Positions 1 through 64,000 of a DNA stretch of 64,000 bases are shown here, in pieces (position 1 is the stretch's first letter; each line of letters starts with the position of its first letter). A program made the translations under genes and the position numbers. The notes below the pieces were generated by a model. That model saw only the letters and a program-made list of their open reading frames with translations. It was not told the origin of the DNA and searched no databases. Location: NCBI GenBank assembly GCA_029243485.1, contig JAQWRY010000032.1, positions 62,001 to 126,000 of the forward strand, written 5' to 3'. The DNA comes from Candidatus Binatia bacterium. Lineage in GTDB: Bacteria > Desulfobacterota > Binatia > UBA12015.

Positions 1-198
1 TTGTACCACCCAGGCCCCATGGCGGCGGTTTGGGCGACGGCGCTCCCGCTCGCGGGCGCGGTCTACGGCGCGATGACGCTGGACTCCGTCCGCCGGCACT
101 ACACGGGCAAGGGAGCGGAGTGGAAGGGCCGCGTCGGCGCGGGGGCCGACGCGGCGTCTGAGAAGGAGGCGAAGGTCAGGAGCTCTGGTGCGAGCTGA
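1..198 (+). CDS. hpnB: Hopanoid-associated glycosyltransferase HpnB, C-terminal end (partial)
   Basis: Reading frame open from the window edge and stopping at 198, so only the last ~65 residues of the protein are present. The segment has a hydrophobic stretch (ALPLAGAVYGAMTLDS) followed by RRHYTGKGAEWKGR, which resembles the membrane-anchored tail of the HpnB-type glycosyltransferases found in hopanoid loci. The catalytic GT-A part lies outside the window, so the family call rests on the tail and on context: it converges on hpnH, overlapping its 3' end by 23 bases, and hpnG follows. HpnB's reaction has not been firmly established in the family. The final ~20 residues are low-complexity and lineage-specific. 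Confidence 0.6.
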   Translation: MYHPGPMAAVWATALPLAGAVYGAMTLDSVRRHYTGKGAEWKGRVGAGADAASEKEAKVRSSGAS

Positions 199-1216
199 CG
201 CGCTTGGTGCGCGGCACGCGGCCGAACTGGAACTTCGCCATGGTCCAGAGGTCGCGGGCGTTGCTGCCGAGATGCCGGACGACCGACGGCTCGAAGCCGG
301 AGTGCATCTTGCAATTCTGGCACCGGGGATCGCTTCGCTTCTCCCAGTAGTCCCAGTCGACGCCGTTCCAGTACTCGTCCCAGGTGGCGTAGTGTCGCTC
401 GCCGATGAGATAGCAGGGGCCCTTCCAGCCGAGCGGGGTCCGCGTCGGGTTGCCCCAGGGTGTGCACGGGTAGTCGCGGAGGCCCGCGGCGAACTCGAGG
501 AACAGCGGCGTCGACGAGACGGCGTACGACTTCGAGAGCTGCAGAACGCGCTTGAACTTCCGGTGGATCTCGTCGAGGAACAAGAAGTGGTCGCGATCGG
601 CGAGCGCCTCGTAGTGGTAGCCTGGGGAGAGGAGCACGCCCTGGACGCCGAGTCCGGTGAGCAAGTCGAGCATCTCCTCGATCTCGTCCATGCTCGTTTC
701 GCGGAAGACCGTCGTGTTGGTCGAGACGACGAAGCCGCGTCGGATCCCTTCTTCGATCCCGGCGATGGCCTTGTCGAAGACGCCGGTGCGCGCGCAGATG
801 GTGTCGTGTGTTTCTCGCATCCCGTCGAGATGGACGTTCACGAGCAGTCGCGGGTGCGGCTTCGCCTTTTTATAGAAGCGATCGAGAAGGATCCCGTTGG
901 TACACAGGATGACCTGCTTCTTGCGAGCGATGCAGGCATCGATCAGTTCGACGATCTCCGGGTACATCGTGGGCTCGCCGCCGCAGATCGATACGACGGG
1001 TGCTCCGCACTCGTCCACCGCGGCGAGGCATTCCTCGAGCGGCATACGGTCTTTGAGGTCGCCGGTGTGGCGCTCGGGAGAGCAGCCGATGCAGGCGAGG
1101 TTGCATGCGTACAAGGGCTCGAGCATCAGGACGATGGGGTAACGCTCGTTCCCCTGTATCTTGTTCTTGACCTGCCAGCGGGCCATGTCCGTGGCGATGT
1201 GCAGCGGGTACCTCAT
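176..1216 (-). CDS. hpnH: Radical SAM adenosyl-hopene synthase HpnH
   Basis: About 346 residues. The N-terminal radical-SAM cluster motif is Cys38-x3-Cys42-x2-Cys45 and a GGEP SAM-binding motif lies near residue 79. A second Cys pair (CQNC) sits in the C-terminal DUF3463-like region. In characterised HpnH this [4Fe-4S] enzyme adds a 5'-deoxyadenosyl radical to diploptene, giving adenosylhopane, the first step to extended C35 hopanoids. I chose the ATG at 1216 (MRYPLHIATD) because homologues begin there and a GGAGGGA Shine-Dalgarno stretch lies just upstream; the frame is open 16 codons further. It lies downstream of hpnG on the same strand, so the two are probably co-transcribed and act consecutively. 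Confidence 0.93.
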   Translation of the reverse strand: MRYPLHIATDMARWQVKNKIQGNERYPIVLMLEPLYACNLACIGCSPERHTGDLKDRMPLEECLAAVDECGAPVVSICGGEPTMYPEIVELIDACIARKKQVILCTNGILLDRFYKKAKPHPRLLVNVHLDGMRETHDTICARTGVFDKAIAGIEEGIRRGFVVSTNTTVFRETSMDEIEEMLDLLTGLGVQGVLLSPGYHYEALADRDHFLFLDEIHRKFKRVLQLSKSYAVSSTPLFLEFAAGLRDYPCTPWGNPTRTPLGWKGPCYLIGERHYATWDEYWNGVDWDYWEKRSDPRCQNCKMHSGFEPSVVRHLGSNARDLWTMAKFQFGRVPRTKRVSSHQSS

Positions 1217-1285
1217 TCCTGGCCGTCCCTCCCTCTCGAGCGCCCCTGAATCGACGCTGACCATCCGGTCAGTATCGGCCGCGCG

Positions 1286-2044
1286 TCAGGAATGCAAGCG
1301 GGGCAGGAGGTTTCCGAGGACCTTGGTGAGGGTCCGGGTCGCGCGGTGGCCGCCCCATCCGAGTCGCGCGATCCGCTGAGCCAGCCGAGGGGACGTGAGC
1401 GCGCGGGCGGCGAGCCGTGCTTGGTCCGCGACGCGGGAGAGGTCGAGTCCACTCAGGTCGGGAAGCTCGTCTTGCGCGGTATCGGAGGCGGCACGCACGA
1501 CGATCGCGGGCACAGACATCGGTAGCGCGACCTCGAGGATTGCCGCGGATTCCATGTCTACGGCGTCTGCGCGGGTCGACGTCCGCAGTGCGGATTTTTC
1601 GGTCGGCGTTCGGACCACGCGCTCGACGCTGACGAGGAGGCCGCGCCGCGAACGCCCTTGGGGCAAGTCGGCCGCGGCGATCGCCCGCAGTTCCGGATCG
1701 ACAGAAAGGGGTGACGATCCCGAGCGCGCGACGTGATCGGGGACGATGACGTCGCCAAGCGCGACCGCCGGGGAAAGACCTCCAGCGAGCCCGGTTGAGA
1801 CGAGGCATCGGGGAGAGACTGCGTCGATGGCTGCTCGAGCCGTCGCGGCGGCGGCAGCGAGGCCCATGCCGGTCTCCTGGACGACGATGTCGACGTCGGC
1901 GACGCGGCCCGACCAGCGACTGCGGCCCGCGTCGTCCCGCACGCGCCGAGGCGTCGTGAGTAGCTTCGCGAGGGGGCCGCACTCGTAGGGGAGGGCGGCG
2001 CAGACGAGGACCGGTCCCGAGCGCACGGCCTCCCCATAACACAC
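1286..2044 (-). CDS. hpnG: HpnG, adenosylhopane nucleoside phosphorylase-like enzyme
   Basis: About 252 residues with the purine nucleoside phosphorylase fold: an early PVLVCAALPYEC strand, a Gly-rich segment with TGLAGGL, and a DMESAAI motif that in the family contacts the ribose. HpnG removes adenine from adenosylhopane to give ribosylhopane, the step after HpnH. The gene ends 69 bases upstream of the chosen hpnH start, on the same strand, consistent with one operon. The longest frame starts at a GTG at 2044; a second GTG at 2026 preceded by GGGGAGG is equally plausible. The Arg-rich alternative frames over this gene are shadows. Confidence 0.88.
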   Translation of the reverse strand: MCYGEAVRSGPVLVCAALPYECGPLAKLLTTPRRVRDDAGRSRWSGRVADVDIVVQETGMGLAAAAATARAAIDAVSPRCLVSTGLAGGLSPAVALGDVIVPDHVARSGSSPLSVDPELRAIAAADLPQGRSRRGLLVSVERVVRTPTEKSALRTSTRADAVDMESAAILEVALPMSVPAIVVRAASDTAQDELPDLSGLDLSRVADQARLAARALTSPRLAQRIARLGWGGHRATRTLTKVLGNLLPRLHS

Positions 2045-2120
2045 GCGTCACTCGTTTCCGCGCGACCTCGAGGCTCGACTCCTGTTTGTGTCTCCCGAAC
2101 GAGAACGGAGGAGACCGAGG

Positions 2121-2321
2121 ATGAAATGGTTCGTAGCGATGGTGATGTTGGTGAGTGTTTCGTTGGTCAACGTCCATCCGGCCGAGGCCGGTCGCCGTTA
2201 CCGACGCGGAAACTTCTGGGGCGGATTCGCGGCGGGGGTGCTCACCAGCGGGTTGCTAGCGCCGCGCGCGGCCGACCACAGCGCGGTCCTGTTGCCCGAG
2301 GTCGTGCACGATCTGAAGTAG
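2121..2321 (+). CDS. Small secreted protein, unknown function
   Basis: 66 residues from the ATG at 2121, which has a strong GGAGGA Shine-Dalgarno region just upstream. The first ~23 residues form a clear signal peptide (MKWFVAMVMLVSVSLV, then a PAEA-type cleavage site). The mature part starts GRRYRRGNFWGGFAAGVL, basic then Gly-rich, as seen in many short envelope proteins. The last ~22 codons overlap the 3' end of the acyltransferase gene on the other strand, so the true C-terminus may have been altered. It is divergent from hpnG. No function can be assigned; it could be a periplasmic or surface peptide. Confidence 0.55.
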   Translation: MKWFVAMVMLVSVSLVNVHPAEAGRRYRRGNFWGGFAAGVLTSGLLAPRAADHSAVLLPEVVHDLK

Positions 2322-3125
2322 GTTGTCGGCCATGTCTTGCGGCCCGTCGGAGCGGTCGCGGAGGTCCTGGCAGCGGATTCCGGAGCCCCAGTGCATCCGG
2401 ATGTCGGGCCCCGGATCACTCTGGAGACGAAGCTTCAGTTCCCGCCCGAAGTCGTTCCCGAGTCCCAAGGTGAAGAAGGGCAGGATCATCGTGTCTTCGT
2501 GGCACTGTTCGATCAGATGGCCCACGCCGGGCCGGGCCGGGCCGAGAACGTAGGGGTCATCGCCTTTCTGGCGAGTTCCCTCCGGATGGATGCCGAGCAC
2601 CCCACCGGGGGTTGAGAGAGCGTAGGCCATCTGGCTGAGTCCGATGCGGTTCAGCGCGGCCTTCCGGTCGTCGCGGAACATCGGCGGCCACATCGCGTAG
2701 CCGCTCATCACCCAGTTCACGAGTGCGCCGGCGGGTTTGTCGTAGAAGAAGTTCGAACGCACCGGGAAGTACAGCCGCTCGATGAAGTTGCCGTGGGTGA
2801 ACACGGCGCACGCGGCGACATACATGTCGAAGAACGATCGATGGTTCGACACGAGGATGACGCCGCGCTTGGCGCGTAGGCTCGCGAGGTTCTCGAGCCC
2901 ATAGTTCTGCCACCGTTGGCTGGTCACCCAAGTCACGAAGTTGCGTGGCACGTGGTAGCCGAACGAAGCAGCGAACGTCTTCAGGCGGGGCCACGTATTG
3001 ATCGCCTCTCCGACCGGAACGGTTACGTGCTCGAAGCCTCGAAGAACGTCTCGCGGGAGGGGCTCGAAAGGGGGAGCGATGTACGCTTCGGATTCGGGCG
3101 GTCGCTCAGCCACGTTCGATCTCAT
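2256..3125 (-). CDS. PlsC-family lysophospholipid acyltransferase
   Basis: 289 residues. Acyltransferase block I is the catalytic His/Asp pair in NHRSFFD (His95, Asp100) and block III is HPEGTR near residue 180, the glycerolipid acyl-acceptor binding motif (FPEGTR in many members). These define the PlsC/LPLAT family, which transfers an acyl chain from acyl-CoA or acyl-ACP to a lysophospholipid or related acceptor at the inner membrane. There is no obvious N-terminal transmembrane helix; a hydrophobic stretch near residues 135-150 may associate with membrane. It could be a 1-acylglycerol-3-phosphate acyltransferase or a paralogue acting on another lipid; sequence alone does not decide. Confidence 0.85.
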   Translation of the reverse strand: MRSNVAERPPESEAYIAPPFEPLPRDVLRGFEHVTVPVGEAINTWPRLKTFAASFGYHVPRNFVTWVTSQRWQNYGLENLASLRAKRGVILVSNHRSFFDMYVAACAVFTHGNFIERLYFPVRSNFFYDKPAGALVNWVMSGYAMWPPMFRDDRKAALNRIGLSQMAYALSTPGGVLGIHPEGTRQKGDDPYVLGPARPGVGHLIEQCHEDTMILPFFTLGLGNDFGRELKLRLQSDPGPDIRMHWGSGIRCQDLRDRSDGPQDMADNLLQIVHDLGQQDRAVVGRARR

Positions 3126-3662
3126 CGTTCCCCCAGGTTTCGCGTCTCTACCGAGGCGCCCCGATTCTAGGTGGTCTTTGGTCGGCTAAGAGTCAAGCGG
3201 CGGCGTGTTGTTTTTGGGAAGACGGGCATCAAGGCGTCCCGCGACGGGGAACTCGCCGGGGTGTAGGGCGCCCGCGGAGTTGGCAATCGACACGACCACG
3301 GTGGTCGAGTCGTCCGGGACGGAGACGCGCCGGATCTCCCCCGACGCGGCGTTCGAGGCGAGTAGAGCAAGGACGTGAGCATGGCGGTGAGGAGCGAGCG
3401 TATGGCCCATGCTGTCGTCACGGCGCGCCCTATGGCTTCGACTTGACCGCCCGGGTCTCTCCAGCGGAGCATCCTTGGATGCCACGTAGGGTTTCGGTGA
3501 AGAGAGGAGAATCCTCCCCGCACGAAGTCGGTGAAGCGGCCGTCCCTTTAAGGAAATCCGGAGCGGATCCCCGGAGCGACCGCTGCTCGATGACGACGGC
3601 GGCCTCGTCGTTGGTTTGCGGCGCCGCGGTGTGCCAGGAATGGTGGCGGGTTCGAGGCCGAG
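3126..3662. other. Region without a confident gene (possible small ORF 3186-3410, minus strand)
   Basis: 537 bases between two divergent genes. The only candidate is a 74-codon minus-strand frame from an ATG at 3410 to a stop at 3186. Its central part (SGEIRRVSVPDDSTTVVVSI) has plausible protein-like composition, but it lacks a recognisable family or signal peptide and could be the remnant of a longer gene, since overlapping frames also read through it. The long Arg-rich frames crossing this stretch look like GC-rich shadows. The promoters of the acyltransferase and SGNH genes must lie here, but I see no clear consensus site. Confidence 0.3.
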
Positions 3663-4838
3663 ATGAGGAAGGTGGGATACAGGATCATCGCGGCTCTGCT
3701 CGGGGTGGCCTGCGCGCTCGTCTTCGCAGAGGTCGCGGTCCGGTTGCTTCTGCCCCCGCCCGAACGGGCGCGGCTGGTTGCAGACTCGGGTCATGCGGAG
3801 CGACTCGCCGCAGAGAACGCCGAGCAGAAGCTCCTCCGCGTGGATCGGTCGGTCGACGATCCGAGTGCGGGCGGTGTCCTCTATTTTCACACGCCCACCG
3901 GGATGCGGTTCCGGGCCAACACGCGTGCGGTGATCCAGAACCATGGTCTGGGGGGCGGGACCATCGAGGTACGCACCAATTCTCTGGGCTACCGAAATCG
4001 CGAGCTTGGGGTGAAGGATCGCCCGCGCGTGTTGTTCGTCGGGGATTCCATAACGTCGCAGGACTATCTCCAAGAAGAACAGACCATCGTTCGCCTCGTC
4101 GAGACCCTCTCCGAGTCGACGGATCGGCCGATCGAGACCGTGAACTCCGGGGTCGGTGCCATTGGCATCGGGAACGAACTCGCGATCCTCATGGAAACGG
4201 GCTTCTCGGCCGAGCCCGATACGGTGGTGCTCAACTGGTACCTGAACGATGCGCAGGCGTCGGCGGGTATCGAGATCGTCGAGCTGAGCGGGTGGTGGCA
4301 GCACAGCAGGTTGGCCGAGCAGCTTCTGGCGAGCCTTTCCGCGCTCGACGTGCAGGATCTGTCGGTGTTCTCCTACGAGGCTGACGCCGCCTGGAAGAAG
4401 CAGGCGGCCGAAGCGTTCCCCCCGGCGCAGGGCGACTGGCGCCGTGAGCCGGGCGCTTTCAATCAGAGGATCCAGGCGCTGTTCTTCGACTGGGGAAGCG
4501 CCTGGTCCGAGGGGGCATGGGCCCGGATGGCGCCGGTCATCGCGGAGATGAAGCGTCAGTGCGATCTCCACGGAGTCCGGTTTCGGATCGTCGCCTTCCC
4601 GGTGCTCGAGCAGATCAATGCGGAGTTCGTCCACGACTATCCGCAGCAGCGCCTCGCGGAGATCGCCCGGGAACTCGACGTGCCGATGCTTGACCTGTTG
4701 CCGCTCCTTCGCGAGAAGAGCCGGCAGGTCAATGCGCCGCAACTCCACTGGGATTGGTGCCACCCGAGCCCGGAGGGCAGTGTGGTCATCGCAGGCGCCA
4801 TCCTGGACTTCCTTCAGCGCGAAGGCGGGTCGACGTAG
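3663..4838 (+). CDS. Membrane-anchored SGNH/GDSL-family hydrolase
   Basis: 391 residues. A hydrophobic helix at about residues 7-28 (IIAALLGVACALVFAEVAV) would anchor the protein, with the rest periplasmic. Block I is FVGDSIT with the nucleophilic Ser129, and the C-terminal Asp-x2-His pair is DWCH (Asp364, His367), both diagnostic of SGNH hydrolases. Such proteins remove or add O-acyl groups on polysaccharides, lipids or peptidoglycan; the substrate here is unknown. Its 3' end overlaps that of the convergent DUF3604 gene by 25 bases. Confidence 0.82.
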   Translation: MRKVGYRIIAALLGVACALVFAEVAVRLLLPPPERARLVADSGHAERLAAENAEQKLLRVDRSVDDPSAGGVLYFHTPTGMRFRANTRAVIQNHGLGGGTIEVRTNSLGYRNRELGVKDRPRVLFVGDSITSQDYLQEEQTIVRLVETLSESTDRPIETVNSGVGAIGIGNELAILMETGFSAEPDTVVLNWYLNDAQASAGIEIVELSGWWQHSRLAEQLLASLSALDVQDLSVFSYEADAAWKKQAAEAFPPAQGDWRREPGAFNQRIQALFFDWGSAWSEGAWARMAPVIAEMKRQCDLHGVRFRIVAFPVLEQINAEFVHDYPQQRLAEIARELDVPMLDLLPLLREKSRQVNAPQLHWDWCHPSPEGSVVIAGAILDFLQREGGST

Positions 4839-7054
4839 ATCGGGGACGACCACGCTCGCTCGCTCACGGGAGCGAGGCAATCGTCGCCGGCGGGTGTCCC
4901 GAACCCACCGTGGCATTGGGTGGTCGCGATCGCGCGCCCCTGCGTATCGAACTCGGTTCGTAGCCCAGCGCCGTTGATCGCCAGCGTCGGTTGCTGCAGC
5001 GCGCGTGCGTAATACACCGCACTGCGCTGAGACTCGGCGTACTCGGGGTCTTGGAACTCCACGCGGCAGCCTGCTGGAGCGTCCGGGCAATCGAAACGTC
5101 GCCAGGGGTCTTCGATCAACGGAGCGATCGGCTCGCCGGCTCGGCTCTGTGGTCGGATCCTCACGATCTCGATGGCCGTGATCCGGTGACGTTCGTCGCT
5201 GGGGTGGTAGCACTCATCGCGGCACAGCGAATGGAGGCGCTTGGCCGAGAGGCTGACCCGCGCCTCGTCGGGACACCCGGGGCGTTGCCGGAACGAGCCG
5301 ACGGCCCGGACGTCGAAGCGGGGGTTCTCGGAGAGCACGACCTCGCTCCCCATCGGGGAGGGGAGGTCGGGTTTGTTGACGAGATCGAACCACAGCAGGA
5401 TTCGCGGCCCGGTGGTCCCGTAGACCTCGCGGCGCATCAGCGCATCCCAGATCGCGCGCCGGTCGCGACTGCCGGCATGCACCGCGACCACGCCGCCGGG
5501 ATACATGAAGCTGGCCTTCCGCTCGGTATCGAAGAGCTCGAAGAGCCGGCTGGGACGAACGGATTGGGGAGTGGTCGCGCTTTCCTGATCGGGGCCGAGC
5601 CAACTCCGGACGCGTTCTTCGGTGGTCGCGTCGGTCAGGCCGCGGGAGTCGGTCATGATCGTGCGGTCGTACTGTTTGTAGCCGGTTCCAGGTCGCGACG
5701 CGTGGTTGTCGGTGGAGCTGATGAAGCCGAATCGGAACTGGAGCGGGTCACCGGCGTCGTCGCGTTCGTCGAAGTTGGTGACGGCGGCGCCGTATTGGGC
5801 GGTCATCCCCGGCCGGAGCGTCATGGCGGGCTTGAAGCAGTCGCGGCATTGATCGCAGTCGAGCCAGTCGGCGCCGCGGGTGTCTGGGAACACGAGGTCG
5901 GGACCGACCCCGCCCTCGAGCGCGAATTGCTTTGCTCGTTCGACGCGGCGGTCGCATTCCTCGGGGGGGAGGTCGCCGCAGCGTTCGCGCATGATCTCTC
6001 CGGCCCGCCAACAGCAGGGGAGATAGTCCTTCGTTGGCTCGGGGCAGACCCTTCGTCCGTCGTCGCCGACCACGTACTCGGGAACGTCGCGAAACTCTTC
6101 GCTGTTCCCGTGGCCCGAACTGATCTCGACGAGTCGCTGTCGGTCGGGGTCGTGTTGCGCACGTGTGAGCTGTGCGTCGAGGCGAGCTCCCGGAGGCGCG
6201 TGGATCCCCCAGGCGAGGCCGTGTGGAATCACCAGACTCTCGAGGTTCCATTCGTCGAGCTTGCGGAAGAGGACCTCCGGCGTGGCGGCGGCCTCTTTGC
6301 ATTCCGCGGGCAGTTCCTTCGTGTCGACGTCGTGGGCGCACGCGGGTGCCTCGGCGAGACGGCCCAGCAAGGACACGAGGTCGGCGTATCGCGGATAGCC
6401 GAAGAGGCGTGCACCGGCGGCCGCACCATGCATGACGAACCCGGGCGGTGGGCGCTCTTCCTCGTAGGTCGCGATGTCGATCGACGAGATCGGTCGGGCG
6501 GGAAGCTCGTCGTCGGCCGTCCCGGGGAAGAGGATGTTCTTGTGGCCGAAGTGCGTCTCGGGTGTTCGGCCGCTCTGGGTCCACTCCCAGCCGGTAAACG
6601 CAACCATGTCGGGGTTCGCGGGATCTCCGGCGAGATCGTTGCATTGCCGGATGCTCTCCTTCGTCTCTTCCCACAGCTGCGGCGTGAGCCCTTCGGCGTG
6701 ATCGTTGATGGAGAAGAAGTCGAGTCCCGAACAGTAGCGCGCGAAGTCACACGCGTCCGCCGGTGGGTGCGCTCCTTCTCCGTTGAAGATCGGGAGCGAG
6801 TAGATGAAGGCATCAGTCGAGAACGTCGAATGGACGTGGAGGTCTCCGAAGAGGATCTGCTTGTTCTTTCGTGCGGTCGGCGACACCGATGCAGGCCGCG
6901 CGACGTTCGCCGCGGCTCGCGCTTGGATTCGGTCGCGCTCCGAGATCGTGTCGGGCGACCGGGCCGCGCCGGTAATTTTGCCGGCGCTGGGCGGTTCGGT
7001 TGCGCAACCAGCCACGGCGAGTGCAATCAGGACCAACGACATGCGGCGGAGCAT
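4814..7054 (-). CDS. DUF3604 family lipoprotein
   Basis: 746 residues. The start MLRRMSLVLIALAVAGC is a lipoprotein signal peptide with the lipobox Cys at residue 17, so the mature protein is probably tethered to the membrane. The body begins LFGDLHVHSTFSTDAF, the DLHxHS opening motif of DUF3604, and continues with FFSINDHAEG; both His-rich motifs resemble PHP-type metal sites. DUF3604 proteins are about 600-750 residues and have no agreed function; many are annotated as putative metal-dependent hydrolases. Several Cys pairs (CDQCRDC, CRDEC) lie in the middle and C-terminal parts. An in-frame ATG at 7042 is an alternative start. Confidence 0.85.
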   Translation of the reverse strand: MLRRMSLVLIALAVAGCATEPPSAGKITGAARSPDTISERDRIQARAAANVARPASVSPTARKNKQILFGDLHVHSTFSTDAFIYSLPIFNGEGAHPPADACDFARYCSGLDFFSINDHAEGLTPQLWEETKESIRQCNDLAGDPANPDMVAFTGWEWTQSGRTPETHFGHKNILFPGTADDELPARPISSIDIATYEEERPPPGFVMHGAAAGARLFGYPRYADLVSLLGRLAEAPACAHDVDTKELPAECKEAAATPEVLFRKLDEWNLESLVIPHGLAWGIHAPPGARLDAQLTRAQHDPDRQRLVEISSGHGNSEEFRDVPEYVVGDDGRRVCPEPTKDYLPCCWRAGEIMRERCGDLPPEECDRRVERAKQFALEGGVGPDLVFPDTRGADWLDCDQCRDCFKPAMTLRPGMTAQYGAAVTNFDERDDAGDPLQFRFGFISSTDNHASRPGTGYKQYDRTIMTDSRGLTDATTEERVRSWLGPDQESATTPQSVRPSRLFELFDTERKASFMYPGGVVAVHAGSRDRRAIWDALMRREVYGTTGPRILLWFDLVNKPDLPSPMGSEVVLSENPRFDVRAVGSFRQRPGCPDEARVSLSAKRLHSLCRDECYHPSDERHRITAIEIVRIRPQSRAGEPIAPLIEDPWRRFDCPDAPAGCRVEFQDPEYAESQRSAVYYARALQQPTLAINGAGLRTEFDTQGRAIATTQCHGGFGTPAGDDCLAPVSERAWSSPIYVDPPSR

Positions 7055-7199
7055 GCGCCGACGTCTATCATACGTGGGCCGGCGGATCAGACCGAACGGG
7101 AGACGAACGTACCGCGGGGTTCGTGGAATCGAACGGTGAGTAACTCGACACCGATGAGGTACTGCTCGCCGTCCAATCGCCGGAGGTACCCTCTGAGCT

Positions 7200-8456
7200 T
7201 TAGGCCGGAGAGCCGAAGTCGAAGAGAATTTTCACCGCATCGTGATCGCCTTGGTTGTGGGCGTAAAGGAAGGCCTTCCGATAGTCGTCGAGCGGGAAGC
7301 GGTGCGAGATAATGGGCGTGACGTCGACCCGCCCCTGTTCGACCAGGTCGAAATAGTGTCGCATGGCGTGCTGGTTCTTGCCCTCGAACTCCTCGTATCC
7401 GAAGGCATTCGAGCCGACGAGGTTGATCTCCTTGAAGTAGTGGGGCGACCACTCGAATCGGGCGGGCGTATCGACTCCCGAGAGAACGACGGTGGAGCGG
7501 GACCCAGCGATTCGAACCGCGACTTCGATGCTCTCCGCGGTCCCGACAGTGTTGTAGATCACCCGTACACCGCGACTACCGTAGAGCATCGGTAGCGCGG
7601 GAATGCCCACGACGGCCGGGAGCACTTCGCGTGCATCCGTGATGTCGGCGAACCGGGAGATGATGTCCTCGGTCGGACGCCAGGGGATGGTCTCGATCGC
7701 ACCAAGCTGGCGCGCGAGACGCTCCTGGTGCTCGAACCGGGTGATTGCGTAGATGCGGCAGTCGAAGAGCTTGTTCAGGATCTCGATCGCGCAGAGTCCG
7801 AGAGTGCCGCACCCGTAGACGACGACGATGTCGCCGCGATTCGGCGGGTTCCGCAGGACGGAGTGGAGGCTCACGGAGAATGGGTCTGCGAGAACGGCTT
7901 CATCGTCGCTCACGCCGTCGGGGACGGGGATGGCCATGCTCTCGTGCGCGGGGAGGCGCGGAGCGAAACCGCCCGAGGCGTCGCGGCAGGTGCCGGTGTG
8001 GATCCCCGGCGCGAGGCGTCCCCGTTTGAAGTTCACGCACAGTGAGAACTGCCCCTCTTCGCAGGCCTCGCAGATGGGTGTGATTCCGCGGGGGGCGCAC
8101 GAGAGCCAGGGGTTGAGGGCCACGCGTTGCCCGACCTCCAGACCTTCGACCGCCGAGCCCTTCTCGGCGACCGTCGCCACGACCTCGTGACCGAGCACCT
8201 GCGGAAACGTCGTGAACGTGGCGAGCGGCGAGTCGATCCCTTCGAAGTCGATGAAGACCTGCTTGTAGTCGCTTCCGCAGATCCCGCAAAGCCGCGTCTC
8301 GAGCACCACCCAGTCCGCGAAGGGCACGCTTGCGTCCGGAACCTCTTCGAGCGAAATGGGCGAGTGCTCTCCCAGGTACGCTTCCTTGTCCGCCTGGGTC
8401 TCCTGGATGAGCTGCGTGATCTCCTCGATCTTCACATCGAACACGAGCGCTTTCAT
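7200..8456 (-). CDS. Zinc-dependent medium-chain alcohol dehydrogenase
   Basis: 418 residues from the ATG at 8456, preceded by GAGAGGGG; upstream codons in the frame are not needed. The catalytic zinc region is LCGICGSD (Cys60) followed by GHEVV (His90, Glu91). The structural-zinc loop has Cys120, Cys129, Cys132 and Cys140. The nucleotide-binding motif is VVYGCGTLGLCA near residues 213-224. This is the MDR/threonine-dehydrogenase-like family, oxidising alcohols with NAD(P)+. The ~30-residue N-terminal insertion (IEEITQLIQETQADKEAYLG) before the usual start region is unusual. It is divergent from a TetR gene, with palindromes between them, so it is probably that regulator's target. Confidence 0.88.
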   Translation of the reverse strand: MKALVFDVKIEEITQLIQETQADKEAYLGEHSPISLEEVPDASVPFADWVVLETRLCGICGSDYKQVFIDFEGIDSPLATFTTFPQVLGHEVVATVAEKGSAVEGLEVGQRVALNPWLSCAPRGITPICEACEEGQFSLCVNFKRGRLAPGIHTGTCRDASGGFAPRLPAHESMAIPVPDGVSDDEAVLADPFSVSLHSVLRNPPNRGDIVVVYGCGTLGLCAIEILNKLFDCRIYAITRFEHQERLARQLGAIETIPWRPTEDIISRFADITDAREVLPAVVGIPALPMLYGSRGVRVIYNTVGTAESIEVAVRIAGSRSTVVLSGVDTPARFEWSPHYFKEINLVGSNAFGYEEFEGKNQHAMRHYFDLVEQGRVDVTPIISHRFPLDDYRKAFLYAHNQGDHDAVKILFDFGSPA

Positions 8457-8644
8457 CGGTGGTTCACCCCTCTCGGACAAAAAAAGTTGAGAAAACGTCC
8501 TGTCAGCGGCACCGGTCGTGGTCAACAGTTGCCCGGAAGGGAAGCGTGGAGGTGTCGAGCTAGTTCGTGCATCAGCAGTGACGGAGACTAGTTCGAACGC
8601 TCCTTCTTCCCGCGGAATGGGCGGTTTTCGCGCCGCGGTGCTCC

Positions 8645-8673
8645 TCGACACCACGCCCGGAATCTGGTGTCGA
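8645..8673. promoter_or_regulatory. Candidate TetR operator: TCGACACCA-N11-TGGTGTCGA
   Basis: A perfect 9-bp inverted repeat, arms 8645-8653 and 8665-8673, separated by 11 bases. Length and symmetry fit a dimeric helix-turn-helix repressor. It lies 189 bases upstream of the dehydrogenase start and 147 bases upstream of the TetR start. Assignment to the adjacent TetR protein is inference. Confidence 0.4.
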
Positions 8674-8729
8674 CGAAGCATGACAGTGCTTCCACTCGGT
8701 GAATCTAGGCGCTGTCGGAACCGGCCGTT

Positions 8730-8743
8730 CGGACGAGCGTCCG
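8730..8743. promoter_or_regulatory. Second palindrome CGGACG-AG-CGTCCG upstream of TetR gene
   Basis: A perfect 6-bp inverted repeat with a 2-base spacer, 77 bases upstream of the TetR start codon. It is closer to the regulator gene than the 8645 repeat and could be an autoregulatory operator. Short GC-rich palindromes also arise by chance in this genome, so confidence is low. Confidence 0.3.
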
Positions 8744-8819
8744 TCCGATTCATTGGGTCTTTTCGCGTCTCGGCCGGGTTGGGACATGACGCACGTGTTG
8801 CCTAGCTCTTAGGGGAATC

Positions 8820-9425
8820 ATGACAGAAGTACGAGAGCAGTCCTCCGAACGCATTGAGCATGCAGCTACAGCTCTCTTCGCAGAGCATGGCTTCGGCGCG
8901 GTCGGAGTGCGCGACATCGCGAGGATGGCCGAGGTGCCGGTCAGCGCGATCAGCTACTACTTCGGTTCGAAAGAAGGGCTCTACCGCGAGTGTACGCGCA
9001 AGCTCACGCACGAGTTCGTCGGGGAAGCGCGGGAGAGCCTCGACTCGGGCGCGAACTTGAGCGAGTTGCTCGCGCACCACCTCGAGTTCGGGGGCGGCGA
9101 CTCGCGCTTGATCAAGATGTGGTTGGACATCCAGCTGTCCGGCGAGCCCGACGCGTGCGCGTACTCGAATCGGGAGATCCTCGGCCCGATCTGGGGGATC
9201 CTGTCCGAAGCTCTCGAGACCGATGGCGACGTGACGCTGGATCGGAGGCTCGGCGTGCTCTCGTTCTTCGGGGCCGTGATCCTCGGAGCCATCCTCACGG
9301 ACGATCAGATGGCGTCTCTCACCGAGTCGCCGCCTGCCGCGGCCCGGGAGAAGTGGCGCGACGAGATCCTCGATCGGTTCAAGGGTGCAGGCTTGGTCGT
9401 AGAGGCGCTCCAAGTCGCCAAGTAG
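8820..9425 (+). CDS. TetR-family transcriptional regulator
   Basis: 201 residues. The N-terminal ~55 residues form the TetR helix-turn-helix: IEHAATALFAEHGFGAVGVRDIA, then VSAISYYFGSKEGLY, the family's recognition-helix signature. The C-terminal ligand domain is divergent, as usual, and does not reveal the inducer. The start at 8820 follows TAGGGGAATC. It is transcribed away from the zinc alcohol dehydrogenase gene, and the palindromes between them make the dehydrogenase and itself the likely targets. Confidence 0.9.
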   Translation: MTEVREQSSERIEHAATALFAEHGFGAVGVRDIARMAEVPVSAISYYFGSKEGLYRECTRKLTHEFVGEARESLDSGANLSELLAHHLEFGGGDSRLIKMWLDIQLSGEPDACAYSNREILGPIWGILSEALETDGDVTLDRRLGVLSFFGAVILGAILTDDQMASLTESPPAAAREKWRDEILDRFKGAGLVVEALQVAK

Positions 9426-9548
9426 GTCGCGTCGGCCATCGGGTCCGACCGGACCCCAGGCGCCGATTCCAGCCTTCCCGCAGGGGGAATCCCTCAACCC
9501 CGAGTGCCCAGCACTGGCATCCGGCCTCCCGATCCGCGATGCATCAGT

Positions 9549-11114
9549 ATGCCCGCGGACGGACCGCTTCTTTCCCCCAACGAAACCCGGATTCTCGTCG
9601 CGCTCGTCGACGGCAAGGAGCGCACGGTCGAGGAGACCGCGGACGCTGCGGGGCTCGATGCCGCGCAGGTTCGTTCCGCGATCGAGAGCCTCAAGGCCCG
9701 CGGGTTCGCCGAGCTGACGCAGGAGGACATCGACCGCCTCGCGATGGCCTCGGAGCTCGGCCGACGCTTCGCCGACGTGGGCACCCCGGAGATCTGCATC
9801 CTGCGTCGCATCGAGGAGGGGGCGACCACGGTGCCGGGCTGCCAGGACGTTGCCGAGCACGATCGGCGCGCCATCGGCACGGCGTTCGGGTTTCTCAAAA
9901 AGAATGGGTACATCGAAGTCGCGGCGGGCGCGGTGTCTGTCGCGGACGGGAAGGGCGCGGATCTCGACAATGCGCTGTCGACCCTCCGTGAACTGGTAAA
10001 AGCCGGCGAAGCCGGGCTCGATTGGGACGCGTTGCCCGAGGCGTTCCGCACCCGGTACCAGCCGCGGAAGCGAGGCGGTTCCGACCCGGTCGTCGATCTG
10101 CGTGAGACGGTCACCCGGCGCTACCGACTGACGCCGTCCGGTGTTGATGCGGCAGGCCCCGCCGCGAGCGCTCTCGACGCGCCGGCTGCGCTGACGCGCG
10201 ACATGCTTCGAACCGGGGAGTGGCGCGACATCCTCTCGACCACTGGATTCCGGCCCTACCAGTTCGGTGATCCGCCGGTTCCCGTCGTCGGCCGTCGCGA
10301 CGCATACCGCGAGTTCCTGGACGTCGTGAAGCAGAAGCTCCTCTCGCTCGGTTTCGAAGAGATGGGCGGGTCCCTGGTCGAGACCGAGTTCTGGGACATG
10401 GATGCGTTGTTCCTTCCGCAGTTCCACCCGGCGCGCGAGATTCACGACGTCTACTTCGTCGACGCGGAGGGGGAGGGCTACGCGTCCGAGGAGGGGAAGG
10501 CAGACGCCGACACGATCTCTGCCGTCGCTCGGGAGCACGAGGGGGGCGGGCCTTCTGGCTCGCGCGGTTGGGGATACGAGTTCGACCACGTGCGAACGCG
10601 TCGTCTCGTACTGCGCTCACAGGGAACCGTGCTCTCCGCTCGCTGGCTCTCGAGACCGGATCTCAAGATCCCAGGCAAGTACTTCGGGATGGCGCGCTGC
10701 TTCCGTTACGACACGGTCGACTCGACGCACGCGCCCGACTTTTTCCAGGTCGAGGGCATTGTGGCTTCGGACCGCACGAGCTTCCGCCACCTGCTGGGCC
10801 TGCTCGAATTGTTCGCCGTCGAGATCGCCGGCGCCAAGAAGGTGCGATTCGTGCCGGCGTACTTCCCGTTCACGGAACCGTCGGTCGAGATCCACGTCGA
10901 GCATCCGGACCTCGGCTGGATGGAGCTCGGCGGGGCCGGCATCTTCCGCCCGGAGGTGACGAACCCGCACGGGGTGGACGTTCCCGTCATCGCCTGGGGC
11001 CTCGGCCTCGACCGGATGGCGATGATCGCTCTGGGGATCAAGGACATCCGCGAGCTCTTCACAAACAACATCCCGAACGGGCTCCAGGCTCTGCGTGACC
11101 GAGGTGCGTACTAA
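9549..11114 (+). CDS. pheS: Phenylalanyl-tRNA synthetase alpha subunit, archaeal/eukaryotic type
   Basis: 521 residues from the ATG at 9549; the frame is open to a GTG at 9504. The N-terminal ~230 residues contain winged-helix-like segments (LSPNETRILVALVDGKE) as in archaeal and eukaryotic cytosolic PheRS, instead of the coiled coil of ordinary bacterial PheS. The class II catalytic core includes motif 2 (CFRYDTVDSTHAPDFFQVEG) and motif 3 (GLGLDRMAM). It charges tRNA-Phe with phenylalanine as an (alpha-beta)2 enzyme with PheT. The stop overlaps the pheT start by one base (TAATG), indicating translational coupling. No leader peptide or attenuator is visible upstream. Confidence 0.9.
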   Translation: MPADGPLLSPNETRILVALVDGKERTVEETADAAGLDAAQVRSAIESLKARGFAELTQEDIDRLAMASELGRRFADVGTPEICILRRIEEGATTVPGCQDVAEHDRRAIGTAFGFLKKNGYIEVAAGAVSVADGKGADLDNALSTLRELVKAGEAGLDWDALPEAFRTRYQPRKRGGSDPVVDLRETVTRRYRLTPSGVDAAGPAASALDAPAALTRDMLRTGEWRDILSTTGFRPYQFGDPPVPVVGRRDAYREFLDVVKQKLLSLGFEEMGGSLVETEFWDMDALFLPQFHPAREIHDVYFVDAEGEGYASEEGKADADTISAVAREHEGGGPSGSRGWGYEFDHVRTRRLVLRSQGTVLSARWLSRPDLKIPGKYFGMARCFRYDTVDSTHAPDFFQVEGIVASDRTSFRHLLGLLELFAVEIAGAKKVRFVPAYFPFTEPSVEIHVEHPDLGWMELGGAGIFRPEVTNPHGVDVPVIAWGLGLDRMAMIALGIKDIRELFTNNIPNGLQALRDRGAY

Positions 11115-12907
11115 TGCCGACCATCGATGTGAGCCTGTCGGACCTCTGCTCGCTAGTCGGCACCAAGATGACCGTCGATGAACTCGACCACCGCCTCGAG
11201 TGGGTGAAGGGTGAGTTGAAGCGCGGCGAGAGCGACGAGGAGCTTCGGGTCGAGCTGCAGGACACGAACCGTCCGGATCTCTGGTGCATCGAAGGCATCG
11301 CCCGCCAGATCCGCTTCTCCCTCGAGCAGACCCGCGACTGGCGCGACGACTACGGCTTCTTCGAGCGGCACGCCGCACTCGCCGGCCGGATCGAGGTCGA
11401 CGCCTCAGTGGAGAAGGTGCGGCCCTACGTCTCCGGCTTCGTCGCGCGCGGTTGGACCGTGGACGACGCCGGGTTGCGGGCCTTCATTCAAGCGCAGGAG
11501 ACGCTGTCCCAAAACTACGGTCGCAAGCGCGCGACCCTCGCGATCGGCATCTACGACGGCAAGAGCGTCGAGTTCCCGATTTCGTATCGGGCGGTGCCGA
11601 TGGATGACGCCGCGAGCGCGTTCGTGCCTCTCCCGCCCGCAGGTGAACTGCCCGACGAGGTCCCCGCCGGCCGCTGGAAGGAAGCTTGGACGCCAGGGGA
11701 GATCCTGCGCGATCATCCGACGGGCCGAGAGTACCAGTCCGCGATTTCCGGCGACCTCGCCCCGATACTCACCGACGCGCGCGGCGAGGTTCTCTCGTTC
11801 CCGCCGATCATCAACTCGGCCTCCCTCGGTCGAGTAGTCGTGGGGATGGATGAGCTGTTCGTCGAGGTCACGGGTGCGACCCTCGATCAAGTGCTGCTGG
11901 CGGCGAACATCCTGGCGGCCAACATGCGCGACCGGGGAGCCGAGATTCTCCCGGTGTCCACGCGTTACTCGTACGATACGCCCCGTGGCCGTGACGTGAT
12001 CGCGCCACACCCGTTGAATGAAAAGCGGGTTCTGGCGCTGCCGCTCGAACGGTTCCGGACGTTGCTAGGTGAGCCGGAGATCGCGGCCGGAGAGGTCGCG
12101 TCGGCTTTGCACGCCTATGGCCTCGACGTTCGGTCCGAGAGCGATCACCTCCGAGTCGAGGCGCCGCCCTATCGTGCGGACTACTTGCACGAAGTCGATG
12201 CCGTCGAGGACTACGCGATCAGTCGCGGCTACGACACGTTCAGCGCGAAGATGCCTGAGGAGTTCACGGTCGGTCGACTCCTGCCGCTCACGGATCTGGT
12301 TGATCGCGCGCGCGATCGTATGATCGGATACGGCTTCGAGGAAGCCATCAGCAACATTCTGACCGCGCCGCACATGCTGCGCACTGCAATGAACCTCACC
12401 GACGAGTTCGACGGCATTCCGGGGCTGCACGGTGGCCGTCTCGTGCAGATCGCGAACGTCATGAACGAGAACTACGCCTGTCTGCGGGATTGGGTCCTTC
12501 CGTCCTTGCTGGAGGTCGAGAGTCACAGTGCCGGCGCCGTGTATCCCCACTACGTCTTCGAGGCGGGGGAGGTCGCGGTGGTGGACGACCAAGCGGCGCT
12601 CGGGTCACGGACCGAACAGCGGATCGGGGCCCTCCTCGCGCACGAGAAGGCGAGCTTCACCGAAGCGCAGTCGTACCTCTACGTCCTTCTCGGTCATCTC
12701 GGCATCGAAGGCGTTCGGCTCGAGGCGACGGAGCATCCGAGTTTCCTGCCAGGCCGGGTGGCGACGGTGAACGTGCCCGGTCAGGATCGCCCGGTCGGGC
12801 TGCTGGGTGAGCTTCATCCCGAAGTGCTCGCCGGCGATGAGGGCTTCGGGGTTCGTGTACCGTGCGCCGCGTTCGAGCTCTCGTTGGCCCGGTTCGTCGA
12901 GGACTGA
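11114..12907 (+). CDS. pheT: Phenylalanyl-tRNA synthetase beta subunit, archaeal/eukaryotic type
   Basis: 597 residues, well short of the ~800 of canonical bacterial PheT. It starts directly with the B1-like region (MPTIDVSLSDLCSLVG) and lacks the EMAP/OB-fold tRNA-binding extension and the C-terminal anticodon-binding domain of the bacterial form. B3/B4 and B5 segments and the class-II-like domain follow. Editing of misacylated Tyr-tRNA resides in the B3/B4 region of the family. The ATG at 11114 overlaps the pheS stop. The pair is therefore an operonic archaeal-type PheRS, a configuration known in spirochaetes and attributed there to horizontal transfer. Confidence 0.9.
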   Translation: MPTIDVSLSDLCSLVGTKMTVDELDHRLEWVKGELKRGESDEELRVELQDTNRPDLWCIEGIARQIRFSLEQTRDWRDDYGFFERHAALAGRIEVDASVEKVRPYVSGFVARGWTVDDAGLRAFIQAQETLSQNYGRKRATLAIGIYDGKSVEFPISYRAVPMDDAASAFVPLPPAGELPDEVPAGRWKEAWTPGEILRDHPTGREYQSAISGDLAPILTDARGEVLSFPPIINSASLGRVVVGMDELFVEVTGATLDQVLLAANILAANMRDRGAEILPVSTRYSYDTPRGRDVIAPHPLNEKRVLALPLERFRTLLGEPEIAAGEVASALHAYGLDVRSESDHLRVEAPPYRADYLHEVDAVEDYAISRGYDTFSAKMPEEFTVGRLLPLTDLVDRARDRMIGYGFEEAISNILTAPHMLRTAMNLTDEFDGIPGLHGGRLVQIANVMNENYACLRDWVLPSLLEVESHSAGAVYPHYVFEAGEVAVVDDQAALGSRTEQRIGALLAHEKASFTEAQSYLYVLLGHLGIEGVRLEATEHPSFLPGRVATVNVPGQDRPVGLLGELHPEVLAGDEGFGVRVPCAAFELSLARFVED

Positions 12908-12909
12908 GT

Positions 12910-15279
12910 TCACGCCGGCTCGACCGCGACCCCGGTCGCGATGATGTCCTGCTGGGAGAGGGTGCGTCGCTCGCCGGTGATCTGGAACGTGCCCTCGGAT
13001 CGGATGTCTTCGGAAGACGCGCCGATCCGGACGCGAATCTCGCCGGGCTCGATCGAGAACTGCATCGCACGGTCGAAGAAGGCGAGTTGGCTCATGTCGA
13101 GCGTAAAGCGAACTCGACGCTGGTCCCCGGGGTCGAGCGGGATTCGCGCGAATCCGGCAAGCTGCTGAATCGGCCGCGTCACACTGGCAATCGGGTCGGA
13201 CACGTAGAGCTGAACGACTTCGTCGCTCGACCGTTTGCCCGTGTTGCGGACGACGACCGAGACCTCGAGCGATGCGTCCGCCGCGACGGTCTGCGCCTCG
13301 AGCTCAATCTCTCCGTACTCGAACCGTGTGTAGGAGAGCCCGTGGCCGAACGGGAACAGCGGGCTCGCGACCAGGTCGGAGTAGTCCGCCTTGAACCCGA
13401 TGACGTCTCCGGCACTCCACTTGCGGTTGTAGTACAGCGGCACCTGGCCGACGTTTCGAGGGAGCGTCACCGGCAGTCGTCCCGAGGGGGAGATTTTCCC
13501 GAACAGAACGTCGGCGATGGCATTGCCGCCTTCTTCTCCGGGGAGCCAGCATTCGAGAACGGCGGGCACGCATTCCGCGATGCCAGGAAGGGCGAACGCG
13601 CGCCCGTTGACCAGAGCGACCACGGTCGGCGTTCCGGTTGCGCGCACTTCGTCGACGAGGCGCTGCTGGAGGCCGGTGAGTCCCAGGTCGGCTGCGTCGC
13701 GGAACTCCCCGCTCGTGCATCCGGGCATCAATCCGGAGCGCCCGCCGACGAAGACGACGGCAACGTCGGCGCTGCGTGCGGCTTCAACGGCTTTCGCGAT
13801 CCCCGTGTCCTTGTCGGATAGGATCCCGCAGCCGCGTTCGTGAACGACCTCGGTCGCCTGCGAGACAGCCGACCGGATGCCCTCGAGCGGCGTCACGGTG
13901 GGAGGGAAGAAGGCGCCCGCGCCGAACGAGACCGCGTCCGGGCGGGGCAGAATGCCGCCGGCGTCGTCGTCCGCCGAGCGGTAGATGATCTCGAGGTGCG
14001 CCGGGTAGTGGTAGTCCCCCTGAAGGAGGCGAACGTCGTCTGCGCAGGGCCCGAGCACGGCGATTCTGCCGAGGCTCGGAGAGAGTGGCAGGAGCTCACC
14101 CTCATTCTTCAAAAGGACGATCGACTTTTGCGCGAGCTCGCGCGCGAGGCTCCGCGCCTCGGGGGTCTGGTAGACCTCGCTCGCGCGTTCCGCGTCGACG
14201 TACGGGTTCTCGAACAGTCCGAGAACGAATTTCAGCTTGAGTAGACGGCCGGCGGCTCGGTCGACGTCTTCCATCGACAGCTCGCCGCGTTCGATCAGTC
14301 CCGGGATTTCGGAGTAGCAGTCGAGCATCGGTAGCTCGACGTCGAGTCCCGCGCGGAGGGACATCTGCGCGGCCTCGGACTTGTCGGCGGCCACGCGGTG
14401 CGAGCTGATCAGGAGGGCGGTCGTGAAGTAGTCGGCGACGACGCATCCGTCGAACCCGAGCTCATCTCGCAAGAGGTCGTTCAGGATTGCGGAGGAGCCA
14501 CCGCAGGGCAGTCCGTCCACGTCGTTGTACGCGTTCATCACCGAGAGGATTCCCGCGTCCTGGATCATGGCGAGGAAGGGGCGGGCGAAGACTTCCCGGA
14601 GTTCCCGTGCGCCGATCTGTGCGGGCTTGTGATTGTGTCCGCCCTCGGAGAGGCCGTAGCCGAGGAAGTGTTTCGCGGTGGCGGCGATGCCCTCGCGGAC
14701 GTCGGTACCCTGGATTCCCTTCACATAGGCAACGGCCAGGCGACCAGTCAGGTACGGATCCTCTCCGTATGTCTCTTCGAGGCGGCCCCAGCGGGGGTCG
14801 CGCGCGATGTCGACGACCGGCGCGAGTGTTTGGCGTGCTCCGACGGCGAGCATTTGGCGACGGATCACGTCGGCCATTCGCTCTAGGAGTTCGGGATCCC
14901 AGGTGCTGGCTAGGCCGATGGCCTGTGGGAACTGGTCGGCGTCGCGAGCGGTGAAGCCGGCGGTGCTCTCCTCGTGCACCAGCGCGGGGATGCCGAGTCG
15001 GGTTTTCTCGACGAGGAAGCGTTGGATCGCGTTGGCGTAGTTCGCGCTCTCGACGGGCCGGAGGCCCGTCGAGGCTCCGATGCGGGTGACGTGGCCTGCG
15101 CCGTCTGCGAGCCGCCGCCGGGCCCGATCCTCTGAGAACGCGCCGTCGGCTGCCAGCGTCGTAGACCAGGCACATCCGAGCTGAGCGACCTTCTCGGGGA
15201 GGCTCATCCGAGCGAGCAGGTCCTCGACGCGGCGGTCGGGGGAGAGAGCAGGGTCACGGTATGCAGGGATGCTGACCAT
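12910..15279 (-). CDS. Glycoside hydrolase family 3 beta-glucosidase/xylosidase
   Basis: 789 residues, the standard length for three-domain GH3 enzymes. The N-terminal barrel carries the Lys-His pair in TAKHF (203-204) and the nucleophile motif CVVADYF (Asp283). The alpha/beta sandwich domain (GGRSGLMPG region) and a C-terminal fibronectin-III-like domain (GEIRVRIGASSEDI near the end) follow. It cleaves terminal beta-linked sugars from oligosaccharides. There is no signal peptide, so it is probably cytoplasmic. Its stop is 2 bases from that of pheT on the other strand. The substrate cannot be decided from sequence. Confidence 0.92.
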   Translation of the reverse strand: MVSIPAYRDPALSPDRRVEDLLARMSLPEKVAQLGCAWSTTLAADGAFSEDRARRRLADGAGHVTRIGASTGLRPVESANYANAIQRFLVEKTRLGIPALVHEESTAGFTARDADQFPQAIGLASTWDPELLERMADVIRRQMLAVGARQTLAPVVDIARDPRWGRLEETYGEDPYLTGRLAVAYVKGIQGTDVREGIAATAKHFLGYGLSEGGHNHKPAQIGARELREVFARPFLAMIQDAGILSVMNAYNDVDGLPCGGSSAILNDLLRDELGFDGCVVADYFTTALLISSHRVAADKSEAAQMSLRAGLDVELPMLDCYSEIPGLIERGELSMEDVDRAAGRLLKLKFVLGLFENPYVDAERASEVYQTPEARSLARELAQKSIVLLKNEGELLPLSPSLGRIAVLGPCADDVRLLQGDYHYPAHLEIIYRSADDDAGGILPRPDAVSFGAGAFFPPTVTPLEGIRSAVSQATEVVHERGCGILSDKDTGIAKAVEAARSADVAVVFVGGRSGLMPGCTSGEFRDAADLGLTGLQQRLVDEVRATGTPTVVALVNGRAFALPGIAECVPAVLECWLPGEEGGNAIADVLFGKISPSGRLPVTLPRNVGQVPLYYNRKWSAGDVIGFKADYSDLVASPLFPFGHGLSYTRFEYGEIELEAQTVAADASLEVSVVVRNTGKRSSDEVVQLYVSDPIASVTRPIQQLAGFARIPLDPGDQRRVRFTLDMSQLAFFDRAMQFSIEPGEIRVRIGASSEDIRSEGTFQITGERRTLSQQDIIATGVAVEPA

Positions 15280-15593
15280 GCCATGCCTCTATCCAAAGAT
15301 GGCCCGCGTTTCGATCACCGGTTGTCACGCCCGCGGCCCAAACGCCGGATTCGGCCGAGTGTTCGTCCCAGGAGTGCCGATGGATCTGGCATGGCTGTTG
15401 TGACGTTCAGTCCCTCGTGAACGAAGAGATGAGTGTCCAGAAACGTCCGACCGAGGCGCGAGTGCACTGGCGCGGCATGAGGATGGGCTTCCTCACGGGC
15501 GACCTAGAAGAGAAGTCCTTGGCGGAGGCACTCGAAGCGGCGGCTGCGGTGGGGAAAGCCTAGCGTGCCGCCGCTCGCGCGGTTTCGGGAGAA
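15280..15593. other. Intergenic region with one possible 48-codon ORF (15417-15563, plus)
   Basis: 314 bases between the GH3 start and the exporter adaptor stop. A short plus-strand frame runs from a GTG at 15417 (or an ATG at 15429) to TAG at 15561-15563. Its sequence, with MRMGFLTGDLEEKSLAEALE, looks protein-like and ends in an amphipathic Ala/Glu helix, but it matches no family I recognise and may be a relic. The GH3 promoter should also be here; I see no clear boxes. Confidence 0.3.
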
Positions 15594-16793
15594 CTAGCCT
15601 TCGACGGCCGTGACGGATTGGCCGTTTCGAAGCGCGGTGCTGCTCGTGACGACGGCCTCGCCACCGGTGAGGCCGCTCGCGACGCGCGTGCGTCCGTCCC
15701 CCCTGCCGGCGACTTCGATGTCAACTCGGCTCGTCTGGCCGCCGACGACGCGCCATACGAAGGACGTTCCGTTCTCCGTGCGGACTGCGGAGTTGGGGAT
15801 CCAGACGGTCGGAGCTGCGTTGGGCGATGCGGGCTCGGCTTCCTTCGCCAGGAAGGTCACGCGGGCGCTCATGTCGGGTAAGAGGCGATCGTCGGGCTGC
15901 TGGATCTGGACCTCCACGCGCAGCGTGCCTTTCTGTCGGTTGACCTGCGGGTAAAGCTTCACGACGCGGGCGTCGTACTTCGCATCCGGGTACGCGTCGG
16001 GAGCGACGACGGCGCGGCCACCGAGGGCGACCCGGTTCAAGTCGGCTTCGTTCACGTCGACCTCTGCGCGCATGTCGCTCAAGTTCGCGAGGCGGACGAG
16101 GTCGCCCGAGCCGGCGAACCCGCCGGGGACGGCGATCTCGCCGACCTCCTTCAGCTTGGCCAGGACCACTCCTTGGGTCGGTGCGCGTAGAGTCGTGTAC
16201 TCGAGGTTTACCTGTGCCTGCTCGACTTGAGCCTCGAGCTGGACGACGGTGGCCTGTGCGACGGCTTCCTTGTTCTTCAGGATGTCGAACTCCTGCATCG
16301 ACAGGATCTTGCCGGTTCGAAGGGCGTCGCCGCGACGTAGCTCCGATTGAGCGAGTCCGAGGTTCGCGTGTGCCACCGAGAGCGCCGCCTCGGCGCTTCG
16401 CAGCGCGGCGCGATAGTCCCGGTCGTCGAGCTGGACCAGGGCGTCATTCTCCGAGACGCTCTGGCCCTCTTCAATGAAGTAGCGCTCGATTCGTCCCGGA
16501 ACGCGGACACCTACGGACACGTAGCGGTCGCCAGTCACGACGTAGCCGGAGCCGGAGAGGCCCGGCAGACCACTCGCCGCGCCGGGCTGGACGACCTTGG
16601 CGTACCCGATCTGAACTTCCTCGGCCTCGTTCGTAGCGTACCATCCGAACCCCGCCACGATGACGACCGCGACGATCGCGACGAGGATCCAGATTCGTCG
16701 CGCGCCGCTTTTGGGCTTCCGTGTCCGATCCCCCGAGGCGATCTTCAGGGACGCGAGCTCGGAGCTCAGGGGGGTGTTCGGGGGTGTCGACAT
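15594..16793 (-). CDS. HlyD/MacA-type periplasmic adaptor of ABC exporter
   Basis: 399 residues. One N-terminal transmembrane helix (IWILVAIVAVVIVAGFGWY, near residues 33-51) is followed by a barrel-sandwich segment (VPGRIERYFIEEGQSVSENDALVQLDDRDY), a helical hairpin of Ala/Leu/Glu repeats (~residues 115-180) and beta-barrel domains. This is the membrane-fusion-protein architecture that links an inner-membrane ABC transporter to an outer-membrane channel. Its ATG overlaps the upstream permease stop by 4 bases, and it is the last gene of the operon. No TolC-like gene is nearby. The open frame upstream of 16793 is a shadow of the permease gene. Confidence 0.88.
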   Translation of the reverse strand: MSTPPNTPLSSELASLKIASGDRTRKPKSGARRIWILVAIVAVVIVAGFGWYATNEAEEVQIGYAKVVQPGAASGLPGLSGSGYVVTGDRYVSVGVRVPGRIERYFIEEGQSVSENDALVQLDDRDYRAALRSAEAALSVAHANLGLAQSELRRGDALRTGKILSMQEFDILKNKEAVAQATVVQLEAQVEQAQVNLEYTTLRAPTQGVVLAKLKEVGEIAVPGGFAGSGDLVRLANLSDMRAEVDVNEADLNRVALGGRAVVAPDAYPDAKYDARVVKLYPQVNRQKGTLRVEVQIQQPDDRLLPDMSARVTFLAKEAEPASPNAAPTVWIPNSAVRTENGTSFVWRVVGGQTSRVDIEVAGRGDGRTRVASGLTGGEAVVTSSTALRNGQSVTAVEG

Positions 16794-17974
16794 CAGGCCT
16801 TCCGTAGCGCTTCTATCGGAGCGAGTCGCGCTGCGCGCCACGCGGGGCCGAAACCGGAAGCCATGCCGATTGCGAGGGAGAGAACGAGTGCGCCAATCAG
16901 GTTCCCGCCGTCGACCGAGACGTGGATCAGGCTCGTCGTGAAGGTTTCGGCGCTCATGGCGACACCGCCGAGCGCAGAGCTCAGGACTTCGGCTGCGATG
17001 ATCGCGCCGACGGCGCCGAGGAGGAAGCCGATGAGGGCCAGAAAGACGGCCTCGGCTTGGAAAGCCCAGAGGATCGAGCCGCGGGAGAATCCGAGGGCGC
17101 GGAGAGTCCCGATCTCGGCGGTCCGCGTCTGCACGGCTGCGTACATCGTATTCGCCGCACCGAAGGAGGCACCGACCCCGGCCAGGATCGCGACGGCGAC
17201 GACGATGATGTAGAGCGTTCCGGACGCAGTGGACTGCTCGGCGTAGTAGAGCAGCTCTGCCTGTGCATCCAGGGCGTACCGGGGGTCGTCGTCGATCCGG
17301 CGCTCGAGCGCGTCCATGTCGGCCTTCGATGCGGCGCGGATTCGGACGCCGGAGAAGGGCATCGTTCGTTTGGCGTCGTTTGCGAGCTCGCGCACGTCGA
17401 CCCACACCTCGCTCTCGAACGAGGTCGAGTTGGCATCGAAGATTCCGACGACCTTCCACCGGCCGCGCCCGAACTCGATCTCGCTGCCCAGCTCCGCGCC
17501 TTCGTATCGGTTTGCGACACCGCGCCCGATGATGGCTTCGCCTGCGCTGGGCTCGAACATCCGCCCGTCGTTGATCTGGACCTGGTGATGGACGTCGAGA
17601 GCCACGCGCTCGACCCCGCGCACGAGAACGTTCTCCCGGCCACCGTCACGGGTGCGGAAGAAGGGCTGCACGACGAGCTCGGGCGAGATCATGGGAGCGT
17701 TGTCTTCGCCGCGCCGCGCGATGCCGTCCAGGTAGCGCACGGCCTGGAAGGCCTCGAGGGGCATCTGGCTGGATCCGTCGTTGTCCGAGCCTTTGCGAAG
17801 GACGATCAGGTTCAGCTCGTGTCCGGTCTCGGTGAACGTACGCTGCATGCTCGAGATCAGCCCCATGAGAAGGGTGCATGCGAGCACGACGAGTGCGATG
17901 ACGCTCGCCGTGAGGAGGCTCCGCATGGGGCGCGCCCGCACGTTCCGCCAGCTGTAGGAGAGGGGCAGCGTCAT
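16793..17974 (-). CDS. FtsX/MacB-family ABC transporter permease (second)
   Basis: 393 residues. An N-terminal helix (SLLTASVIALVVLACTLLMG) is followed by a ~220-residue periplasmic domain, then three C-terminal helices with the FtsX signature around AEIGTLRALGFSRGSILWAF. This topology is that of MacB/LolCE-type mechanotransmission permeases, which drive substrates from the periplasmic side outwards rather than across the inner membrane. It overlaps the preceding permease stop by 4 bases and the adaptor start by 4 bases, indicating a translationally coupled unit with two unequal permeases, probably a heterodimer. Confidence 0.88.
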   Translation of the reverse strand: MTLPLSYSWRNVRARPMRSLLTASVIALVVLACTLLMGLISSMQRTFTETGHELNLIVLRKGSDNDGSSQMPLEAFQAVRYLDGIARRGEDNAPMISPELVVQPFFRTRDGGRENVLVRGVERVALDVHHQVQINDGRMFEPSAGEAIIGRGVANRYEGAELGSEIEFGRGRWKVVGIFDANSTSFESEVWVDVRELANDAKRTMPFSGVRIRAASKADMDALERRIDDDPRYALDAQAELLYYAEQSTASGTLYIIVVAVAILAGVGASFGAANTMYAAVQTRTAEIGTLRALGFSRGSILWAFQAEAVFLALIGFLLGAVGAIIAAEVLSSALGGVAMSAETFTTSLIHVSVDGGNLIGALVLSLAIGMASGFGPAWRAARLAPIEALRKA

Positions 17975-19137
17975 CAGAAGATCTCCCGCAGGGCTTCCAC
18001 GACCGGTTTTCGTGCGGCACCGAACGAGGGAACGACCCCGGCGAGCATGCCGATGAACAGGGAAAGGAACAGTCCCTGCACAAGGACGGGGCCCGTCAGG
18101 ACGAAGCCCGACATCGGACCGAGATCGCCATTGTCGGCGAAGCTTCGGAGGAAGGTCGTCAATCCGATTGCGAGGAGGAGTCCGAGGATGCCCGCGAGGC
18201 TCGAGACGAGAATGGCTTCGCCGAAGAGCGCACCGAAGATCGATCGCCGCGCGAACCCGATCGCCTTCAAGATGGCGATCTCTCCCGAGCGCTCGCGCAC
18301 GTTCATCGAGGCGGTGTTCGCGGCAATGAAGATGATGCAGAGGGTGACCAGGCCGGTCACGAGGAGGATGATCCGTATGAAGCCCTTCAGAGATCCGAAG
18401 AAGTTCGCGAAGAAGCTCTTCTCGGTCTCGGAAGCGGTTTCCGCCTCGCTATTGCGCGACATCTCGTCGACCGTCTGCATAATCGACCCGACGACGGATG
18501 GGTCGCTCGCGCGGACCCAGATCGTTCCGACGCTGCCGAGCCCCTCGCCGAACTGGGCTTCCATCGCCTGATCCAGGTACTTCCGATTGAACCAGAAGTT
18601 TGGCGCTTGCGGGTCCTCGACCACGCCCACCAACCGAAACTCGAGATCAGCGGGCCAGATCGTGCTGGTGAGCGCGACTCGGTCGCCGATCTCCCAGTCG
18701 TACTTGTCCATGAGCTGGCGGCCGACGATCGCTCCGTCGCGGTACTTCACTAGATCCGCGAAGTGCTCGGGTTCGACTGGATAGTCCGGGTAGACGGCCG
18801 CGAGGTGCTCGGCTTCGACCGCGAAGTTCGGAAACGTGACCTTGCCATTCTCTTCGAAGGCGCCGCCGTACCAGACCATCCCGACCGCAGCGTCGACGCC
18901 CTTGACCGCGCGCACCTTGCGCGCGAACGACTCGGGCATCGAGTAGACGAGGCCGGCTTTGTGGTGGACCGAGATCCGAACGTCGCTGGCCGCGCTATCG
19001 AGGATCCGGTCGAGTGCGGCGGGCATCGTGAGCAGAAGGCACACGAGGACGACGGCGAGGGTGATCGCGCCCGCGGTGAACGTGGTGCGCAGCTTGTTGC
19101 GCAGGAGATTCGCGATGACGAGGCGGGTGTAGCTCAT
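17974..19137 (-). CDS. FtsX/MacB-family ABC transporter permease (first)
   Basis: 387 residues with four transmembrane helices: one at the N-terminus (TFTAGAITLAVVLVCLLLTM) and three at the C-terminus, around GEIAILKAIGFARRSIFGAL, the coupling motif of FtsX-domain permeases. The ~200-residue periplasmic domain lies between. It is paralogous to the next gene downstream and presumably pairs with it. Start and stop overlap its neighbours by 4 bases each. Substrate unknown; candidates are lipoproteins, lipids or hydrophobic compounds. Confidence 0.88.
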   Translation of the reverse strand: MSYTRLVIANLLRNKLRTTFTAGAITLAVVLVCLLLTMPAALDRILDSAASDVRISVHHKAGLVYSMPESFARKVRAVKGVDAAVGMVWYGGAFEENGKVTFPNFAVEAEHLAAVYPDYPVEPEHFADLVKYRDGAIVGRQLMDKYDWEIGDRVALTSTIWPADLEFRLVGVVEDPQAPNFWFNRKYLDQAMEAQFGEGLGSVGTIWVRASDPSVVGSIMQTVDEMSRNSEAETASETEKSFFANFFGSLKGFIRIILLVTGLVTLCIIFIAANTASMNVRERSGEIAILKAIGFARRSIFGALFGEAILVSSLAGILGLLLAIGLTTFLRSFADNGDLGPMSGFVLTGPVLVQGLFLSLFIGMLAGVVPSFGAARKPVVEALREIF

Positions 19138-19871
19138 CGCGGCCCGCCGATGCTCGCCGTGAGTGCGTCGGAGGCCCGCTTCGCGGCGTCCGGGTCGAGA
19201 AGGAGTCCCTTGTCGAGATGGTGTGCTTCGTCCACGAAGCGCAGCGCCCGCGGGTCGTGCGTGACCATGACCACCGTCTTGCCGAAGCCGTTCTTCAGCG
19301 TACGGAGGAGGTCGAGGATGGTCTCGGCGTTCTTGGCGTCGAGGTCTCCCGTCGGTTCGTCGGCGACGATCAGGTCCGGGTCCGTGACGATCGCGCGCGC
19401 GATCGCGACGCGTTGCTGTTCCCCACCCGAGAGTGTCGCGGGGAAGTGCTCGAGCCGGTCATCGAGACCGACGACGCGAAGGGCCGTCTGTGCGCGTTCC
19501 TTTCGTTCTGCCTTTCCGAGATCCGTCAGCAATAGAGGGAGGGCGACGTTCTCCAGCGCGGAGAGCACCGGCATCAGGTTGAAGAACTGGAAGATCAGCC
19601 CGACATGATGCGCGCGCCATCGCGCGAGTTCGTCCTCGCTCAAGGCGGGTAGGGCTTGTCCGCCGACGACCACCTCGCCTCTCGAGGGATGGTCGATCCC
19701 CGAGATGAGGTTCAAGAGAGTGGACTTCCCGGAGCCGGACGGACCCATGAGGGCGACGAAGCGCCCGGCCGGGATTGAGAGGCTCACGTCGTCGAGCGCG
19801 TGGATCTCATCGGCGCCCCGCACGTAGTGGCGCGAAACGTTGCGAACTTCGATCAGCGAGTGGTTCGCCAT
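19134..19871 (-). CDS. LolD/MacB-type ABC transporter ATP-binding protein
   Basis: 245 residues with the full ABC set: Walker A GPSGSGKST (near residue 45), signature LSGGEQQRVAIARA, Walker B DLIVADEPTGDLD, and the switch His in VTHDPRA. The closest recognisable group is the LolD/MacB/FtsE class that powers FtsX-type permeases. The stop overlaps the first permease start by 4 bases. The start lies 5 bases after the stop of the PEBP gene, so both may share one transcript. Confidence 0.92.
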   Translation of the reverse strand: MANHSLIEVRNVSRHYVRGADEIHALDDVSLSIPAGRFVALMGPSGSGKSTLLNLISGIDHPSRGEVVVGGQALPALSEDELARWRAHHVGLIFQFFNLMPVLSALENVALPLLLTDLGKAERKERAQTALRVVGLDDRLEHFPATLSGGEQQRVAIARAIVTDPDLIVADEPTGDLDAKNAETILDLLRTLKNGFGKTVVMVTHDPRALRFVDEAHHLDKGLLLDPDAAKRASDALTASIGGPR

Positions 19872-19876
19872 GGGCT

Positions 19877-20407
19877 CTACTTCGTTTTCTCGTAGGTGCC
19901 GATCAGCTTAGCTTCCCCTACGACATGGCCCTCCATTGCCTTCTCGAGCGCGCGCGCGGGCGCGATTCCGAGATCAGCGAGGGTCGTGGACAGGGCGTAC
20001 AGTTTGAAGACGTAGCGATGGCGTCCGATGGGTGGGCACGGTCCGGCCCAGCCGGCGCGCTTCCAGTCGTTACCGCCTTGCCGCGTACCGTCGGGGAGCG
20101 CTTCGGTCGCGACATCCCGCTGCAGCCCCGTCGCTGCGCCGGAGATATCGTAGAGGACCCAGTGTACCCAGGTCCGCGTCGGCGCGGCGGGATCCGGAAC
20201 GTCGGGGTCCTCGACGATCAACACGAACGACTTTGTCCCCGCGGGAGTGCCCGACCAAGAGAGCTCGGGGGACACGTCGATCCCCTGACACGTGTACTCC
20301 CGGGGAATGGCGCCGTTCGCTTCGAACGCCTTGCTGGCCAGCGAAAAGGAGCGTGCCGGCGAAACGAGGACGAAGAGGAGGAGGCCCGTGAGCAGGATCC
20401 TTCGCAT
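19877..20407 (-). CDS. Secreted YbhB/YbcL (PEBP) family protein
   Basis: 176 residues with an N-terminal signal peptide (ILLTGLLLFVLVSPARS). The mature protein carries the phosphatidylethanolamine-binding-protein signatures: SPELSWSGTPAGTKSFVLIVEDPDVP and WVHWVLYDISG, then GPCPPIGRHRYVFKLYAL. Bacterial members of this Raf-kinase-inhibitor-like family bind anionic small groups, but their roles are unsettled. It ends 5 bases before the exporter ATPase start on the same strand and may be the first gene of that operon, suggesting a periplasmic ligand-handling role. That link is inferred from position only. Confidence 0.88.
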   Translation of the reverse strand: MRRILLTGLLLFVLVSPARSFSLASKAFEANGAIPREYTCQGIDVSPELSWSGTPAGTKSFVLIVEDPDVPDPAAPTRTWVHWVLYDISGAATGLQRDVATEALPDGTRQGGNDWKRAGWAGPCPPIGRHRYVFKLYALSTTLADLGIAPARALEKAMEGHVVGEAKLIGTYEKTK

Positions 20408-20500
20408 CCAGGATCCTACGGCGTCACGGCGCGCCGGTCCAGAGCCGCGCCCTCTCCGCGACCGTTTGACAGGCTGATCAGAGTCGCGTTGTTGGGCACG

Positions 20501-20860
20501 ATGAGCGCGAAACGAACGTGGGTGGTCGGATGGGCGGCGGCGTTGGTTGCCGGACTGATCCTGGCGGGCTCGTCTCCGCGAGCGATGGCCGAGGCCGGAT
20601 GCACTCTGTACGCGCAGGACACGTTTCCCTACGGAATGGTGTGGTGGCGCGTCGGCGGGGACGGGGGACGGGCCCCCGGTATCAAGGGCTTCCCGGAGGG
20701 TCGAACCGCGTACCTCATCACCGGTGTCCGTCCCGACGGGGTTCTCGTCCAGAACCGTGAAGCGCGCTATCCGCGGGTGCTCGGCTGGAAGGTCGTCGGG
20801 CGCAGTGAGATCTCGCTCGACGGCAGGAAGACCTGGCAGTCGGGCTGTGCGGCGAAGTGA
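20501..20860 (+). CDS. Small secreted protein with one Cys pair, unknown function
   Basis: 119 residues from the ATG at 20501. A signal peptide covers about residues 1-31 (WAAALVAGLILAGSSPRAMA), and the mature part starts EAGCTLYAQDTFPYG. Two Cys, one near the mature N-terminus and one in the C-terminal SGCAAK, could form a disulfide closing an ~85-residue domain. I recognise no family. It is divergent from the PEBP gene and 48 bases upstream of aguB on the same strand. The frame is open far upstream, but that part is the shadow of the PEBP gene. Confidence 0.65.
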   Translation: MSAKRTWVVGWAAALVAGLILAGSSPRAMAEAGCTLYAQDTFPYGMVWWRVGGDGGRAPGIKGFPEGRTAYLITGVRPDGVLVQNREARYPRVLGWKVVGRSEISLDGRKTWQSGCAAK

Positions 20861-20908
20861 CCCCGCGTCGGATGAACCCGTCGGAGGAGACGGTTAGGGT
20901 GATCCGTG

Positions 20909-21793
20909 ATGGCTGAGCCTTCCGTTCCTGGCGTGGTCCGCATCGGGCTGGTCCAGATGCAGTGCGAGGAAGACCCCGAGCGCAACCTCGCCGAGGCGCT
21001 CGCGCGGATCGCGGAAGCGAAGGAGCTCGGCGCGAAGATCGTCTGTCTGCCCGAGCTGTTTCGCTCGCGCTACTTCTGTCAGACCGAAGATCACGACAAG
21101 TTCGATCTCGCAGAGCCCATTCCGGGGCCGACGAGTGACGCGCTCGCCGCAGCCGCGCGGAAACACGAAGTCGTCCTGATCGGCTCCATCTTCGAGCGTC
21201 GCGCAGCGGGCGTCTACCACAACTCCGCGTGCGTCTACGATGCCGATGGCAGCCTCGTTGGGCTGTATCGAAAGATGCACATCCCCGACGATCCGCTCTA
21301 CCACGAGAAGTTCTACTTCACGCCGGGTGATCTGGGATTTCGAGCCTTCCCGACGCGCTACGGAAAGATCGGCGTTCTGGTCTGTTGGGACCAATGGTTT
21401 CCCGAGGCGGCGCGGCTGACTGCGCTGCAAGGGGCCGAGATCCTCTTCTATCCAACCGCCATCGGGTGGCACGACGAAGAGAAGGCCGAGCATGGCGACG
21501 GTCAGCACGACGCGTGGCAGACCGTGCAACGCGGGCACGCGGTGGCCAACGGCGTCTACGTGGCGGCGCCGAATCGCGTGGGCCAGGAAGGTACGGTTGA
21601 ATTCTGGGGCGGGTCGTTCGTCTCGGGACCCTTCGGGGACGTGATGGCGACGGCGGGGCACGAGTCTGCGGAGGTTCTCATCGCGGATTGCGATCTGGCT
21701 CGCGTTGAAGAGGTGCGTCGGCACTGGCCGTTCTTGCGCGACCGACGGGTGGACGCCTACCGGGGCATCACCCGCCACTTCCTCGATGACTGA
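20909..21793 (+). CDS. aguB: N-carbamoylputrescine amidase
   Basis: 294 residues of the nitrilase superfamily with the Glu-Lys-Cys triad: CLPELF (Glu), GLYRKMHIP (Lys) and VLVCWDQWFPE (Cys). The WDQWFPEAAR segment and the DDPLYHEKFYF loop are typical of N-carbamoylputrescine amidases, which hydrolyse N-carbamoylputrescine to putrescine, CO2 and ammonia. I chose ATG 20909; a GTG directly precedes it. The stop overlaps the aguA start by 8 bases, so the two enzymes of the agmatine route are translationally coupled. Confidence 0.93.
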   Translation: MAEPSVPGVVRIGLVQMQCEEDPERNLAEALARIAEAKELGAKIVCLPELFRSRYFCQTEDHDKFDLAEPIPGPTSDALAAAARKHEVVLIGSIFERRAAGVYHNSACVYDADGSLVGLYRKMHIPDDPLYHEKFYFTPGDLGFRAFPTRYGKIGVLVCWDQWFPEAARLTALQGAEILFYPTAIGWHDEEKAEHGDGQHDAWQTVQRGHAVANGVYVAAPNRVGQEGTVEFWGGSFVSGPFGDVMATAGHESAEVLIADCDLARVEEVRRHWPFLRDRRVDAYRGITRHFLDD

Positions 21794-22835
21794 CGAGATG
21801 GCGGCCGACACGCCACGCGGCCTGGGCTATCGATGGCCGGCGGAGTGGGAGCCCCACGACGCGACCTGGCTCGCCTGGCCGCACAAGGAAGACTCGTGGC
21901 CCGGAAAGATGGGTCGCATCCCGCCGGTGTTCGTCGAGATGGTGCGCGCGCTCGTTACCGGGGAGGACGTCCGCATTCTCGTGCGGTCCGACCGTGAGGG
22001 CCACGCAGTCCGGGAAAGGCTTCTCACGGCGTCGGTCGATTGCGCACGTGTGGAGTTCCTCGCCGTCCCTACAGATGATGCTTGGATACGGGATCACGGT
22101 CCGGTGTTCGTCACGCATCCCGACCAGCCGGCCGCCGTCGTCGATTGGGACTACAACGCCTGGGGAGGGAAGTATCCGCCGTGGGACCTCGACGTCCGCG
22201 TTGCGTCCAAAGTCGCCACGCACCTGGGCCTCCGCCGGTTCGACGCGGGCATGATCCTGGAGGGCGGTTCGATCGATGGCGACGGGGAAGGGACGATCCT
22301 CACGACAGAGTCCTGTCTGCTCCACCCGAACCGCAATCCGGCCCTCGACCGAGAGGCGATCGAGGACCGACTCCGTGTGCACCTCGGGGCCGAGAAGATC
22401 CTCTGGCTCGGAGACGGAATCGTCGGTGACGACACCGACGGCCATGTCGACGACCTCACCCGCTTCGTGGGGCCCGGGACGGTCGTGACGGTCGTGGAAG
22501 AGGACGAATCGGACGCGAACTTCGAAGCGTTGTCGAACAACCGCCACCGCCTCGAGTCGATGACGGATGCCCGAGGCCGCCGGCTCACCGTGACGGCCCT
22601 CCCGATGCCACGAGCGGTATTCGAAGGGGAGGACCGGCTGCCGGCGAGCTACGCGAACTTCTACATCGGAAACGCGGTCGTTCTCGTCCCGACGTTCGGT
22701 GACCCTGCCGACGAGCGCGCGCTCGAGATTTTCACGGCCTGCTTCCCATCGCGTCGGATCGTTGGGATTGATGCGCGCGATCTCGTGTGGGGCCTGGGCG
22801 CGTTCCACTGCCTGACGCAGCAACAGCCTGCGTGA
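21786..22835 (+). CDS. aguA: Agmatine deiminase
   Basis: 349 residues of the guanidine-modifying (GME/ADI) superfamily. Key motifs are the N-terminal WPAEWEPHDATWLAWPH, the central WIRDHGP, EGGSIDGDGEG, and DTDGHVDDLTRF with the catalytic His. The C-terminal nucleophile Cys lies in GAFHCLTQQQP. It converts agmatine to N-carbamoylputrescine, the substrate of the gene immediately upstream, completing arginine-derived putrescine synthesis after arginine decarboxylase, which is not in this window. The start at 21786 lies within the aguB 3' end. Confidence 0.94.
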   Translation: MTDEMAADTPRGLGYRWPAEWEPHDATWLAWPHKEDSWPGKMGRIPPVFVEMVRALVTGEDVRILVRSDREGHAVRERLLTASVDCARVEFLAVPTDDAWIRDHGPVFVTHPDQPAAVVDWDYNAWGGKYPPWDLDVRVASKVATHLGLRRFDAGMILEGGSIDGDGEGTILTTESCLLHPNRNPALDREAIEDRLRVHLGAEKILWLGDGIVGDDTDGHVDDLTRFVGPGTVVTVVEEDESDANFEALSNNRHRLESMTDARGRRLTVTALPMPRAVFEGEDRLPASYANFYIGNAVVLVPTFGDPADERALEIFTACFPSRRIVGIDARDLVWGLGAFHCLTQQQPA

Positions 22836-22852
22836 GGGCTCGGCAGACGGCC

Positions 22853-23400
22853 CTAGGCGCGGAGCCTTCGGTGGTTGGTCTTGATCTTCGGCGGACACGG
22901 AAGCTTCTGTTGATCTCGGCCGGTCGCGGGAGCCGATAGTGGCTGCCGTGCTCGTATCGGGGACATCAGCCCGCGTCTCGGAGTCGGGCCGGCCCAGTTG
23001 CGGAGAGGTCGCATCCCTTGTGTGGCGCAACGGGGGACTCTTCGAGCGGGATCAGCGGAGGGGACGCTTGGGGTACGCGGGTGATGCCGCCCGGCGAGCG
23101 GGGTGAACTCGGGAGGAGGGCGGGGTCGTGAGGGCGAGGCCTCCAGGCGAGCGGATTGCGCTCGGATCGAAGGGGGGGCGCCCACGCGAGCCGTCGGCCT
23201 TCCCGAGCCGGGTCACCTTCGTGCCCGGTTCGCAGCACCCGCGAATGAAACCTGTCCGTGAAGACCTTCCCCTTGCGTCCCATGAGCTTGTTGAGCGCCT
23301 CCGAAGCCCAGGACGATCGGCGCGGGGTTCCGGAAGTGCCGGCAAACCCGGCCTCAGCGATCAGCCAGTCCGCACCTTCTGCACCTCGCTCGGATAGGAA
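22853..23400 (-). pseudogene. Decayed REP-associated tyrosine transposase (RAYT/IS200-like)
   Basis: No intact gene occupies this 600-base interval. On the minus strand, around 23240-23310, a frame reads SEALNKLMGRKGKVFTDRFH then SRVLRT, closely resembling the conserved core after the catalytic region of REP-associated Y1 transposases (typically NKxxGRxGKVFADRYHARxLRT). Further downstream in another frame, LRNWAGPTPRRGLMSP resembles the family's C-terminal tail. The HUH motif and the N-terminal half are not recognisable and the pieces lie in different frames, so this is a relic. No terminal repeats were found. The GC-rich remainder encodes nothing I can support. Confidence 0.5.
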
Positions 23401-23436
23401 GGCATCGACGGCGGGAGTCCCACGAACGCGCCGGAA

Positions 23437-23946
23437 CTACGGCCGCTCTTGGTTGGCGAAGCGCCCTTTGTAGATCGCCGAGCCCTCGCACCGCTGCAGG
23501 ATGATCTGGCAGAGCCGGGTTCCGGCGTGGATCGACAGCGGCCGTCCCGCGAGATTGGAGATCTCGAGCACCTGGCGGTTGCTGATGCCCGGGCTCAGGA
23601 AGCCGGCCGTGACGTGAATCATCAGTCCGAGTCGTGCGAAGCGGGACCGACCTTCGAGCCAGCCCGCGATGTTCCCGGGCAGGGTGATTCGCTCACGCGT
23701 GATGCCGTGGATCGTCTCGCCGGGGGCCAGCGTGTAGGGGCCGCTCATCTTCTCGGAGCGGCTGAAGTCGCGGTAGTCGGCGTCGTCGTTGACGTCGATG
23801 ACGGGCGGGCCGCCGTCGAGGATTCGGATCTCGTCGTCGAGATGCAGATCGATCGAGGCCGGGCCGACGTGGTCGCGGTTCAGAGGCTCGACCACGACAC
23901 GTCCCGCGTCGATCTCGGCCAGGATCTCGTCGCGGGTGAGGATCAT
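23437..23946 (-). CDS. dcd: dCTP deaminase (Dcd) family protein
   Basis: 169 residues of the trimeric dUTPase/dCTP-deaminase fold. The N-terminus (MILTRDEILAEIDAGRVVVEP) and the segment VGPASIDLHLDDEI are typical of Dcd. The active-site region is LEGRSRFARLGLMIHVTAGF, in which the family's catalytic Glu lies a little further on in a variable position; here the residues after AGF are LSPGISN. It would deaminate dCTP to dUTP or hydrolyse dUTP for dTMP synthesis. The stop-to-start gap to the EF-P gene upstream is 7 bases, suggesting co-transcription. Monofunctional versus bifunctional activity cannot be decided here. Confidence 0.85.
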   Translation of the reverse strand: MILTRDEILAEIDAGRVVVEPLNRDHVGPASIDLHLDDEIRILDGGPPVIDVNDDADYRDFSRSEKMSGPYTLAPGETIHGITRERITLPGNIAGWLEGRSRFARLGLMIHVTAGFLSPGISNRQVLEISNLAGRPLSIHAGTRLCQIILQRCEGSAIYKGRFANQERP

Positions 23947-23953
23947 GCGACGA

Positions 23954-24526
23954 TCAGCCCTTCGCCCGGCTGATGAATCGTGCGTCGCGAGTGTCGACCT
24001 GAACTAGTTCCTCGTTCTCGAGGTAGGCCGGAACCTGGATCTCGAGGCCGGTTTCCAGGGTGGCGGGCTTGGTCTGCGCTTGGGCCGTCGCACCTTTGAT
24101 CGCGGGCGCGGTTTCGGTCACCTGCAGCACCACTGTCATCGGTAGGTCGATCGAAATCACCTGCTCGTTGAAGACGACGGAGCGGAGCCCCTCGAGGCCC
24201 TCTTTCAGGTATCCGGTAGTGTCCCCGAGATCCTCGCCGGTGAGCGAGAACTGCTCGTACGATTCGACGTCCATGAAATGGAAGTCCGAGCCGTCGCTGT
24301 AAAGGAACTGGACGGATCGCATTTCGAGGTTCGGTACCTCGATCTTGTCGCCGCCGCGGAACGTCTTGTCGGCGACGCCGCCACTTCGCAGGTTGCGCAC
24401 CTTCACCTTCGAGAGGGAGCTCGCGCCGCGCGCCGACGGGGATTGCACGTGCACGTCCGTGACCGTGTACGGGTCTCCGTCGATCAGGATGCGCAGTCCG
24501 CGCTTCAGGTCACTCGTCGAGATCAT
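23954..24526 (-). CDS. Elongation factor P, EfpL (YeiP)-like subtype
   Basis: 190 residues with the three EF-P domains: KOW-like N-terminus, central OB and C-terminal OB. The tip loop reads SPSARGASSL, with Arg where canonical EF-P of E. coli carries the modified Lys34. This SPxARGA loop, plus the C-terminal stretch VTETAPAIKGATA and KPATLETGLEIQVP, resembles E. coli YeiP/EfpL more than ordinary EF-P. EF-P-type factors bind between the P and E sites and relieve ribosome stalling at polyproline and related motifs. It is followed by dcd 7 bases downstream. No modification enzyme (EpmA/B or EarP) is visible here. Confidence 0.9.
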   Translation of the reverse strand: MISTSDLKRGLRILIDGDPYTVTDVHVQSPSARGASSLSKVKVRNLRSGGVADKTFRGGDKIEVPNLEMRSVQFLYSDGSDFHFMDVESYEQFSLTGEDLGDTTGYLKEGLEGLRSVVFNEQVISIDLPMTVVLQVTETAPAIKGATAQAQTKPATLETGLEIQVPAYLENEELVQVDTRDARFISRAKG

Positions 24527-24614
24527 GGTTGGGCTCCCTCACGTAAGGGTTGGGTTTCTAGCAACAGGCGAAGGGGGAGCAAGGAGTCTTGCTCCGCCTC
24601 CGGTCGTGTGGCCT

Positions 24615-25283
24615 ATGGCGTCTGTGGGTGGACGAGACTCGCTCGTGGTCTTTGCTCGGTATCCGAGCCCGGGGAAGGTGAAGACGCGGCTGGCGGCCGG
24701 CATCGGAGAGGATCGCGCGGCGCGGCTCTACGACGGGTTCGTTCGCGATCTCGCCGGGCGCTTCGCGGCTGCCGGCCCCGAGCTGTCGTGGGGGGTCGCG
24801 CCGCCCGATCCCGGGTTTGCAGAGCATTTCGGGGTCCCGCCTGAGACTTGTTTCGTGCAGGAGGGAGACGACCTCGGTGCGCGGATGCTCTCCGCGCTCG
24901 AAGGAGCGCTCTGCGAGGAAGGGTCACGCTGCGTGCTGATCGGATCGGATGTCCCGCACCTGCCTGCCGAGCGCGTCGCGCAGGCGTTCTTTGAATTGGA
25001 GTCGGCCGACATGGTGCTCGGCCCTGCTCTCGACGGTGGCTACTACCTGATCGGGATGGGGCAGCCCCATGATGTGTTCTCGGGGATGACGTGGAGTGTG
25101 GACTCGGTTCGGGCCGAGACGCAGGCGCGGGCCGCCGCTCGAGGGCTCTCCGTCGCGCTTCTGGATGAGGAGTTCGACGTGGACGAGATCGAGGACCTCG
25201 ATCGGCTTCGTGCGCGGCTCGCCGCGGGCGGCCCGCCCTGCCCGGCGACGACCCGCATCCTCGCCGAGCTTGCACGCCCGTAG
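24615..25283 (+). CDS. DUF2064 / TIGR04282-type glycosyltransferase-like protein
   Basis: 222 residues from the ATG at 24615. It begins LVVFARYPSPGKVKTRLAAG, the nucleotide-binding opening of this GT-A-like family, and contains LIGSDVPHLPA and GPALDGGYYLIGM, the DxP and DGGYY motifs typical of DUF2064. Members are linked to arsenosugar synthesis in some genomes and resemble MobA-like nucleotidyltransferases. The frame is open upstream, but that part overlaps the EF-P gene. The mannosidase gene follows 29 bases downstream on the same strand. Confidence 0.85.
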   Translation: MASVGGRDSLVVFARYPSPGKVKTRLAAGIGEDRAARLYDGFVRDLAGRFAAAGPELSWGVAPPDPGFAEHFGVPPETCFVQEGDDLGARMLSALEGALCEEGSRCVLIGSDVPHLPAERVAQAFFELESADMVLGPALDGGYYLIGMGQPHDVFSGMTWSVDSVRAETQARAAARGLSVALLDEEFDVDEIEDLDRLRARLAAGGPPCPATTRILAELARP

Positions 25284-25312
25284 GCGGGCTGCGATCGTTT
25301 TACAGGCTCGCG

Positions 25313-27868
25313 ATGCACTGCACACTCGTTTCGCATACGCACTGGGACCGGGAGTGGTACCGGACATTCCAGAACTTTCGCGCGCGCCTGGTCGATGCGA
25401 TCGATCGCGTACTCGACATGGCGGCGGAGGATCCGGAGTTTCGGTTTCTGCTGGATGGCCAGACGATCGTACTCGAAGACTACCTCGAGATTCGGCCGGA
25501 CCGTCGTGAGGAACTCGAGCGCGCGTGTCGCGAGCGTCGCATCGCGATCGGGCCCTGGTACGTGCAGCCCGACTCGCTCTTGCCGGCGGGTGAGACGCAC
25601 GTGCGCAATCTTCTCGAGGGGCGTCGGGTCGGCCGCGCCTTCGGGGGCGTGTCACAGATCGCGTACACGCCGGATTCGTTCGGGCACCCGGCTCAGTTCC
25701 CGCAGATCTTCGCCGGGTTCGGTCTCGATCTCTTCACGTACTGGCGCGGCAATGGCTCTGAGATCGACGACTTGCCTGCGGAGTACCGATGGGAGGCGCC
25801 CGACGGAACGTCGGTCCTCGCGCATCACCTGGGCGAGGGTTACTTCGGCGCCTGCGGCCTGCCCGAAGATCCGATCGCCGCCGCGGTATTCCTGCGGGGA
25901 GTGTCCGACGAACTCGTGAAGCGGACGACCAACGACCGTGTCCTGCTCATGAACGGCATCGACCATGCGATTCCCGGCCCGGGCGTGGGGACGGTTCTCG
26001 AGGTTCTGAGACGATCGACGGGTTGGACGGTCAAGCGCGGCGTTCTGGAGGATTTCGCTGAGGGATTATCGCCCGACGCGCCGACGTATCGTGGCGAGCT
26101 CGTCGGCGGTCGTATCGCCAATCTTCTCCCGGGCGTCTGGTCGGCTCGCATGCCTCTCAAGCTCCGCAACCGAGAGGCCGAGGCCGTGCTGCTCGGATGG
26201 GCCGAGCCCTGGGCCGCGCTCGCCGCACGCTCGGGCCTCCGCGATGATCGTCCAGCGCTCCGCACCGCGTGGCGCTCGCTGTTGTGCAACCAGGCTCACG
26301 ATTCGATCTGTGGTTGCTCGCAGGACCGTGTGCACGACCAGGGCGAGGCGCGCTACGATGTTGCGATAGAGCTTGGCACGGAGACGGCCACACGGTGCTT
26401 GGAGCGGCTCGCCGGCTTGGACACTACACGGAGTCAGCCGTGGGATGCCGACCTCGACGTCGCGGTGTTCAACCCGTCCCCGCACCCGCGAACCGACGTC
26501 GTTCGGTTCCCCTTGGAGGCGGCGGCCTGGGTCGAGTTCCGGGGGGACGTCGAGCGCTCCATGCAGGTGCATCCGTTGCTCGGCGCCACGGTCCAGGCGA
26601 AGGGCTACACGGCGGACGGCGTTGCGGCGCGTCTCGTTCGCGAGACGGGCTCCCCGCGCTTGCGGCTCCAGCCGGATCAGGCGCCGCTCTATGTCGAGAC
26701 GATCGTCCGAGACGTCCCGGCCTTCGGTTGGCGTCGGGTGCGACTTGAGCGCACAGAGGCGCATCCCGACGAAGAAGATGACGGCCGCGAGATCTCGAAC
26801 GAGGACGTGTCGGTTGCGGTCGCACCCGACGGGACGCTCGACGTTCGGCTCGGCGAGCAACTGTTTCGTGGACTGTGCGGGCTCGAAGACGTCGGCGATC
26901 GCGGCGACACCTACGACTTCGATCCGGTCCCGGGTCTGTCGGAACCGCGGCTGGAGTCTCTCCTCGTCTCCCGTCGGCGTCATCCCGGTGGGATGCAAAC
27001 CCTGCGGGTCGAGCGCGTGTTCTCGACGCCCGACTGCCTCGATCCGGACCGTCGCCACCGAAGCGTCGTGAGGACGAAGTCGCGCGTCGTCATCGAGGCG
27101 TGCATTGCGGACGGGCTCTCGCGCGTCGACCTCGAAGTTCTGGTCGACAACCAGGCGCGCGACCACCGTCTCCGCCTCCTGTTCCCGACTGGAGACAAGG
27201 GCGGCGACGCGTTGGCTGCTACGACGAGTGACATCGCGCGCCGAGCCGCGCAGGTGGCTGACGCGACGGGTTGGATGCATCGCGCGCCGACGACCTTTTG
27301 TCAGCAGGGTTTCGTTCGCGGGGGTGGCCTGACGGTGGGCGCCCCCGGACTGCCGGAGGCGGAGTGGAACGAGGACGGGGTGATTGCCCTGACGCTGGTG
27401 CGATCCGTCGGCTGGCTCGCACTCATGGACCTCGAGAGCAGGCCGATCCCGGCGGGGCCGGTGGTGGAGACCCCGGGCGCGCAGTGCCTCGCGCCGTTCC
27501 AGACACGCATCACGTTGCTCGGCACGCTCGACCCCGCCGCCGTGCGGGAATTCGAACTCGGATTCATGGCCGTGCCCGCAGGAGACGCGCCCCTGGTCGA
27601 CAGCCAGCGCTCGCTATTCGAGATGGATTCGCGGACCGTGCTCCTCGAGACCTTGAAGCCGGCCGAAGAGGGGGAGGGCGTCGTGGTGCGGCTGCTCAAC
27701 CCGACCGATCGAGAGGAATCGGTCTGTCTTCGGACCGCGTTTGGTGCGGAGAAGGCGACTCCGGTGCGCTTGGACGAAGAAGTCTGCGGGGAGTCCGTCT
27801 CGATCGATGGCGGTACGCTTCGAACGACGGTGCCCGCGCACGCCCTCCGCACGTTCCGCCTCGACTAG
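25313..27868 (+). CDS. Glycoside hydrolase family 38 alpha-mannosidase
   Basis: 851 residues. The N-terminal catalytic domain opens with SHTHWDREWY, the GH38 zinc-binding motif, and the nucleophile Asp lies in AYTPDSFGHPAQFPQI. QAHDSICGCSQD near residue 325 is the family's His/Asp site. The middle helical and C-terminal beta-sandwich domains follow. There is no signal peptide, so action is probably cytoplasmic on imported mannosides. The gene faces a GPH-type sugar symporter gene, their stop codons overlapping (TAG at 27866-27868 against the opposite-strand stop at 27865-27867), which fits a catabolic pairing of uptake and hydrolysis. Confidence 0.93.
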   Translation: MHCTLVSHTHWDREWYRTFQNFRARLVDAIDRVLDMAAEDPEFRFLLDGQTIVLEDYLEIRPDRREELERACRERRIAIGPWYVQPDSLLPAGETHVRNLLEGRRVGRAFGGVSQIAYTPDSFGHPAQFPQIFAGFGLDLFTYWRGNGSEIDDLPAEYRWEAPDGTSVLAHHLGEGYFGACGLPEDPIAAAVFLRGVSDELVKRTTNDRVLLMNGIDHAIPGPGVGTVLEVLRRSTGWTVKRGVLEDFAEGLSPDAPTYRGELVGGRIANLLPGVWSARMPLKLRNREAEAVLLGWAEPWAALAARSGLRDDRPALRTAWRSLLCNQAHDSICGCSQDRVHDQGEARYDVAIELGTETATRCLERLAGLDTTRSQPWDADLDVAVFNPSPHPRTDVVRFPLEAAAWVEFRGDVERSMQVHPLLGATVQAKGYTADGVAARLVRETGSPRLRLQPDQAPLYVETIVRDVPAFGWRRVRLERTEAHPDEEDDGREISNEDVSVAVAPDGTLDVRLGEQLFRGLCGLEDVGDRGDTYDFDPVPGLSEPRLESLLVSRRRHPGGMQTLRVERVFSTPDCLDPDRRHRSVVRTKSRVVIEACIADGLSRVDLEVLVDNQARDHRLRLLFPTGDKGGDALAATTSDIARRAAQVADATGWMHRAPTTFCQQGFVRGGGLTVGAPGLPEAEWNEDGVIALTLVRSVGWLALMDLESRPIPAGPVVETPGAQCLAPFQTRITLLGTLDPAAVREFELGFMAVPAGDAPLVDSQRSLFEMDSRTVLLETLKPAEEGEGVVVRLLNPTDREESVCLRTAFGAEKATPVRLDEEVCGESVSIDGGTLRTTVPAHALRTFRLD

Positions 27869-29202
27869 CTCGCGGCCTGCTCCTGCAGTTCGATTTCGCG
27901 CCGCAGAGTCGCCTGCTTTTCGCGATCGAGAGGGAAGTTCCACATCAGCCCCGCGACGCACGCGAAGATCAGGCACGGAGGCCACACGAACATTCCGACC
28001 AACCCGGCGATCGCTTCGGGGGAGTTCTCGGCGCCCGGTGTGTATCCGATCCACTCCAGCAGCGGGTATACGATGCCGATCGAGACGGCGTAGCCGACTT
28101 TGTTCGTCATCGTGAGGAGCGAGTAGTACAGCCCGGTGCGCTGCGCTCCGGACTCGACGCGGTCCTGGTCGGCGACGTCGGCCATGATGGAGCGGAACAG
28201 GAACGGAGCGGCGCCGAGATTGATTCCGACGAGCAGGCAGAAGCCGATGGCGGGGAGGACCTGTGCCGTCGGGATCAGCAGGATGAGCGGGATCGAGATC
28301 GTCGTGAACAGGGACGAGAGCGCCAGTGTGCGGTGCTTGCCGAGGCGGTAGCTCAGTCGAACGATCGGGGCGATGAACGTGACGCCCGAGATGAAGTACA
28401 CGAGCAGCAGGAAGCTCGCGGACTTGGGGAGCTGAAGGTAGTCGTCCGCGAGAAACAGGAAGAGCGCGGAGATGATGCCGCCGCCGATGCCTGAGAGCGC
28501 ATCCATGATGAGCACGCGGCGAAGGGCCGCGTTTCCCGCAAGGAGGGCCGATGCCCGCCGCCATCCGAGCGAAGGTGCCTCCGGTGCCTCTCGTTCCGGA
28601 ACCTTCGAGACGGCCCACGCCACGGTGATCGGCAGGCACACGATGATGAACCACCCCATCGCCGCGACCCGCCCGGCGCGCGTCGACGTCGGGTCTACCT
28701 GCTCCAGAATTGCGGGGAGCGCGAGGACAGCGATCACTCCGAGAAGCAGTGCGATCTCGCGCGCGGCTTGCACGCGCGATCGTTCGTCGTAGTCGGGAGT
28801 GAGTTCGGCGCCCCACGACATGTGGGAGATCGTGAGGAGGGTCCATCCGACGTAGAGGAAGATCATCCACCCCAGGAGGTAGAGCCAGCTGATCGGTGGG
28901 TCAGGAGCGAAGATCTGCCAGACGGCGACCAGGACGATCGGGACGGATGCCACGATCCACGGGCGTCGTCGTCCGAAGCGTGTCCGGACACGGTCGGAGA
29001 GTACGCCGAGCAGCGGGTCCGTCAAGACGTCCCAGAACCGGGTGATCATGAAGACGGTGCCGACCAGGCTCAGCCCGATGCCCATGTCGTCTGCGTAGAA
29101 CGGCGGCAGGTAGACGATCAACGGAAGCCCGAGGGCGGAGATCGGAGCCGCGGGCGAGGCGAAGGCGATCAATGTGGGGAGCGAGAGCGGGGCGGGCTTC
29201 AT
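27865..29202 (-). CDS. MelB-like GPH-family sugar:cation symporter (MFS)
   Basis: 445 residues with about 12 hydrophobic helices. The loop after helix 2 carries the MFS/GPH signature RFWDVLTDPLLGVLSDR, followed by RFGRRRPWI, which in MelB-type symporters includes the cation-binding Asp of the DPxxG motif. These transporters take up glycosides, pentosides or hexuronides with Na+ or H+. I chose the ATG at 29202 (MKPAPLSLPTLIAF); an ATG at 29235 is possible. The neighbouring GH38 gene on the other strand suggests mannosides as substrates, but this is inference. Confidence 0.88.
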   Translation of the reverse strand: MKPAPLSLPTLIAFASPAAPISALGLPLIVYLPPFYADDMGIGLSLVGTVFMITRFWDVLTDPLLGVLSDRVRTRFGRRRPWIVASVPIVLVAVWQIFAPDPPISWLYLLGWMIFLYVGWTLLTISHMSWGAELTPDYDERSRVQAAREIALLLGVIAVLALPAILEQVDPTSTRAGRVAAMGWFIIVCLPITVAWAVSKVPEREAPEAPSLGWRRASALLAGNAALRRVLIMDALSGIGGGIISALFLFLADDYLQLPKSASFLLLVYFISGVTFIAPIVRLSYRLGKHRTLALSSLFTTISIPLILLIPTAQVLPAIGFCLLVGINLGAAPFLFRSIMADVADQDRVESGAQRTGLYYSLLTMTNKVGYAVSIGIVYPLLEWIGYTPGAENSPEAIAGLVGMFVWPPCLIFACVAGLMWNFPLDREKQATLRREIELQEQAAS

Positions 29203-29274
29203 GAGTGGTTTCGACTGCTCCGGCGGGAGTCCCATGACTAGCAGGGAGCCGGTCCGACATGCCATACGACCCAC

Positions 29275-29655
29275 ATGGGCGAGCCGGTCTCCTGCGAGGG
29301 TGGGTGCCACTGTGGTGCCGTCAGATTTCGCGTCCGCTTCGAGCGGTACGAAGCGCTGCAGTGCAACTGCTCGATGTGTTCGCGAAAGGGGTTCCTTCAC
29401 CTGATCGTGCCGCCGGAGGATTTCGAATTGCTGGGCGGTGCGGACGATCTCGTGACCTACTCGTTCAATACGCACATCGCGAAGCATCGGTTCTGCCGCA
29501 TCCATCCCTTCCACGAGCCGCGCTCGCACCCCGATCAAATCGACGTGAACATCCATTGTCTGGATGAGCCGCCGCTCGACCGGTTCGCGGTCGAGAAATT
29601 CGACGGGCGTCGCTGGGAAGACAACGTCGAGCAGATCCGCTCGTCGGGAGATTGA
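29275..29655 (+). CDS. GFA (CENP-V/GFA domain) family protein lacking one zinc-site Cys
   Basis: 126 residues. The GFA fold signatures are GGCHCGAVRF, ALQCNCSMCSRKGF and PRSHPDQIDVNIHCLDE. Members bind a structural and a catalytic zinc through Cys-rich motifs, and some activate formaldehyde with glutathione, though most have unknown roles. The usual FCxxCG motif before the PRSHPDG-like stretch is here FCRIHPF (29491-29511), as if three codons had been lost, removing one Cys and the Gly. A methyltransferase gene follows 3 bases after its stop, so the pair is probably co-transcribed. Confidence 0.85.
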   Translation: MGEPVSCEGGCHCGAVRFRVRFERYEALQCNCSMCSRKGFLHLIVPPEDFELLGGADDLVTYSFNTHIAKHRFCRIHPFHEPRSHPDQIDVNIHCLDEPPLDRFAVEKFDGRRWEDNVEQIRSSGD

Positions 29656-29658
29656 AAA

Positions 29659-30279
29659 ATGGGTCTTTACGATCGCTGGATCCTTCCGAGGGTCCTGGAC
29701 TTCGCCATGCGCCAGCCGCCGATTCCGAAGCAGCGGGAGAAGGTCGTGCCTCTCGCGGAGGGCCACGTCCTGGAGATTGGGATTGGCTCTGGGTTGAATC
29801 TCGCGTACTACGACCAGAGCAAGGTGACGAAGCTGTGGGGGTTGGATCCGTCCATGGAACTTCGGAAGAAGGCGGTCGAGCGCTCGGCTGAGTCCGGGAT
29901 GGAAGTCGAGTTCATCGGTTTGTCGGGCGAGGACATCCCACTTGAGTCCGGTTCCGCCGACACCGTGCTCACCACGTTCACGCTGTGCACGATTCCCGAC
30001 GCTGGCGCCGCGTTGAAGGAGATGTATCGGGTCCTCCGCCCCGGGGGGCAGCTGTTGTTCGCCGAGCACGGGCGCGCACCCGATCAAGACGTCGTTCGCT
30101 GGCAGGACCGGATCAACCCGGTCTGGCAGCACGTGGCCGGTGGCTGTAACTTGAACCGAAAGATCGACGTGTTGGTCGAGGAGGCCGGTTTCACGGTGCG
30201 GGATCTGGAGCAGTCGTATCTCCCGGGCCCCCGCCCGTGGACCTACAACTACTGGGGCGCCGGCGTTCGCGCCGCGTAA
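29659..30279 (+). CDS. Class I SAM-dependent methyltransferase (Methyltransf_11)
   Basis: 206 residues. SAM-binding motif I is VLEIGIGSGLN (near residues 37-47), the acidic residue at the end of beta-2 is in LDPSMELR, and the post-motif LPLES/DTVLTTFTLCTIPD and RVLRPGGQLLFAEHG segments complete the UbiE/type-11 fold. The overall shape, with a GPRPWTYNYWGAG tail, resembles the METTL7/TMT1-like group acting on small thiols or lipids, but the substrate is unknown. It starts 3 bases after the GFA gene and is followed 16 bases later by the heme-oxygenase-like gene. Confidence 0.87.
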   Translation: MGLYDRWILPRVLDFAMRQPPIPKQREKVVPLAEGHVLEIGIGSGLNLAYYDQSKVTKLWGLDPSMELRKKAVERSAESGMEVEFIGLSGEDIPLESGSADTVLTTFTLCTIPDAGAALKEMYRVLRPGGQLLFAEHGRAPDQDVVRWQDRINPVWQHVAGGCNLNRKIDVLVEEAGFTVRDLEQSYLPGPRPWTYNYWGAGVRAA

Positions 30280-30295
30280 GGGGGCTAGAGCGAAG

Positions 30296-31078
30296 ATGAG
30301 TGACCGCGAGTGGAAGGACGTTCGAGGAAGTGGTGCCGAATGTACCGGGGATCTCCCGGTCGACGAGTTCATGGCCGGACTCGAGGCGCTTCAGGCAGAA
30401 GTTGCGACTGCGAAGAACCAGGTCTGGCCGCGCGTCGCCGACGGCACCCTGTCCGAAGAGTTGCTGAAGCGGCTTTGCAAGGAGTACTACTTCCTCGGCA
30501 AGTGGTACACCTGCGAGTTCGGGTCGCTCGTTGCGAATGCGCCGGACGTCGACGCACTCGGGCTGGGCTCGAGCGAGCACTTTTTGCACTGGGCGCAGAA
30601 TCTCGCGGATGAGATGGGCTTCGCCGGTGATCGGAACCACGTCGACATGAAGGTCGACTGGGCCCGGATGCTGAAGATCTCGGAAGACGAACTCGTTTCC
30701 TATCGGGCGATGCCCGAGACGATCGGGTCGGTCTTCACGAGCCTCTACTACATGCGTCGGACCTACGAAGAAGGGCTCGCCGCCTTCGGGTGGGCCGGGG
30801 AGCGGTTCGCCGCTTCGACGAACTACGCGAAGATGATGTACGAGGGGATGCGGGACCACTACGGAATCGAGGTCGAGAACTTCAAGGTCCACGCGTACGC
30901 CGAGGAAGACCATGGCCGTCAGGCAGACTTTCTGCTTCGGCAGGTCGCCGGCTCTGCCGGGCAGCAGCGGCGCATCCGTCACGCGATCGAACACGTGCTG
31001 ATCTGTCGGAACGCACGGACCGAAGCGCTCAATCGCTGGCTGGACGAACCGGGTGCCATCCGCCGCAAGGTCGCCTGA
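30296..31078 (+). CDS. Heme-oxygenase-like di-metal (TenA/PqqC/CADD-type) oxidase
   Basis: 260 residues, all-helical. The region H199-x3-E203-x2-H206 (HAYAEEDHG) resembles the HxxxD/ExxH metal motif of heme-oxygenase-like diiron oxidases and PqqC-like proteins, and Glu74, His98 and Glu106 are candidate partners. This superfamily (HDO) includes UndA, SznF and CADD and performs unusual oxidations on small molecules. The ~35-residue N-terminus is extra. It is downstream of the methyltransferase on the same strand and 70 bases upstream of a secreted beta-helix gene. The reaction cannot be predicted. Confidence 0.75.
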   Translation: MSDREWKDVRGSGAECTGDLPVDEFMAGLEALQAEVATAKNQVWPRVADGTLSEELLKRLCKEYYFLGKWYTCEFGSLVANAPDVDALGLGSSEHFLHWAQNLADEMGFAGDRNHVDMKVDWARMLKISEDELVSYRAMPETIGSVFTSLYYMRRTYEEGLAAFGWAGERFAASTNYAKMMYEGMRDHYGIEVENFKVHAYAEEDHGRQADFLLRQVAGSAGQQRRIRHAIEHVLICRNARTEALNRWLDEPGAIRRKVA

Positions 31079-31148
31079 CACACCGGGACGCATCGCAGCA
31101 GCTTTCTCGTTGACCACGGGGTGCCCGGGGGGCAGGGTCTCGGGTTGG

Positions 31149-33353
31149 ATGAAGCCGCCAGCGGTTGCCCGCATCGTCTCCGCCACCGCGGTGTTTTTCG
31201 CCGTGAATGCGTCTGCGTTCACCTACGTAGTTGCCGAGTCCGGCGGGGACTTCACGTCGATTCAGGCGGCGCTCGATGTCGCAGTGGCCGGGGACACTAT
31301 CGAGGTCCGAGAGAAGCCGACCCCGTACTCCGAGAAGATCATGTTCCCCACAAGTGGGAGCGTAGGTGCGGGCTACATCTCGCTCGAGGCGGCGGCCGGC
31401 GAGAATCCGGTCCTCGACGGCACCGGGGTCGGCGGCGACAACATGGTTCTGATCGAGAACCGGAGCTACGTGCGGCTCGTCGGCTTCGAGATTCGCAATA
31501 ATCTCAGCGTGAATGACGGCTCCGGGGTCCGCATCCTGGGTGCGGGCTCGCACATCGAGATCCGCGACAACGAGATCCATGAAATTCGCGGCCAGCACGC
31601 GATGGGGATCACCGTCTACGGGACCGAGGTTCAGCCGATCTCGGATCTCGTGATCGACGGTAACGAGATCCACGACTGTGATCCCGCCCAGAGTGAGGCG
31701 CTCACCCTCAACGGGAACGTCGCCGACTTCGAAGTGACCAACAACGTCGTTCGCGACGTGAACAGCATTGGCATCGACTTCATCGGTGGTGAGACGGACA
31801 TCCAACCGGACCCGACGAAGGTGGCTCGCGACGGGCTGTGCGCGGGCAACACCGTGATTCGTGCCAACGCGAACTACGGCGGCGGATTCGGCGGTGGTAT
31901 CTACGTGGATGGTGGCAAGGATATCGTCATCGAGAACAACGTGGTCACGCAGAGCGATCTCGGCGTAGAGATCGGCGCGGAGAACTCGGGGCTCGTGACG
32001 AGTGGCATCATCGTTCGCAACAATCTGATCTACGACAACGACAAGGTCGGGCTCGTGTTCGGCGGCTTCAGTAGCTCGGTCGGGACCGTCCAGGGCTGTG
32101 AGTTCCGGAACAACACGTTGTACAAGAACGACACCTTCGCCGAGGGCTTCGGGGAGATCTGGATTCAGTACGCTCAGAACAACGTCATCCGGAACAACAT
32201 CTTCTACGCGACCGACGAGAACCTACTGCTCGCGTCCTACGGCAACGGGAATCAGAACAATACGTTCGATTACAACGTTTGGTTCATCGACGACGGCGCG
32301 GCGAGTGCGCGCTTCGTTTGGAACGACGACGAGCATGTTGGCTTCGCTACCTATCAGGTGGCGGAGGGCCAGGATGCAAGCTCGCAGTTCATCGATCCGC
32401 AGCTCGTGCAGCCGGCGGCCGCCGATTTTCACATCGATGGTCAATCCGCTGCCGTGAACGCCGGAGACCCAGCGACATCGGTGGACGTCGGTGAAGAGGA
32501 CCTGGACGGTGCGTCGCGCCTCTCAGGGCCACGCGTCGACGTGGGCGCGGATGAGGTCACCTGTGGGGATGCGGTGGTGAACCCCGGAGAAGAGTGCGAC
32601 GACGGGAATGCGATCGACGGCGACGGCTGCGATTCGAACTGCACATTCACGGCCTGCGGGAACGGGATCCTCACCGCAGGAGAGGTTTGCGATGACGGGA
32701 ACACCGCTTCAGGAGACTGTTGTGACGGCAGCTGTCAGCAGGAGGCGAATGGGTCCTCCTGCGACGACGATCGGCCCTGCACCCACCAGGACGCCTGCAC
32801 GGCCGGGGTCTGCGCCGGCGTGGTCGAGCCCGACCCGACGTGTCGCACCGCTGGGAAGTCCGGACTCACCATCAAGCCTGGCCCGTTCAGCATCAAGGAC
32901 CGGCTGACGTACACCTGGAAGAAGGGTGCCGCGACGACCCTTGCCGAGTTGGGCGACCCTACTCAGGGGGCCGGACCCGGCCACGACATCTGCCTGTATG
33001 ACGGCAACGGAGCCGGCTACGACCTCGCTCTGGAGATCGAGATTCCGCCCGCCGGGACCTGCGCCGGGAAGACATGCTGGAAGGCCGCGGGCAGCAGAGG
33101 CTTTAAATACAGCGATAAGAGCGGCTCTCGGCACGGCGTCAGGAAGATCGTGCTGAAGGCGGGTGACGCCGGAAAGACGAGTCTGGTTCTGAAGGGGCAG
33201 GGGGCCGCGTTGCAGCCGCCGGCATTGCCGCTGGATGACGTTCCGGAAGTTGCCTTGCAGGTGCGCAACGATCTCGGACTCTGTCTGGGGACCACGTTCG
33301 CGGCGCCGGCGACGTCCAATACGGCGTCGAGCTTCAAGGATAAGGTTCCCTAG
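31149..33353 (+). CDS. Secreted right-handed beta-helix protein with DUF4215-like Cys-rich region
   Basis: 734 residues from the ATG at 31149. A signal peptide (residues ~1-24) is followed by FTSIQAALDVAVAGDTIEV, typical of parallel beta-helix starts, and by many Asn-rich rungs (NNLI, NNIF, NNTL; residues ~60-440), suggesting a surface polysaccharide-active or adhesive fold. Residues ~470-565 form a Myxococcus-type Cys-rich region (CGDAVVNPGEECDDGNA, then GNGILTAGEVCDDGN). The last ~165 residues form a distinct domain shared with the PD40 protein at 54.9 kb (see findings). No catalytic residues can be picked out. Confidence 0.85.
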   Translation: MKPPAVARIVSATAVFFAVNASAFTYVVAESGGDFTSIQAALDVAVAGDTIEVREKPTPYSEKIMFPTSGSVGAGYISLEAAAGENPVLDGTGVGGDNMVLIENRSYVRLVGFEIRNNLSVNDGSGVRILGAGSHIEIRDNEIHEIRGQHAMGITVYGTEVQPISDLVIDGNEIHDCDPAQSEALTLNGNVADFEVTNNVVRDVNSIGIDFIGGETDIQPDPTKVARDGLCAGNTVIRANANYGGGFGGGIYVDGGKDIVIENNVVTQSDLGVEIGAENSGLVTSGIIVRNNLIYDNDKVGLVFGGFSSSVGTVQGCEFRNNTLYKNDTFAEGFGEIWIQYAQNNVIRNNIFYATDENLLLASYGNGNQNNTFDYNVWFIDDGAASARFVWNDDEHVGFATYQVAEGQDASSQFIDPQLVQPAAADFHIDGQSAAVNAGDPATSVDVGEEDLDGASRLSGPRVDVGADEVTCGDAVVNPGEECDDGNAIDGDGCDSNCTFTACGNGILTAGEVCDDGNTASGDCCDGSCQQEANGSSCDDDRPCTHQDACTAGVCAGVVEPDPTCRTAGKSGLTIKPGPFSIKDRLTYTWKKGAATTLAELGDPTQGAGPGHDICLYDGNGAGYDLALEIEIPPAGTCAGKTCWKAAGSRGFKYSDKSGSRHGVRKIVLKAGDAGKTSLVLKGQGAALQPPALPLDDVPEVALQVRNDLGLCLGTTFAAPATSNTASSFKDKVP

Positions 33354-33460
33354 GCGTGGTCTGGTTCGTTGACCCGAGGGCCTGTCCTCGGGCACCTAGA
33401 GAAGTGGGGCCGGGTACCGGCAGCACCGAGTCGGGCGATCCAATGCGCTGGTCCCAGCGT

Positions 33461-33829
33461 CATGAGGATCGAGGAACAGTATGGGGAAGAAGCCGCGGAG
33501 TTGGTGCGGCAACGCGGCTCGTGCTGGGCTGCATCCTCGCCTACGGAGTGGCGTGGGTGTTCGAGCACTACGAGCATCCGGGACGCAACGCGACCTACGG
33601 CTTGCTCTTCGGCGCAATTGTGGTCGAGCAGTAAGGCCGGGTCCAACGGGCGGGCCGCAGTGCCCGCAACCTGTTCGAGTTGATCACCTCGAAGCTCGAC
33701 GTGCTGCGCAACCTCGTGGGCAATGCACTCAAATTCACCGATCACGGCAGCGTCGTGATCACGGCGCGCCGGCATGGTGAAGGGGGCGATGTTGCGTGGA
33801 TGGCTTCCGCGGACCCGCCGGCTGAATGA
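33461..33829 (+). pseudogene. Relic of a sensor histidine kinase
   Basis: Two frames carry pieces of one protein. The start (ATG 33461) reads MRIEEQYGEEAAELVRQR. The next frame continues TRLVLGCILAYGVAWVFE, a transmembrane helix, and GLLFGAIVVEQ, ending at TAA 33632-33634. The same frame then resumes SARNLFEL, LRNLVGNALKFTDHG and SVVITARR, matching the N-box of the HATPase_c domain of histidine kinases, and stops at 33827-33829. The phosphoacceptor domain and the Gly-rich ATP lid are missing. At least one frameshift, one in-frame stop and internal deletions make a functional product unlikely. Confidence 0.6.
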
Positions 33830-33852
33830 TCCGCTCGGCGACGCGCTCCCGG

Positions 33853-34248
33853 CTACTCCTTCAACCGGGGCGGAAGCGCGTACCACTCTTTGAGTTGCGC
33901 GAGAAGCTGCTGCGCATCGGGTTGCGCGAGCTTTTCCTCGCACTCGGCCTTCGAGTATCCGGTTCGGAGGCCGGTCGTGCGCGCCTGCCCTTCGTCGAAG
34001 ACCTTGGACAGAATCTCGAGGTGTTGGTCGGAGGCACCGCGGCCCCGCGCGTAGCGGAGGTAGGAAGCGCGGATCCGAACGGGGGGTCGGATGTCACAGG
34101 TGATGAAGCGGCCACTGTAGCTGCCGTACTTCAGGGCTGTGTCTTTGAGCTCTTCCACGACGATCACGTCGATCGCGGCAGCGGGGCCGGTGGACAAGGA
34201 GAGCGCGACGAAGGCGATTCCGAGCAGAAAGATACGTGACGAGACCAT
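33853..34248 (-). CDS. Secreted protein of unknown function
   Basis: 131 residues. A signal peptide spans about residues 1-25 (IFLLGIAFVALSLSTGPAAA), followed by IDVIVVEELKDTALKYGSYSG. Two Cys (in FITCDIRP and KAECEEK) may form a disulfide. I recognise no family. It lies 33 bases downstream of the potassium-channel gene on the same strand, at the end of the run that begins at 40887, so it may be its last member. Confidence 0.68.
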   Translation of the reverse strand: MVSSRIFLLGIAFVALSLSTGPAAAIDVIVVEELKDTALKYGSYSGRFITCDIRPPVRIRASYLRYARGRGASDQHLEILSKVFDEGQARTTGLRTGYSKAECEEKLAQPDAQQLLAQLKEWYALPPRLKE

Positions 34249-34281
34249 CGTAACGAGGCTAACGACGACGGCCGACCGAGT

Positions 34282-34968
34282 CTACTGGGGCGGCCGCGCC
34301 GTCTTGGTGGTGTAGATTGCCACGAGGCGTGCGATCACGGCGGCGATGTAGAGCTGCCCGATCACGGCTTCGACCGCTGCGAGGTTGCGTGCGATCGGTG
34401 CGACCGGCGCGATGTCTCCGTACCCGACCGTCGTGAGGGTGATCAGGCTGAAGTAGCGCAGGATGCTGCTCCCGCGGTGGCTTGCCTCGGCGAGTTCCAC
34501 GCCGATCGCGTCCGATACCGCGAAGGCTTCCGGGTCGATGTGCGCGATCAGCATGAACAAGCGAGCGAACAGAAAGCCGATGAGGAGGTAGACGGCGGAC
34601 GCCCCGAACACCGTGTCCGCCTCGACCTCGTTGCGCGAGAATATGTCTGTGAGAATGCCCCACGAGACCAGCGTGAGAAAGATGACCCCGGCGACGTCCG
34701 TGAGGATCGGGAGCCCGTTCTCGGATATCGGCGCCGCGGCCTCGAGCGCGACGAAGGTCGAGCCGCAGAGGCCTATCAGCAGGAGCAGCGTTCGGTCCGA
34801 CCAGATGGCGCGGAGGCTGCCCACGAAAACGAGGAACGTGAGCGAGGTGAGGCCCAACGGGGTCTCTGGCTGTGTGGCTACAAGAGGCTCGAAGACGAAG
34901 AGGAGAAGCGTCGCTATCAGCAGGAAGGAGTATCGTCCGGTGAGCATGTCGAGCGGGAGAGTCTTCAT
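34282..34968 (-). CDS. Ion_trans_2-type potassium channel without regulatory domain
   Basis: 228 residues with about six hydrophobic segments. The last two flank the pore loop with the selectivity filter TVGYGD near residue 188, so K+ selectivity is expected. There is no RCK/TrkA-N domain or voltage-sensor Arg ladder, and the C-terminus ends after a short basic tail (TTKTARPPQ). The ATG at 34968 overlaps the stop of the MprF-like gene by 4 bases, so translation is probably coupled. A channel encoded directly behind a lipid aminoacylation enzyme is unusual. Confidence 0.9.
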   Translation of the reverse strand: MKTLPLDMLTGRYSFLLIATLLLFVFEPLVATQPETPLGLTSLTFLVFVGSLRAIWSDRTLLLLIGLCGSTFVALEAAAPISENGLPILTDVAGVIFLTLVSWGILTDIFSRNEVEADTVFGASAVYLLIGFLFARLFMLIAHIDPEAFAVSDAIGVELAEASHRGSSILRYFSLITLTTVGYGDIAPVAPIARNLAAVEAVIGQLYIAAVIARLVAIYTTKTARPPQ

Positions 34969-37520
34969 CGTTTTACGATTCCTACGACCCCGCCGGAGAC
35001 CAGGCTGGCAACGTCGGTCAGGATCCGCGGGAGCGCGAAGCCGCCAGGGGAGGCGAGGTAGCGCGGTGTCCACTCCGGGTCGAACTTGTCCTTGTACTGG
35101 CGCAGACCCTGGAAGTTGTAGAAGTGCTCGCCGTGGCGATAGAGGAATCCGCCGGCACGGCTCCAGAGCGGGGCGAGCGCGTGTTCGTCCATACCGGAGA
35201 ACGGCGCGAGTCCGAGGCCGAACCGTTGGTACCCACGGGCGCGTGCCCACTGCATGCCTTCGATGAACAGGAAGTCCATCAGCCCGGCCGGGCCGCCGGG
35301 CAGATGGCGCATGAGGTCGAAGGACATCTCCGCGTGCTGACCGCTTTCCCAAAGATTCGCAAATGCAACAATCCCGTTTTCGGTGCGCACGATCGCGATC
35401 GGGAACCGCCGCAGGTACGCGCGATCGAACCGCCCAAGCGAAAAGCCCTTCTCGCGGGTGTTCTTCTCGGCGAGCCACGTGTCCGACACCGTCTGCAGTT
35501 CGGGGAGGATCTCGTCGACGCCGTTCGGGGGCACGATCTCGAAGTGGGCCCCGTCCTGCGTGGCCTGCCTATGCGCCCGCCTGAGGCGAGCCCGCTCGGG
35601 CCCGTCGAGGCTGAAATGCTCGAGGGGCACGTGAGCTTCCTGGCCGAGCTTCAACAGGTTCAATCCGAGATCGACGTACGTGGCGAGGTTCGCGCTGCCG
35701 ACCTCATAGAAGACCGTTCGGGCGCCGTGTCTCCCGGCGAGTGCGTGGAACTGCCACGCCAGGTCGCGCGTCTCCTCCTGCGGGCCGATGGGGTCGCCGA
35801 GTGCGATGAAGCTCGTCCCGGCAACTCCGTACATGACGAAGGCGTTCCGGCTCGCCGTCAGGAGGAACGATTTGTCGCCGGCGAGCGCGAGGTGCGCAGT
35901 CGCCACCGGCGAGTCGCGCACGACGCTCTCGATCCGTTCCCAGGTCTCGTCCGAGGGGGCTTCGGGGTCCGGGGGGGCGGGCCTCAAGAGCCGCGCAGCG
36001 CCGTACATGACGAAGGCGATCGCTGCACCGGCAAGGGCGCGCAGTCCGCGGGATGCCTGGCTCGAGAGTTCGAATTGCCACCAAAGGTCCGCTTGGTACT
36101 CGACGTGACGATAGGAGAACAGGAGCAACCAACCGGCACCGACCAGCACCAGAATCGCGGCGAACGTCCAACTTGGAGTGAGGGGTTCGTCGAGAAGGGA
36201 GGAGCGTCGGTAGAAGTGTCGACGGCACGGGATCAGCGCGAGGAGGGCCACGGCGAGGATGGCGGTCGTCTCGAGATCGAACGCACGGAGCAGCGAGAAG
36301 GCGGCTCCGGCGGCGAGCAGGCCGGAAGTGAGAGCCCAGGCCGCGTTCAGGCGGAGCTGCAGTCCGCGAGCGAGGAGAACCAGGGCCATCCCGATGAGGC
36401 TCGCGAGGAAGTTCGACAGGTTCAGGACCGAGAGCGGTAGCGCGCGCGCGAGCCATTCGAGCTTTTCGGGGGCCGTCGGCGTCGTGCCGCCGACGACGAG
36501 CAACAGGCCCGCGATGAACGTGAGCAGGGCGAGTGCCTGCGGGACGATCTCTGGAACCCAGCTGCCGACGATCCGCCCCACTTCGCTCGCATGGGACTTT
36601 CTTTGCAGGAGCTCGTGTCCTCCGAGGAGCAGGCTCGCGACCGCGAGCGGCACGACGTAGTACACGCCCCGGAACACGAGGACGGCGCCGAGGAGTTCGG
36701 ATTTCGGGGCGTACGGTGCGAGCGCGATCAGCAGCGTCGCCTCGAATACGCCGAGCCCCGCGGGCACCGCGCTCGCGACGCCGATCACCTGTGCGAGGAG
36801 GAAGGATCCGAAGAAGATCGGAAAGGTGAGTGTCGGGGTATCGGGTAGCAGTACCCAGAGCACGGTGGACGCGAGGAGCCAGTCCGCACTCGAGACGGCA
36901 ATCTGAGCCGTGCCGATTTTGGGCGCGGGCATCTCGATCTGCCAGCTTCGGAGCCGGATGGGCCGACTGCGCAGCGAGCAGCGCACGAGGTAGGCCCCGA
37001 CGAGGACCGGCCCGACGAGGCCGAGGAGGCGGGTGAGGTCGGCGTCGAGCGGAACCAGCGCGCGCAGCGCCTGCGGCTCGCCGATGAGGACGACCCCGCC
37101 GAGTGTCAGAAACCCGAGCCAGAAAGTGAGTCCCGTGAAGCCGATGACCTTGGCGATCTCGACCGAAGAGAGTCCCCAGCTCGAGTACAATCGATACCGC
37201 ACGGCGCTGCCGCCGAGGAAGATCGGCCCCAAGTTGTGGTTCACCACGTAGCCGACGAAGGACGCCATCGAGATTCGTCGATACGGTAGCCAGTGGTCGA
37301 TGTAGACGAGTGCAAGCGCGTCGTATGCGGTGAGCACGATGTAGCTCAACGCCGAGAGCAGAAGCGAGATGGCGATCGCCGTCGTCGGTAGGCTTCTCGC
37401 GTACGCGAGGATCTGGTGGGTCGGGATGTCGCGCAGTTCGCGATGGAGCACGAAGCCCACGCCCACGACGAGGACGACGCCCAGCAGAGGAGGCCCGTAC
37501 CTCCGAAGGATCGTCAACAC
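34965..37520 (-). CDS. mprF: MprF-like bifunctional phosphatidylglycerol aminoacyltransferase/flippase
   Basis: 851 residues, the usual MprF length. The first ~530 residues hold some 12-14 transmembrane helices, starting with an UPF0104/flippase-like part (SFVGYVVNHNLGPIFLGGSA). The last ~300 residues are the DUF2156 (GNAT-like) synthase domain, with SFIALGDPIGP, EKGFSLGRF and FPIAIVRTENG. MprF transfers Lys or another aminoacyl group from tRNA to phosphatidylglycerol and flips the product outward, lowering the membrane's negative charge. The GTG start at 37520 lies 11 bases after the DUF1614 stop, and its stop overlaps the K+-channel start. Substrate amino acid cannot be read from sequence. 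Confidence 0.9.
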   Translation of the reverse strand: MLTILRRYGPPLLGVVLVVGVGFVLHRELRDIPTHQILAYARSLPTTAIAISLLLSALSYIVLTAYDALALVYIDHWLPYRRISMASFVGYVVNHNLGPIFLGGSAVRYRLYSSWGLSSVEIAKVIGFTGLTFWLGFLTLGGVVLIGEPQALRALVPLDADLTRLLGLVGPVLVGAYLVRCSLRSRPIRLRSWQIEMPAPKIGTAQIAVSSADWLLASTVLWVLLPDTPTLTFPIFFGSFLLAQVIGVASAVPAGLGVFEATLLIALAPYAPKSELLGAVLVFRGVYYVVPLAVASLLLGGHELLQRKSHASEVGRIVGSWVPEIVPQALALLTFIAGLLLVVGGTTPTAPEKLEWLARALPLSVLNLSNFLASLIGMALVLLARGLQLRLNAAWALTSGLLAAGAAFSLLRAFDLETTAILAVALLALIPCRRHFYRRSSLLDEPLTPSWTFAAILVLVGAGWLLLFSYRHVEYQADLWWQFELSSQASRGLRALAGAAIAFVMYGAARLLRPAPPDPEAPSDETWERIESVVRDSPVATAHLALAGDKSFLLTASRNAFVMYGVAGTSFIALGDPIGPQEETRDLAWQFHALAGRHGARTVFYEVGSANLATYVDLGLNLLKLGQEAHVPLEHFSLDGPERARLRRAHRQATQDGAHFEIVPPNGVDEILPELQTVSDTWLAEKNTREKGFSLGRFDRAYLRRFPIAIVRTENGIVAFANLWESGQHAEMSFDLMRHLPGGPAGLMDFLFIEGMQWARARGYQRFGLGLAPFSGMDEHALAPLWSRAGGFLYRHGEHFYNFQGLRQYKDKFDPEWTPRYLASPGGFALPRILTDVASLVSGGVVGIVKR

Positions 37521-37531
37521 GAGCCCGGTTC

Positions 37532-38206
37532 CTATGCGCCGGCGAGAAGCACCGCGATGAGTCCGGTCAGGAAGACGCCGTCGAATGTACCGGCTCCCCC
37601 GATCGACACGATCGGTGCTCCCAACGTCCGGATCCCCGGGAGGTTGAGAATGTCGGCGCCGAGTAGCGCGCCGAGCGTGCCTCCGGCGTACGCGGCGGCG
37701 GCAGGGGCCGTCGGGGCGAGAACCAAGGCCGCTCCGGCGGCGGCCAGCGGTGGAATGAACATGGGCATCGCAATGCCGACGCCCTTCACCGGAGTCGCAA
37801 TGAGGTACGTTACTCCGGTCACGACGAGGAGGGAGAGTAGGACCGGGGCGGGATTCGCTTGCTGGGAGATGACCCAGAACGAGAGGAGCATCGGGACGAT
37901 GGCTCCGCCCACGTTGATGGCGACCACGGTCGGTTTTGCGTCGGGGCCTTCGCCCTCCACGGGTGCCATGGTGAATAGCGGGAGGTTCAACATGCTCCCG
38001 ATCCACGAGGCGAACAGCAGCCCGAAGAAGTACCGGTGCGGGACGCCGAGCTTGTCGTACGCGAAATCGAGCGCGCCGACCTCGAGAATGCCGAGGAGTC
38101 CCGCGGCGGCGAACATGAGACCGAGGCGCCCCGGTGTCAGCTCTATCTTGGCGGGGGCCTGCGCTGCGGGGCCGGCTGGGCCCGCGGGTTTCGCGGACTT
38201 CGTCAC
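37532..38206 (-). CDS. DUF1614 family membrane protein
   Basis: 224 residues with about six transmembrane helices. After a Pro/Ala-rich cytoplasmic N-terminus come segments typical of DUF1614: VVAINVGGAIVPMLLS and, near the C-terminus, GGAGTFDGVFLTGLIAVLLA. The family is found in bacteria and archaea and has no known function. The start overlaps the ferredoxin stop by 4 bases and the stop lies 11 bases before the MprF-like start, so it is firmly within this operon. Confidence 0.85.
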   Translation of the reverse strand: MTKSAKPAGPAGPAAQAPAKIELTPGRLGLMFAAAGLLGILEVGALDFAYDKLGVPHRYFFGLLFASWIGSMLNLPLFTMAPVEGEGPDAKPTVVAINVGGAIVPMLLSFWVISQQANPAPVLLSLLVVTGVTYLIATPVKGVGIAMPMFIPPLAAAGAALVLAPTAPAAAAYAGGTLGALLGADILNLPGIRTLGAPIVSIGGAGTFDGVFLTGLIAVLLAGA

Positions 38207-38706
38207 GTCGCGTCGCTCCCGGCCGGTCGCTCGCTTGCCAGGGTCGCCCGGTCGTCGTCGCTCAGAAGACCGGCGAGGCGGGAACCCTCACCCATGTGAT
38301 GGAACCCACCTTCCTCGGCCCAATAGTCGTCGCCGGGTTCCGGGGTCTGGCCGGCGGGCTCCGGGCTGCCTGTGATCTCGGCTCCGAGGACCTGCTCGAG
38401 CAGGTTCGAGTCGTAGGTTCGGATGGCGCTTGCGCCGGCGATGAACGTGCAGACTTCCACGCAGATGTGGCATCCGACGCATTCGAAGTGGCGCACCTGA
38501 ACCGGCTGGGAGTCTCGGCCTTCGACGGCTCCGTCGGGCAGGGTCTCGATGCATTGGGCCGGACAGAGCGGAGCGCAGAGGCCGCAAGCCGAGCAGGCGT
38601 TTACGTCGACCAACGCGACGACGTCGGGCTTTTGCTGCTTGGGCGTGACGGGCTCGGGAACCCCAGCTTCGGCGAGCCGCTGACGAATCACCTCGATTGC
38701 GGACAT
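38203..38706 (-). CDS. Two-cluster (2[4Fe-4S]) ferredoxin-type protein
   Basis: 167 residues. The first cluster motif is CSACGLCAPLCPAQC (Cys-x2-Cys-x2-Cys-x3-Cys near residue 45); the second is CVGCHICVEVC. The N-terminal ~40 residues are a basic helix (SAIEVIRQRLAEAG) and the C-terminal ~60 residues are acidic and low-complexity. It is probably an electron carrier or a redox-sensing subunit. I chose ATG 38706 because GGAGAA lies at the right distance; an ATG at 38724 is possible. The gene overlaps DUF1614 by 4 bases. Confidence 0.88.
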   Translation of the reverse strand: MSAIEVIRQRLAEAGVPEPVTPKQQKPDVVALVDVNACSACGLCAPLCPAQCIETLPDGAVEGRDSQPVQVRHFECVGCHICVEVCTFIAGASAIRTYDSNLLEQVLGAEITGSPEPAGQTPEPGDDYWAEEGGFHHMGEGSRLAGLLSDDDRATLASERPAGSDAT

Positions 38707-38767
38707 GAGCGGGTCTTCTCCCATCCCGCCGGGGTCCACGCAAGAACGGGAGCAGGATGGACCCCGA

Positions 38768-40006
38768 TCAGGGTCGCCGCGTCACCCTCTTGAACTTGAG
38801 TTCCACGGCGTCCAGGCCGCCAAGCACGTCTTCGCTCACGACACCCTTGCCTTCGACGGTGGTGCCGTTGGGTACGGGGAGGTCCTCGCAGACGAACTGG
38901 CGGGGGGCTCGGATCCGCGTGTCGGGCAGGATGCGGACCGACACGACCGCGCCCTGTCGCGCCACCTGCAGGATCCCCTCGTCACAGTCGGCGGCGATCA
39001 CGAGCCCGCGAATCGGGAGCTCGAAATCAGGGGCCTGACGTCCGCCCACGATGACCACCTGCCCGCGAATCACGCCGGGGGCCCGCAGGTTGAGGGTGCC
39101 GCCACCGGTCACACGGTCGCCCAGAGTGAGATCTTCGCACGCGAGCGGGCGGTCTTGCGGGGTCCGGATGACGGCGTCGGCCGGCAGGCGGATGCGCACC
39201 AGGTGCTTGCCGTCGTGGATGGCGATCCCACCGGCATCACAGTCGATCACGATGATGTTGCCGCGCAACGCGACCTGACGCTCGAGCTGCGGAGGCGAGT
39301 CGTCGGGCCCAATGACGATTCGGAGCGCAGTCACGCCACGCCCACCGAGATCGTCGAGGAGTCCCTCGACTGCGATGTCGTCTCGCTTACGGATGTCGTC
39401 GCAGGATGCAGCACTCCCGCCTCGCAGGAATTCCGTATCGTCGATTAACGTGACGTCGAGTCGATCGCCGTCGCGGTCTTCGACCCGAAGTTCTCCAGCG
39501 GCGCAGTTCACTTCGCGAACCCTTCCGGCACCAAGGATCTGGCGACCGGCTTCTGCGGTGACGCCGTCGGCGTCGAGTTCGATGTCGGAGAGGACGACGA
39601 CGCCTCCGGTCGGGATGTCGAGTTCCTGTTCGGTTTCGAAGTCGGTCGTCTGGAAGCGCAGGGTGACCGCTCCGGAGAACTCGCCATCGATACTGAAGTT
39701 GCCGTCGGTATCGGTCGTCGTTGCGAGGTCCGGGAACTCGACGAGCGAGACGTCGATCCCGTCGACGCTTGCGAGTCCTTCCAGCTCCGGGGCTTCGCCC
39801 GTGGCGCTTGCAGAGCCCAGGTCTGCGGTGTTCTCGACCGCTTCGAAGTCCTCTACCGCGACCACATTGCCTACGACCGAGGCGCTGATGCCCGTTCCCA
39901 CGGGTCCACCATCGGTTATTCCAATGCCCAAGCCGCCGCCGCAGCCCCACAGGAGAAGCGTTGCGACGAGCAGGACCGACTGCCGCGTAGGTAGAGAGAA
40001 CCTCAT
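38768..40006 (-). CDS. DUF5666-type lipoprotein
   Basis: 412 residues. A lipobox signal peptide (VLLVATLLLWGC) puts the lipidated Cys near residue 22. The mature protein has repeated ~60-70-residue beta modules (LRGNIIVIDCDAGGI, DFELPIRGLVIAADCDEG) with the recurring V-x-I-x-x-D-C/G pattern of DUF5666, a small OB-like domain seen in lipoproteins. The start overlaps the DUF6502 stop by 4 bases. This pair, HTH protein plus DUF5666 lipoprotein, is, to my knowledge, a recurrent neighbourhood in proteobacteria, without assigned function. Confidence 0.8.
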   Translation of the reverse strand: MRFSLPTRQSVLLVATLLLWGCGGGLGIGITDGGPVGTGISASVVGNVVAVEDFEAVENTADLGSASATGEAPELEGLASVDGIDVSLVEFPDLATTTDTDGNFSIDGEFSGAVTLRFQTTDFETEQELDIPTGGVVVLSDIELDADGVTAEAGRQILGAGRVREVNCAAGELRVEDRDGDRLDVTLIDDTEFLRGGSAASCDDIRKRDDIAVEGLLDDLGGRGVTALRIVIGPDDSPPQLERQVALRGNIIVIDCDAGGIAIHDGKHLVRIRLPADAVIRTPQDRPLACEDLTLGDRVTGGGTLNLRAPGVIRGQVVIVGGRQAPDFELPIRGLVIAADCDEGILQVARQGAVVSVRILPDTRIRAPRQFVCEDLPVPNGTTVEGKGVVSEDVLGGLDAVELKFKRVTRRP

Positions 40007-40887
40007 CGTGACCTCGTGATGCGACCGGGCAGAGGCGGATCGCCTTCGAAGACCTTCTTCGAGTCTTCCTCGGTCTCTTCGTAGTAGTACACGCCCAGAA
40101 CGACGCGGGATTGCTTGCCCCCGGGAGCATCCGGGGTGCGGTCGCGGTCGTTCGACGACAAGAGGACGTTGGATCGACGGATGAAGTCTTCGCCGGTGGC
40201 GCGTGAGGATTCGCGCAGAGCTTCGAGCGCGTCGGAGCCGATGTTGTCGTAGACGACCTTGCGTTGCAGCCAGGGCTTCTCTGGGTTCTCGACGTTGTGC
40301 ACGATGGTCGAGAATAGTTCGCCCGGATCGGATGCGAGGAGCGTGAGCTTCCCTTCGAGATCGCCCGCGGGGACGTTCGCTTCCTGTTTCAGATGTACGA
40401 CGCCTGCATCGTCGATGGCGGCGACGCCCGTGCGAATGAGTTCGTCGAGAACGGATCGGACGGGCAGATCGACGCCCCGTTCGCGGACGAGCCGAGAGAA
40501 CGTCGCCGTCCGTTTTCGAGTGTCCTCGTAAGGCAGTGCGCGCGGGTGCCCCCGCGCGTCGGAGAACGGCGGCCCGCCGATCCACCGCCCGATGACGCGC
40601 GTAATGGCGGTGTCTTCTACTTCGACCGGAGCATCTGCTGTGCGCGGTCCGTGACGTAGTCGCGCGATCTCTTTCCGATTCAGCCCGGTCATGAGTGCGA
40701 CGCGGCTGTCGGTCAGGCGCTTGTGGGGCAGCGCGAAGTCATGCTCGGCGGTTTCCACGTAGAGCTCGCGGATTATCTGGTCGAGCGCAGGGTAGGTGAC
40801 GCCATACGCGACCAGCTGTCGAACGACCGGTCGCAGCATGCGGCGAATCGCCGCCGCAAACTGCTCCTTCAATCCTGTGGGAAGCAT
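40003..40887 (-). CDS. DUF6502 family protein, probable DNA-binding
   Basis: 294 residues, cytoplasmic. The N-terminal third contains LALPHKRLTDSRVAL-like and GLNRKEIARL segments that look like a helix-turn-helix, and the C-terminal part carries VYYYEETE. The length and pattern match DUF6502 proteins. It is the first gene of the run to 33853 and overlaps the DUF5666 lipoprotein start by 4 bases, so it may be a regulator acting on its own operon. Function is inferred from context only. Confidence 0.7.
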   Translation of the reverse strand: MLPTGLKEQFAAAIRRMLRPVVRQLVAYGVTYPALDQIIRELYVETAEHDFALPHKRLTDSRVALMTGLNRKEIARLRHGPRTADAPVEVEDTAITRVIGRWIGGPPFSDARGHPRALPYEDTRKRTATFSRLVRERGVDLPVRSVLDELIRTGVAAIDDAGVVHLKQEANVPAGDLEGKLTLLASDPGELFSTIVHNVENPEKPWLQRKVVYDNIGSDALEALRESSRATGEDFIRRSNVLLSSNDRDRTPDAPGGKQSRVVLGVYYYEETEEDSKKVFEGDPPLPGRITRSR

Positions 40888-41168
40888 GAGATCTCGAGTT
40901 GGAGCAGTCTACCGTGTTTCGGCTCCGTTTGCCCGGCCCCGGCCGGCGTCGATGAGACACCGGGGGGATGGCCGCATCGTCCCGCCGGACGGGGGCCGGG
41001 TGGGTGGCCGAACGCGGTCCCGGACCCCATGTCGGGGACCGCGTCCTGCCGGAGCCGTCGCTGGGGGAACCGGGGGGGGAATCCCCAGCGACGAGTTTCT
41101 CGGACTTGCTTCCTGGTGCTCGGGGCGCTCATGATCGAGTTCGATGCCGGAGAACTTTTCGGCATAAA

Positions 41169-41183
41169 TGGGAAATATTCCCA
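41169..41183. promoter_or_regulatory. Inverted repeat TGGGAA-ATA-TTCCCA, candidate operator
   Basis: A perfect 6-bp inverted repeat with a 3-base spacer, in an AT-rich island inside a GC-rich region. It lies 77 bases upstream of the 41261 gene. It looks like a binding site for a dimeric regulator; the factor is unknown. Confidence 0.4.
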
Positions 41184-41198
41184 ATTTCAGATCAACGC

Positions 41199-41216
41199 AA
41201 CCCCATTTTTGGGGTT
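41199..41216. promoter_or_regulatory. Inverted repeat AACCCC-ATTTTT-GGGGTT
   Basis: A perfect 6-bp inverted repeat with a 6-base AT loop, 15 bases after the previous repeat and 44 bases before the 41261 start codon. It could be a second operator half or a small hairpin in the 5' leader. Confidence 0.35.
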
Positions 41217-41260
41217 TCGTAGGTTCTCGTGCCCCCTGACGCCTCGAACGCGTAGCCGTT

Positions 41261-41905
41261 ATGCTCGACTGGGTGCTCCTCTGGTTCTTCATCGCAGGCC
41301 TCCTGATCATGGGGGTCCGCAGGTTTTTCCTGGGGTATCCGGCGACCCCGGTCGGCGTTCAGACGCTCCCGGCGCGGGAGTATCAGACCGCTCGAGCCGC
41401 GGCGCTCGTGATCTATCCCGAGGGCGGGGCGATTTCGGCCTCGGCCGATTCGGCGCGGGTGGGTCTTCACGCGGACCGTTTCGTGGGCGCGCAGGCGACC
41501 TCGAACCAGATCCTGATGCACCTGCTATTCATCGCGGTCGAGCACGCGACGCTCGTGTTCCCGAGTCACGGGCCCCGCGGTCGGCGGCGCTTCTCGTCGC
41601 TCGATCCCGATCAGCAGCTCGCCTACCTCGAAGGTTGGCGGCAGAGCCAGCTCGCCCCGCGTCGGCTCGTCTTCATGAGCCTTCGTGCCATCCTCACGAT
41701 GGGCTACTTCGCAGACCCTGGCGTTCTGCGGTCTCTGGGGCTGGCGCCGCGCGAAATCGAGCGGCGCGTCGTCGAGGCCGATCTATTGTGGCCGGCAGTG
41801 GGCGAGCACCCGGCGTCCATTGGATTCAGGCAAGCCGACGTGAACGGTCGAGGTGATCTGCCACCGCTTGGTCCGGCTGAGCCACTGCATCCGGATTACC
41901 GATGA
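41261..41905 (+). CDS. Small membrane-anchored partner of a GMC oxidoreductase
   Basis: 214 residues. One N-terminal hydrophobic helix (WVLLWFFIAGLLIMGV) is followed by a globular part with ALVIYPEGGAISAS, HGPRGRRRFSSLD and SLRAILTMGYFADP. It resembles the gluconate 2-dehydrogenase subunit-3-like proteins that accompany membrane GMC dehydrogenases, though the similarity is modest. The stop overlaps the GMC oxidoreductase start by 4 bases (ATGA), so the two products are made together and probably interact at the membrane. Confidence 0.7.
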   Translation: MLDWVLLWFFIAGLLIMGVRRFFLGYPATPVGVQTLPAREYQTARAAALVIYPEGGAISASADSARVGLHADRFVGAQATSNQILMHLLFIAVEHATLVFPSHGPRGRRRFSSLDPDQQLAYLEGWRQSQLAPRRLVFMSLRAILTMGYFADPGVLRSLGLAPREIERRVVEADLLWPAVGEHPASIGFRQADVNGRGDLPPLGPAEPLHPDYR

Positions 41906-43425
41906 GCGCGGGCGTTCGGGTTTTCGCCGAGTACCATCGCGACTTCGAGGAGGTCTGCGACGTCGTGGTCGTGGGTTCCGGCCCGGGCGGGTCGGTCGTC
42001 GCGCGAGAGCTCGCCGCGGCCGGGAAGGACGTGATTCTGCTCGAAGAGGGCCCGCCGTTCACGCCGGAGGACTTCGAGCTCGACGGTGCGCTGTCGATGG
42101 CGCGAACGATGCGCGAAGGTGGGCTGCGCACCACGGGAGGCACGATCCTCGCGACGATGCAGGCCAATGCACTCGGCGGCGGGTCGCTCGTCAACTCCGC
42201 GATTTGTGTGCGTGCGCCGGAGTTCACGCTCGACGGGTGGTGCAACGAGTTCGAACTGAAGAATACGACCCGCGCGGATCTCGATCCGCACTATCAGGCC
42301 GTCGAGGAATTCCTGGGGGTCGCGCCGACGCCGGATGAAGTGCAGGGCGCTCGCAATCTTCTCTTCCGCGACGCATGCAATGAACTCGGCTACTCGAGCG
42401 AACCGATCGCCCGCAACGTTCAAGGGTGTCGAGGCAGCGGGGAGTGCTTTACCGGCTGCCGCACGCGGGCCAAGCAGTCGACCGACATCTCTTACGTTCC
42501 CGCGGCGATCCGCGATGGCGCGCGCGTGTTCACGTCCCTCCAGGTGGACCGGCTTCTCACGCGGGGCAGCCGCGTGTGGGGCGTGGCCGGTCGGGTCGTG
42601 CGGCCGTTCTCCAGTGAGCTGACGCACCAGTTCCGGATCCAAGCGAAGGTGGTCGTTCTCGCGGCCGGCTGTATGGCAACGCCGGTTCTTCTTCAGCGCA
42701 GCGACGACTTCGCAAACGGATCCGGCCAGGTCGGTGAGAACCTGCAGTTCCACCCCGGTGTCGCAGCGATGGGCGTTTTTCCCCAGGAGACGAACCCGTA
42801 CTTCGGTGCGACACAGGGTTACCAATCGCTTCAGTTCGTTCGGGACGGCTACAAGCTCGAGACGTTGTGGGCGCCTCCAGGTGTCTTCGCGGTGCGGTTG
42901 CCGGGCCTGGGCTTCGAGCTCAAGAAGAACCTCGCGATGATCCCGTACGCGGCCATCTGGGATGCGATCGCGACGTGCAATCGATCGAAGGGGACCGTCC
43001 GTGCTCGACGGAGGGGCCTCGACCCGGCCCTGACGTGGCGACTCGATCCGAAGGACCTCACGATTCTCGCCGAGGCACTATGGCGTCTTGCGGAGTTGTT
43101 CTTCGCAGCCGGCGCGACGCGCGTACTACCCGGTGTCCACGGACTCCCCGAAGAACTCCGGTCCCTCGACGAGGCGCGCCGGATTCGAACGCGTGAGTTC
43201 CGCGAGACCGACTTCACAATGGCCGGGAATCACGTCTTCAGTACGACGCGCATGCACGGCGATGGTCGGATGGGCGTGGTCGATGAGGATGGCCGGTGTC
43301 ACGAAACCGACAACCTCTACCTCGCCGACACGGGGATTCTGCCGCGAAGCCCGTCGGTGAATCCGATGCTGACGCTCATGGCGCTCGCTCACCGCACCGG
43401 GCAGCGCATCGCTGCGCGCGTCTGA
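41902..43425 (+). CDS. GMC-family FAD-dependent oxidoreductase
   Basis: 507 residues. The N-terminal FAD-binding Rossmann motif is VVVGSGPGGSVVARELA, followed by ANALGGGSLVNSAI. The C-terminal GMC block contains the active-site GNHVFSTTRMHGDGR and a final ADTGILPRSPSVNPMLTLMALA. A Cys cluster (CRGSGECFTGCRTRAKQST near residue 175) occurs in related cholesterol-oxidase-like and gluconate-dehydrogenase-like members. It oxidises an alcohol group of an unknown substrate and may pass electrons to a quinone or cytochrome via its small partner. There is no signal peptide. Confidence 0.88.
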   Translation: MSAGVRVFAEYHRDFEEVCDVVVVGSGPGGSVVARELAAAGKDVILLEEGPPFTPEDFELDGALSMARTMREGGLRTTGGTILATMQANALGGGSLVNSAICVRAPEFTLDGWCNEFELKNTTRADLDPHYQAVEEFLGVAPTPDEVQGARNLLFRDACNELGYSSEPIARNVQGCRGSGECFTGCRTRAKQSTDISYVPAAIRDGARVFTSLQVDRLLTRGSRVWGVAGRVVRPFSSELTHQFRIQAKVVVLAAGCMATPVLLQRSDDFANGSGQVGENLQFHPGVAAMGVFPQETNPYFGATQGYQSLQFVRDGYKLETLWAPPGVFAVRLPGLGFELKKNLAMIPYAAIWDAIATCNRSKGTVRARRRGLDPALTWRLDPKDLTILAEALWRLAELFFAAGATRVLPGVHGLPEELRSLDEARRIRTREFRETDFTMAGNHVFSTTRMHGDGRMGVVDEDGRCHETDNLYLADTGILPRSPSVNPMLTLMALAHRTGQRIAARV

Positions 43426-43435
43426 GCGAAGCGTC

Positions 43436-44641
43436 CTACTCGGTCCGCAGGGCTTCGACTGGGTCGAGTCGCGCGGCGCGGCGCGCGGGGAGCACTCCAG
43501 CGAGAAGGCCGATCGTGGTCGAGACGAACATCGCGATCACTACGACGAAGAATGGGGTATGCACGGGCAGCATTGGAATCATCAGATGCAGCAGTTGCCC
43601 GCCGCCGATGCCGAGGGCGAGGCCCGCGGCGCCGCCGATTCCCGCGAGGACAGCGGCCTCGCCTAGGAAGAGCGCGAGGACCTGGCGATGCCGCGCACCC
43701 AACGCGCGCAGCAGGCCGATCTCCGACGTCCGCTCGCGTACGGCGATGGTCATGATCGTGAAGATTCCAACGGCGCCGACGAGGAGCGAGATGCCACCGA
43801 GTGCAGCGACCGCGAACGTCATGGCTCCGAGGATTCGGCCCATGACCTCGATCATCTGCTCCTGCGTCGTGACGGTGTAGTCCTCCTGTCCGTGGCGCCC
43901 GGTGAGTCGGCGCTTCACTGCGGCGACCAGCGCATCGACGTCGGTACCGTCGGAGTACGTCAGGTCGATCTCCATCAGTCCTTGCTCGTTGAACATCGCG
44001 AGGGAGCGGGAGGCGGGAATGTAGATCGCGTCGTCGAGATCGAACCCGATCGTGTCGCCCTTCGACCCGAGGACGCCGATGATCCGGTACTTTTCGCCCG
44101 ATATTCGAACGCGCTCGCCGAGTGCGCCGCCGTTGGGGAAGAGGTCGTCGTGCACTTTCCGTCCGAGGACGGCGAGGGCGCGGGGTGCATGCGGGTCGTC
44201 GGGTGGGAGGAAGCGTCCGATTACGGGGTTGATCCCGAAGACCTCGGGAAGCTCGGTTCCGACGCCGAGCACCATCGAGCGGCGTCGGCGTCGGCCCGCC
44301 TCGACCTCGGCGTTGCCCATGTGGAAGGGGACGGAACCCTGGACGCGGGGGAGGGTCTTCAACACCAACGCGTCCTCGACCGTGAGAGGCTTGGTCGACG
44401 CGGAGGCGAACATCGGCGGCCCACCGTTGGTCGTCGTCTTCCCTGGGTTGATTCCGAGGATGTTCGTTCCGAACTGGTTGAACTGCCCGATGATGAAGAC
44501 GTTGATGCCTACGCCGATCGACGTGAGGAGGACCACGGCGGCGATGCCGACGGCGATCCCTAATGCTGTCAGACCGGATCGCAACGGGTGAGACCGAATT
44601 GAGCCGGTGATCATGCGCAGGAAGTCGAGCGGTCTCATCAT
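43436..44641 (-). CDS. MacB-type ABC transporter permease (second)
   Basis: 401 residues: N-terminal helix (LGIAVGIAAVVLLTSIG), a ~220-residue periplasmic MacB_PCD domain with GINPGKTTTNGGPP, and three C-terminal helices with TSEIGLLRALGARHRQVLALF. It is the last gene of a leftward exporter operon (adaptor, ATPase, permease, permease), 15 bases after the first permease. An alternative ATG lies at 44638. Paralogous to its neighbour, so a heterodimeric permease is likely. Confidence 0.9.
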   Translation of the reverse strand: MMRPLDFLRMITGSIRSHPLRSGLTALGIAVGIAAVVLLTSIGVGINVFIIGQFNQFGTNILGINPGKTTTNGGPPMFASASTKPLTVEDALVLKTLPRVQGSVPFHMGNAEVEAGRRRRRSMVLGVGTELPEVFGINPVIGRFLPPDDPHAPRALAVLGRKVHDDLFPNGGALGERVRISGEKYRIIGVLGSKGDTIGFDLDDAIYIPASRSLAMFNEQGLMEIDLTYSDGTDVDALVAAVKRRLTGRHGQEDYTVTTQEQMIEVMGRILGAMTFAVAALGGISLLVGAVGIFTIMTIAVRERTSEIGLLRALGARHRQVLALFLGEAAVLAGIGGAAGLALGIGGGQLLHLMIPMLPVHTPFFVVVIAMFVSTTIGLLAGVLPARRAARLDPVEALRTE

Positions 44642-44656
44642 GGGGCTCTCATGCTC

Positions 44657-45865
44657 CTAATGATGCGACAAGGCCGCGACCGGGTCGAGGTCGGCGGCAC
44701 GGCGGGCCGGAATCACGCCGAACGCGAGTCCGACGACAAGCGCGGTCGTGAGCGCCGCGACGATGGCCCAGATCGGCCAAGTGAGTGGCAGGACCGGGTA
44801 GAAGTGGAGGATGGCGAGTCGCCCGAGCACCCCGATGACGAGCCCCATGAAGGCGCCGGCCAGCGAGAGCGTGGTGGCCTCGACCAGAAAAAGCCGGAGG
44901 ATCTCGTCGCGCGGCGCGCCGAGCGCCTTCAAGAGCCCGATCTCCGACGTTCGCTGGCTCACCGACACGAGCATGACGTTCATGATGAGGATGCCGGCCA
45001 CGAGCAGGCTGATTCCGGCGATACCGCCGACGGTATAGGTCAGCGCGACGAGGATTCGGTCGAACGTCGCGAGAAGCGCGTCCTGCGTGACGATGGTGAC
45101 GTCCTCCTCCCCCTGGTGTCGGTCCTTCAGAATGCGTCGGATCTCTTCGCTGGCCCGGTCCATCATCTCGTGGCTTCGTGCGTTGGCCATGATGCGGTTC
45201 AGCGACGGCCGGTTGAGCAGGGTGAGGGCACCCGCCACCGGCATCACGACGACGTCCTCCACATCTAGGCCGATCGAGCGGCCTTTGTTTGCGAGGATCC
45301 CAGTGACGCGGCACCGACGATCGCCCACTTTCAGCCACTCGCCGAGGGCTCGTCGTGGACCGAACAACTCCTTTCGTACCTTCGCGCCGATGACGCAGAC
45401 GCCGGAGTCTCGTTCGGGATCGCCTTCCGGAAGGAATCGTCCCTGCGACAACGTCCAATGTCGGATACGGCGCAGCGCCGCAGTCGCGCCGAGAAGAGAC
45501 ACCGCACGCTCGCGGCCACCCCACGAGACGTTCGCCTGGCCCATCACCATCGGCGCGACGTCTCCGAGTAGAGGGCTTTTCGCGACGGCGGTCGCGTCGG
45601 CGATCGTGAGATCGCGCGGCGTGTCTCCGGCGAACATCGAAGGGCCGACACCACTCGTCTCGGTGCGGCCCGGGGCTACCATGATGAGGTGCGTTCCGAG
45701 GCTCGCGAATTCGTCGGAGACGTAGCTTCGCGCGGATTCGCCCAGCGACGTCAGGACCACGACGGAGGCGACTCCGATCGACATGGCGAGCAGCATGAGG
45801 CTGCTGCGTGCGGGGTGGCGCACGAGTACCCGCACGGCCATCGCTGGAAAGTCGCTGAACTTCAC
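44657..45865 (-). CDS. MacB-type ABC transporter permease (first)
   Basis: 402 residues with the MacB topology: N-terminal helix (LMLLAMSIGVASVVVLTSLG), periplasmic domain containing LIMVAPGRTETSG, and three C-terminal helices with TSEIGLLKALGAPRDEILRLF. The ATG overlaps the ATPase stop by 4 bases. It is independent of the first exporter at 15.6-19.9 kb. MacB exporters pump macrolides, peptides or lipopeptides from the periplasm; the substrate here is unknown. Confidence 0.9.
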   Translation of the reverse strand: MKFSDFPAMAVRVLVRHPARSSLMLLAMSIGVASVVVLTSLGESARSYVSDEFASLGTHLIMVAPGRTETSGVGPSMFAGDTPRDLTIADATAVAKSPLLGDVAPMVMGQANVSWGGRERAVSLLGATAALRRIRHWTLSQGRFLPEGDPERDSGVCVIGAKVRKELFGPRRALGEWLKVGDRRCRVTGILANKGRSIGLDVEDVVVMPVAGALTLLNRPSLNRIMANARSHEMMDRASEEIRRILKDRHQGEEDVTIVTQDALLATFDRILVALTYTVGGIAGISLLVAGILIMNVMLVSVSQRTSEIGLLKALGAPRDEILRLFLVEATTLSLAGAFMGLVIGVLGRLAILHFYPVLPLTWPIWAIVAALTTALVVGLAFGVIPARRAADLDPVAALSHH

Positions 45866-46548
45866 GCGCTGCCGCCGGTGCTGTCTTCCTGGATCTGCCC
45901 GTCGATCATGTGGATCTGCCGCCTCGCCCGACCACCCATCTCTGGGTCGTGCGTGACCACGACCAGGGTGAGTCCCTGTCTCGTGTGGAGATCCTCGATG
46001 AGGTGGATGACCTCGTTCCCGGAGCTACGATCGAGGTTCCCGGTGGGTTCGTCGGCGAGGAGGACGGACGGCGCGGAGACCATCGCCCGCGCGATCGCGA
46101 CGCGCTGCCGTTGGCCGCCGGAGAGCTGGTCGGGCCGGTGGTCGCTGCGGTCGGACAGACCGAGCGATGCCAGGCTCTTCGAAACCCGTTCGTGCCGCTC
46201 GGCGGGGTCGATGCCCGAGAGCACGAGGGGAAGCTCCGCGTTCTCCGCGGCGGTGAGATAAGGCACGAGGTGGAAGAACTGGAACACGAAGCCGATCTTG
46301 TTCCGGCGGACCTCGGCCTGCGCGGCGTCGTTGAGACCGGTCACGCTGCGGCCGTCGAGCTCGTACGTGCCCGTCGTCGGGTGGTCGAGAAGCCCGAGGA
46401 TGTGCATCAGCGTGGACTTACCCGAACCGGACGGGCCCATGAGGGAGATGTACTCTCCCTCGTCGATGTCGAGGTCCACCTTTCGCAGGGCGCGCACTAC
46501 CTGGTCGCCGACCTCGAAGTCGCGCTCGATCTGATGCAGCTTGATCAT
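45862..46548 (-). CDS. MacB/LolD-type ABC transporter ATP-binding protein
   Basis: 228 residues. Walker A GPSGSGKST, signature LSGGQRQRVAIARA, Walker B VLLADEPTGNLD and VVTHDPEMG are all present. The start at 46548 overlaps the adaptor stop by 4 bases; upstream codons belong to the adaptor's shadow frame. It forms the second exporter with the two permeases downstream and the adaptor upstream. Confidence 0.92.
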   Translation of the reverse strand: MIKLHQIERDFEVGDQVVRALRKVDLDIDEGEYISLMGPSGSGKSTLMHILGLLDHPTTGTYELDGRSVTGLNDAAQAEVRRNKIGFVFQFFHLVPYLTAAENAELPLVLSGIDPAERHERVSKSLASLGLSDRSDHRPDQLSGGQRQRVAIARAMVSAPSVLLADEPTGNLDRSSGNEVIHLIEDLHTRQGLTLVVVTHDPEMGGRARRQIHMIDGQIQEDSTGGSA

Positions 46549-47696
46549 TCGGCCGCGGTCGCTGCTTCCTCGGGCGTGACCTCGGCTCCGTTCACAAGGC
46601 CGTTCCGGTCGACGGTCAGCACGATCTGATCGCCGTCGGAGAGGCCCGAGAGAACTTCGGTGAACTCCCAGTTCTCGAGCCCGGCTTCGATGGTTCGCTC
46701 CTCGAGCGTGCCGTCTTTGTAGAGGAGGACGCGGTGGCCTTCCATCAACGCTTCGGTGGGAACGCGAGTCACGCTCTCGCGCGCTTCTAGGATCACCTCG
46801 ACGTCCGCGCTGTATCCGACCAGCAGCGCTCCCGCTTCGTCGATGTTGTCGAACCCGACCTCGACGTCGACGGTGCGTGCCTGCTTCTCGAGATCGAGCA
46901 CGTAGGGGGCAACGCGGCGCACGATGGCCGGGTACTCCTCGCCCGGGAACGCGTCGAGCGTGATCAGCGCGGGGAGCCCTTCGCGAACCGCCCCGGCATC
47001 GACCTCGTCGATGGGAGCGCGGACGTACAGACAGCTTGTGTCGATCAGGTCGACTGTGGGGAGGGTGGCGACACCGACAGGAGAGGGTGTGACGACCTCT
47101 CCGACCTCTCCGTTGATCTCCGCAACGATGCCGTCGAACGGCGCGCGCAGGATCGTTCGTTCCATCGCGGCGCGGGCGGCATCGAGCCGGGCTTCGCTGA
47201 CGAGCGCCGAAGTCTTGGCCGCGTTGCACCCGGCGGCGCGGGCTTTGGCTTCGCCGACGGCCTTGTCGGTGGTCTCGACCGCGGCGACGCCCTGGGCTTG
47301 AAGCCGGACGACCCGCTGCGCCTCGTTCTCGGCGATTTCGGCAATCGTGCAGGCCTCGACCCCGCGGGACTGGGCGGCGAGGATCTCCCGCTCGGCGAGG
47401 GCTACCTGGGCTCGGGCGTCGTCGTTCCAGAGTTCGAGTAGGACCTGGTCCTTCTCGACCCGATCCCCCTCGTCGACCGGCAGTCGGGCGATCTGGCCTC
47501 CCATGGAGGTGGACATGCGGGCTCGGTGGCAGGCCTCGATCGTGCCGGCCCGGGTATTGGCTACGGTGGCGGTCACCCGACCCGTTTCGACGGACGTCAA
47601 AACGACGGGAATGGGGTCGGGGCGGCTCAGAAACCATACCCCGAGCGTGGCGATCAGGGCCACAGCGAGGGTGATCCAGACAACAGGGCGGTTCAT
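46545..47696 (-). CDS. Periplasmic adaptor (HlyD/MacA-like) of the second ABC exporter
   Basis: 383 residues from the ATG at 47696. An N-terminal signal anchor (VVWITLAVALIATLGVWFLS) is followed by MGGQIARLPVDEGDRVEKDQVLLELWND, a lipoyl/barrel-sandwich motif, a helical hairpin (~residues 85-160) and a C-terminal beta-barrel. Two Cys (EACHRARM and EACTIAE) are unusual in such adaptors. It is the first gene of its operon, whereas the first exporter places the adaptor last. Confidence 0.88.
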   Translation of the reverse strand: MNRPVVWITLAVALIATLGVWFLSRPDPIPVVLTSVETGRVTATVANTRAGTIEACHRARMSTSMGGQIARLPVDEGDRVEKDQVLLELWNDDARAQVALAEREILAAQSRGVEACTIAEIAENEAQRVVRLQAQGVAAVETTDKAVGEAKARAAGCNAAKTSALVSEARLDAARAAMERTILRAPFDGIVAEINGEVGEVVTPSPVGVATLPTVDLIDTSCLYVRAPIDEVDAGAVREGLPALITLDAFPGEEYPAIVRRVAPYVLDLEKQARTVDVEVGFDNIDEAGALLVGYSADVEVILEARESVTRVPTEALMEGHRVLLYKDGTLEERTIEAGLENWEFTEVLSGLSDGDQIVLTVDRNGLVNGAEVTPEEAATAAE

Positions 47697-47797
47697 CCCG
47701 CCTAGTATGCCTTTTGCCTGGCTGCGGTGCGAAGGCAAGCCGGGATTAATCGGTTAGACGGTCGCCTTGGCTCACAGGCCGCGTATGATGGGGGCCA

Positions 47798-48112
47798 GTG
47801 CCCGGGGGACCACCAAAATGTACCGAAAATGGCGAACAGAAGGCAAAAATAGAGCTGACGCTTGCGGACCCGCCGGGCCTGTTGCGCCAAGCGCGAAAAG
47901 CAGTGGTTCTGGTCATCGGGGGCACCATCGTCCTGATCGGAATGGCGATGGTCGTCCTACCGGGGCCGGCTTTCATCGTCATTCCCGCTGGAATCGCCCT
48001 CCTGGCGACCGAGTTCGCCTGGGCCCGCCGGCTGCTGCGGAAGGTGAAGGCCCGAATCCGGCTCGCAGCGCGGAAGGCGCGGGGTTCCGAGGCCTCCTCG
48101 TCCCACTTTTGA
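47798..48112 (+). CDS. PGPGW-type small membrane protein
   Basis: 104 residues. Two closely spaced hydrophobic helices (VVLVIGGTIVLIGMAMVVL and FIVIPAGIALLATEFAW) are joined by LPGPAF, the PGPGW-family loop, followed by a basic cytoplasmic tail (RRLLRKVKARIRLAARKARG). Function unknown. The N-terminal ~24 residues before the first helix are uncertain: the frame opens at a GTG (47798) with no convincing Shine-Dalgarno site. It precedes tRNA-Leu. Confidence 0.72.
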   Translation: MPGGPPKCTENGEQKAKIELTLADPPGLLRQARKAVVLVIGGTIVLIGMAMVVLPGPAFIVIPAGIALLATEFAWARRLLRKVKARIRLAARKARGSEASSSHF

Positions 48113-48173
48113 AGGATGTGGTGGCGCAGTGGGTCGTCGCTTCGGGCTCGCGGTGTTAGGTTTAAGGACCGCA

Positions 48174-48253
48174 GCGAGAGTGGCGGAATTGGCAGACGCA
48201 CTAGACTTAGGATCTAGCGGGCAACCGTGGGGGTTCGAGTCCCCCCTCTCGCA
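48174..48253 (+). tRNA. tRNA-Leu (anticodon UAG)
   Basis: Acceptor stem GCGAGAG pairs with CTCTCGC, with A73 as discriminator. The anticodon stem CTAGA/TCTAG encloses loop CTTAGGA, so the anticodon is UAG, reading CUA (and probably other CUN) codons. A short variable arm and the T-arm (GGGGG-TTCGAGT-CCCCC) are intact. CCA is not encoded. It sits 104 bases upstream of the trigger factor gene. Confidence 0.97.
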
Positions 48254-48356
48254 CTATTTGCACTATCAACCGCCATCGCTTGTGAGAACCTGGGGGCTCG
48301 GCTAGGCCTGGAAGGCCTCTCTACGGCGTGTGTTGGCGGGTTTTTGTGGAGTATTG

Positions 48357-49652
48357 ATGAAGGTCGAAGTCGAGGAGATCAGTTCCACCGAGCGCAAACT
48401 CGAGGTGGAAATCCCAGCGGAACGCGTCCATGACGAGTTCGAGCGCGCGTTCCAGGACGTGGCGCGCCACGCGAAGATCAAGGGTTTTCGCCAGGGCCGA
48501 GTGCCCCGCGCGGTGCTCGAACGGTACTTTGCAGACGATGTTCGCAGCCAGGTCACGACGAGTCTGGTGCAAGAGGGCTTCAGTTCTGCGCTCGAGGAGT
48601 CAAAGCTGCAGATCGTGTCGCAGCCGGAACTCGACATTGGCCAGCTCAACGAGAAGGAGGCACTTCGCTTCTCGGCGAGGGTCGAGATCCGCCCGGACCT
48701 CGGTTCGGTCGAGACCGACGGGCTCGTCGGAGAGAAGCCGACCGTTGCTGTCGGCGACGACAATGTCGAAAGCGTGATCACCCAGCTGCGCGACCGCTTT
48801 GCCGAGTTGGTCCCGGTCGAAGACCGCACCGACCTCGCGCGTGGAGACTTCGCTGGGGTGAAGCTTGAGGCGACGCTCGAGGGCGAGCCGGTGGATGGAC
48901 TTCAGCATGAGTCAGCCACCATTGAGATCGCCGGTGGGAAGCTGCCGACCGAGGTCGACGAGCGGCTCGCCTTGGCGAAGGTGGGCGAGACCTTCACGGT
49001 CCAGGCGCCTCCGCCGGAGGGCGCACCCGAGGAGTTGAAGGACAAGACCCTCGAGTACACCGTCACTGTGAACTCGATCTCGGAACGGGTCCTTCCTGAA
49101 GTCGACGACGATTTCGCGAAGGATCACGGCGACTGCGAGACGCTCGACGAGCTGCGCAACAAGATCCGCACTCAGCTCGAGGAAGACGCAATGCGTCGCT
49201 CCGACGCGCACCTAAGAGAGTCCGTTCTGAATGATCTCTTGAAGAAGAACACCGTCGATTTGCCGCCGTCGCTAGTTGCACGGCGGATCGACGTACTGCT
49301 GGATGAGTTCAAGTACGAGCTTGCCGGACGCGGTCTGCAGCTGACCAACTCCGAGTATGAAGAGGAGGCGCGCGGGAAGCTCAAAGAGCGCGCCGAACGC
49401 GAAGTTGCCTCCGACCTTTTGTTGGAGGGCCTCGCGGAGCAGGATGAAGTTGAGGTGAGTGACGAGGAGTTGGCCGATCAGATAGGCCAGATCCTCGCCT
49501 CGGGGGGCAAGAACTCAGACCAGCTGCGAGAGCACTATCAGCACGGCCACGCACGTGACGCGGTGCGTTCGCAAATGAAGAGGGCTCGGACCCTAGAGCG
49601 ACTGGTGAGTATTGCCGATGTCAAAGACGTAGACATGAGTACGAAGAATTAG
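48357..49652 (+). CDS. tig: Trigger factor (ribosome-associated chaperone/peptidyl-prolyl isomerase)
   Basis: 431 residues. The N-terminal ribosome-binding domain (MKVEVEEISSTERKLEVEIP, GFRQGRVPRAVLERYF) contains the GFRxGxxP signature that docks on L23. The FKBP-type isomerase domain spans about residues 150-240, and the C-terminal helical domain completes the chaperone cradle. It binds nascent chains at the exit tunnel. The ATG at 48357 has GTGGAG upstream. It is followed by clpP, clpX and lon, the common bacterial order. Confidence 0.95.
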   Translation: MKVEVEEISSTERKLEVEIPAERVHDEFERAFQDVARHAKIKGFRQGRVPRAVLERYFADDVRSQVTTSLVQEGFSSALEESKLQIVSQPELDIGQLNEKEALRFSARVEIRPDLGSVETDGLVGEKPTVAVGDDNVESVITQLRDRFAELVPVEDRTDLARGDFAGVKLEATLEGEPVDGLQHESATIEIAGGKLPTEVDERLALAKVGETFTVQAPPPEGAPEELKDKTLEYTVTVNSISERVLPEVDDDFAKDHGDCETLDELRNKIRTQLEEDAMRRSDAHLRESVLNDLLKKNTVDLPPSLVARRIDVLLDEFKYELAGRGLQLTNSEYEEEARGKLKERAEREVASDLLLEGLAEQDEVEVSDEELADQIGQILASGGKNSDQLREHYQHGHARDAVRSQMKRARTLERLVSIADVKDVDMSTKN

Positions 49653-49654
49653 CG

Positions 49655-49683
49655 TTGCTCGTGGTTTTCATTACGTCTAGAAT
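49655..49683 (+). promoter_or_regulatory. Sigma-70-type promoter upstream of clpP
   Basis: -35 TTGCTC (49655-49660) and -10 TAGAAT (49678-49683) with a 17-base spacer. Transcription would start near 49690, about 35 bases before the clpP ATG, giving a clpP-clpX(-lon) transcript separate from tig. Confidence 0.6.
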
Positions 49684-49725
49684 TAACAGCGTGAAACCGG
49701 CACTGGGCTGGGGGGAATCGAGGCG

Positions 49726-50325
49726 ATGCAGAACCTGATTCCGATGGTCGTCGAACAAACCGGACGTGGTGAACGCGCGTACGATATTTTCTCGCGTTTG
49801 CTGAAGGACCGGATCGTGATTCTGGGTTCCCAGATCAGCGACGACGTCGCCAACGTGATTATAGCGCAGATGCTGTTCTTGGAGTCGGAAGACCCCGAGA
49901 AGGACATCCATCTGTATATCAATTCGCCGGGCGGATCGGTCTCGGCGGGGCTCGCGATCTACGACACGATGCAGTATATCCGGCCGCCGGTTTCGACCCT
50001 CTGCCTCGGGCAGGCGTCGAGCATGGGCGCCCTGTTGTTGTTGGCTGGGGAGAAGGACAAGCGGTTCGCACTGCCGTACGCCCGGATCATGATTCACCAA
50101 CCTTTGGGTGGTGCTCAGGGCCAGGCGACCGATATTGATATCCAGGCGCGCGAAATTCTGCGCGCGCGCGAGCAGATCAACAACATCATAGCGAACCACA
50201 CGGGGCAGAGCTTGAAGCGAATCGAGAAAGATACGGATCGCGACTTCTTCATGACCAGTAAGCAGGCCGTGGAGTACGGGATCGTCGACGAAGTCATCGT
50301 CGCGCGTTCGAGCAAGAAGGCCTAG
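49726..50325 (+). CDS. clpP: ATP-dependent Clp protease proteolytic subunit
   Basis: 199 residues. The serine-protease triad is Ser99 (GQASSMGA), His124 (MIHQPLGG) and Asp173 (DTDRDFFM). It assembles as a tetradecameric barrel that degrades proteins unfolded by ClpX, encoded 8 bases downstream. The start at 49726 follows GGGGGGAATCGAGGCG. Length and motifs are canonical, so this is a functional ClpP rather than a ClpP-like paralogue. Confidence 0.97.
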
Positions 50326-50333
50326 GAGGCTTC

Positions 50334-51587
50334 ATGGCCAAGCACGGTGATGATCGGTCCGGTAACCTCGTCTGCTCTTTCTGCGGAAAGAGCCAGGATG
50401 AGGTTCGCAAGCTGATCGCGGGACCGACCGTCTACATCTGCGATGAGTGCATTGACCTCTGCAATGACATCATCGCGGAGGAGTGTGATCAGGAAGAGGG
50501 TGTCGCTTCCGGTTCCGCCGTTCCGAAGCCGGCTGAGATCAAGAAGGTTCTCGACCAGTACGTGATCGGCCAGGAGCATGCGAAGCGGATTCTCTCCGTA
50601 GCGGTGCACAACCATTACAAGCGGATAGACTCCCAGTTGGTCACGGGGGACGTCGAGCTTCAGAAGTCGAACATTCTTCTGATCGGACCTACGGGCTCCG
50701 GTAAGACGCTGCTGGCCCAGACGCTGGCGCGTTTCCTCCAGGTGCCGTTCGCGATTGCCGATGCGACGTCCCTCACGGAAGCGGGCTACGTTGGAGAAGA
50801 TGTCGAGAACATCATCCTCTCGCTTCTTCAGAACGCCGACTACGACGTCGAGAAGTGCCAGCGCGGAATCGTGTACATTGATGAGATCGACAAGGTCGCC
50901 CGCAAGGGAGACAACCCGTCGATCACGCGCGATGTCTCCGGTGAAGGTGTTCAGCAGGCATTGCTGAAAATCATCGAAGGCACTACGGCTTCCGTTCCGC
51001 CGAAAGGCGGACGCAAGCACCCGCAGCAGGAGTTCCTCCAGGTCGATACGACCAACATCCTGTTCATCTGCGGGGGCGCATTCGTGGGACTCGAGGACTT
51101 GATTCGTCGTCGAGTCGGCTTGAAGCAGGTTGGGTTCGGCGCGGAGCTGCGCGGCAAGGACGATCGCAGCTCGAACGAAATTCTGCACGACACGCAGACC
51201 GCAGATCTACTGAAGTTTGGCCTCATTCCCGAGTTCGTCGGCCGTCTGCCGATGATCGCGACTTTGGCCGAGCTCGACGAGGGCGCCCTGGTTCGGATTC
51301 TGAATGAGCCGAAGAACGCTCTCACGAAACAGTATTCGAAGCTGTTCGAGATGGAGAACGTCCATCTCAAGTTCACCGACGGCGCTCTGTCGGCAATCGC
51401 TCAGGAGGCCCTGAAGCGCAAATCCGGCGCTCGTGGCCTCCGTGCGATCATGGAGAACGTGATGCTCGACATCATGTACGACATTCCGTCGGAGCCGGAC
51501 ATTAAGGAAGTGCTCATCTCCGAAGAAGTCATTACGAATCGGGAGCACCCGATCGTTCTGTACCAGAAGACTGCCGAGACGGCCTGA
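50334..51587 (+). CDS. clpX: ClpX AAA+ unfoldase of the Clp protease
   Basis: 417 residues. The N-terminal zinc-binding domain has CSFCGKS (Cys14, Cys17) and CDECIDLC (Cys36, Cys39). The AAA+ module has Walker A GPTGSGKT, Walker [10 protein letters not shown] and sensor region [11 protein letters not shown]. ClpX recognises ssrA-tagged and other substrates and threads them into ClpP. The C-terminal IGF-like loop region precedes the small domain. Eight bases separate it from clpP and eight from lon. Confidence 0.97.
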
Positions 51588-51595
51588 GGGACTGA

Positions 51596-54046
<2,451 letters not shown>

Positions 54047-54054
54047 GGTCAGCC

Positions 54055-54084
54055 GACCGGCCGGACCTTCGGGTCCGGCCGGTC
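54055..54084 (+). terminator. Strong hairpin after lon
   Basis: Perfect 13-bp stem (54055-54067 against 54072-54084) closed by a TTCG tetraloop. It lies 8 bases after the lon stop. There is no T-tract after it, so it may act as a transcript 3'-end stabiliser or a hairpin terminator. Confidence 0.65.
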
Positions 54085-54119
54085 CCGGCACCTGCTGCAT
54101 CAGATTACCGGCGGTTCTC

Positions 54120-54148
54120 TTGCAGTCCTCCGAATAGCCCTGTATTTT
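54120..54148 (+). promoter_or_regulatory. Sigma-70-type promoter of the HU gene
   Basis: -35 TTGCAG (54120-54125), 17-base spacer, -10 TATTTT (54143-54148). Transcription would start around 54155, about 28 bases before the HU start codon, consistent with independent expression of HU. Confidence 0.6.
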
Positions 54149-54182
54149 ACGCACCTATTCTAGGTTGAGGGGGTGAGGTGAA

Positions 54183-54455
54183 ATGACGAAGGCGGACTTG
54201 ATCGAGGCAGTGGCGGGAAAGATGGACCTTCCCAAGGCCACGGCGGAACGAACCGTGAACCTGATCTTCGACGACATTACGTCGGCGTTGAAAGGTGCGG
54301 ACAAGGTCAACATCTCGGGTTTCGGTACGTTTACGGTCTCCGACCGTAAGGCGCGCCAGGGTCGCAACCCGAAGACGGGTGAGACCATTGAGATTCAGGC
54401 GTCCCGATCGGCAAAGTTCAAGCCCGGCAAGGGTTTGAAGGACGCGTTGAACTAG
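54183..54455 (+). CDS. hup: HU/IHF-family nucleoid DNA-binding protein
   Basis: 90 residues, the standard HU length. The DNA-binding beta-arm has the typical GRNPKTGETIEI, with the Pro that intercalates into DNA, and the N-terminus is MTKADLIEAVAGKMDLP. HU bends DNA without strong sequence specificity and organises the nucleoid. It has its own upstream promoter and a hairpin terminator 15 bases after the stop. The family-level call is firm; HU rather than an IHF subunit is likely. Confidence 0.95.
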   Translation: MTKADLIEAVAGKMDLPKATAERTVNLIFDDITSALKGADKVNISGFGTFTVSDRKARQGRNPKTGETIEIQASRSAKFKPGKGLKDALN

Positions 54456-54469
54456 TTCGGGTGTGTACC

Positions 54470-54494
54470 GCGCGGGTCGCTCTGCGACCCGCGC
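54470..54494 (+). terminator. Hairpin terminator after HU gene
   Basis: Perfect 11-bp stem (54470-54480 against 54484-54494) with a TCT loop, 15 bases after the HU stop. The next 30 bases contain a second 7-bp hairpin (54505-54511 against 54517-54523). There is no long T-tract; either could terminate the transcript before tRNA-Val. Confidence 0.65.
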
Positions 54495-54575
54495 TTCCAC
54501 TTGGCCGAGCCCTCGTGGCTCGGTAAAGACTCCGCGCAGGCGGGGTGCGCGCTCCGTCCGCGCAGCGGCTCCGAG

Positions 54576-54647
54576 GGGCGGTTAGCTCAGTGGGAGAGCG
54601 TCGCCCTTACAAGGCGAGGGTCACTGGTTCGATCCCAGTACCGCCCA
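54576..54647 (+). tRNA. tRNA-Val (anticodon UAC)
   Basis: Acceptor GGGCGGT pairs with ACCGCCC, with A73. The anticodon stem TCGCC/GGCGA holds loop CTTACAA, giving UAC. D-arm and T-arm (CTGG-TTCGATC-CCAG) are intact; CCA is not encoded. About 260 bases without a supported gene follow. Confidence 0.97.
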
Positions 54648-54907
54648 TGTTCGCAAAGTGGAGGCGTCGCTTCGGCGATGGAGTTGCCTGCCGGCTCTCG
54701 CCGCACGGCGCCCTGCCATGGCGCCCCAGTATCAGAACTTTCTGTGTTGTCTGCCCATCTGGGCAGAGGGTACAGTCAGCGAACACGGTAGTTGCACGTC
54801 TGATCCCTCCCCGACCTGAGCCTTCGCTGCCGTAGAATTGAGAGTCGAGGCCGGTTTCCAGGAGTCGGTGTACCGTCAATCGGGGCCGGTTTTGTTCGGG
54901 ACCAGCA

Positions 54908-56839
54908 ATGAGGGAACAGCTGCACGACCCACAAAAAAAAATCGTTCTGAGCGTAGCTGCGGCTGCGCTTCTTTGTCTCGCGCCGGTGGCGTATGGTCAA
55001 TTTCCGGCGGTGTCCACGCGGGTCACCGTCAACCCCACAGGTGGGTCGTCGGGCGGGAACTCGCGAACGCCGTCGGTCTCGGAGGACGGTCGCTTCATTG
55101 CGTATGCAAGCGAGGCGACGAATCTGGTGCCCGGCGACACGAACCAGAACCGTGACGTCTTCCTTCGCGACGACGTGACCGGTGTGACGGAGCGCGTGAG
55201 CCTGAGTTGGAAGGGCCAGGAGGGGCGCGGGGACAGCGAGTGCCCCTCGATATCGGCAGACGGGCGCTACGTCGCGTTCCGGAGCTGGGCGTGGAACCTC
55301 TACGCAGGGGGTGCGAACCTCGGAACGACGCGCTGGGATGTCTACGTGCGCGACCGCCAGCTGGGTACGACGACCCGACTGACTGTCGGTCACGACGGAA
55401 GCGAGCCGGACGGTTTCAGCCAGTGCCCCTCGATATCGGCAGACGGCCGGCGGGTGGTCTTCTCTAGTTCGGCTTTGAATCTCGTGCCCGACAACCCGGG
55501 CCCCAACTACGACGGCAATCCCGACGTCTATCTGTGGGACGCCATCGATGGGATCTCACTTTTGACGCTGTCGGTGGATGGTGACGAGAGCCGCGCGTAC
55601 GGTACGTCGCCATCGATTTCGGGCGACGGCAACGTCGTCGCGTTCGAGAGCGGCTCGCGGGCTCTCATCGAGTTCCCGCCGCCGACCGGCAACCTCGCGC
55701 AGATCTACGTTCTCGATCTCAGTACTGGGGAGATGACGCACGAGAGCCGGTCGGATGCCGGGCAGCATGCGAACCGTCGCTGTCGGGCGCCCAGGCTATC
55801 GTTCGACGGTCGCTATGTTGCCTTCCGGACTTCCGCCGTGACGCTCGTGGCGCCACTTCCGGGGGCCCAGCGCGCCATCAGCCTCTACCTGCGCGACCGC
55901 GTGGAGGGGACGACAGTCCTCGCCAGCCCGGCGCGCGACGGCCTGGAGTGCGGTCCGTTGGATGCGCGGTTCCCGTGCCGGATGGACTCGGTCACCAGTC
56001 ACAGCCTCTCGAGCGACGGACGTTATGCGGCCTTCGCAACGCGCGGCACGAACCTGTTGCCGGGCTCCGACCACAAGGGAGACCAGGTCTACATCTTCGA
56101 TCAGGTCACGGGGCGTCTGCGCCGCACCGGCATCGATGACTCCGGAACGATGGGGAACGGGTGCAGCGTTGAGCCCGCGTTGTCCGGGAATGGAGAGGTC
56201 GTCGCCTATCGGACGAACTCGTCCAACCTCGCGGCGGGTATCGTGAAGAGCCGACGCGACGTCGTTCAATCGAACTGGCAGTGTCTCGAGAACGGAAACT
56301 GCCGCGTCCCGTCGTCGTGCCCGCCGACGCCCCAGGTATGTGCGCCGGCATCGCGCGCCCGGCTGGTCCTGCTCAAGAGCCCTCCGGGGGGCCAGCGGGA
56401 GGACAAGTTCATGTTCCGTTGGCAGGCCGACCCCCTCGCCGAGAACTTCCCCGACCCGACAGCGGACGCGGCGTATCAGTTCTGCCTGTACGCGGGCGAA
56501 ACGCCTGTCGTGGAATTCGACTTGGCGCTTCCGACCGATAGCTGGCGGGCGCGCTCGAGGGAGTTCCGAATCCGGAATGGTGGCTCGGGGCTCTCGGTGG
56601 TCACGCTGCGTAATGGAGACGCGCGGTCTCGGGTCACTCTGAAAGGGAAGGGCGCTCTTCTCGACGCTCCGTACCTGCCGGTCGTCGCTCCGCAGGGACT
56701 CACGGTGCAGTTGATCGACGCAGACAGCGGGCGCTGTTTCGGCGCCGACTTCCCGGCGTCGTCGATCACGCGGAACCATCCGGGTGATCCGTCGAGTCAG
56801 CTTGGTCGCGTCGGACGACTCGCCGCGAAATTCCCGTAG
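54908..56839 (+). CDS. Secreted PD40/TolB-like beta-propeller protein with shared C-terminal domain
   Basis: 643 residues. The signal peptide is preceded by a short basic region (REQLHDPQKK) encoded partly by a run of nine A. Seven PD40-type repeats follow (VSEDGRFIAYAS, ISADGRYVAFRS, ISADGRRVVFSS, ISGDGNVVAFES, LSFDGRYVAFRT, LSSDGRYAAFAT, LSGNGEVVAYRT; residues ~55-430), the blades of a TolB-like propeller. The last ~160 residues form a domain related to the tail of the 31.1-kb beta-helix protein. It converges on a broken secreted gene at 56846. Function unknown; probably a cell-surface or periplasmic protein. Confidence 0.82.
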   Translation: MREQLHDPQKKIVLSVAAAALLCLAPVAYGQFPAVSTRVTVNPTGGSSGGNSRTPSVSEDGRFIAYASEATNLVPGDTNQNRDVFLRDDVTGVTERVSLSWKGQEGRGDSECPSISADGRYVAFRSWAWNLYAGGANLGTTRWDVYVRDRQLGTTTRLTVGHDGSEPDGFSQCPSISADGRRVVFSSSALNLVPDNPGPNYDGNPDVYLWDAIDGISLLTLSVDGDESRAYGTSPSISGDGNVVAFESGSRALIEFPPPTGNLAQIYVLDLSTGEMTHESRSDAGQHANRRCRAPRLSFDGRYVAFRTSAVTLVAPLPGAQRAISLYLRDRVEGTTVLASPARDGLECGPLDARFPCRMDSVTSHSLSSDGRYAAFATRGTNLLPGSDHKGDQVYIFDQVTGRLRRTGIDDSGTMGNGCSVEPALSGNGEVVAYRTNSSNLAAGIVKSRRDVVQSNWQCLENGNCRVPSSCPPTPQVCAPASRARLVLLKSPPGGQREDKFMFRWQADPLAENFPDPTADAAYQFCLYAGETPVVEFDLALPTDSWRARSREFRIRNGGSGLSVVTLRNGDARSRVTLKGKGALLDAPYLPVVAPQGLTVQLIDADSGRCFGADFPASSITRNHPGDPSSQLGRVGRLAAKFP

Positions 56840-56845
56840 CGGGAA

Positions 56846-58803
56846 TCAGCGGTTGGGCTTCGCTGCGTCGCCGGGCTTGAAACCGAGCGTCGCCGGCGCC
56901 GTCGTCGTGTTGTTGGCGATATCGACCGGACCGAGGACGTAGCGCGATTCGTCGTCCGAGAAGGCGACGAACGCGTCGGCGCCGGGCGTGAGGCTCATGT
57001 TGCCGGTGATCCCGACGAGGCCGATGAGGGGCGTTTCGCCTCCTGCGTATATCGGATTTCGCGGCGATCCCCGGCCCAGATCGACGCTGGCCGGGCCGGC
57101 TTGGCGGCGGATGAACTCGTTGGCGACGATGTTGATCCCTTCGCACCGGACGGGGGCACAGGGGTCGTCCTCCCCTCCGTCACAGACGGCGGCGCCCCCG
57201 TCGCTCTCGCGGCAAGGCCGGTTCGTGGCCTTGCAACGCATTCCGATCGGCGTCGCGGCGATCAGATAGACGTCGTCGCGGTCTGTGTGGAGATTGTTCG
57301 AGGAGATCAGCGAGTGCTCCGTGCAGGCGTAGTTGCCGAAGTTGGTCCGACGCGGATCGCCGATCCAGATCGCGGCGCCCAGCCTCTCGTCGGTCGCGTC
57401 GGCTTCGCGTGGCGACGGGATCCAGTTGATCGTGTTGCCTATGACGTGCCAGCCGGTGAGCGCGACGACCCCATTGTGGGTGGACACCAGCTCGTTGCCC
57501 ACCACGCGCTTGTTGATCGAGCCCGGGCCCGCGTTCGTCGCGTCGTCCGCTCCGCCTCCGCGCGGGACGATTCCCCACTCGAGGCCCCCGATCGTGTTCG
57601 AGCTGATGGTGCCCGTTCTGCCTATGGTCGCGATTCCCGTGCCGCTGCCCGGGGGTGTGCCGGTGACCGGGCGAATCACGTTGGCGGTGACCAGGCCCGC
57701 CGCCACCACCCCGATCCCGGCGTTCCCACCAAGAAGAACCGTGTTGCCGCGGACGGGCGCGATACCGGTGCGGATTCCGATACCGCCTTGGGCGCTCATC
57801 CGAACGAAGTTGTCGTCGACCGAGCTCGTCGAAGTGTTGACGTCGATCACGGTGATGCCGATCGCGTCCATTGCCGCCCGGCTGGAGAACACGATTGTGT
57901 TGCGCGAAACGAACGTAGCGGCGTTCAGGGGCCTGGCGTCGATTCCGATGGCGCACTCTCGCACCGTGTTGTCGCTGGTGGTGCCACTGCTGACGCGGAT
58001 GCCAGTGATCGCGGCTTCGGCGTCTTTGGGGCAGACGATGCGGTTGTCGTGCGTTCGGGCGGCGGGACCCTCGGTCGCCCCGAGGATTCGGATCACGCTG
58101 AACTCGGCGTCGGGGAGGTTTCGGATCTCGTTGTTGAGGATGTTCGCTCCCCGCTGGTGCCAACAGGAGTTCAGGTGTTCGCAGAAGCCGCTGTCGCCCG
58201 GGCAGTCCGCCGCGCCGGTACATCGCTGTCCGTCGGTGCCTCCGGCCCGGCAACGCCCGGTGGCCCCGCCGGCGACCAGGCATCGGCCCTCCGGGCACTC
58301 CGCCGGCTCCACGCAGGGCGCGCCCGTCTGGGCGCGCCCGTCTGGGCGCCCCCGTCGCAGGAGCCCTTCGCGACCGAGCAGAGGTCGTCCGTCGCGATTG
58401 CCGGGACGGCTGTCCGGCCCGCCAGGTCGAATGGGCAGTCTTCGATCGTCACTCCCTGCGCGCCGGCGATCAGGATTCCGGCCTCGTCGAAGGCGCCCTG
58501 GAGGACGATTTCGCCGTCGGGCGCGCACCGAACGGTGGCCCGGTCGCTCCGGATCACGAGATCGCTCCCGAGACGGCACCGGCGGCCGGCTGGGACCACA
58601 ATCTCCCCGGTCTTCTCCAGCATGGCCTCGAAGGCGGGGTGGTCGTCGGCCTTCCCGTCGCACCGAGCCCCGAAATCGAGGATGGTCGGGGCGACGGCCT
58701 CGGCCGTCGGGGGCGCGGCGCACGCCCATACGACCGCCGCCAGAATCAGGTTTCGGGCGGCCCGAATCGGGCCTCGAGGGTGCACCCAGGGTCGCGTCGG
58801 CAT
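56846..58803 (-). pseudogene. Secreted beta-helix (pectate-lyase-3-like) protein, frameshifted by a 14-bp tandem duplication
   Basis: Two frames make one protein. The N-terminal part (ATG 58803) has a signal peptide (LILAAVVWACAAPPTAEA) and ILDFGARCDGKADDHPAF, the opening of pectate-lyase-3-like beta-helix proteins. It then shifts frame near 58330 into a Cys-rich segment (CVEPAECPEGRC, CTGAADCPGDSGFC) followed by ~370 residues of beta-helix rungs (NNEI, NNTI, GNTI) to the stop at 56846. A perfect 14-bp tandem repeat lies exactly at the frame change; removing one copy restores a single ~640-residue frame. The gene may be phase-variable, dead, or affected by an assembly error. Confidence 0.75.
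58316..58343. repeat. 14-bp perfect tandem repeat (two copies of GGGCGCGCCCGTCT)
   Basis: Copies at 58316-58329 and 58330-58343. Because 14 is not a multiple of three, going from one to two copies shifts the frame by exactly the amount needed to explain the break in the overlapping secreted gene. The unit contains GGCGCGCC, self-complementary and prone to slippage. Confidence 0.85.
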
Positions 58804-58979
58804 GAGGCTCGACCCTGTCACAAAGGCGCTGGGCTCACCAGGCGGCAGGCATCGGGTTGGCGACCCGTCGCCGCCGGAGTGGGCGAGGGCTGGAAAGCCA
58901 TGGTATACGAGGCCTTTCGGGAACTTCGCGCCCCGCCTTGCCGCTTTGGAATGCGATTGCTAGATCCTCGAAACCCTGC

Positions 58980-59053
58980 GGGGTCGTAGCTCAGTTGGTT
59001 AGAGTGCCGGCCTGTCACGCCGGAGGTCGCGAGTTCAAGTCTCGTCGGCCCCG
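58980..59053 (+). tRNA. tRNA-Asp (anticodon GUC)
   Basis: Acceptor GGGGTCG pairs with CGGCCCC (one G-U), discriminator G73. The anticodon stem CCGGC/GCCGG encloses CTGTCAC, giving GUC. D-arm and T-arm (GCGAG-TTCAAGT-CTCGT) are intact. It lies 43 bases upstream of rplM. Confidence 0.97.
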
Positions 59054-59096
59054 TATTATTTTCCCGCGGCAACAAGATCCGAACAGAGTAGGCAAA

Positions 59097-59546
59097 ATGG
59101 CGACTAAGGTGACCACCTTCCCCTCCCACGAGGAGGGGCTGAAACAGCGACGCTGGGTCGTCCTCGATGGCGAGGGACGCACTCTTGGCCGTATGGCGAC
59201 ACAGGTGGCGGATCTCCTTCGGGGGAAGACGAAGCCCATCTATTCGCCGCACGTCGATTGCGGAGACTTCGTGATCATCGTGAACGCCAGCAAGATTCGG
59301 CTGACGGGAAACAAGGCCACCGACAAGCTCTACTACCGGCACTCCGAGCGCCCGGGCGGTCTTCGCTCGACGCCGGCCGGTGAGCTTCTGGATGCGCGTC
59401 CGGATCGGATCGTCCGAGAGGCAGTCAAGGGTATGCTTCCGCGCAATAGACTGTCGCGGCGGCTCATCACCAAGCTCAAGGTCTACCCGGGCGCCGAGCA
59501 CCCTCATGGTGCTCAGATGGCCGAACCGATCGCGGCCGTGGAATAG
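59097..59546 (+). CDS. rplM: 50S ribosomal protein L13
   Basis: 149 residues, the usual L13 length. WVVLDGEGRTLGRMATQVADLL and GDFVIIVNASKIRLTGNK are the L13 rRNA-binding motifs, and GMLPRNRLSRRLITKLKVYPGAEHPH is the conserved C-terminus. I chose ATG 59097, the start found in homologues; the frame is open upstream across tRNA-Asp. It pairs with rpsI 11 bases downstream. Confidence 0.97.
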   Translation: MATKVTTFPSHEEGLKQRRWVVLDGEGRTLGRMATQVADLLRGKTKPIYSPHVDCGDFVIIVNASKIRLTGNKATDKLYYRHSERPGGLRSTPAGELLDARPDRIVREAVKGMLPRNRLSRRLITKLKVYPGAEHPHGAQMAEPIAAVE

Positions 59547-59557
59547 AGTGGATCTTG

Positions 59558-59956
59558 ATGGCAGAGCAAACACAGAAGTTTAGCGCGACCGGCAAGCGGA
59601 AATCTGCGATCGCGCAGGTCCGCGTCTCGCACGGTGCGGGGCAAATCGTGGTCAACCGCCGCGCGCTGGAGGACTACTTCGGTCGTCCCACGTCGCGGAT
59701 GATCGTGAACCAGCCGTTTGAGGTCACCGAGACCTTGGGCCGGTGGGACGTGTCGGTCAACGTGAAGGGCGGAGGAGTTTCCGCTCAAGCGCAGGCCGTG
59801 CGACACGGTATCTCGCGGGCGATGCTTCTCGTCGACCCGAACTACCGCCCGACGCTCAAAAAGGCCGGCTTCATCACCCGTGACTCCCGCGAGGTCGAGT
59901 CAAAGAAGTACGGTCACCACAAAGCCCGCAAGCGTCCGCAGTACAGCAAGCGCTAG
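59558..59956 (+). CDS. rpsI: 30S ribosomal protein S9
   Basis: 132 residues. The ATGKRKSAIAQVRV start and the C-terminal KKYGHHKARKRPQYSKR tail, which reaches the P-site tRNA, are diagnostic. I chose ATG 59558; a TTG lies one codon earlier. It forms the standard rplM-rpsI unit. Confidence 0.97.
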   Translation: MAEQTQKFSATGKRKSAIAQVRVSHGAGQIVVNRRALEDYFGRPTSRMIVNQPFEVTETLGRWDVSVNVKGGGVSAQAQAVRHGISRAMLLVDPNYRPTLKKAGFITRDSREVESKKYGHHKARKRPQYSKR

Positions 59957-60041
59957 AGGCTTTTGGTTGGGGAGCCTCTCCAGGCTCCAACCCTGACACC
60001 CGCGCGAGTCGCGAGTCGTCGTACCGTATGTACTGCTGCGC

Positions 60042-61136
60042 CTATTCGCTGCCGAGGAAGAACACGGCGCCGATCAAGGCGAAGAGAGCGTTTGCCGTCC
60101 ACGCGGCGACCACCGGTGGGAGCAGCTCTCCTTTGCCGAGGCTGGTCGTGAGCGCGAGGACGACCCAGTAGCTGAAGCCCACCACCAGGGCGATGCCCAC
60201 GTTCGCGGCCGAACTGGATTGGCGGCTGTGTCGTGATGCCAGGGGAATCGCGATGAGGGACATCACGAGGCTCGCGAACGGCAGCGCGATTTTCAGCCAC
60301 AACTCGACCTGCGAGTCCTGTGTGTTGATGCCCTTGGCCGCAAGCTGACGGGTCTGCTCGGCGAGGGCCGCGTAGCTCATGTGCTCGGCGTCCCGGTAGA
60401 CGCCGGTGAAGTCCTTGGGCGTTTCCTTCAGCCCGAGCCCGTTGGGCTCTAGTGTCTTCGTTTCGACCTCTCCACTCGGGGCGACAATCACTTCGTAGGC
60501 GCCCTCGCTGTCCCAACCACTTCCGTTCCAGCGGGCGAGTGTCGCAGAGACGATGCGCCGTAGTTGGAAGTCGTCGTTGAACTCGTACCGGGTCAGACCG
60601 TGAATCTCGCTCTTCTTGGGGTCGAATCGGTCGATGTTCGTGAAGCCGCGCCTGTCCTGGTACCAGAGCTCGCGCTGCCGAAAGTGCGCTCGGTACGTCT
60701 TGTTCTTGATCTCTACGGTTTCGATGTAGTCCGAGCGGGCTGCACTTGGAGGGACGACGTACTCGTTGAAGGCGAGCATGGCGACCGAGAGGACACCGCA
60801 CGCGAGCACGATCGGTGTTGCGATCTGCCAGAGGCTGATCCCGCACGCTCGCATCGCCATGAGTTCCGCCCGCCGGGCGAGCCCGCCGAGACCGAGGAGG
60901 GTAGCGGCCAGGACTGCCGCGGGCATGATCTGAGCGACGATCAGAGGGATCTTTAGGAGAAAATAGATGACGACCTGGGCGGTCGTGGGATCGTGCTGGA
61001 GGAAGCGTGGGATCCGCTCGAAGAAATCGATGCAGAGGTAGAGCAGGATGAACGCGGAGAGCGTCATGAAGAGTGCGCGTCCGAACTCGGTGAGCAGATA
61101 GCGCGCGACGGTCGGCAGCCAGAGGCTTCTGCTCAT
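60042..61136 (-). CDS. lptG: LptG, lipopolysaccharide export permease
   Basis: 364 residues of the YjgP/YjgQ family. Three N-terminal helices (ALFMTLSAFILLYLCIDFF and others) and three C-terminal helices flank a beta-jellyroll periplasmic domain (YRAHFRQRELWYQDRRGFTNI). With LptF and the LptB ATPase it extracts LPS from the inner membrane. Its start overlaps the lptF stop by 4 bases. The frame upstream of 61136 is a shadow of lptF. Confidence 0.92.
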   Translation of the reverse strand: MSRSLWLPTVARYLLTEFGRALFMTLSAFILLYLCIDFFERIPRFLQHDPTTAQVVIYFLLKIPLIVAQIMPAAVLAATLLGLGGLARRAELMAMRACGISLWQIATPIVLACGVLSVAMLAFNEYVVPPSAARSDYIETVEIKNKTYRAHFRQRELWYQDRRGFTNIDRFDPKKSEIHGLTRYEFNDDFQLRRIVSATLARWNGSGWDSEGAYEVIVAPSGEVETKTLEPNGLGLKETPKDFTGVYRDAEHMSYAALAEQTRQLAAKGINTQDSQVELWLKIALPFASLVMSLIAIPLASRHSRQSSSAANVGIALVVGFSYWVVLALTTSLGKGELLPPVVAAWTANALFALIGAVFFLGSE

Positions 61137-62317
61137 GACTCGGACCGCGCGGTCTGGAACTGGTTTCGAATCGAGTCGATCAAGCCGCTGGCTTTCCCCT
61201 CGAAGGGCGGCCGGGCCTCGCGCGATGCCCGGAAGAACAGGATCATGCCCGACACTCCCAGGATCGAGTTGGGAAGCCAGAGGGCGACCGGGACGGGCAG
61301 CACCTCGTTCGCGGCGAGCGCATCGCCGGCGGTGAGCAGCAGGTAGTAGATGAGAATTATGGCGAGGCTCATGGCGAGCCCTCGGGAGCGCACGGCTCGC
61401 ACGGGCTGGAGTCCCAGCGGGATTGCGAGCAGCGGGAAGATCAGCGCCGCAAAGGGAATCGCCACGCGTCGCGCGAGTTCGATCCGTTCGCTCAGCGCCT
61501 TCTCGGTCGTCCCCGAACTGTCCGCCACGATCTTTTGCAGCTCTGCGAACGGGATCTCGCTCGGGTCGCGGTCGCGGGTCTCGAACTGCCCCAATGCCTG
61601 TCCGAGGTCGAGGGAGACGTCGTACTCGACGAAGTCGGTCTTGTGGAACTCCTTGTGTGCGGGCTCGTTCGTGAACGTGACCCCGTCCTGGAGCCGCAGG
61701 TGGAGCGTTTGCGCGGTCTCGTCGGCAACGAGGGTCCCGCGGCTCGCGATGACGGTATTCTCTTGTTCGGGGTTCCGCCGATCCGAAAGGAGGATGCGCC
61801 GGAGCTCCGTACCCGGGGGCTCGATCTCCTCCACGTAGATCACGAGGCCTGCGAAGTCGTCGTTGAAGACGTGCTCGGTGAGCCCGGCCGTTGCCCGAGT
61901 TCGGGCGAGTTCGAAGATTCCAGTCTTCAGCCGAGTATTGCCCCAGGGCCGGGCGTGCAGGGAGAGCATCATCGATGCGGCAAAGATCAGCACGGCGAAT
62001 GCCGCGATCGGGACCGAAATCTGGTAGAGGCTCAGACCAGATGCCCGTAGTGCGATGAGCTCGCTGTCCGACGACATCCGTCCGATGGCCATGAGGATCG
62101 CGAGGAGAAGCGCCATCGGGACCGTGACCTCCAGGAACGCCGGGAGAATGTACGAAAACAACAGCAGGACCTGTCCCAGTGGCACCCCACGGTTCACCAC
62201 GAGTTCCACCAGCTTCATGATGCGGGCGATCAGTAAGATGAACGTGAACAGGGCAAGGCCGGCAGCGAATGGGCCCAGCACCTGCAGGAACACGTAACGG
62301 TGAAGCGTTCGCCCCAT
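61133..62317 (-). CDS. lptF: LptF, lipopolysaccharide export permease
   Basis: 394 residues of the YjgP/YjgQ family with the same topology as LptG: helices at the N-terminus (FAAGLALFTFILLIARIMKL), a periplasmic jellyroll and C-terminal helices (IPFAALIFPLLAIPLG). It is the first gene of the lptF-lptG pair. The ATG at 62317 is divergent from the RlmB-like gene, 15 bases away. Confidence 0.92.
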   Translation of the reverse strand: MGRTLHRYVFLQVLGPFAAGLALFTFILLIARIMKLVELVVNRGVPLGQVLLLFSYILPAFLEVTVPMALLLAILMAIGRMSSDSELIALRASGLSLYQISVPIAAFAVLIFAASMMLSLHARPWGNTRLKTGIFELARTRATAGLTEHVFNDDFAGLVIYVEEIEPPGTELRRILLSDRRNPEQENTVIASRGTLVADETAQTLHLRLQDGVTFTNEPAHKEFHKTDFVEYDVSLDLGQALGQFETRDRDPSEIPFAELQKIVADSSGTTEKALSERIELARRVAIPFAALIFPLLAIPLGLQPVRAVRSRGLAMSLAIILIYYLLLTAGDALAANEVLPVPVALWLPNSILGVSGMILFFRASREARPPFEGKASGLIDSIRNQFQTARSES

Positions 62318-62332
62318 GGAAGTGACTCGGCG

Positions 62333-63115
62333 ATGCTAACGGACGCCCGAAAAGGTGTAAAACGTCGTGAGCGTGGCCGCCGCGGTCGACCTTCATATGT
62401 GGCCTGCGGCTGGCACGCGGTCGCCGCCTTTCTCAAGGCGCGCCCGGACGATGTCGAGGGCATTCTCGCGACCCGGGAGAATCGTACTCAGGCGGAATAC
62501 CTGGCCTCGGACGCCAAGGTGCGGGTGGAGACCAGCGACCCCAAGTCTCTGGGAGCTCTCTCTGGAGGTGCCACCCACCAGGGGATAGCCGCCCTGGGCC
62601 GACCCCCCCGATTCTGGGACCTCGAGGAGGTCCTGGCGACCAAACCCGACATTCTGGTGGTTTTGGACGGTCTGACCGACCCTCGGAACATCGGCGCGAT
62701 CCTGCGAACGGCCGAAGCCGCCGGGGCGGGGGGCGTGATCGTCGCAAAGGACCGGGCTCCCGGCCTGACACCGTCGCTGGTTAAGGCCGCGGCGGGGGCG
62801 GTCGAATGGCTCCCGATCGCCCGGGTCACGAACCTGGTCAGGTCCCTCGGTACTCTGCGATCGGCCGGAATCTGGGTGATCGGGCTGGACGGCGAGGCGG
62901 AGCTGAATCTGGGGGAGCCGGGGGCCGTTCCAGGTCTACCGGCGGCGCTGGTGATGGGTGCGGAGGGGGAGGGCGTCCGGCCGCTGATGCAAAAGAGCTG
63001 CGACCGGTTGGTCGGGATCCCGATGACGGGCCGAACCGAGTCTCTGAACGTCTCCGTAGCTGCCGGAATCGGACTTTGGGAACTCTCTCGCCTTCGTCGC
63101 GGGGCGTCATCTTGA
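62333..63115 (+). CDS. rlmB: SpoU/TrmH-family 23S rRNA 2'-O-methyltransferase, RlmB-like
   Basis: 260 residues from the ATG at 62333; a GTG at 62300 is an alternative. The N-terminal ~30 residues are very basic (KGVKRRERGRRGRPSY) and precede a substrate-recruiting domain (VACGWHAVAAFLKARPDD). The SPOUT domain has motif 1 GLTDPRNIGAILRTAEAAG, motif 2 LPAALVMGAEGEG and motif 3 IPMTGRTESLNVSVAAGI, the trefoil-knot SAM site. RlmB methylates G2251 of 23S rRNA in E. coli; a tRNA target (TrmH) is less likely but possible. Confidence 0.9.
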   Translation: MLTDARKGVKRRERGRRGRPSYVACGWHAVAAFLKARPDDVEGILATRENRTQAEYLASDAKVRVETSDPKSLGALSGGATHQGIAALGRPPRFWDLEEVLATKPDILVVLDGLTDPRNIGAILRTAEAAGAGGVIVAKDRAPGLTPSLVKAAAGAVEWLPIARVTNLVRSLGTLRSAGIWVIGLDGEAELNLGEPGAVPGLPAALVMGAEGEGVRPLMQKSCDRLVGIPMTGRTESLNVSVAAGIGLWELSRLRRGASS

Positions 63116-63266
63116 CACTCCCGAATTCTCTTTGGTAACAACGAAGTTTGACCCGCTTCCCGGAGCGTCGATAGGGAAGGTGTGGTTTCGGGGCGGCGAT
63201 GCAAGTTTCTTTAGAAAAAACAATAAGTTGGGGCTGTATCGCGCGGCGCAGCAGGCGTCTCGAAGC

Positions 63267-63339
63267 GCCGATGTAGCTCAATTGGAAGAGCAACTGATTT
63301 GTAATCAGTAGGTTGTCGGTTCGAGTCCGATCATCGGCT
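63267..63339 (+). tRNA. tRNA-Thr (anticodon UGU)
   Basis: Acceptor GCCGATG pairs with CATCGGC, discriminator T. The anticodon stem ACTGA/TCAGT encloses TTTGTAA, giving UGU. It is the first tRNA of a Thr-Tyr-Gly-Thr cluster, the set usually found upstream of tuf. Confidence 0.97.
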
Positions 63340-63359
63340 CGCTCAGCGACGGGTGTCTC

Positions 63360-63442
63360 GGAGAGGTACCCAAGTGGCCAACGGGAGCAGACTGTAAATC
63401 TGCCGGCTTATGCCTTCGGAGGTTCGAATCCTCCCCTCTCCA
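63360..63442 (+). tRNA. tRNA-Tyr (anticodon GUA)
   Basis: Acceptor GGAGAGG pairs with CCTCTCC, discriminator A. A long class-II variable arm (CCGGCTTATGCCTTCGG) and anticodon loop CTGTAAA give tRNA-Tyr(GUA). It follows tRNA-Thr after 20 bases. Confidence 0.97.
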
Positions 63443-63485
63443 TGGGGAAGAATCCGAGAATTGAACAGTTGGAAGTCAGGGTCGG

Positions 63486-63559
63486 GCGGGAATAGCTCAG
63501 CTGGCTAGAGCACGAGCCTTCCAAGCTCGGGGTCGCGGGTTCGAATCCCGTTTCCCGCT
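63486..63559 (+). tRNA. tRNA-Gly (anticodon UCC)
   Basis: Acceptor GCGGGAA pairs with TTCCCGC, discriminator T. The anticodon stem CGAGC/GCTCG encloses CTTCCAA, giving UCC. Third tRNA of the cluster. Confidence 0.97.
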
Positions 63560-63620
63560 TTCGATAGAGGGTCGAGCCCCATGCCTGGGGGAGCGGCACC
63601 AAACACTCGGTACTATACAG

Positions 63621-63693
63621 GCCCAGGTAGCTCAGTCGGCAGAGCACGTCCTTGGTAAGGACGAGGTCGGCGGTTCGATCCCGCTCCTGGGCT
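63621..63693 (+). tRNA. tRNA-Thr (anticodon GGU)
   Basis: Acceptor GCCCAGG pairs with CCTGGGC, discriminator T. The anticodon stem CGTCC/GGACG encloses TTGGTAA, giving GGU. In many bacteria tuf follows directly; here rpmG does, 45 bases later. Confidence 0.97.
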
Positions 63694-63738
63694 CGTTCGG
63701 AATGTAAGTCGCACGATTAGGCGAGGAAGAAGAAGAAG

Positions 63739-63891
63739 ATGCGAGATCTCGTGGCGCTTCAGTGTGAAGAATGTAAACGCAAGAACTACACGACCACGCG
63801 GAACAAGAAGCGTACGACCGAAAAGCTCACGATGAAGAAGTTCTGTGCAGCGTGTCGGAGTCACCGCCCTCACAAAGAGGTCAAAGTCTGA
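63739..63891 (+). CDS. rpmG: 50S ribosomal protein L33
   Basis: 50 residues, too short for a long-ORF scan. The sequence [20 protein letters not shown], a later [10 protein letters not shown] and CAACRSH are L33. The CEEC and CAAC pairs form the zinc ribbon, so this is the zinc-binding (C+) paralogue. The ATG at 63739 follows GAGGAAGAAGAAGAAG. It lies between tRNA-Thr and tRNA-Trp, as in the rpmG-trnW-secE-nusG arrangement of many bacteria. Confidence 0.97.
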
Positions 63892-63910
63892 TCGTGCGTC
63901 GGGCGTCCGA

Positions 63911-63985
63911 GGGCCAGTAGCTCTAATTGGCTAGAGCATCGGACTCCAAATCCGAGGGTTGCAGGTTCGAATCCTGCCTGGCCTG
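63911..63985 (+). tRNA. tRNA-Trp (anticodon CCA)
   Basis: Acceptor GGGCCAG pairs with CTGGCCT (one G-U), discriminator G73, as usual for tRNA-Trp. The anticodon stem CGGA/TCCG encloses CTCCAAA, giving CCA. It is 20 bases after rpmG; secE would be expected just beyond the window. Confidence 0.96.
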
Positions 63986-64000
63986 CTGCCCGGCTGTCTC

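Follow-up and report, generated by a model that had tools for sequence, protein, structure and literature searches.

The seven minus-strand genes at positions 33853–40887 of the window (the 64,000-nucleotide stretch of the Candidatus Binatia contig JAQWRY010000032.1 analysed here) are, in the account we favor and hold to be moderately probable, three older modules stacked in the same direction in one genus and not a single pathway, with the first module governed by its own operator and repressor. Module 1, DUF6502 and a lipoprotein, appears to be an undescribed regulator–lipoprotein pair with its own DNA switch; module 2 joins a ferredoxin to a DUF1614 membrane protein; and module 3 comprises MprF, a K+ channel and a small secreted protein. 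This dissection serves as a warning against taking genus-level gene order for a pathway.

Organization of the seven-gene run

All seven reading frames described by the initial annotation are open (Table 1), and its identification of DUF6502, ferredoxin, DUF1614, MprF and K+ channel genes is borne out by Pfam scores that all exceed their cut-offs. The tight junctions that it listed are also present: DUF6502/lipoprotein (ATGA), ferredoxin/DUF1614 (GTGA) and MprF/channel (ATGA) each overlap by 4 nt, and 11 nt separate DUF1614 from MprF. Gaps of 28 and 33 nt lie at the lipoprotein/ferredoxin and channel/secreted-gene junctions, respectively. The secreted 131-residue protein has second copies elsewhere in three genomes (G000, G001 and G002) and one copy in G010. 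In the divergent neighboring gene, the match to GDH3 (gluconate-2-dehydrogenase subunit 3) scores 20.5 bits, below the 23.4 cut-off. Lipoboxes and signal peptides were assigned by reading and not by search, as was the alpha-mannosidase label on 25313–27868 of the window.

Table 1 Features of the seven-gene run and its upstream region
Feature	Position	Strand	Evidence or remark
DUF6502 protein, 294 aa, proposed operator-binding regulator	40003..40887	-	PF20112, 170.8 bits (cut-off 27)
Lipoprotein, 412 aa	38768..40006	-	Lipobox (by eye), CarboxypepD_reg-like segment, three repeats
Two-[4Fe-4S] ferredoxin-type protein, 178 aa	38203..38739	-	Fer4, 28.6 bits (cut-off 21.1)
DUF1614 membrane protein, 224 aa	37532..38206	-	PF07758, 160.6 bits (cut-off 23.9)
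MprF, 851 aa, predicted bifunctional aminoacyl-PG synthase/flippase	34965..37520	-	PF09924, 302.8 bits (cut-off 27.5)
Six-segment K+ channel, 228 aa	34282..34968	-	PF07885, 44.7 bits (cut-off 22.5)
Small secreted protein, 131 aa, no known family	33853..34248	-	
Divergent gene resembling GDH3 + GMC oxidoreductase	41261..43425	+	Family-level neighbor of ferredoxin–DUF1614
-35 box TTGCGT of conserved promoter, pointing at DUF6502	41195..41200	-	Sequence letters
Palindrome TGGGAATATTTCCCA, candidate operator	41169..41183		Overlaps -10 box
Structured leader, one hairpin and a three-way junction	40921..41091	-	Between palindrome and DUF6502

Gene order within and outside the genus

In neighborhoods of relatives taken from tblastn, the seven-gene order is kept in all four same-genus genomes (G000–G003) and, among the genomes examined, only there. 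Across these four genomes the run proteins have diverged to 46–94% identity, and the 4-nt overlap is kept in 4/4 for DUF6502/lipoprotein and in 3/4 for both MprF/channel and ferredoxin/DUF1614; the DUF1614/MprF spacing is at most 15 nt in every one. The linkage proposed by the initial annotation holds within the genus, with order kept in 4/4 genomes and the MprF/channel overlap in 3/4, but outside it the run falls apart, and unlinked genes in relatives, which that annotation had named as a refutation, are what we find there. Five of the seven gene families occur away from the run in relatives. A one-pathway reading of all seven genes is weakened by this neighborhood analysis.

Even within the genus, synteny alone proves little, because the flanking genes are kept as well: the upstream GDH3–GMC–ABC genes in G001 and G002, and in G003 a downstream flank with a beta-helix gene, a haem-oxygenase-like gene and further genes of the window. 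Nor is a single transcript assured, because the four genomes have lipoprotein/ferredoxin gaps of 28, 259, 20 and 949 nt, and an extra gene on the same strand lies in the longest of these. Given the 28-nt and 20-nt gaps in two species, one long transcript is possible, to judge by spacing.

The DUF6502–lipoprotein pair

DUF6502 is 79–94% identical within the genus, and the PF20112 model matches all 13 family members. With the lipoprotein gene it forms a bicistron across the class, the two being adjacent at 20 of 23 loci; among 13 further, more divergent DUF6502 loci a lipoprotein gene is adjacent at four, one of which (L348) is a single fused frame. Outside the class, all three genomes with DUF6502 in a 198-genome phylum sample carry a DUF5666 lipoprotein next to it (E 2.7e-25 to 1.5e-36). 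The window lipoprotein had also been called DUF5666, a label that fails at the profile level: it gives no PF18914 match at E ≤ 1, and its only matches, all below cut-off, are CarboxypepD_reg-like. Weak DUF5666 matches exist for two of 12 lipoprotein family members, the best of them at E 2.8e-4. By position the window protein is nonetheless DUF5666-like. In the pairs of this class, as in DUF6502–DUF5666 pairs, the gene directly after DUF6502 encodes a lipoprotein whose N-terminus is Gly-rich past the lipobox (by eye). The class differs in the lipoprotein itself, which has Cys pairs in three repeats and is for the most part missed by the DUF5666 profile, and in the Cys-rich secreted gene that lies ahead of the pair at seven loci. 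In the window protein, each of the three repeats holds a conserved Cys pair.

Pfam assigns no HTH to DUF6502, and comparison of its profile with the PDB yielded no relative below E 0.3 (best E 0.33). An AF2 model from the single sequence, computed with no alignment, reached a pLDDT of 37.8. The literature searched yielded no paper on the family.

A candidate operator over the DUF6502 promoter

The promoter that points at DUF6502 reads TTGCGT-17-TATTTC, and the palindrome covers its -10 box (TATTTC, 41172–41177). By eye, a TTG lies 17 nt from a TAnTT -10 in G000, G001, G002, G010, G011, G003b, G004 and the second G038 locus; at the first G038 locus the spacing is 17–18. A sigma-70 scan of 33700–41300 returned no promoter-like site, a result that is uninformative because the scan missed this conserved promoter too. 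In the leader region, the minus strand of 40888–41120 folds with a z of -4.4, and the plus strand also folds (z -3.5). In a consensus of three sequences over the whole intergenic alignment, both partners have changed in 16 of 119 pairs, and comparison of the leader with Rfam brought no family near its gathering score.

Searching 58 relatives with TGGGAATANNTCCCA gave 13 sites in nine genomes, and none with the backward control. All nine are among the 21 genomes that hold DUF6502, a co-occurrence with a hypergeometric probability of 2.8e-5 that is too small because the genomes are related. Seven of the 13 sites precede DUF6502, with or without an intervening Cys-rich gene; three precede a Cys-rich gene elsewhere and three lie elsewhere. 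The simpler pattern TGGG-N7-CCCA occurs 16 times in 335,302 bases, and 13 of these occurrences fall in the 27,208 bases upstream of DUF6502. Found at 11 of 23 DUF6502 loci and 10-fold enriched, it ranks top among the half-sites that occur upstream four or more times, to which the ranking was confined. Composition-matched half-sites reach at most one locus and other spacers at most two; the half-site GCCG is also present at 11 loci but is enriched only 1.1-fold.

This putative operator is strongly enriched, yet it is present in exact form at 11/23 and 3/13 loci. Within 1300 nt, the exact pattern is absent at 12 of the 23, three of which have less than 700 nt of upstream sequence (G003, 97 nt; G009, 412 nt; G006a, 699 nt); two more of the 12 hold one-mismatch forms. 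At 13 held-out DUF6502 loci, an exact site is upstream at three (three of four occurrences, the L346 site being counted as not upstream by its estimated start), and in two of these three the palindrome lies between a divergent DUF6502 gene and a secreted 12-Cys gene. Outside the class, one DUF6502 locus has no site (L303), another has a single G+C-rich site (L302) and the third offers just 76 nt of upstream sequence (L301). A search of 282 other locus records (2,477,385 bases), some of which overlap at the same place, found no site with at least 6/7 A/T in the core. We read TGGG-N7-CCCA as a candidate operator to which, we infer, DUF6502 binds.

The ferredoxin–DUF1614 module

Ferredoxin and DUF1614 are paired at the level of the family, close to a divergent GMC oxidoreductase. 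In G005, G006, G007 and G010 the pair lies near divergent GDH3–GMC genes with neither MprF nor the channel, and in G011 it occurs together with DUF6502–lipoprotein, with other genes between. The ferredoxin alignment holds 21 relatives. In-frame stops in ferredoxin and DUF1614 matches raised the possibility of recoding, which we set aside: the open frames are mostly of gene length, and the stops probably reflect matches overrunning the gene end.

PF07758 matches all 12 rows of the first DUF1614 alignment (A1), and in the 79-row alignment N98, D185 and D209 are invariant. Among the best 80 of 564 confirmed DUF1614 loci (78 of them in alignment A2, which leaves out L174, with a stop codon, and L220), none has this K+ channel and no common partner from the run emerges. 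An apparent MprF beside DUF1614 at one of these loci (L198) was set aside: the region is broken, and the match is to a piece of MprF joined to other sequence. The AF2 model of DUF1614 has a pLDDT of 90.7. Two invariant Asp residues prompted comparison with GxGD-type membrane proteases, a possible assignment that we did not retain. Foldseek found nothing at E ≤ 0.001 (eight matches at E ≤ 10) and VIA-align 2 gave Z scores of at most 3.6 among 63 chains, which does not by itself imply a new fold. No paper on the DUF1614 family was found in the literature searched.

MprF and the K+ channel

Residues 11–843 of MprF match NF033480 with 884.4 bits (cut-off 600). A report on R. tropici MprF gives D234, E280 and R304 as flippase residues (PMC8131360); the equivalent D213, E260 and R284 of the window protein are kept in 13 of 13 rows, and the protein is predicted to make and flip aminoacyl-PG. 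Like R. tropici MprF/LpiA (PDB 7duw), it has a two-subdomain membrane part and a synthase domain in ~850 residues and keeps equivalents of D234, E280, R304 and Y307; it differs in having F at the Y303 position and a K+ channel gene downstream of it. In G002 the MprF frame stops ahead of the synthase domain, and the channel is retained.

The channel had been described as having a two-helix pore and no regulatory domain. The former is contradicted by hydropathy, which gives six membrane segments, and the latter agrees with a protein that ends nine residues past the last predicted segment. The filter TVGYGD occupies residues 180–185, and the fourth segment, ILTDVAGVIFLTLVSWGIL, checked by hydropathy as a possible voltage sensor, has no Arg or Lys. 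The window channel has its six segments and TVGYGD filter in common with E. coli Kch and with small six-segment K+ channels of bacteria (Ion_trans_2), and a local profile match with Kch covers the pore half (Kch columns 124–203, P 1.4e-12). Unlike Kch, the window channel has neither an RCK domain nor MprF-like N-terminal helices. In E. coli-type Kch, these helices and the second membrane subdomain of MprF are homologous (hhalign P 3.5e-07; reciprocal NCBIfam matches).

MprF–channel adjacency was found nowhere outside the genus among the neighborhoods examined. A K+ filter motif is present in four of 72 MprF locus records (mostly with 1.5-kb flanks, some overlapping at the same place), all four from this genus. 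In a 395-genome phylum sample, MprF (E ≤ 1e-60) occurs in 33 and the channel (E ≤ 1e-22) in 17, and the window's genome is the sole overlap. The suggestion that the combination is undescribed agrees with our literature search, which found no paper with MprF and Kch, nor one with lysyl-phosphatidylglycerol and a potassium channel; one paper mentions MprF, a potassium channel and an operon (PMC5015961).

Model and alternatives

We propose that DUF6502 acts as a one-component DNA-binding repressor on TGGG-N7-CCCA over the -10 box, where it would shut both the promoter of its operon and those in front of the genes for secreted Cys-rich proteins until a signal releases them; the proteins that result on the envelope side would be the lipoprotein and the Cys-rich protein. 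One-component repressors that control their own synthesis through a palindrome over the -10 box are a known arrangement. Here, too, a palindrome overlaps the -10 box in the promoter of the operon that encodes the putative regulator and in promoters of further envelope genes; what differs is the TGGG half-site with its 7-nt, usually A/T-rich core. Module 2, with the nearby divergent GMC oxidoreductase and small-subunit-like gene, is probably a membrane electron-transfer unit. In module 3, seen only in this genus, MprF would make and flip aminoacyl-phosphatidylglycerol. The channel, whose translation is probably coupled to that of MprF, would pass K+ with no gate domain of its own. Read-through from the DUF6502 promoter may extend into modules 2 and 3. 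An explicit candidate operator, a promoter layout and a list of candidate targets, namely the DUF5666-like lipoprotein and Cys-rich secreted proteins, make DUF6502 function directly testable.

The palindrome might instead be the site of another regulator in the same genomes, with DUF6502 as a target gene and not the reader, an alternative that we regard as rather unlikely. Binding by DUF6502 is itself putative, and sites also precede two unrelated secreted genes, with one more at a contig end; the exact site, moreover, is missing at 12/23 and 10/13 DUF6502 loci. Against another reader are the sites 24–117 nt upstream of divergent DUF6502 paralogues (G006b, G018a, G043 and G024; among held-out loci, G031 twice and G057), the absence of A/T-core sites from the 282 other records and the presence of DUF6502 in 9/9 site-bearing genomes.

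As for the run as a whole, our three-module reading is compatible with the modules being neighbors by descent only, through ordinary same-strand packing and with no functional connection, which we judge to be close to an even call. The equal synteny of flanking genes and the five families found apart from the run fit such descent, whereas the ferredoxin/DUF1614 and MprF/channel overlaps (3/4) and the short DUF1614/MprF spacing (4/4) have been kept despite protein divergence to 46–94% identity. At the other extreme, along the lines of the initial annotation, all seven genes could form one unit in which cationic lipid from MprF acts together with the K+ channel to set surface charge and membrane potential, perhaps in answer to a redox or peptide signal that the head genes would sense. 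Gene order and the MprF/channel overlap within the genus would suit this idea, and the Kch–MprF helix homology is an independent hint, but we consider it improbable: the genes are unlinked outside the genus, the flanks are equally syntenic within it, the window channel lacks the MprF-like helices, and in G002 the channel outlasts the MprF synthase domain.

A more speculative extension, which we offer as a long shot, is that the second subdomain of MprF is a K+-channel partner module, fused in E. coli-type Kch and an overlapping neighbor here, that would join aminoacyl-lipid handling to K+ flux physically or regulatorily; in this genus, the pair would have been placed behind a DUF6502 switch whose usual targets are Cys-rich secreted proteins and the DUF5666-like lipoprotein. 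To our knowledge, the physiological role of E. coli Kch is still open. The MprF–Kch helix homology, if borne out in structures, would provide an evolutionary tie between E. coli Kch and lipid-handling proteins.

A promoter and putative operator upstream of DUF6502

The better finding at this locus, judged from sequence, lies upstream of the seven-gene run, where a promoter and putative operator for DUF6502 would serve a small candidate regulon. The 373-nt region 5′ of DUF6502 is ~80% identical in G001 and G002, two genomes of the window's genus, and a profile of it matched four other loci (L170, L169, L092 and, twice, L163) in a short stretch that lies ~900–1030 nt ahead of DUF6502, the regions being otherwise unlike. 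The matched stretch is a promoter of the form TTGnnn-17-TAnTT, and the palindrome TGGGAATATTTCCCA or a near form of it overlaps with it. Searched in 58 genomes of relatives, the pattern TGGGAATANNTCCCA gave 13 sites, spread over nine genomes, and none when read backwards as a control; all nine genomes are among the 21 of 58 that hold DUF6502 (hypergeometric 2.8e-5, uncorrected for kinship). Seven of the 13 sites lie upstream of DUF6502, three precede a gene for a Cys-rich secreted protein of 216–230 aa away from DUF6502, and of the remaining three one precedes the gene for a 400-aa secreted protein (G000, the window's own genome), one the gene for a 145-aa secreted protein (G018), and one sits at a contig end (G006). 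Neither the 400-aa nor the 145-aa protein has a family above cut-off.

Coordinates of features
Feature	Record	Coordinates	Genome and contig	Remark
Palindrome TGGGAATATTTCCCA	window	41169–41183		promoter-overlapping
400-aa secreted protein gene	L323	7326–8528	G000 C88	behind operator site
145-aa secreted protein gene	L327	2283–2720	G018 C105	behind operator site
Operator site near contig end	L326	7199	G006 C572	faces away from Abhydrolase_10 gene
Structured leader	window	40921–41091		
CTAGTGCACCGCCGTCGA repeat copies	L325	7915–7995, 8005–8081		
CTAGTGCACCGCCGTCGA repeat copy	L133	19573–19652		
CTAGTGCACCGCCGTCGA repeat copy	L135	1–97		
DUF1614	window	37532–38206		
MprF	window	34965–37520		carries subdomain 2
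E. coli kch	L171	2517–3770		
Short MprF frame	L134	12783–14351	G002	channel gene next
Small secreted protein gene	window	33853–34248		
Second copy of small secreted protein gene		53737–54090	G000 C2	
Fused DUF6502–lipoprotein-like frame	L348	2602–5817	G019	lipobox-like, lipoprotein-like start inside

TGGG-N7-CCCA occurs 16 times in 335,302 bases; 13 of these occurrences lie in DUF6502 upstream sequence, which totals 27,208 bases, and they cover 11 of 23 DUF6502 loci. This 10-fold enrichment is the highest among those of 256 half-sites with at least four upstream occurrences. The GCCG half-site equals it in number of loci but is frequent throughout (1.1-fold); no composition-matched half-site is found at more than one locus, and no other spacer at more than two. 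The motif also lies 24–117 nt upstream of the divergent DUF6502 paralogues G006b, G018a, G043 and G024. Three of 13 held-out loci carry it (three of its four occurrences there), two of these sites lying between DUF6502 and a divergent secreted 12-Cys gene. Of 65 distinct sites, 22 have A/T at 6 or more of the 7 core positions; each of these belongs to a DUF6502 locus, a Cys-rich locus or a locus that the pattern search itself had retrieved, and 282 other locus records (2,477,385 bases) contain none. Counting against the operator reading, exact TGGG-N7-CCCA is absent from 12 of the 23 loci and from 10 of the 13 held-out ones.

The Cys-rich gene lies directly upstream of the DUF6502–lipoprotein pair at seven loci in six genomes. 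The promoter precedes it at five of these (G011, G038 twice, G010 and G003b); no site was seen at the G031 locus, and the G006a contig begins within the gene. The window's genome carries the Cys-rich gene elsewhere (contig C86), with its own copy of the putative operator. None of four Cys-rich proteins tested has a Pfam family above cut-off. In the window a structured leader (z −4.4) occupies the space before DUF6502; it folds as a hairpin and a three-way junction, with covarying pairs in three species (16 of 119 pairs changed on both sides in the three-sequence consensus of the whole intergenic alignment) and no Rfam family. Part of it recurs behind the G003 Cys-rich gene, with 81% identity to the G002 leader, and this recurrence suggests an old intercistronic hairpin. 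A dispersed repeat starting CTAGTGCACCGCCGTCGA, perhaps a small mobile element, occurs in both orientations at several places in the genus, one copy lying just upstream of DUF6502 in G003.

Conservation and break-up of the seven-gene run

The run stands as observed, given two corrections. All seven minus-strand frames are open at the coordinates of the initial annotation, which also has the close junctions right, with 4-nt overlaps at three and a gap of 11 nt at the fourth. The window belongs to an assembly of 6.5 Mb in 88 contigs. Pfam and NCBIfam confirmed DUF6502, the Fer4 clusters, DUF1614, a complete bifunctional MprF and the Ion_trans_2 channel, and matched no family to the last gene, for a secreted protein. 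The lipoprotein had been labelled DUF5666; the window protein itself has no such Pfam match, and 2 of 12 members of its family match weakly. The supposed two-helix channel has six membrane segments and TVGYGD.

All four genomes of the genus (G000–G003) keep the order from DUF6502 to the secreted protein. Synteny extends into the flanks: G001 and G002 share the GDH3 (gluconate-2-dehydrogenase subunit 3-like), GMC and ABC genes, and G003 shares the beta-helix, haem-oxygenase-like and further window genes; because flanking genes are equally syntenic, gene order alone is weak evidence within the genus, and the conserved overlaps are stronger. The −4 overlap is kept in 4/4 genomes at DUF6502/lipoprotein and in 3/4 at both ferredoxin/DUF1614 and MprF/channel. 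The exception at MprF/channel is G002, where the MprF frame stops after ~522 residues, before the synthase domain, and a search at E ≤ 0.001 gave no further MprF match in that genome; the early end may be a real loss or an assembly error. The lipoprotein/ferredoxin gap measures 28, 259, 20 and 949 nt across the four genomes and in G003 contains a gene for 277 aa on the same strand. A search of the 58 genomes for the small secreted protein gave no match at E ≤ 0.001 in 53, a second copy in each of G000, G001 and G002, and one copy in G010.

Neighbourhood analysis dissolves the run outside the genus, and the single pathway proposed for its seven genes is not established. Among the 58 relatives, genus included, matches at E ≤ 0.001 number 43 for the channel, 21 for MprF, 22 for DUF1614 and 21 for DUF6502. 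The K+ filter motif appears in 4 of 72 MprF locus records (flanks mostly 1.5 kb), all four from the window's genus. A phylum sample of 395 genomes has 33 with MprF (E ≤ 1e-60) and 17 with the channel (E ≤ 1e-22), the window's genome being the only one common to both lists. Genome contigs gave 564 DUF1614 relatives; among the best 80 of these, ferredoxin, GDH3 and GMC are present at one locus (L172, a G007 contig), an MprF fragment at one, in a broken region, and the channel at none.

Component modules

The lipoprotein adjoins DUF6502 at 20 of 23 loci; of 12 listed loci, nine join the two genes by an ATGA-type overlap. In a further set of 13 more divergent loci the two are adjacent in four cases, one of which (G019) is an uninterrupted 1071-aa frame combining DUF6502 with a lipoprotein-like PKD-containing protein. 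A DUF5666 lipoprotein lies directly behind DUF6502 in all three DUF6502 genomes outside the class in a 198-genome sample (E-values 5.2e-29, 1.5e-36 and 2.7e-25). Found across the class and in 3/3 such genomes outside it, the pair is therefore old and widespread. A literature search found no paper on DUF6502.

Ferredoxin adjoins DUF1614 near divergent GDH3-GMC in G005, G006, G007 (~1.2 kb away) and G010, with neither MprF nor channel in the ferredoxin–DUF1614 stretch. G011 has GMC-GDH3 first, DUF6502–lipoprotein second and ferredoxin and DUF1614 last, other sequence intervening. The arrangement looks like an older redox unit into which DUF6502–lipoprotein was set. DUF1614 has N98, D185 and D209 invariant across 79 alignment rows and a GGAGTFDG motif with a nearly invariant T; its AF2 model is confident (pLDDT 90.7), and Foldseek and VIA gave no clear structural relative.

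The window MprF retains the flippase residues (equivalents of D234, E280 and R304 of R. tropici MprF) reported as functional in PMC8131360, and the channel keeps its filter and has no RCK domain. MprF and the channel would be made together, the first supplying cationic lipid and the second letting K+ through ungated. Bearing on a possible interplay of the two, E. coli-type Kch has N-terminal membrane helices that are, by profile comparison, homologous to MprF subdomain 2. The window channel lacks this region; a literature search found no paper naming both MprF and Kch. With a Kch profile of six sequences, hhalign aligned E. coli Kch residues 18–136 with subdomain 2 (residues ~328–441 of the window's MprF; P 3.5e-07, probability 93%), and the controls (MprF subdomain 1, the synthase domain, reversed subdomain 2 and DUF1614) gave P above 0.1 against Kch. 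Eight of eight other membrane proteins of the window match neither the Kch nor the MprF curated model; 8 of 13 MprF proteins match the Kch model and E. coli Kch matches the MprF model at 2.5e-06, with scores below each model's own cut-off.
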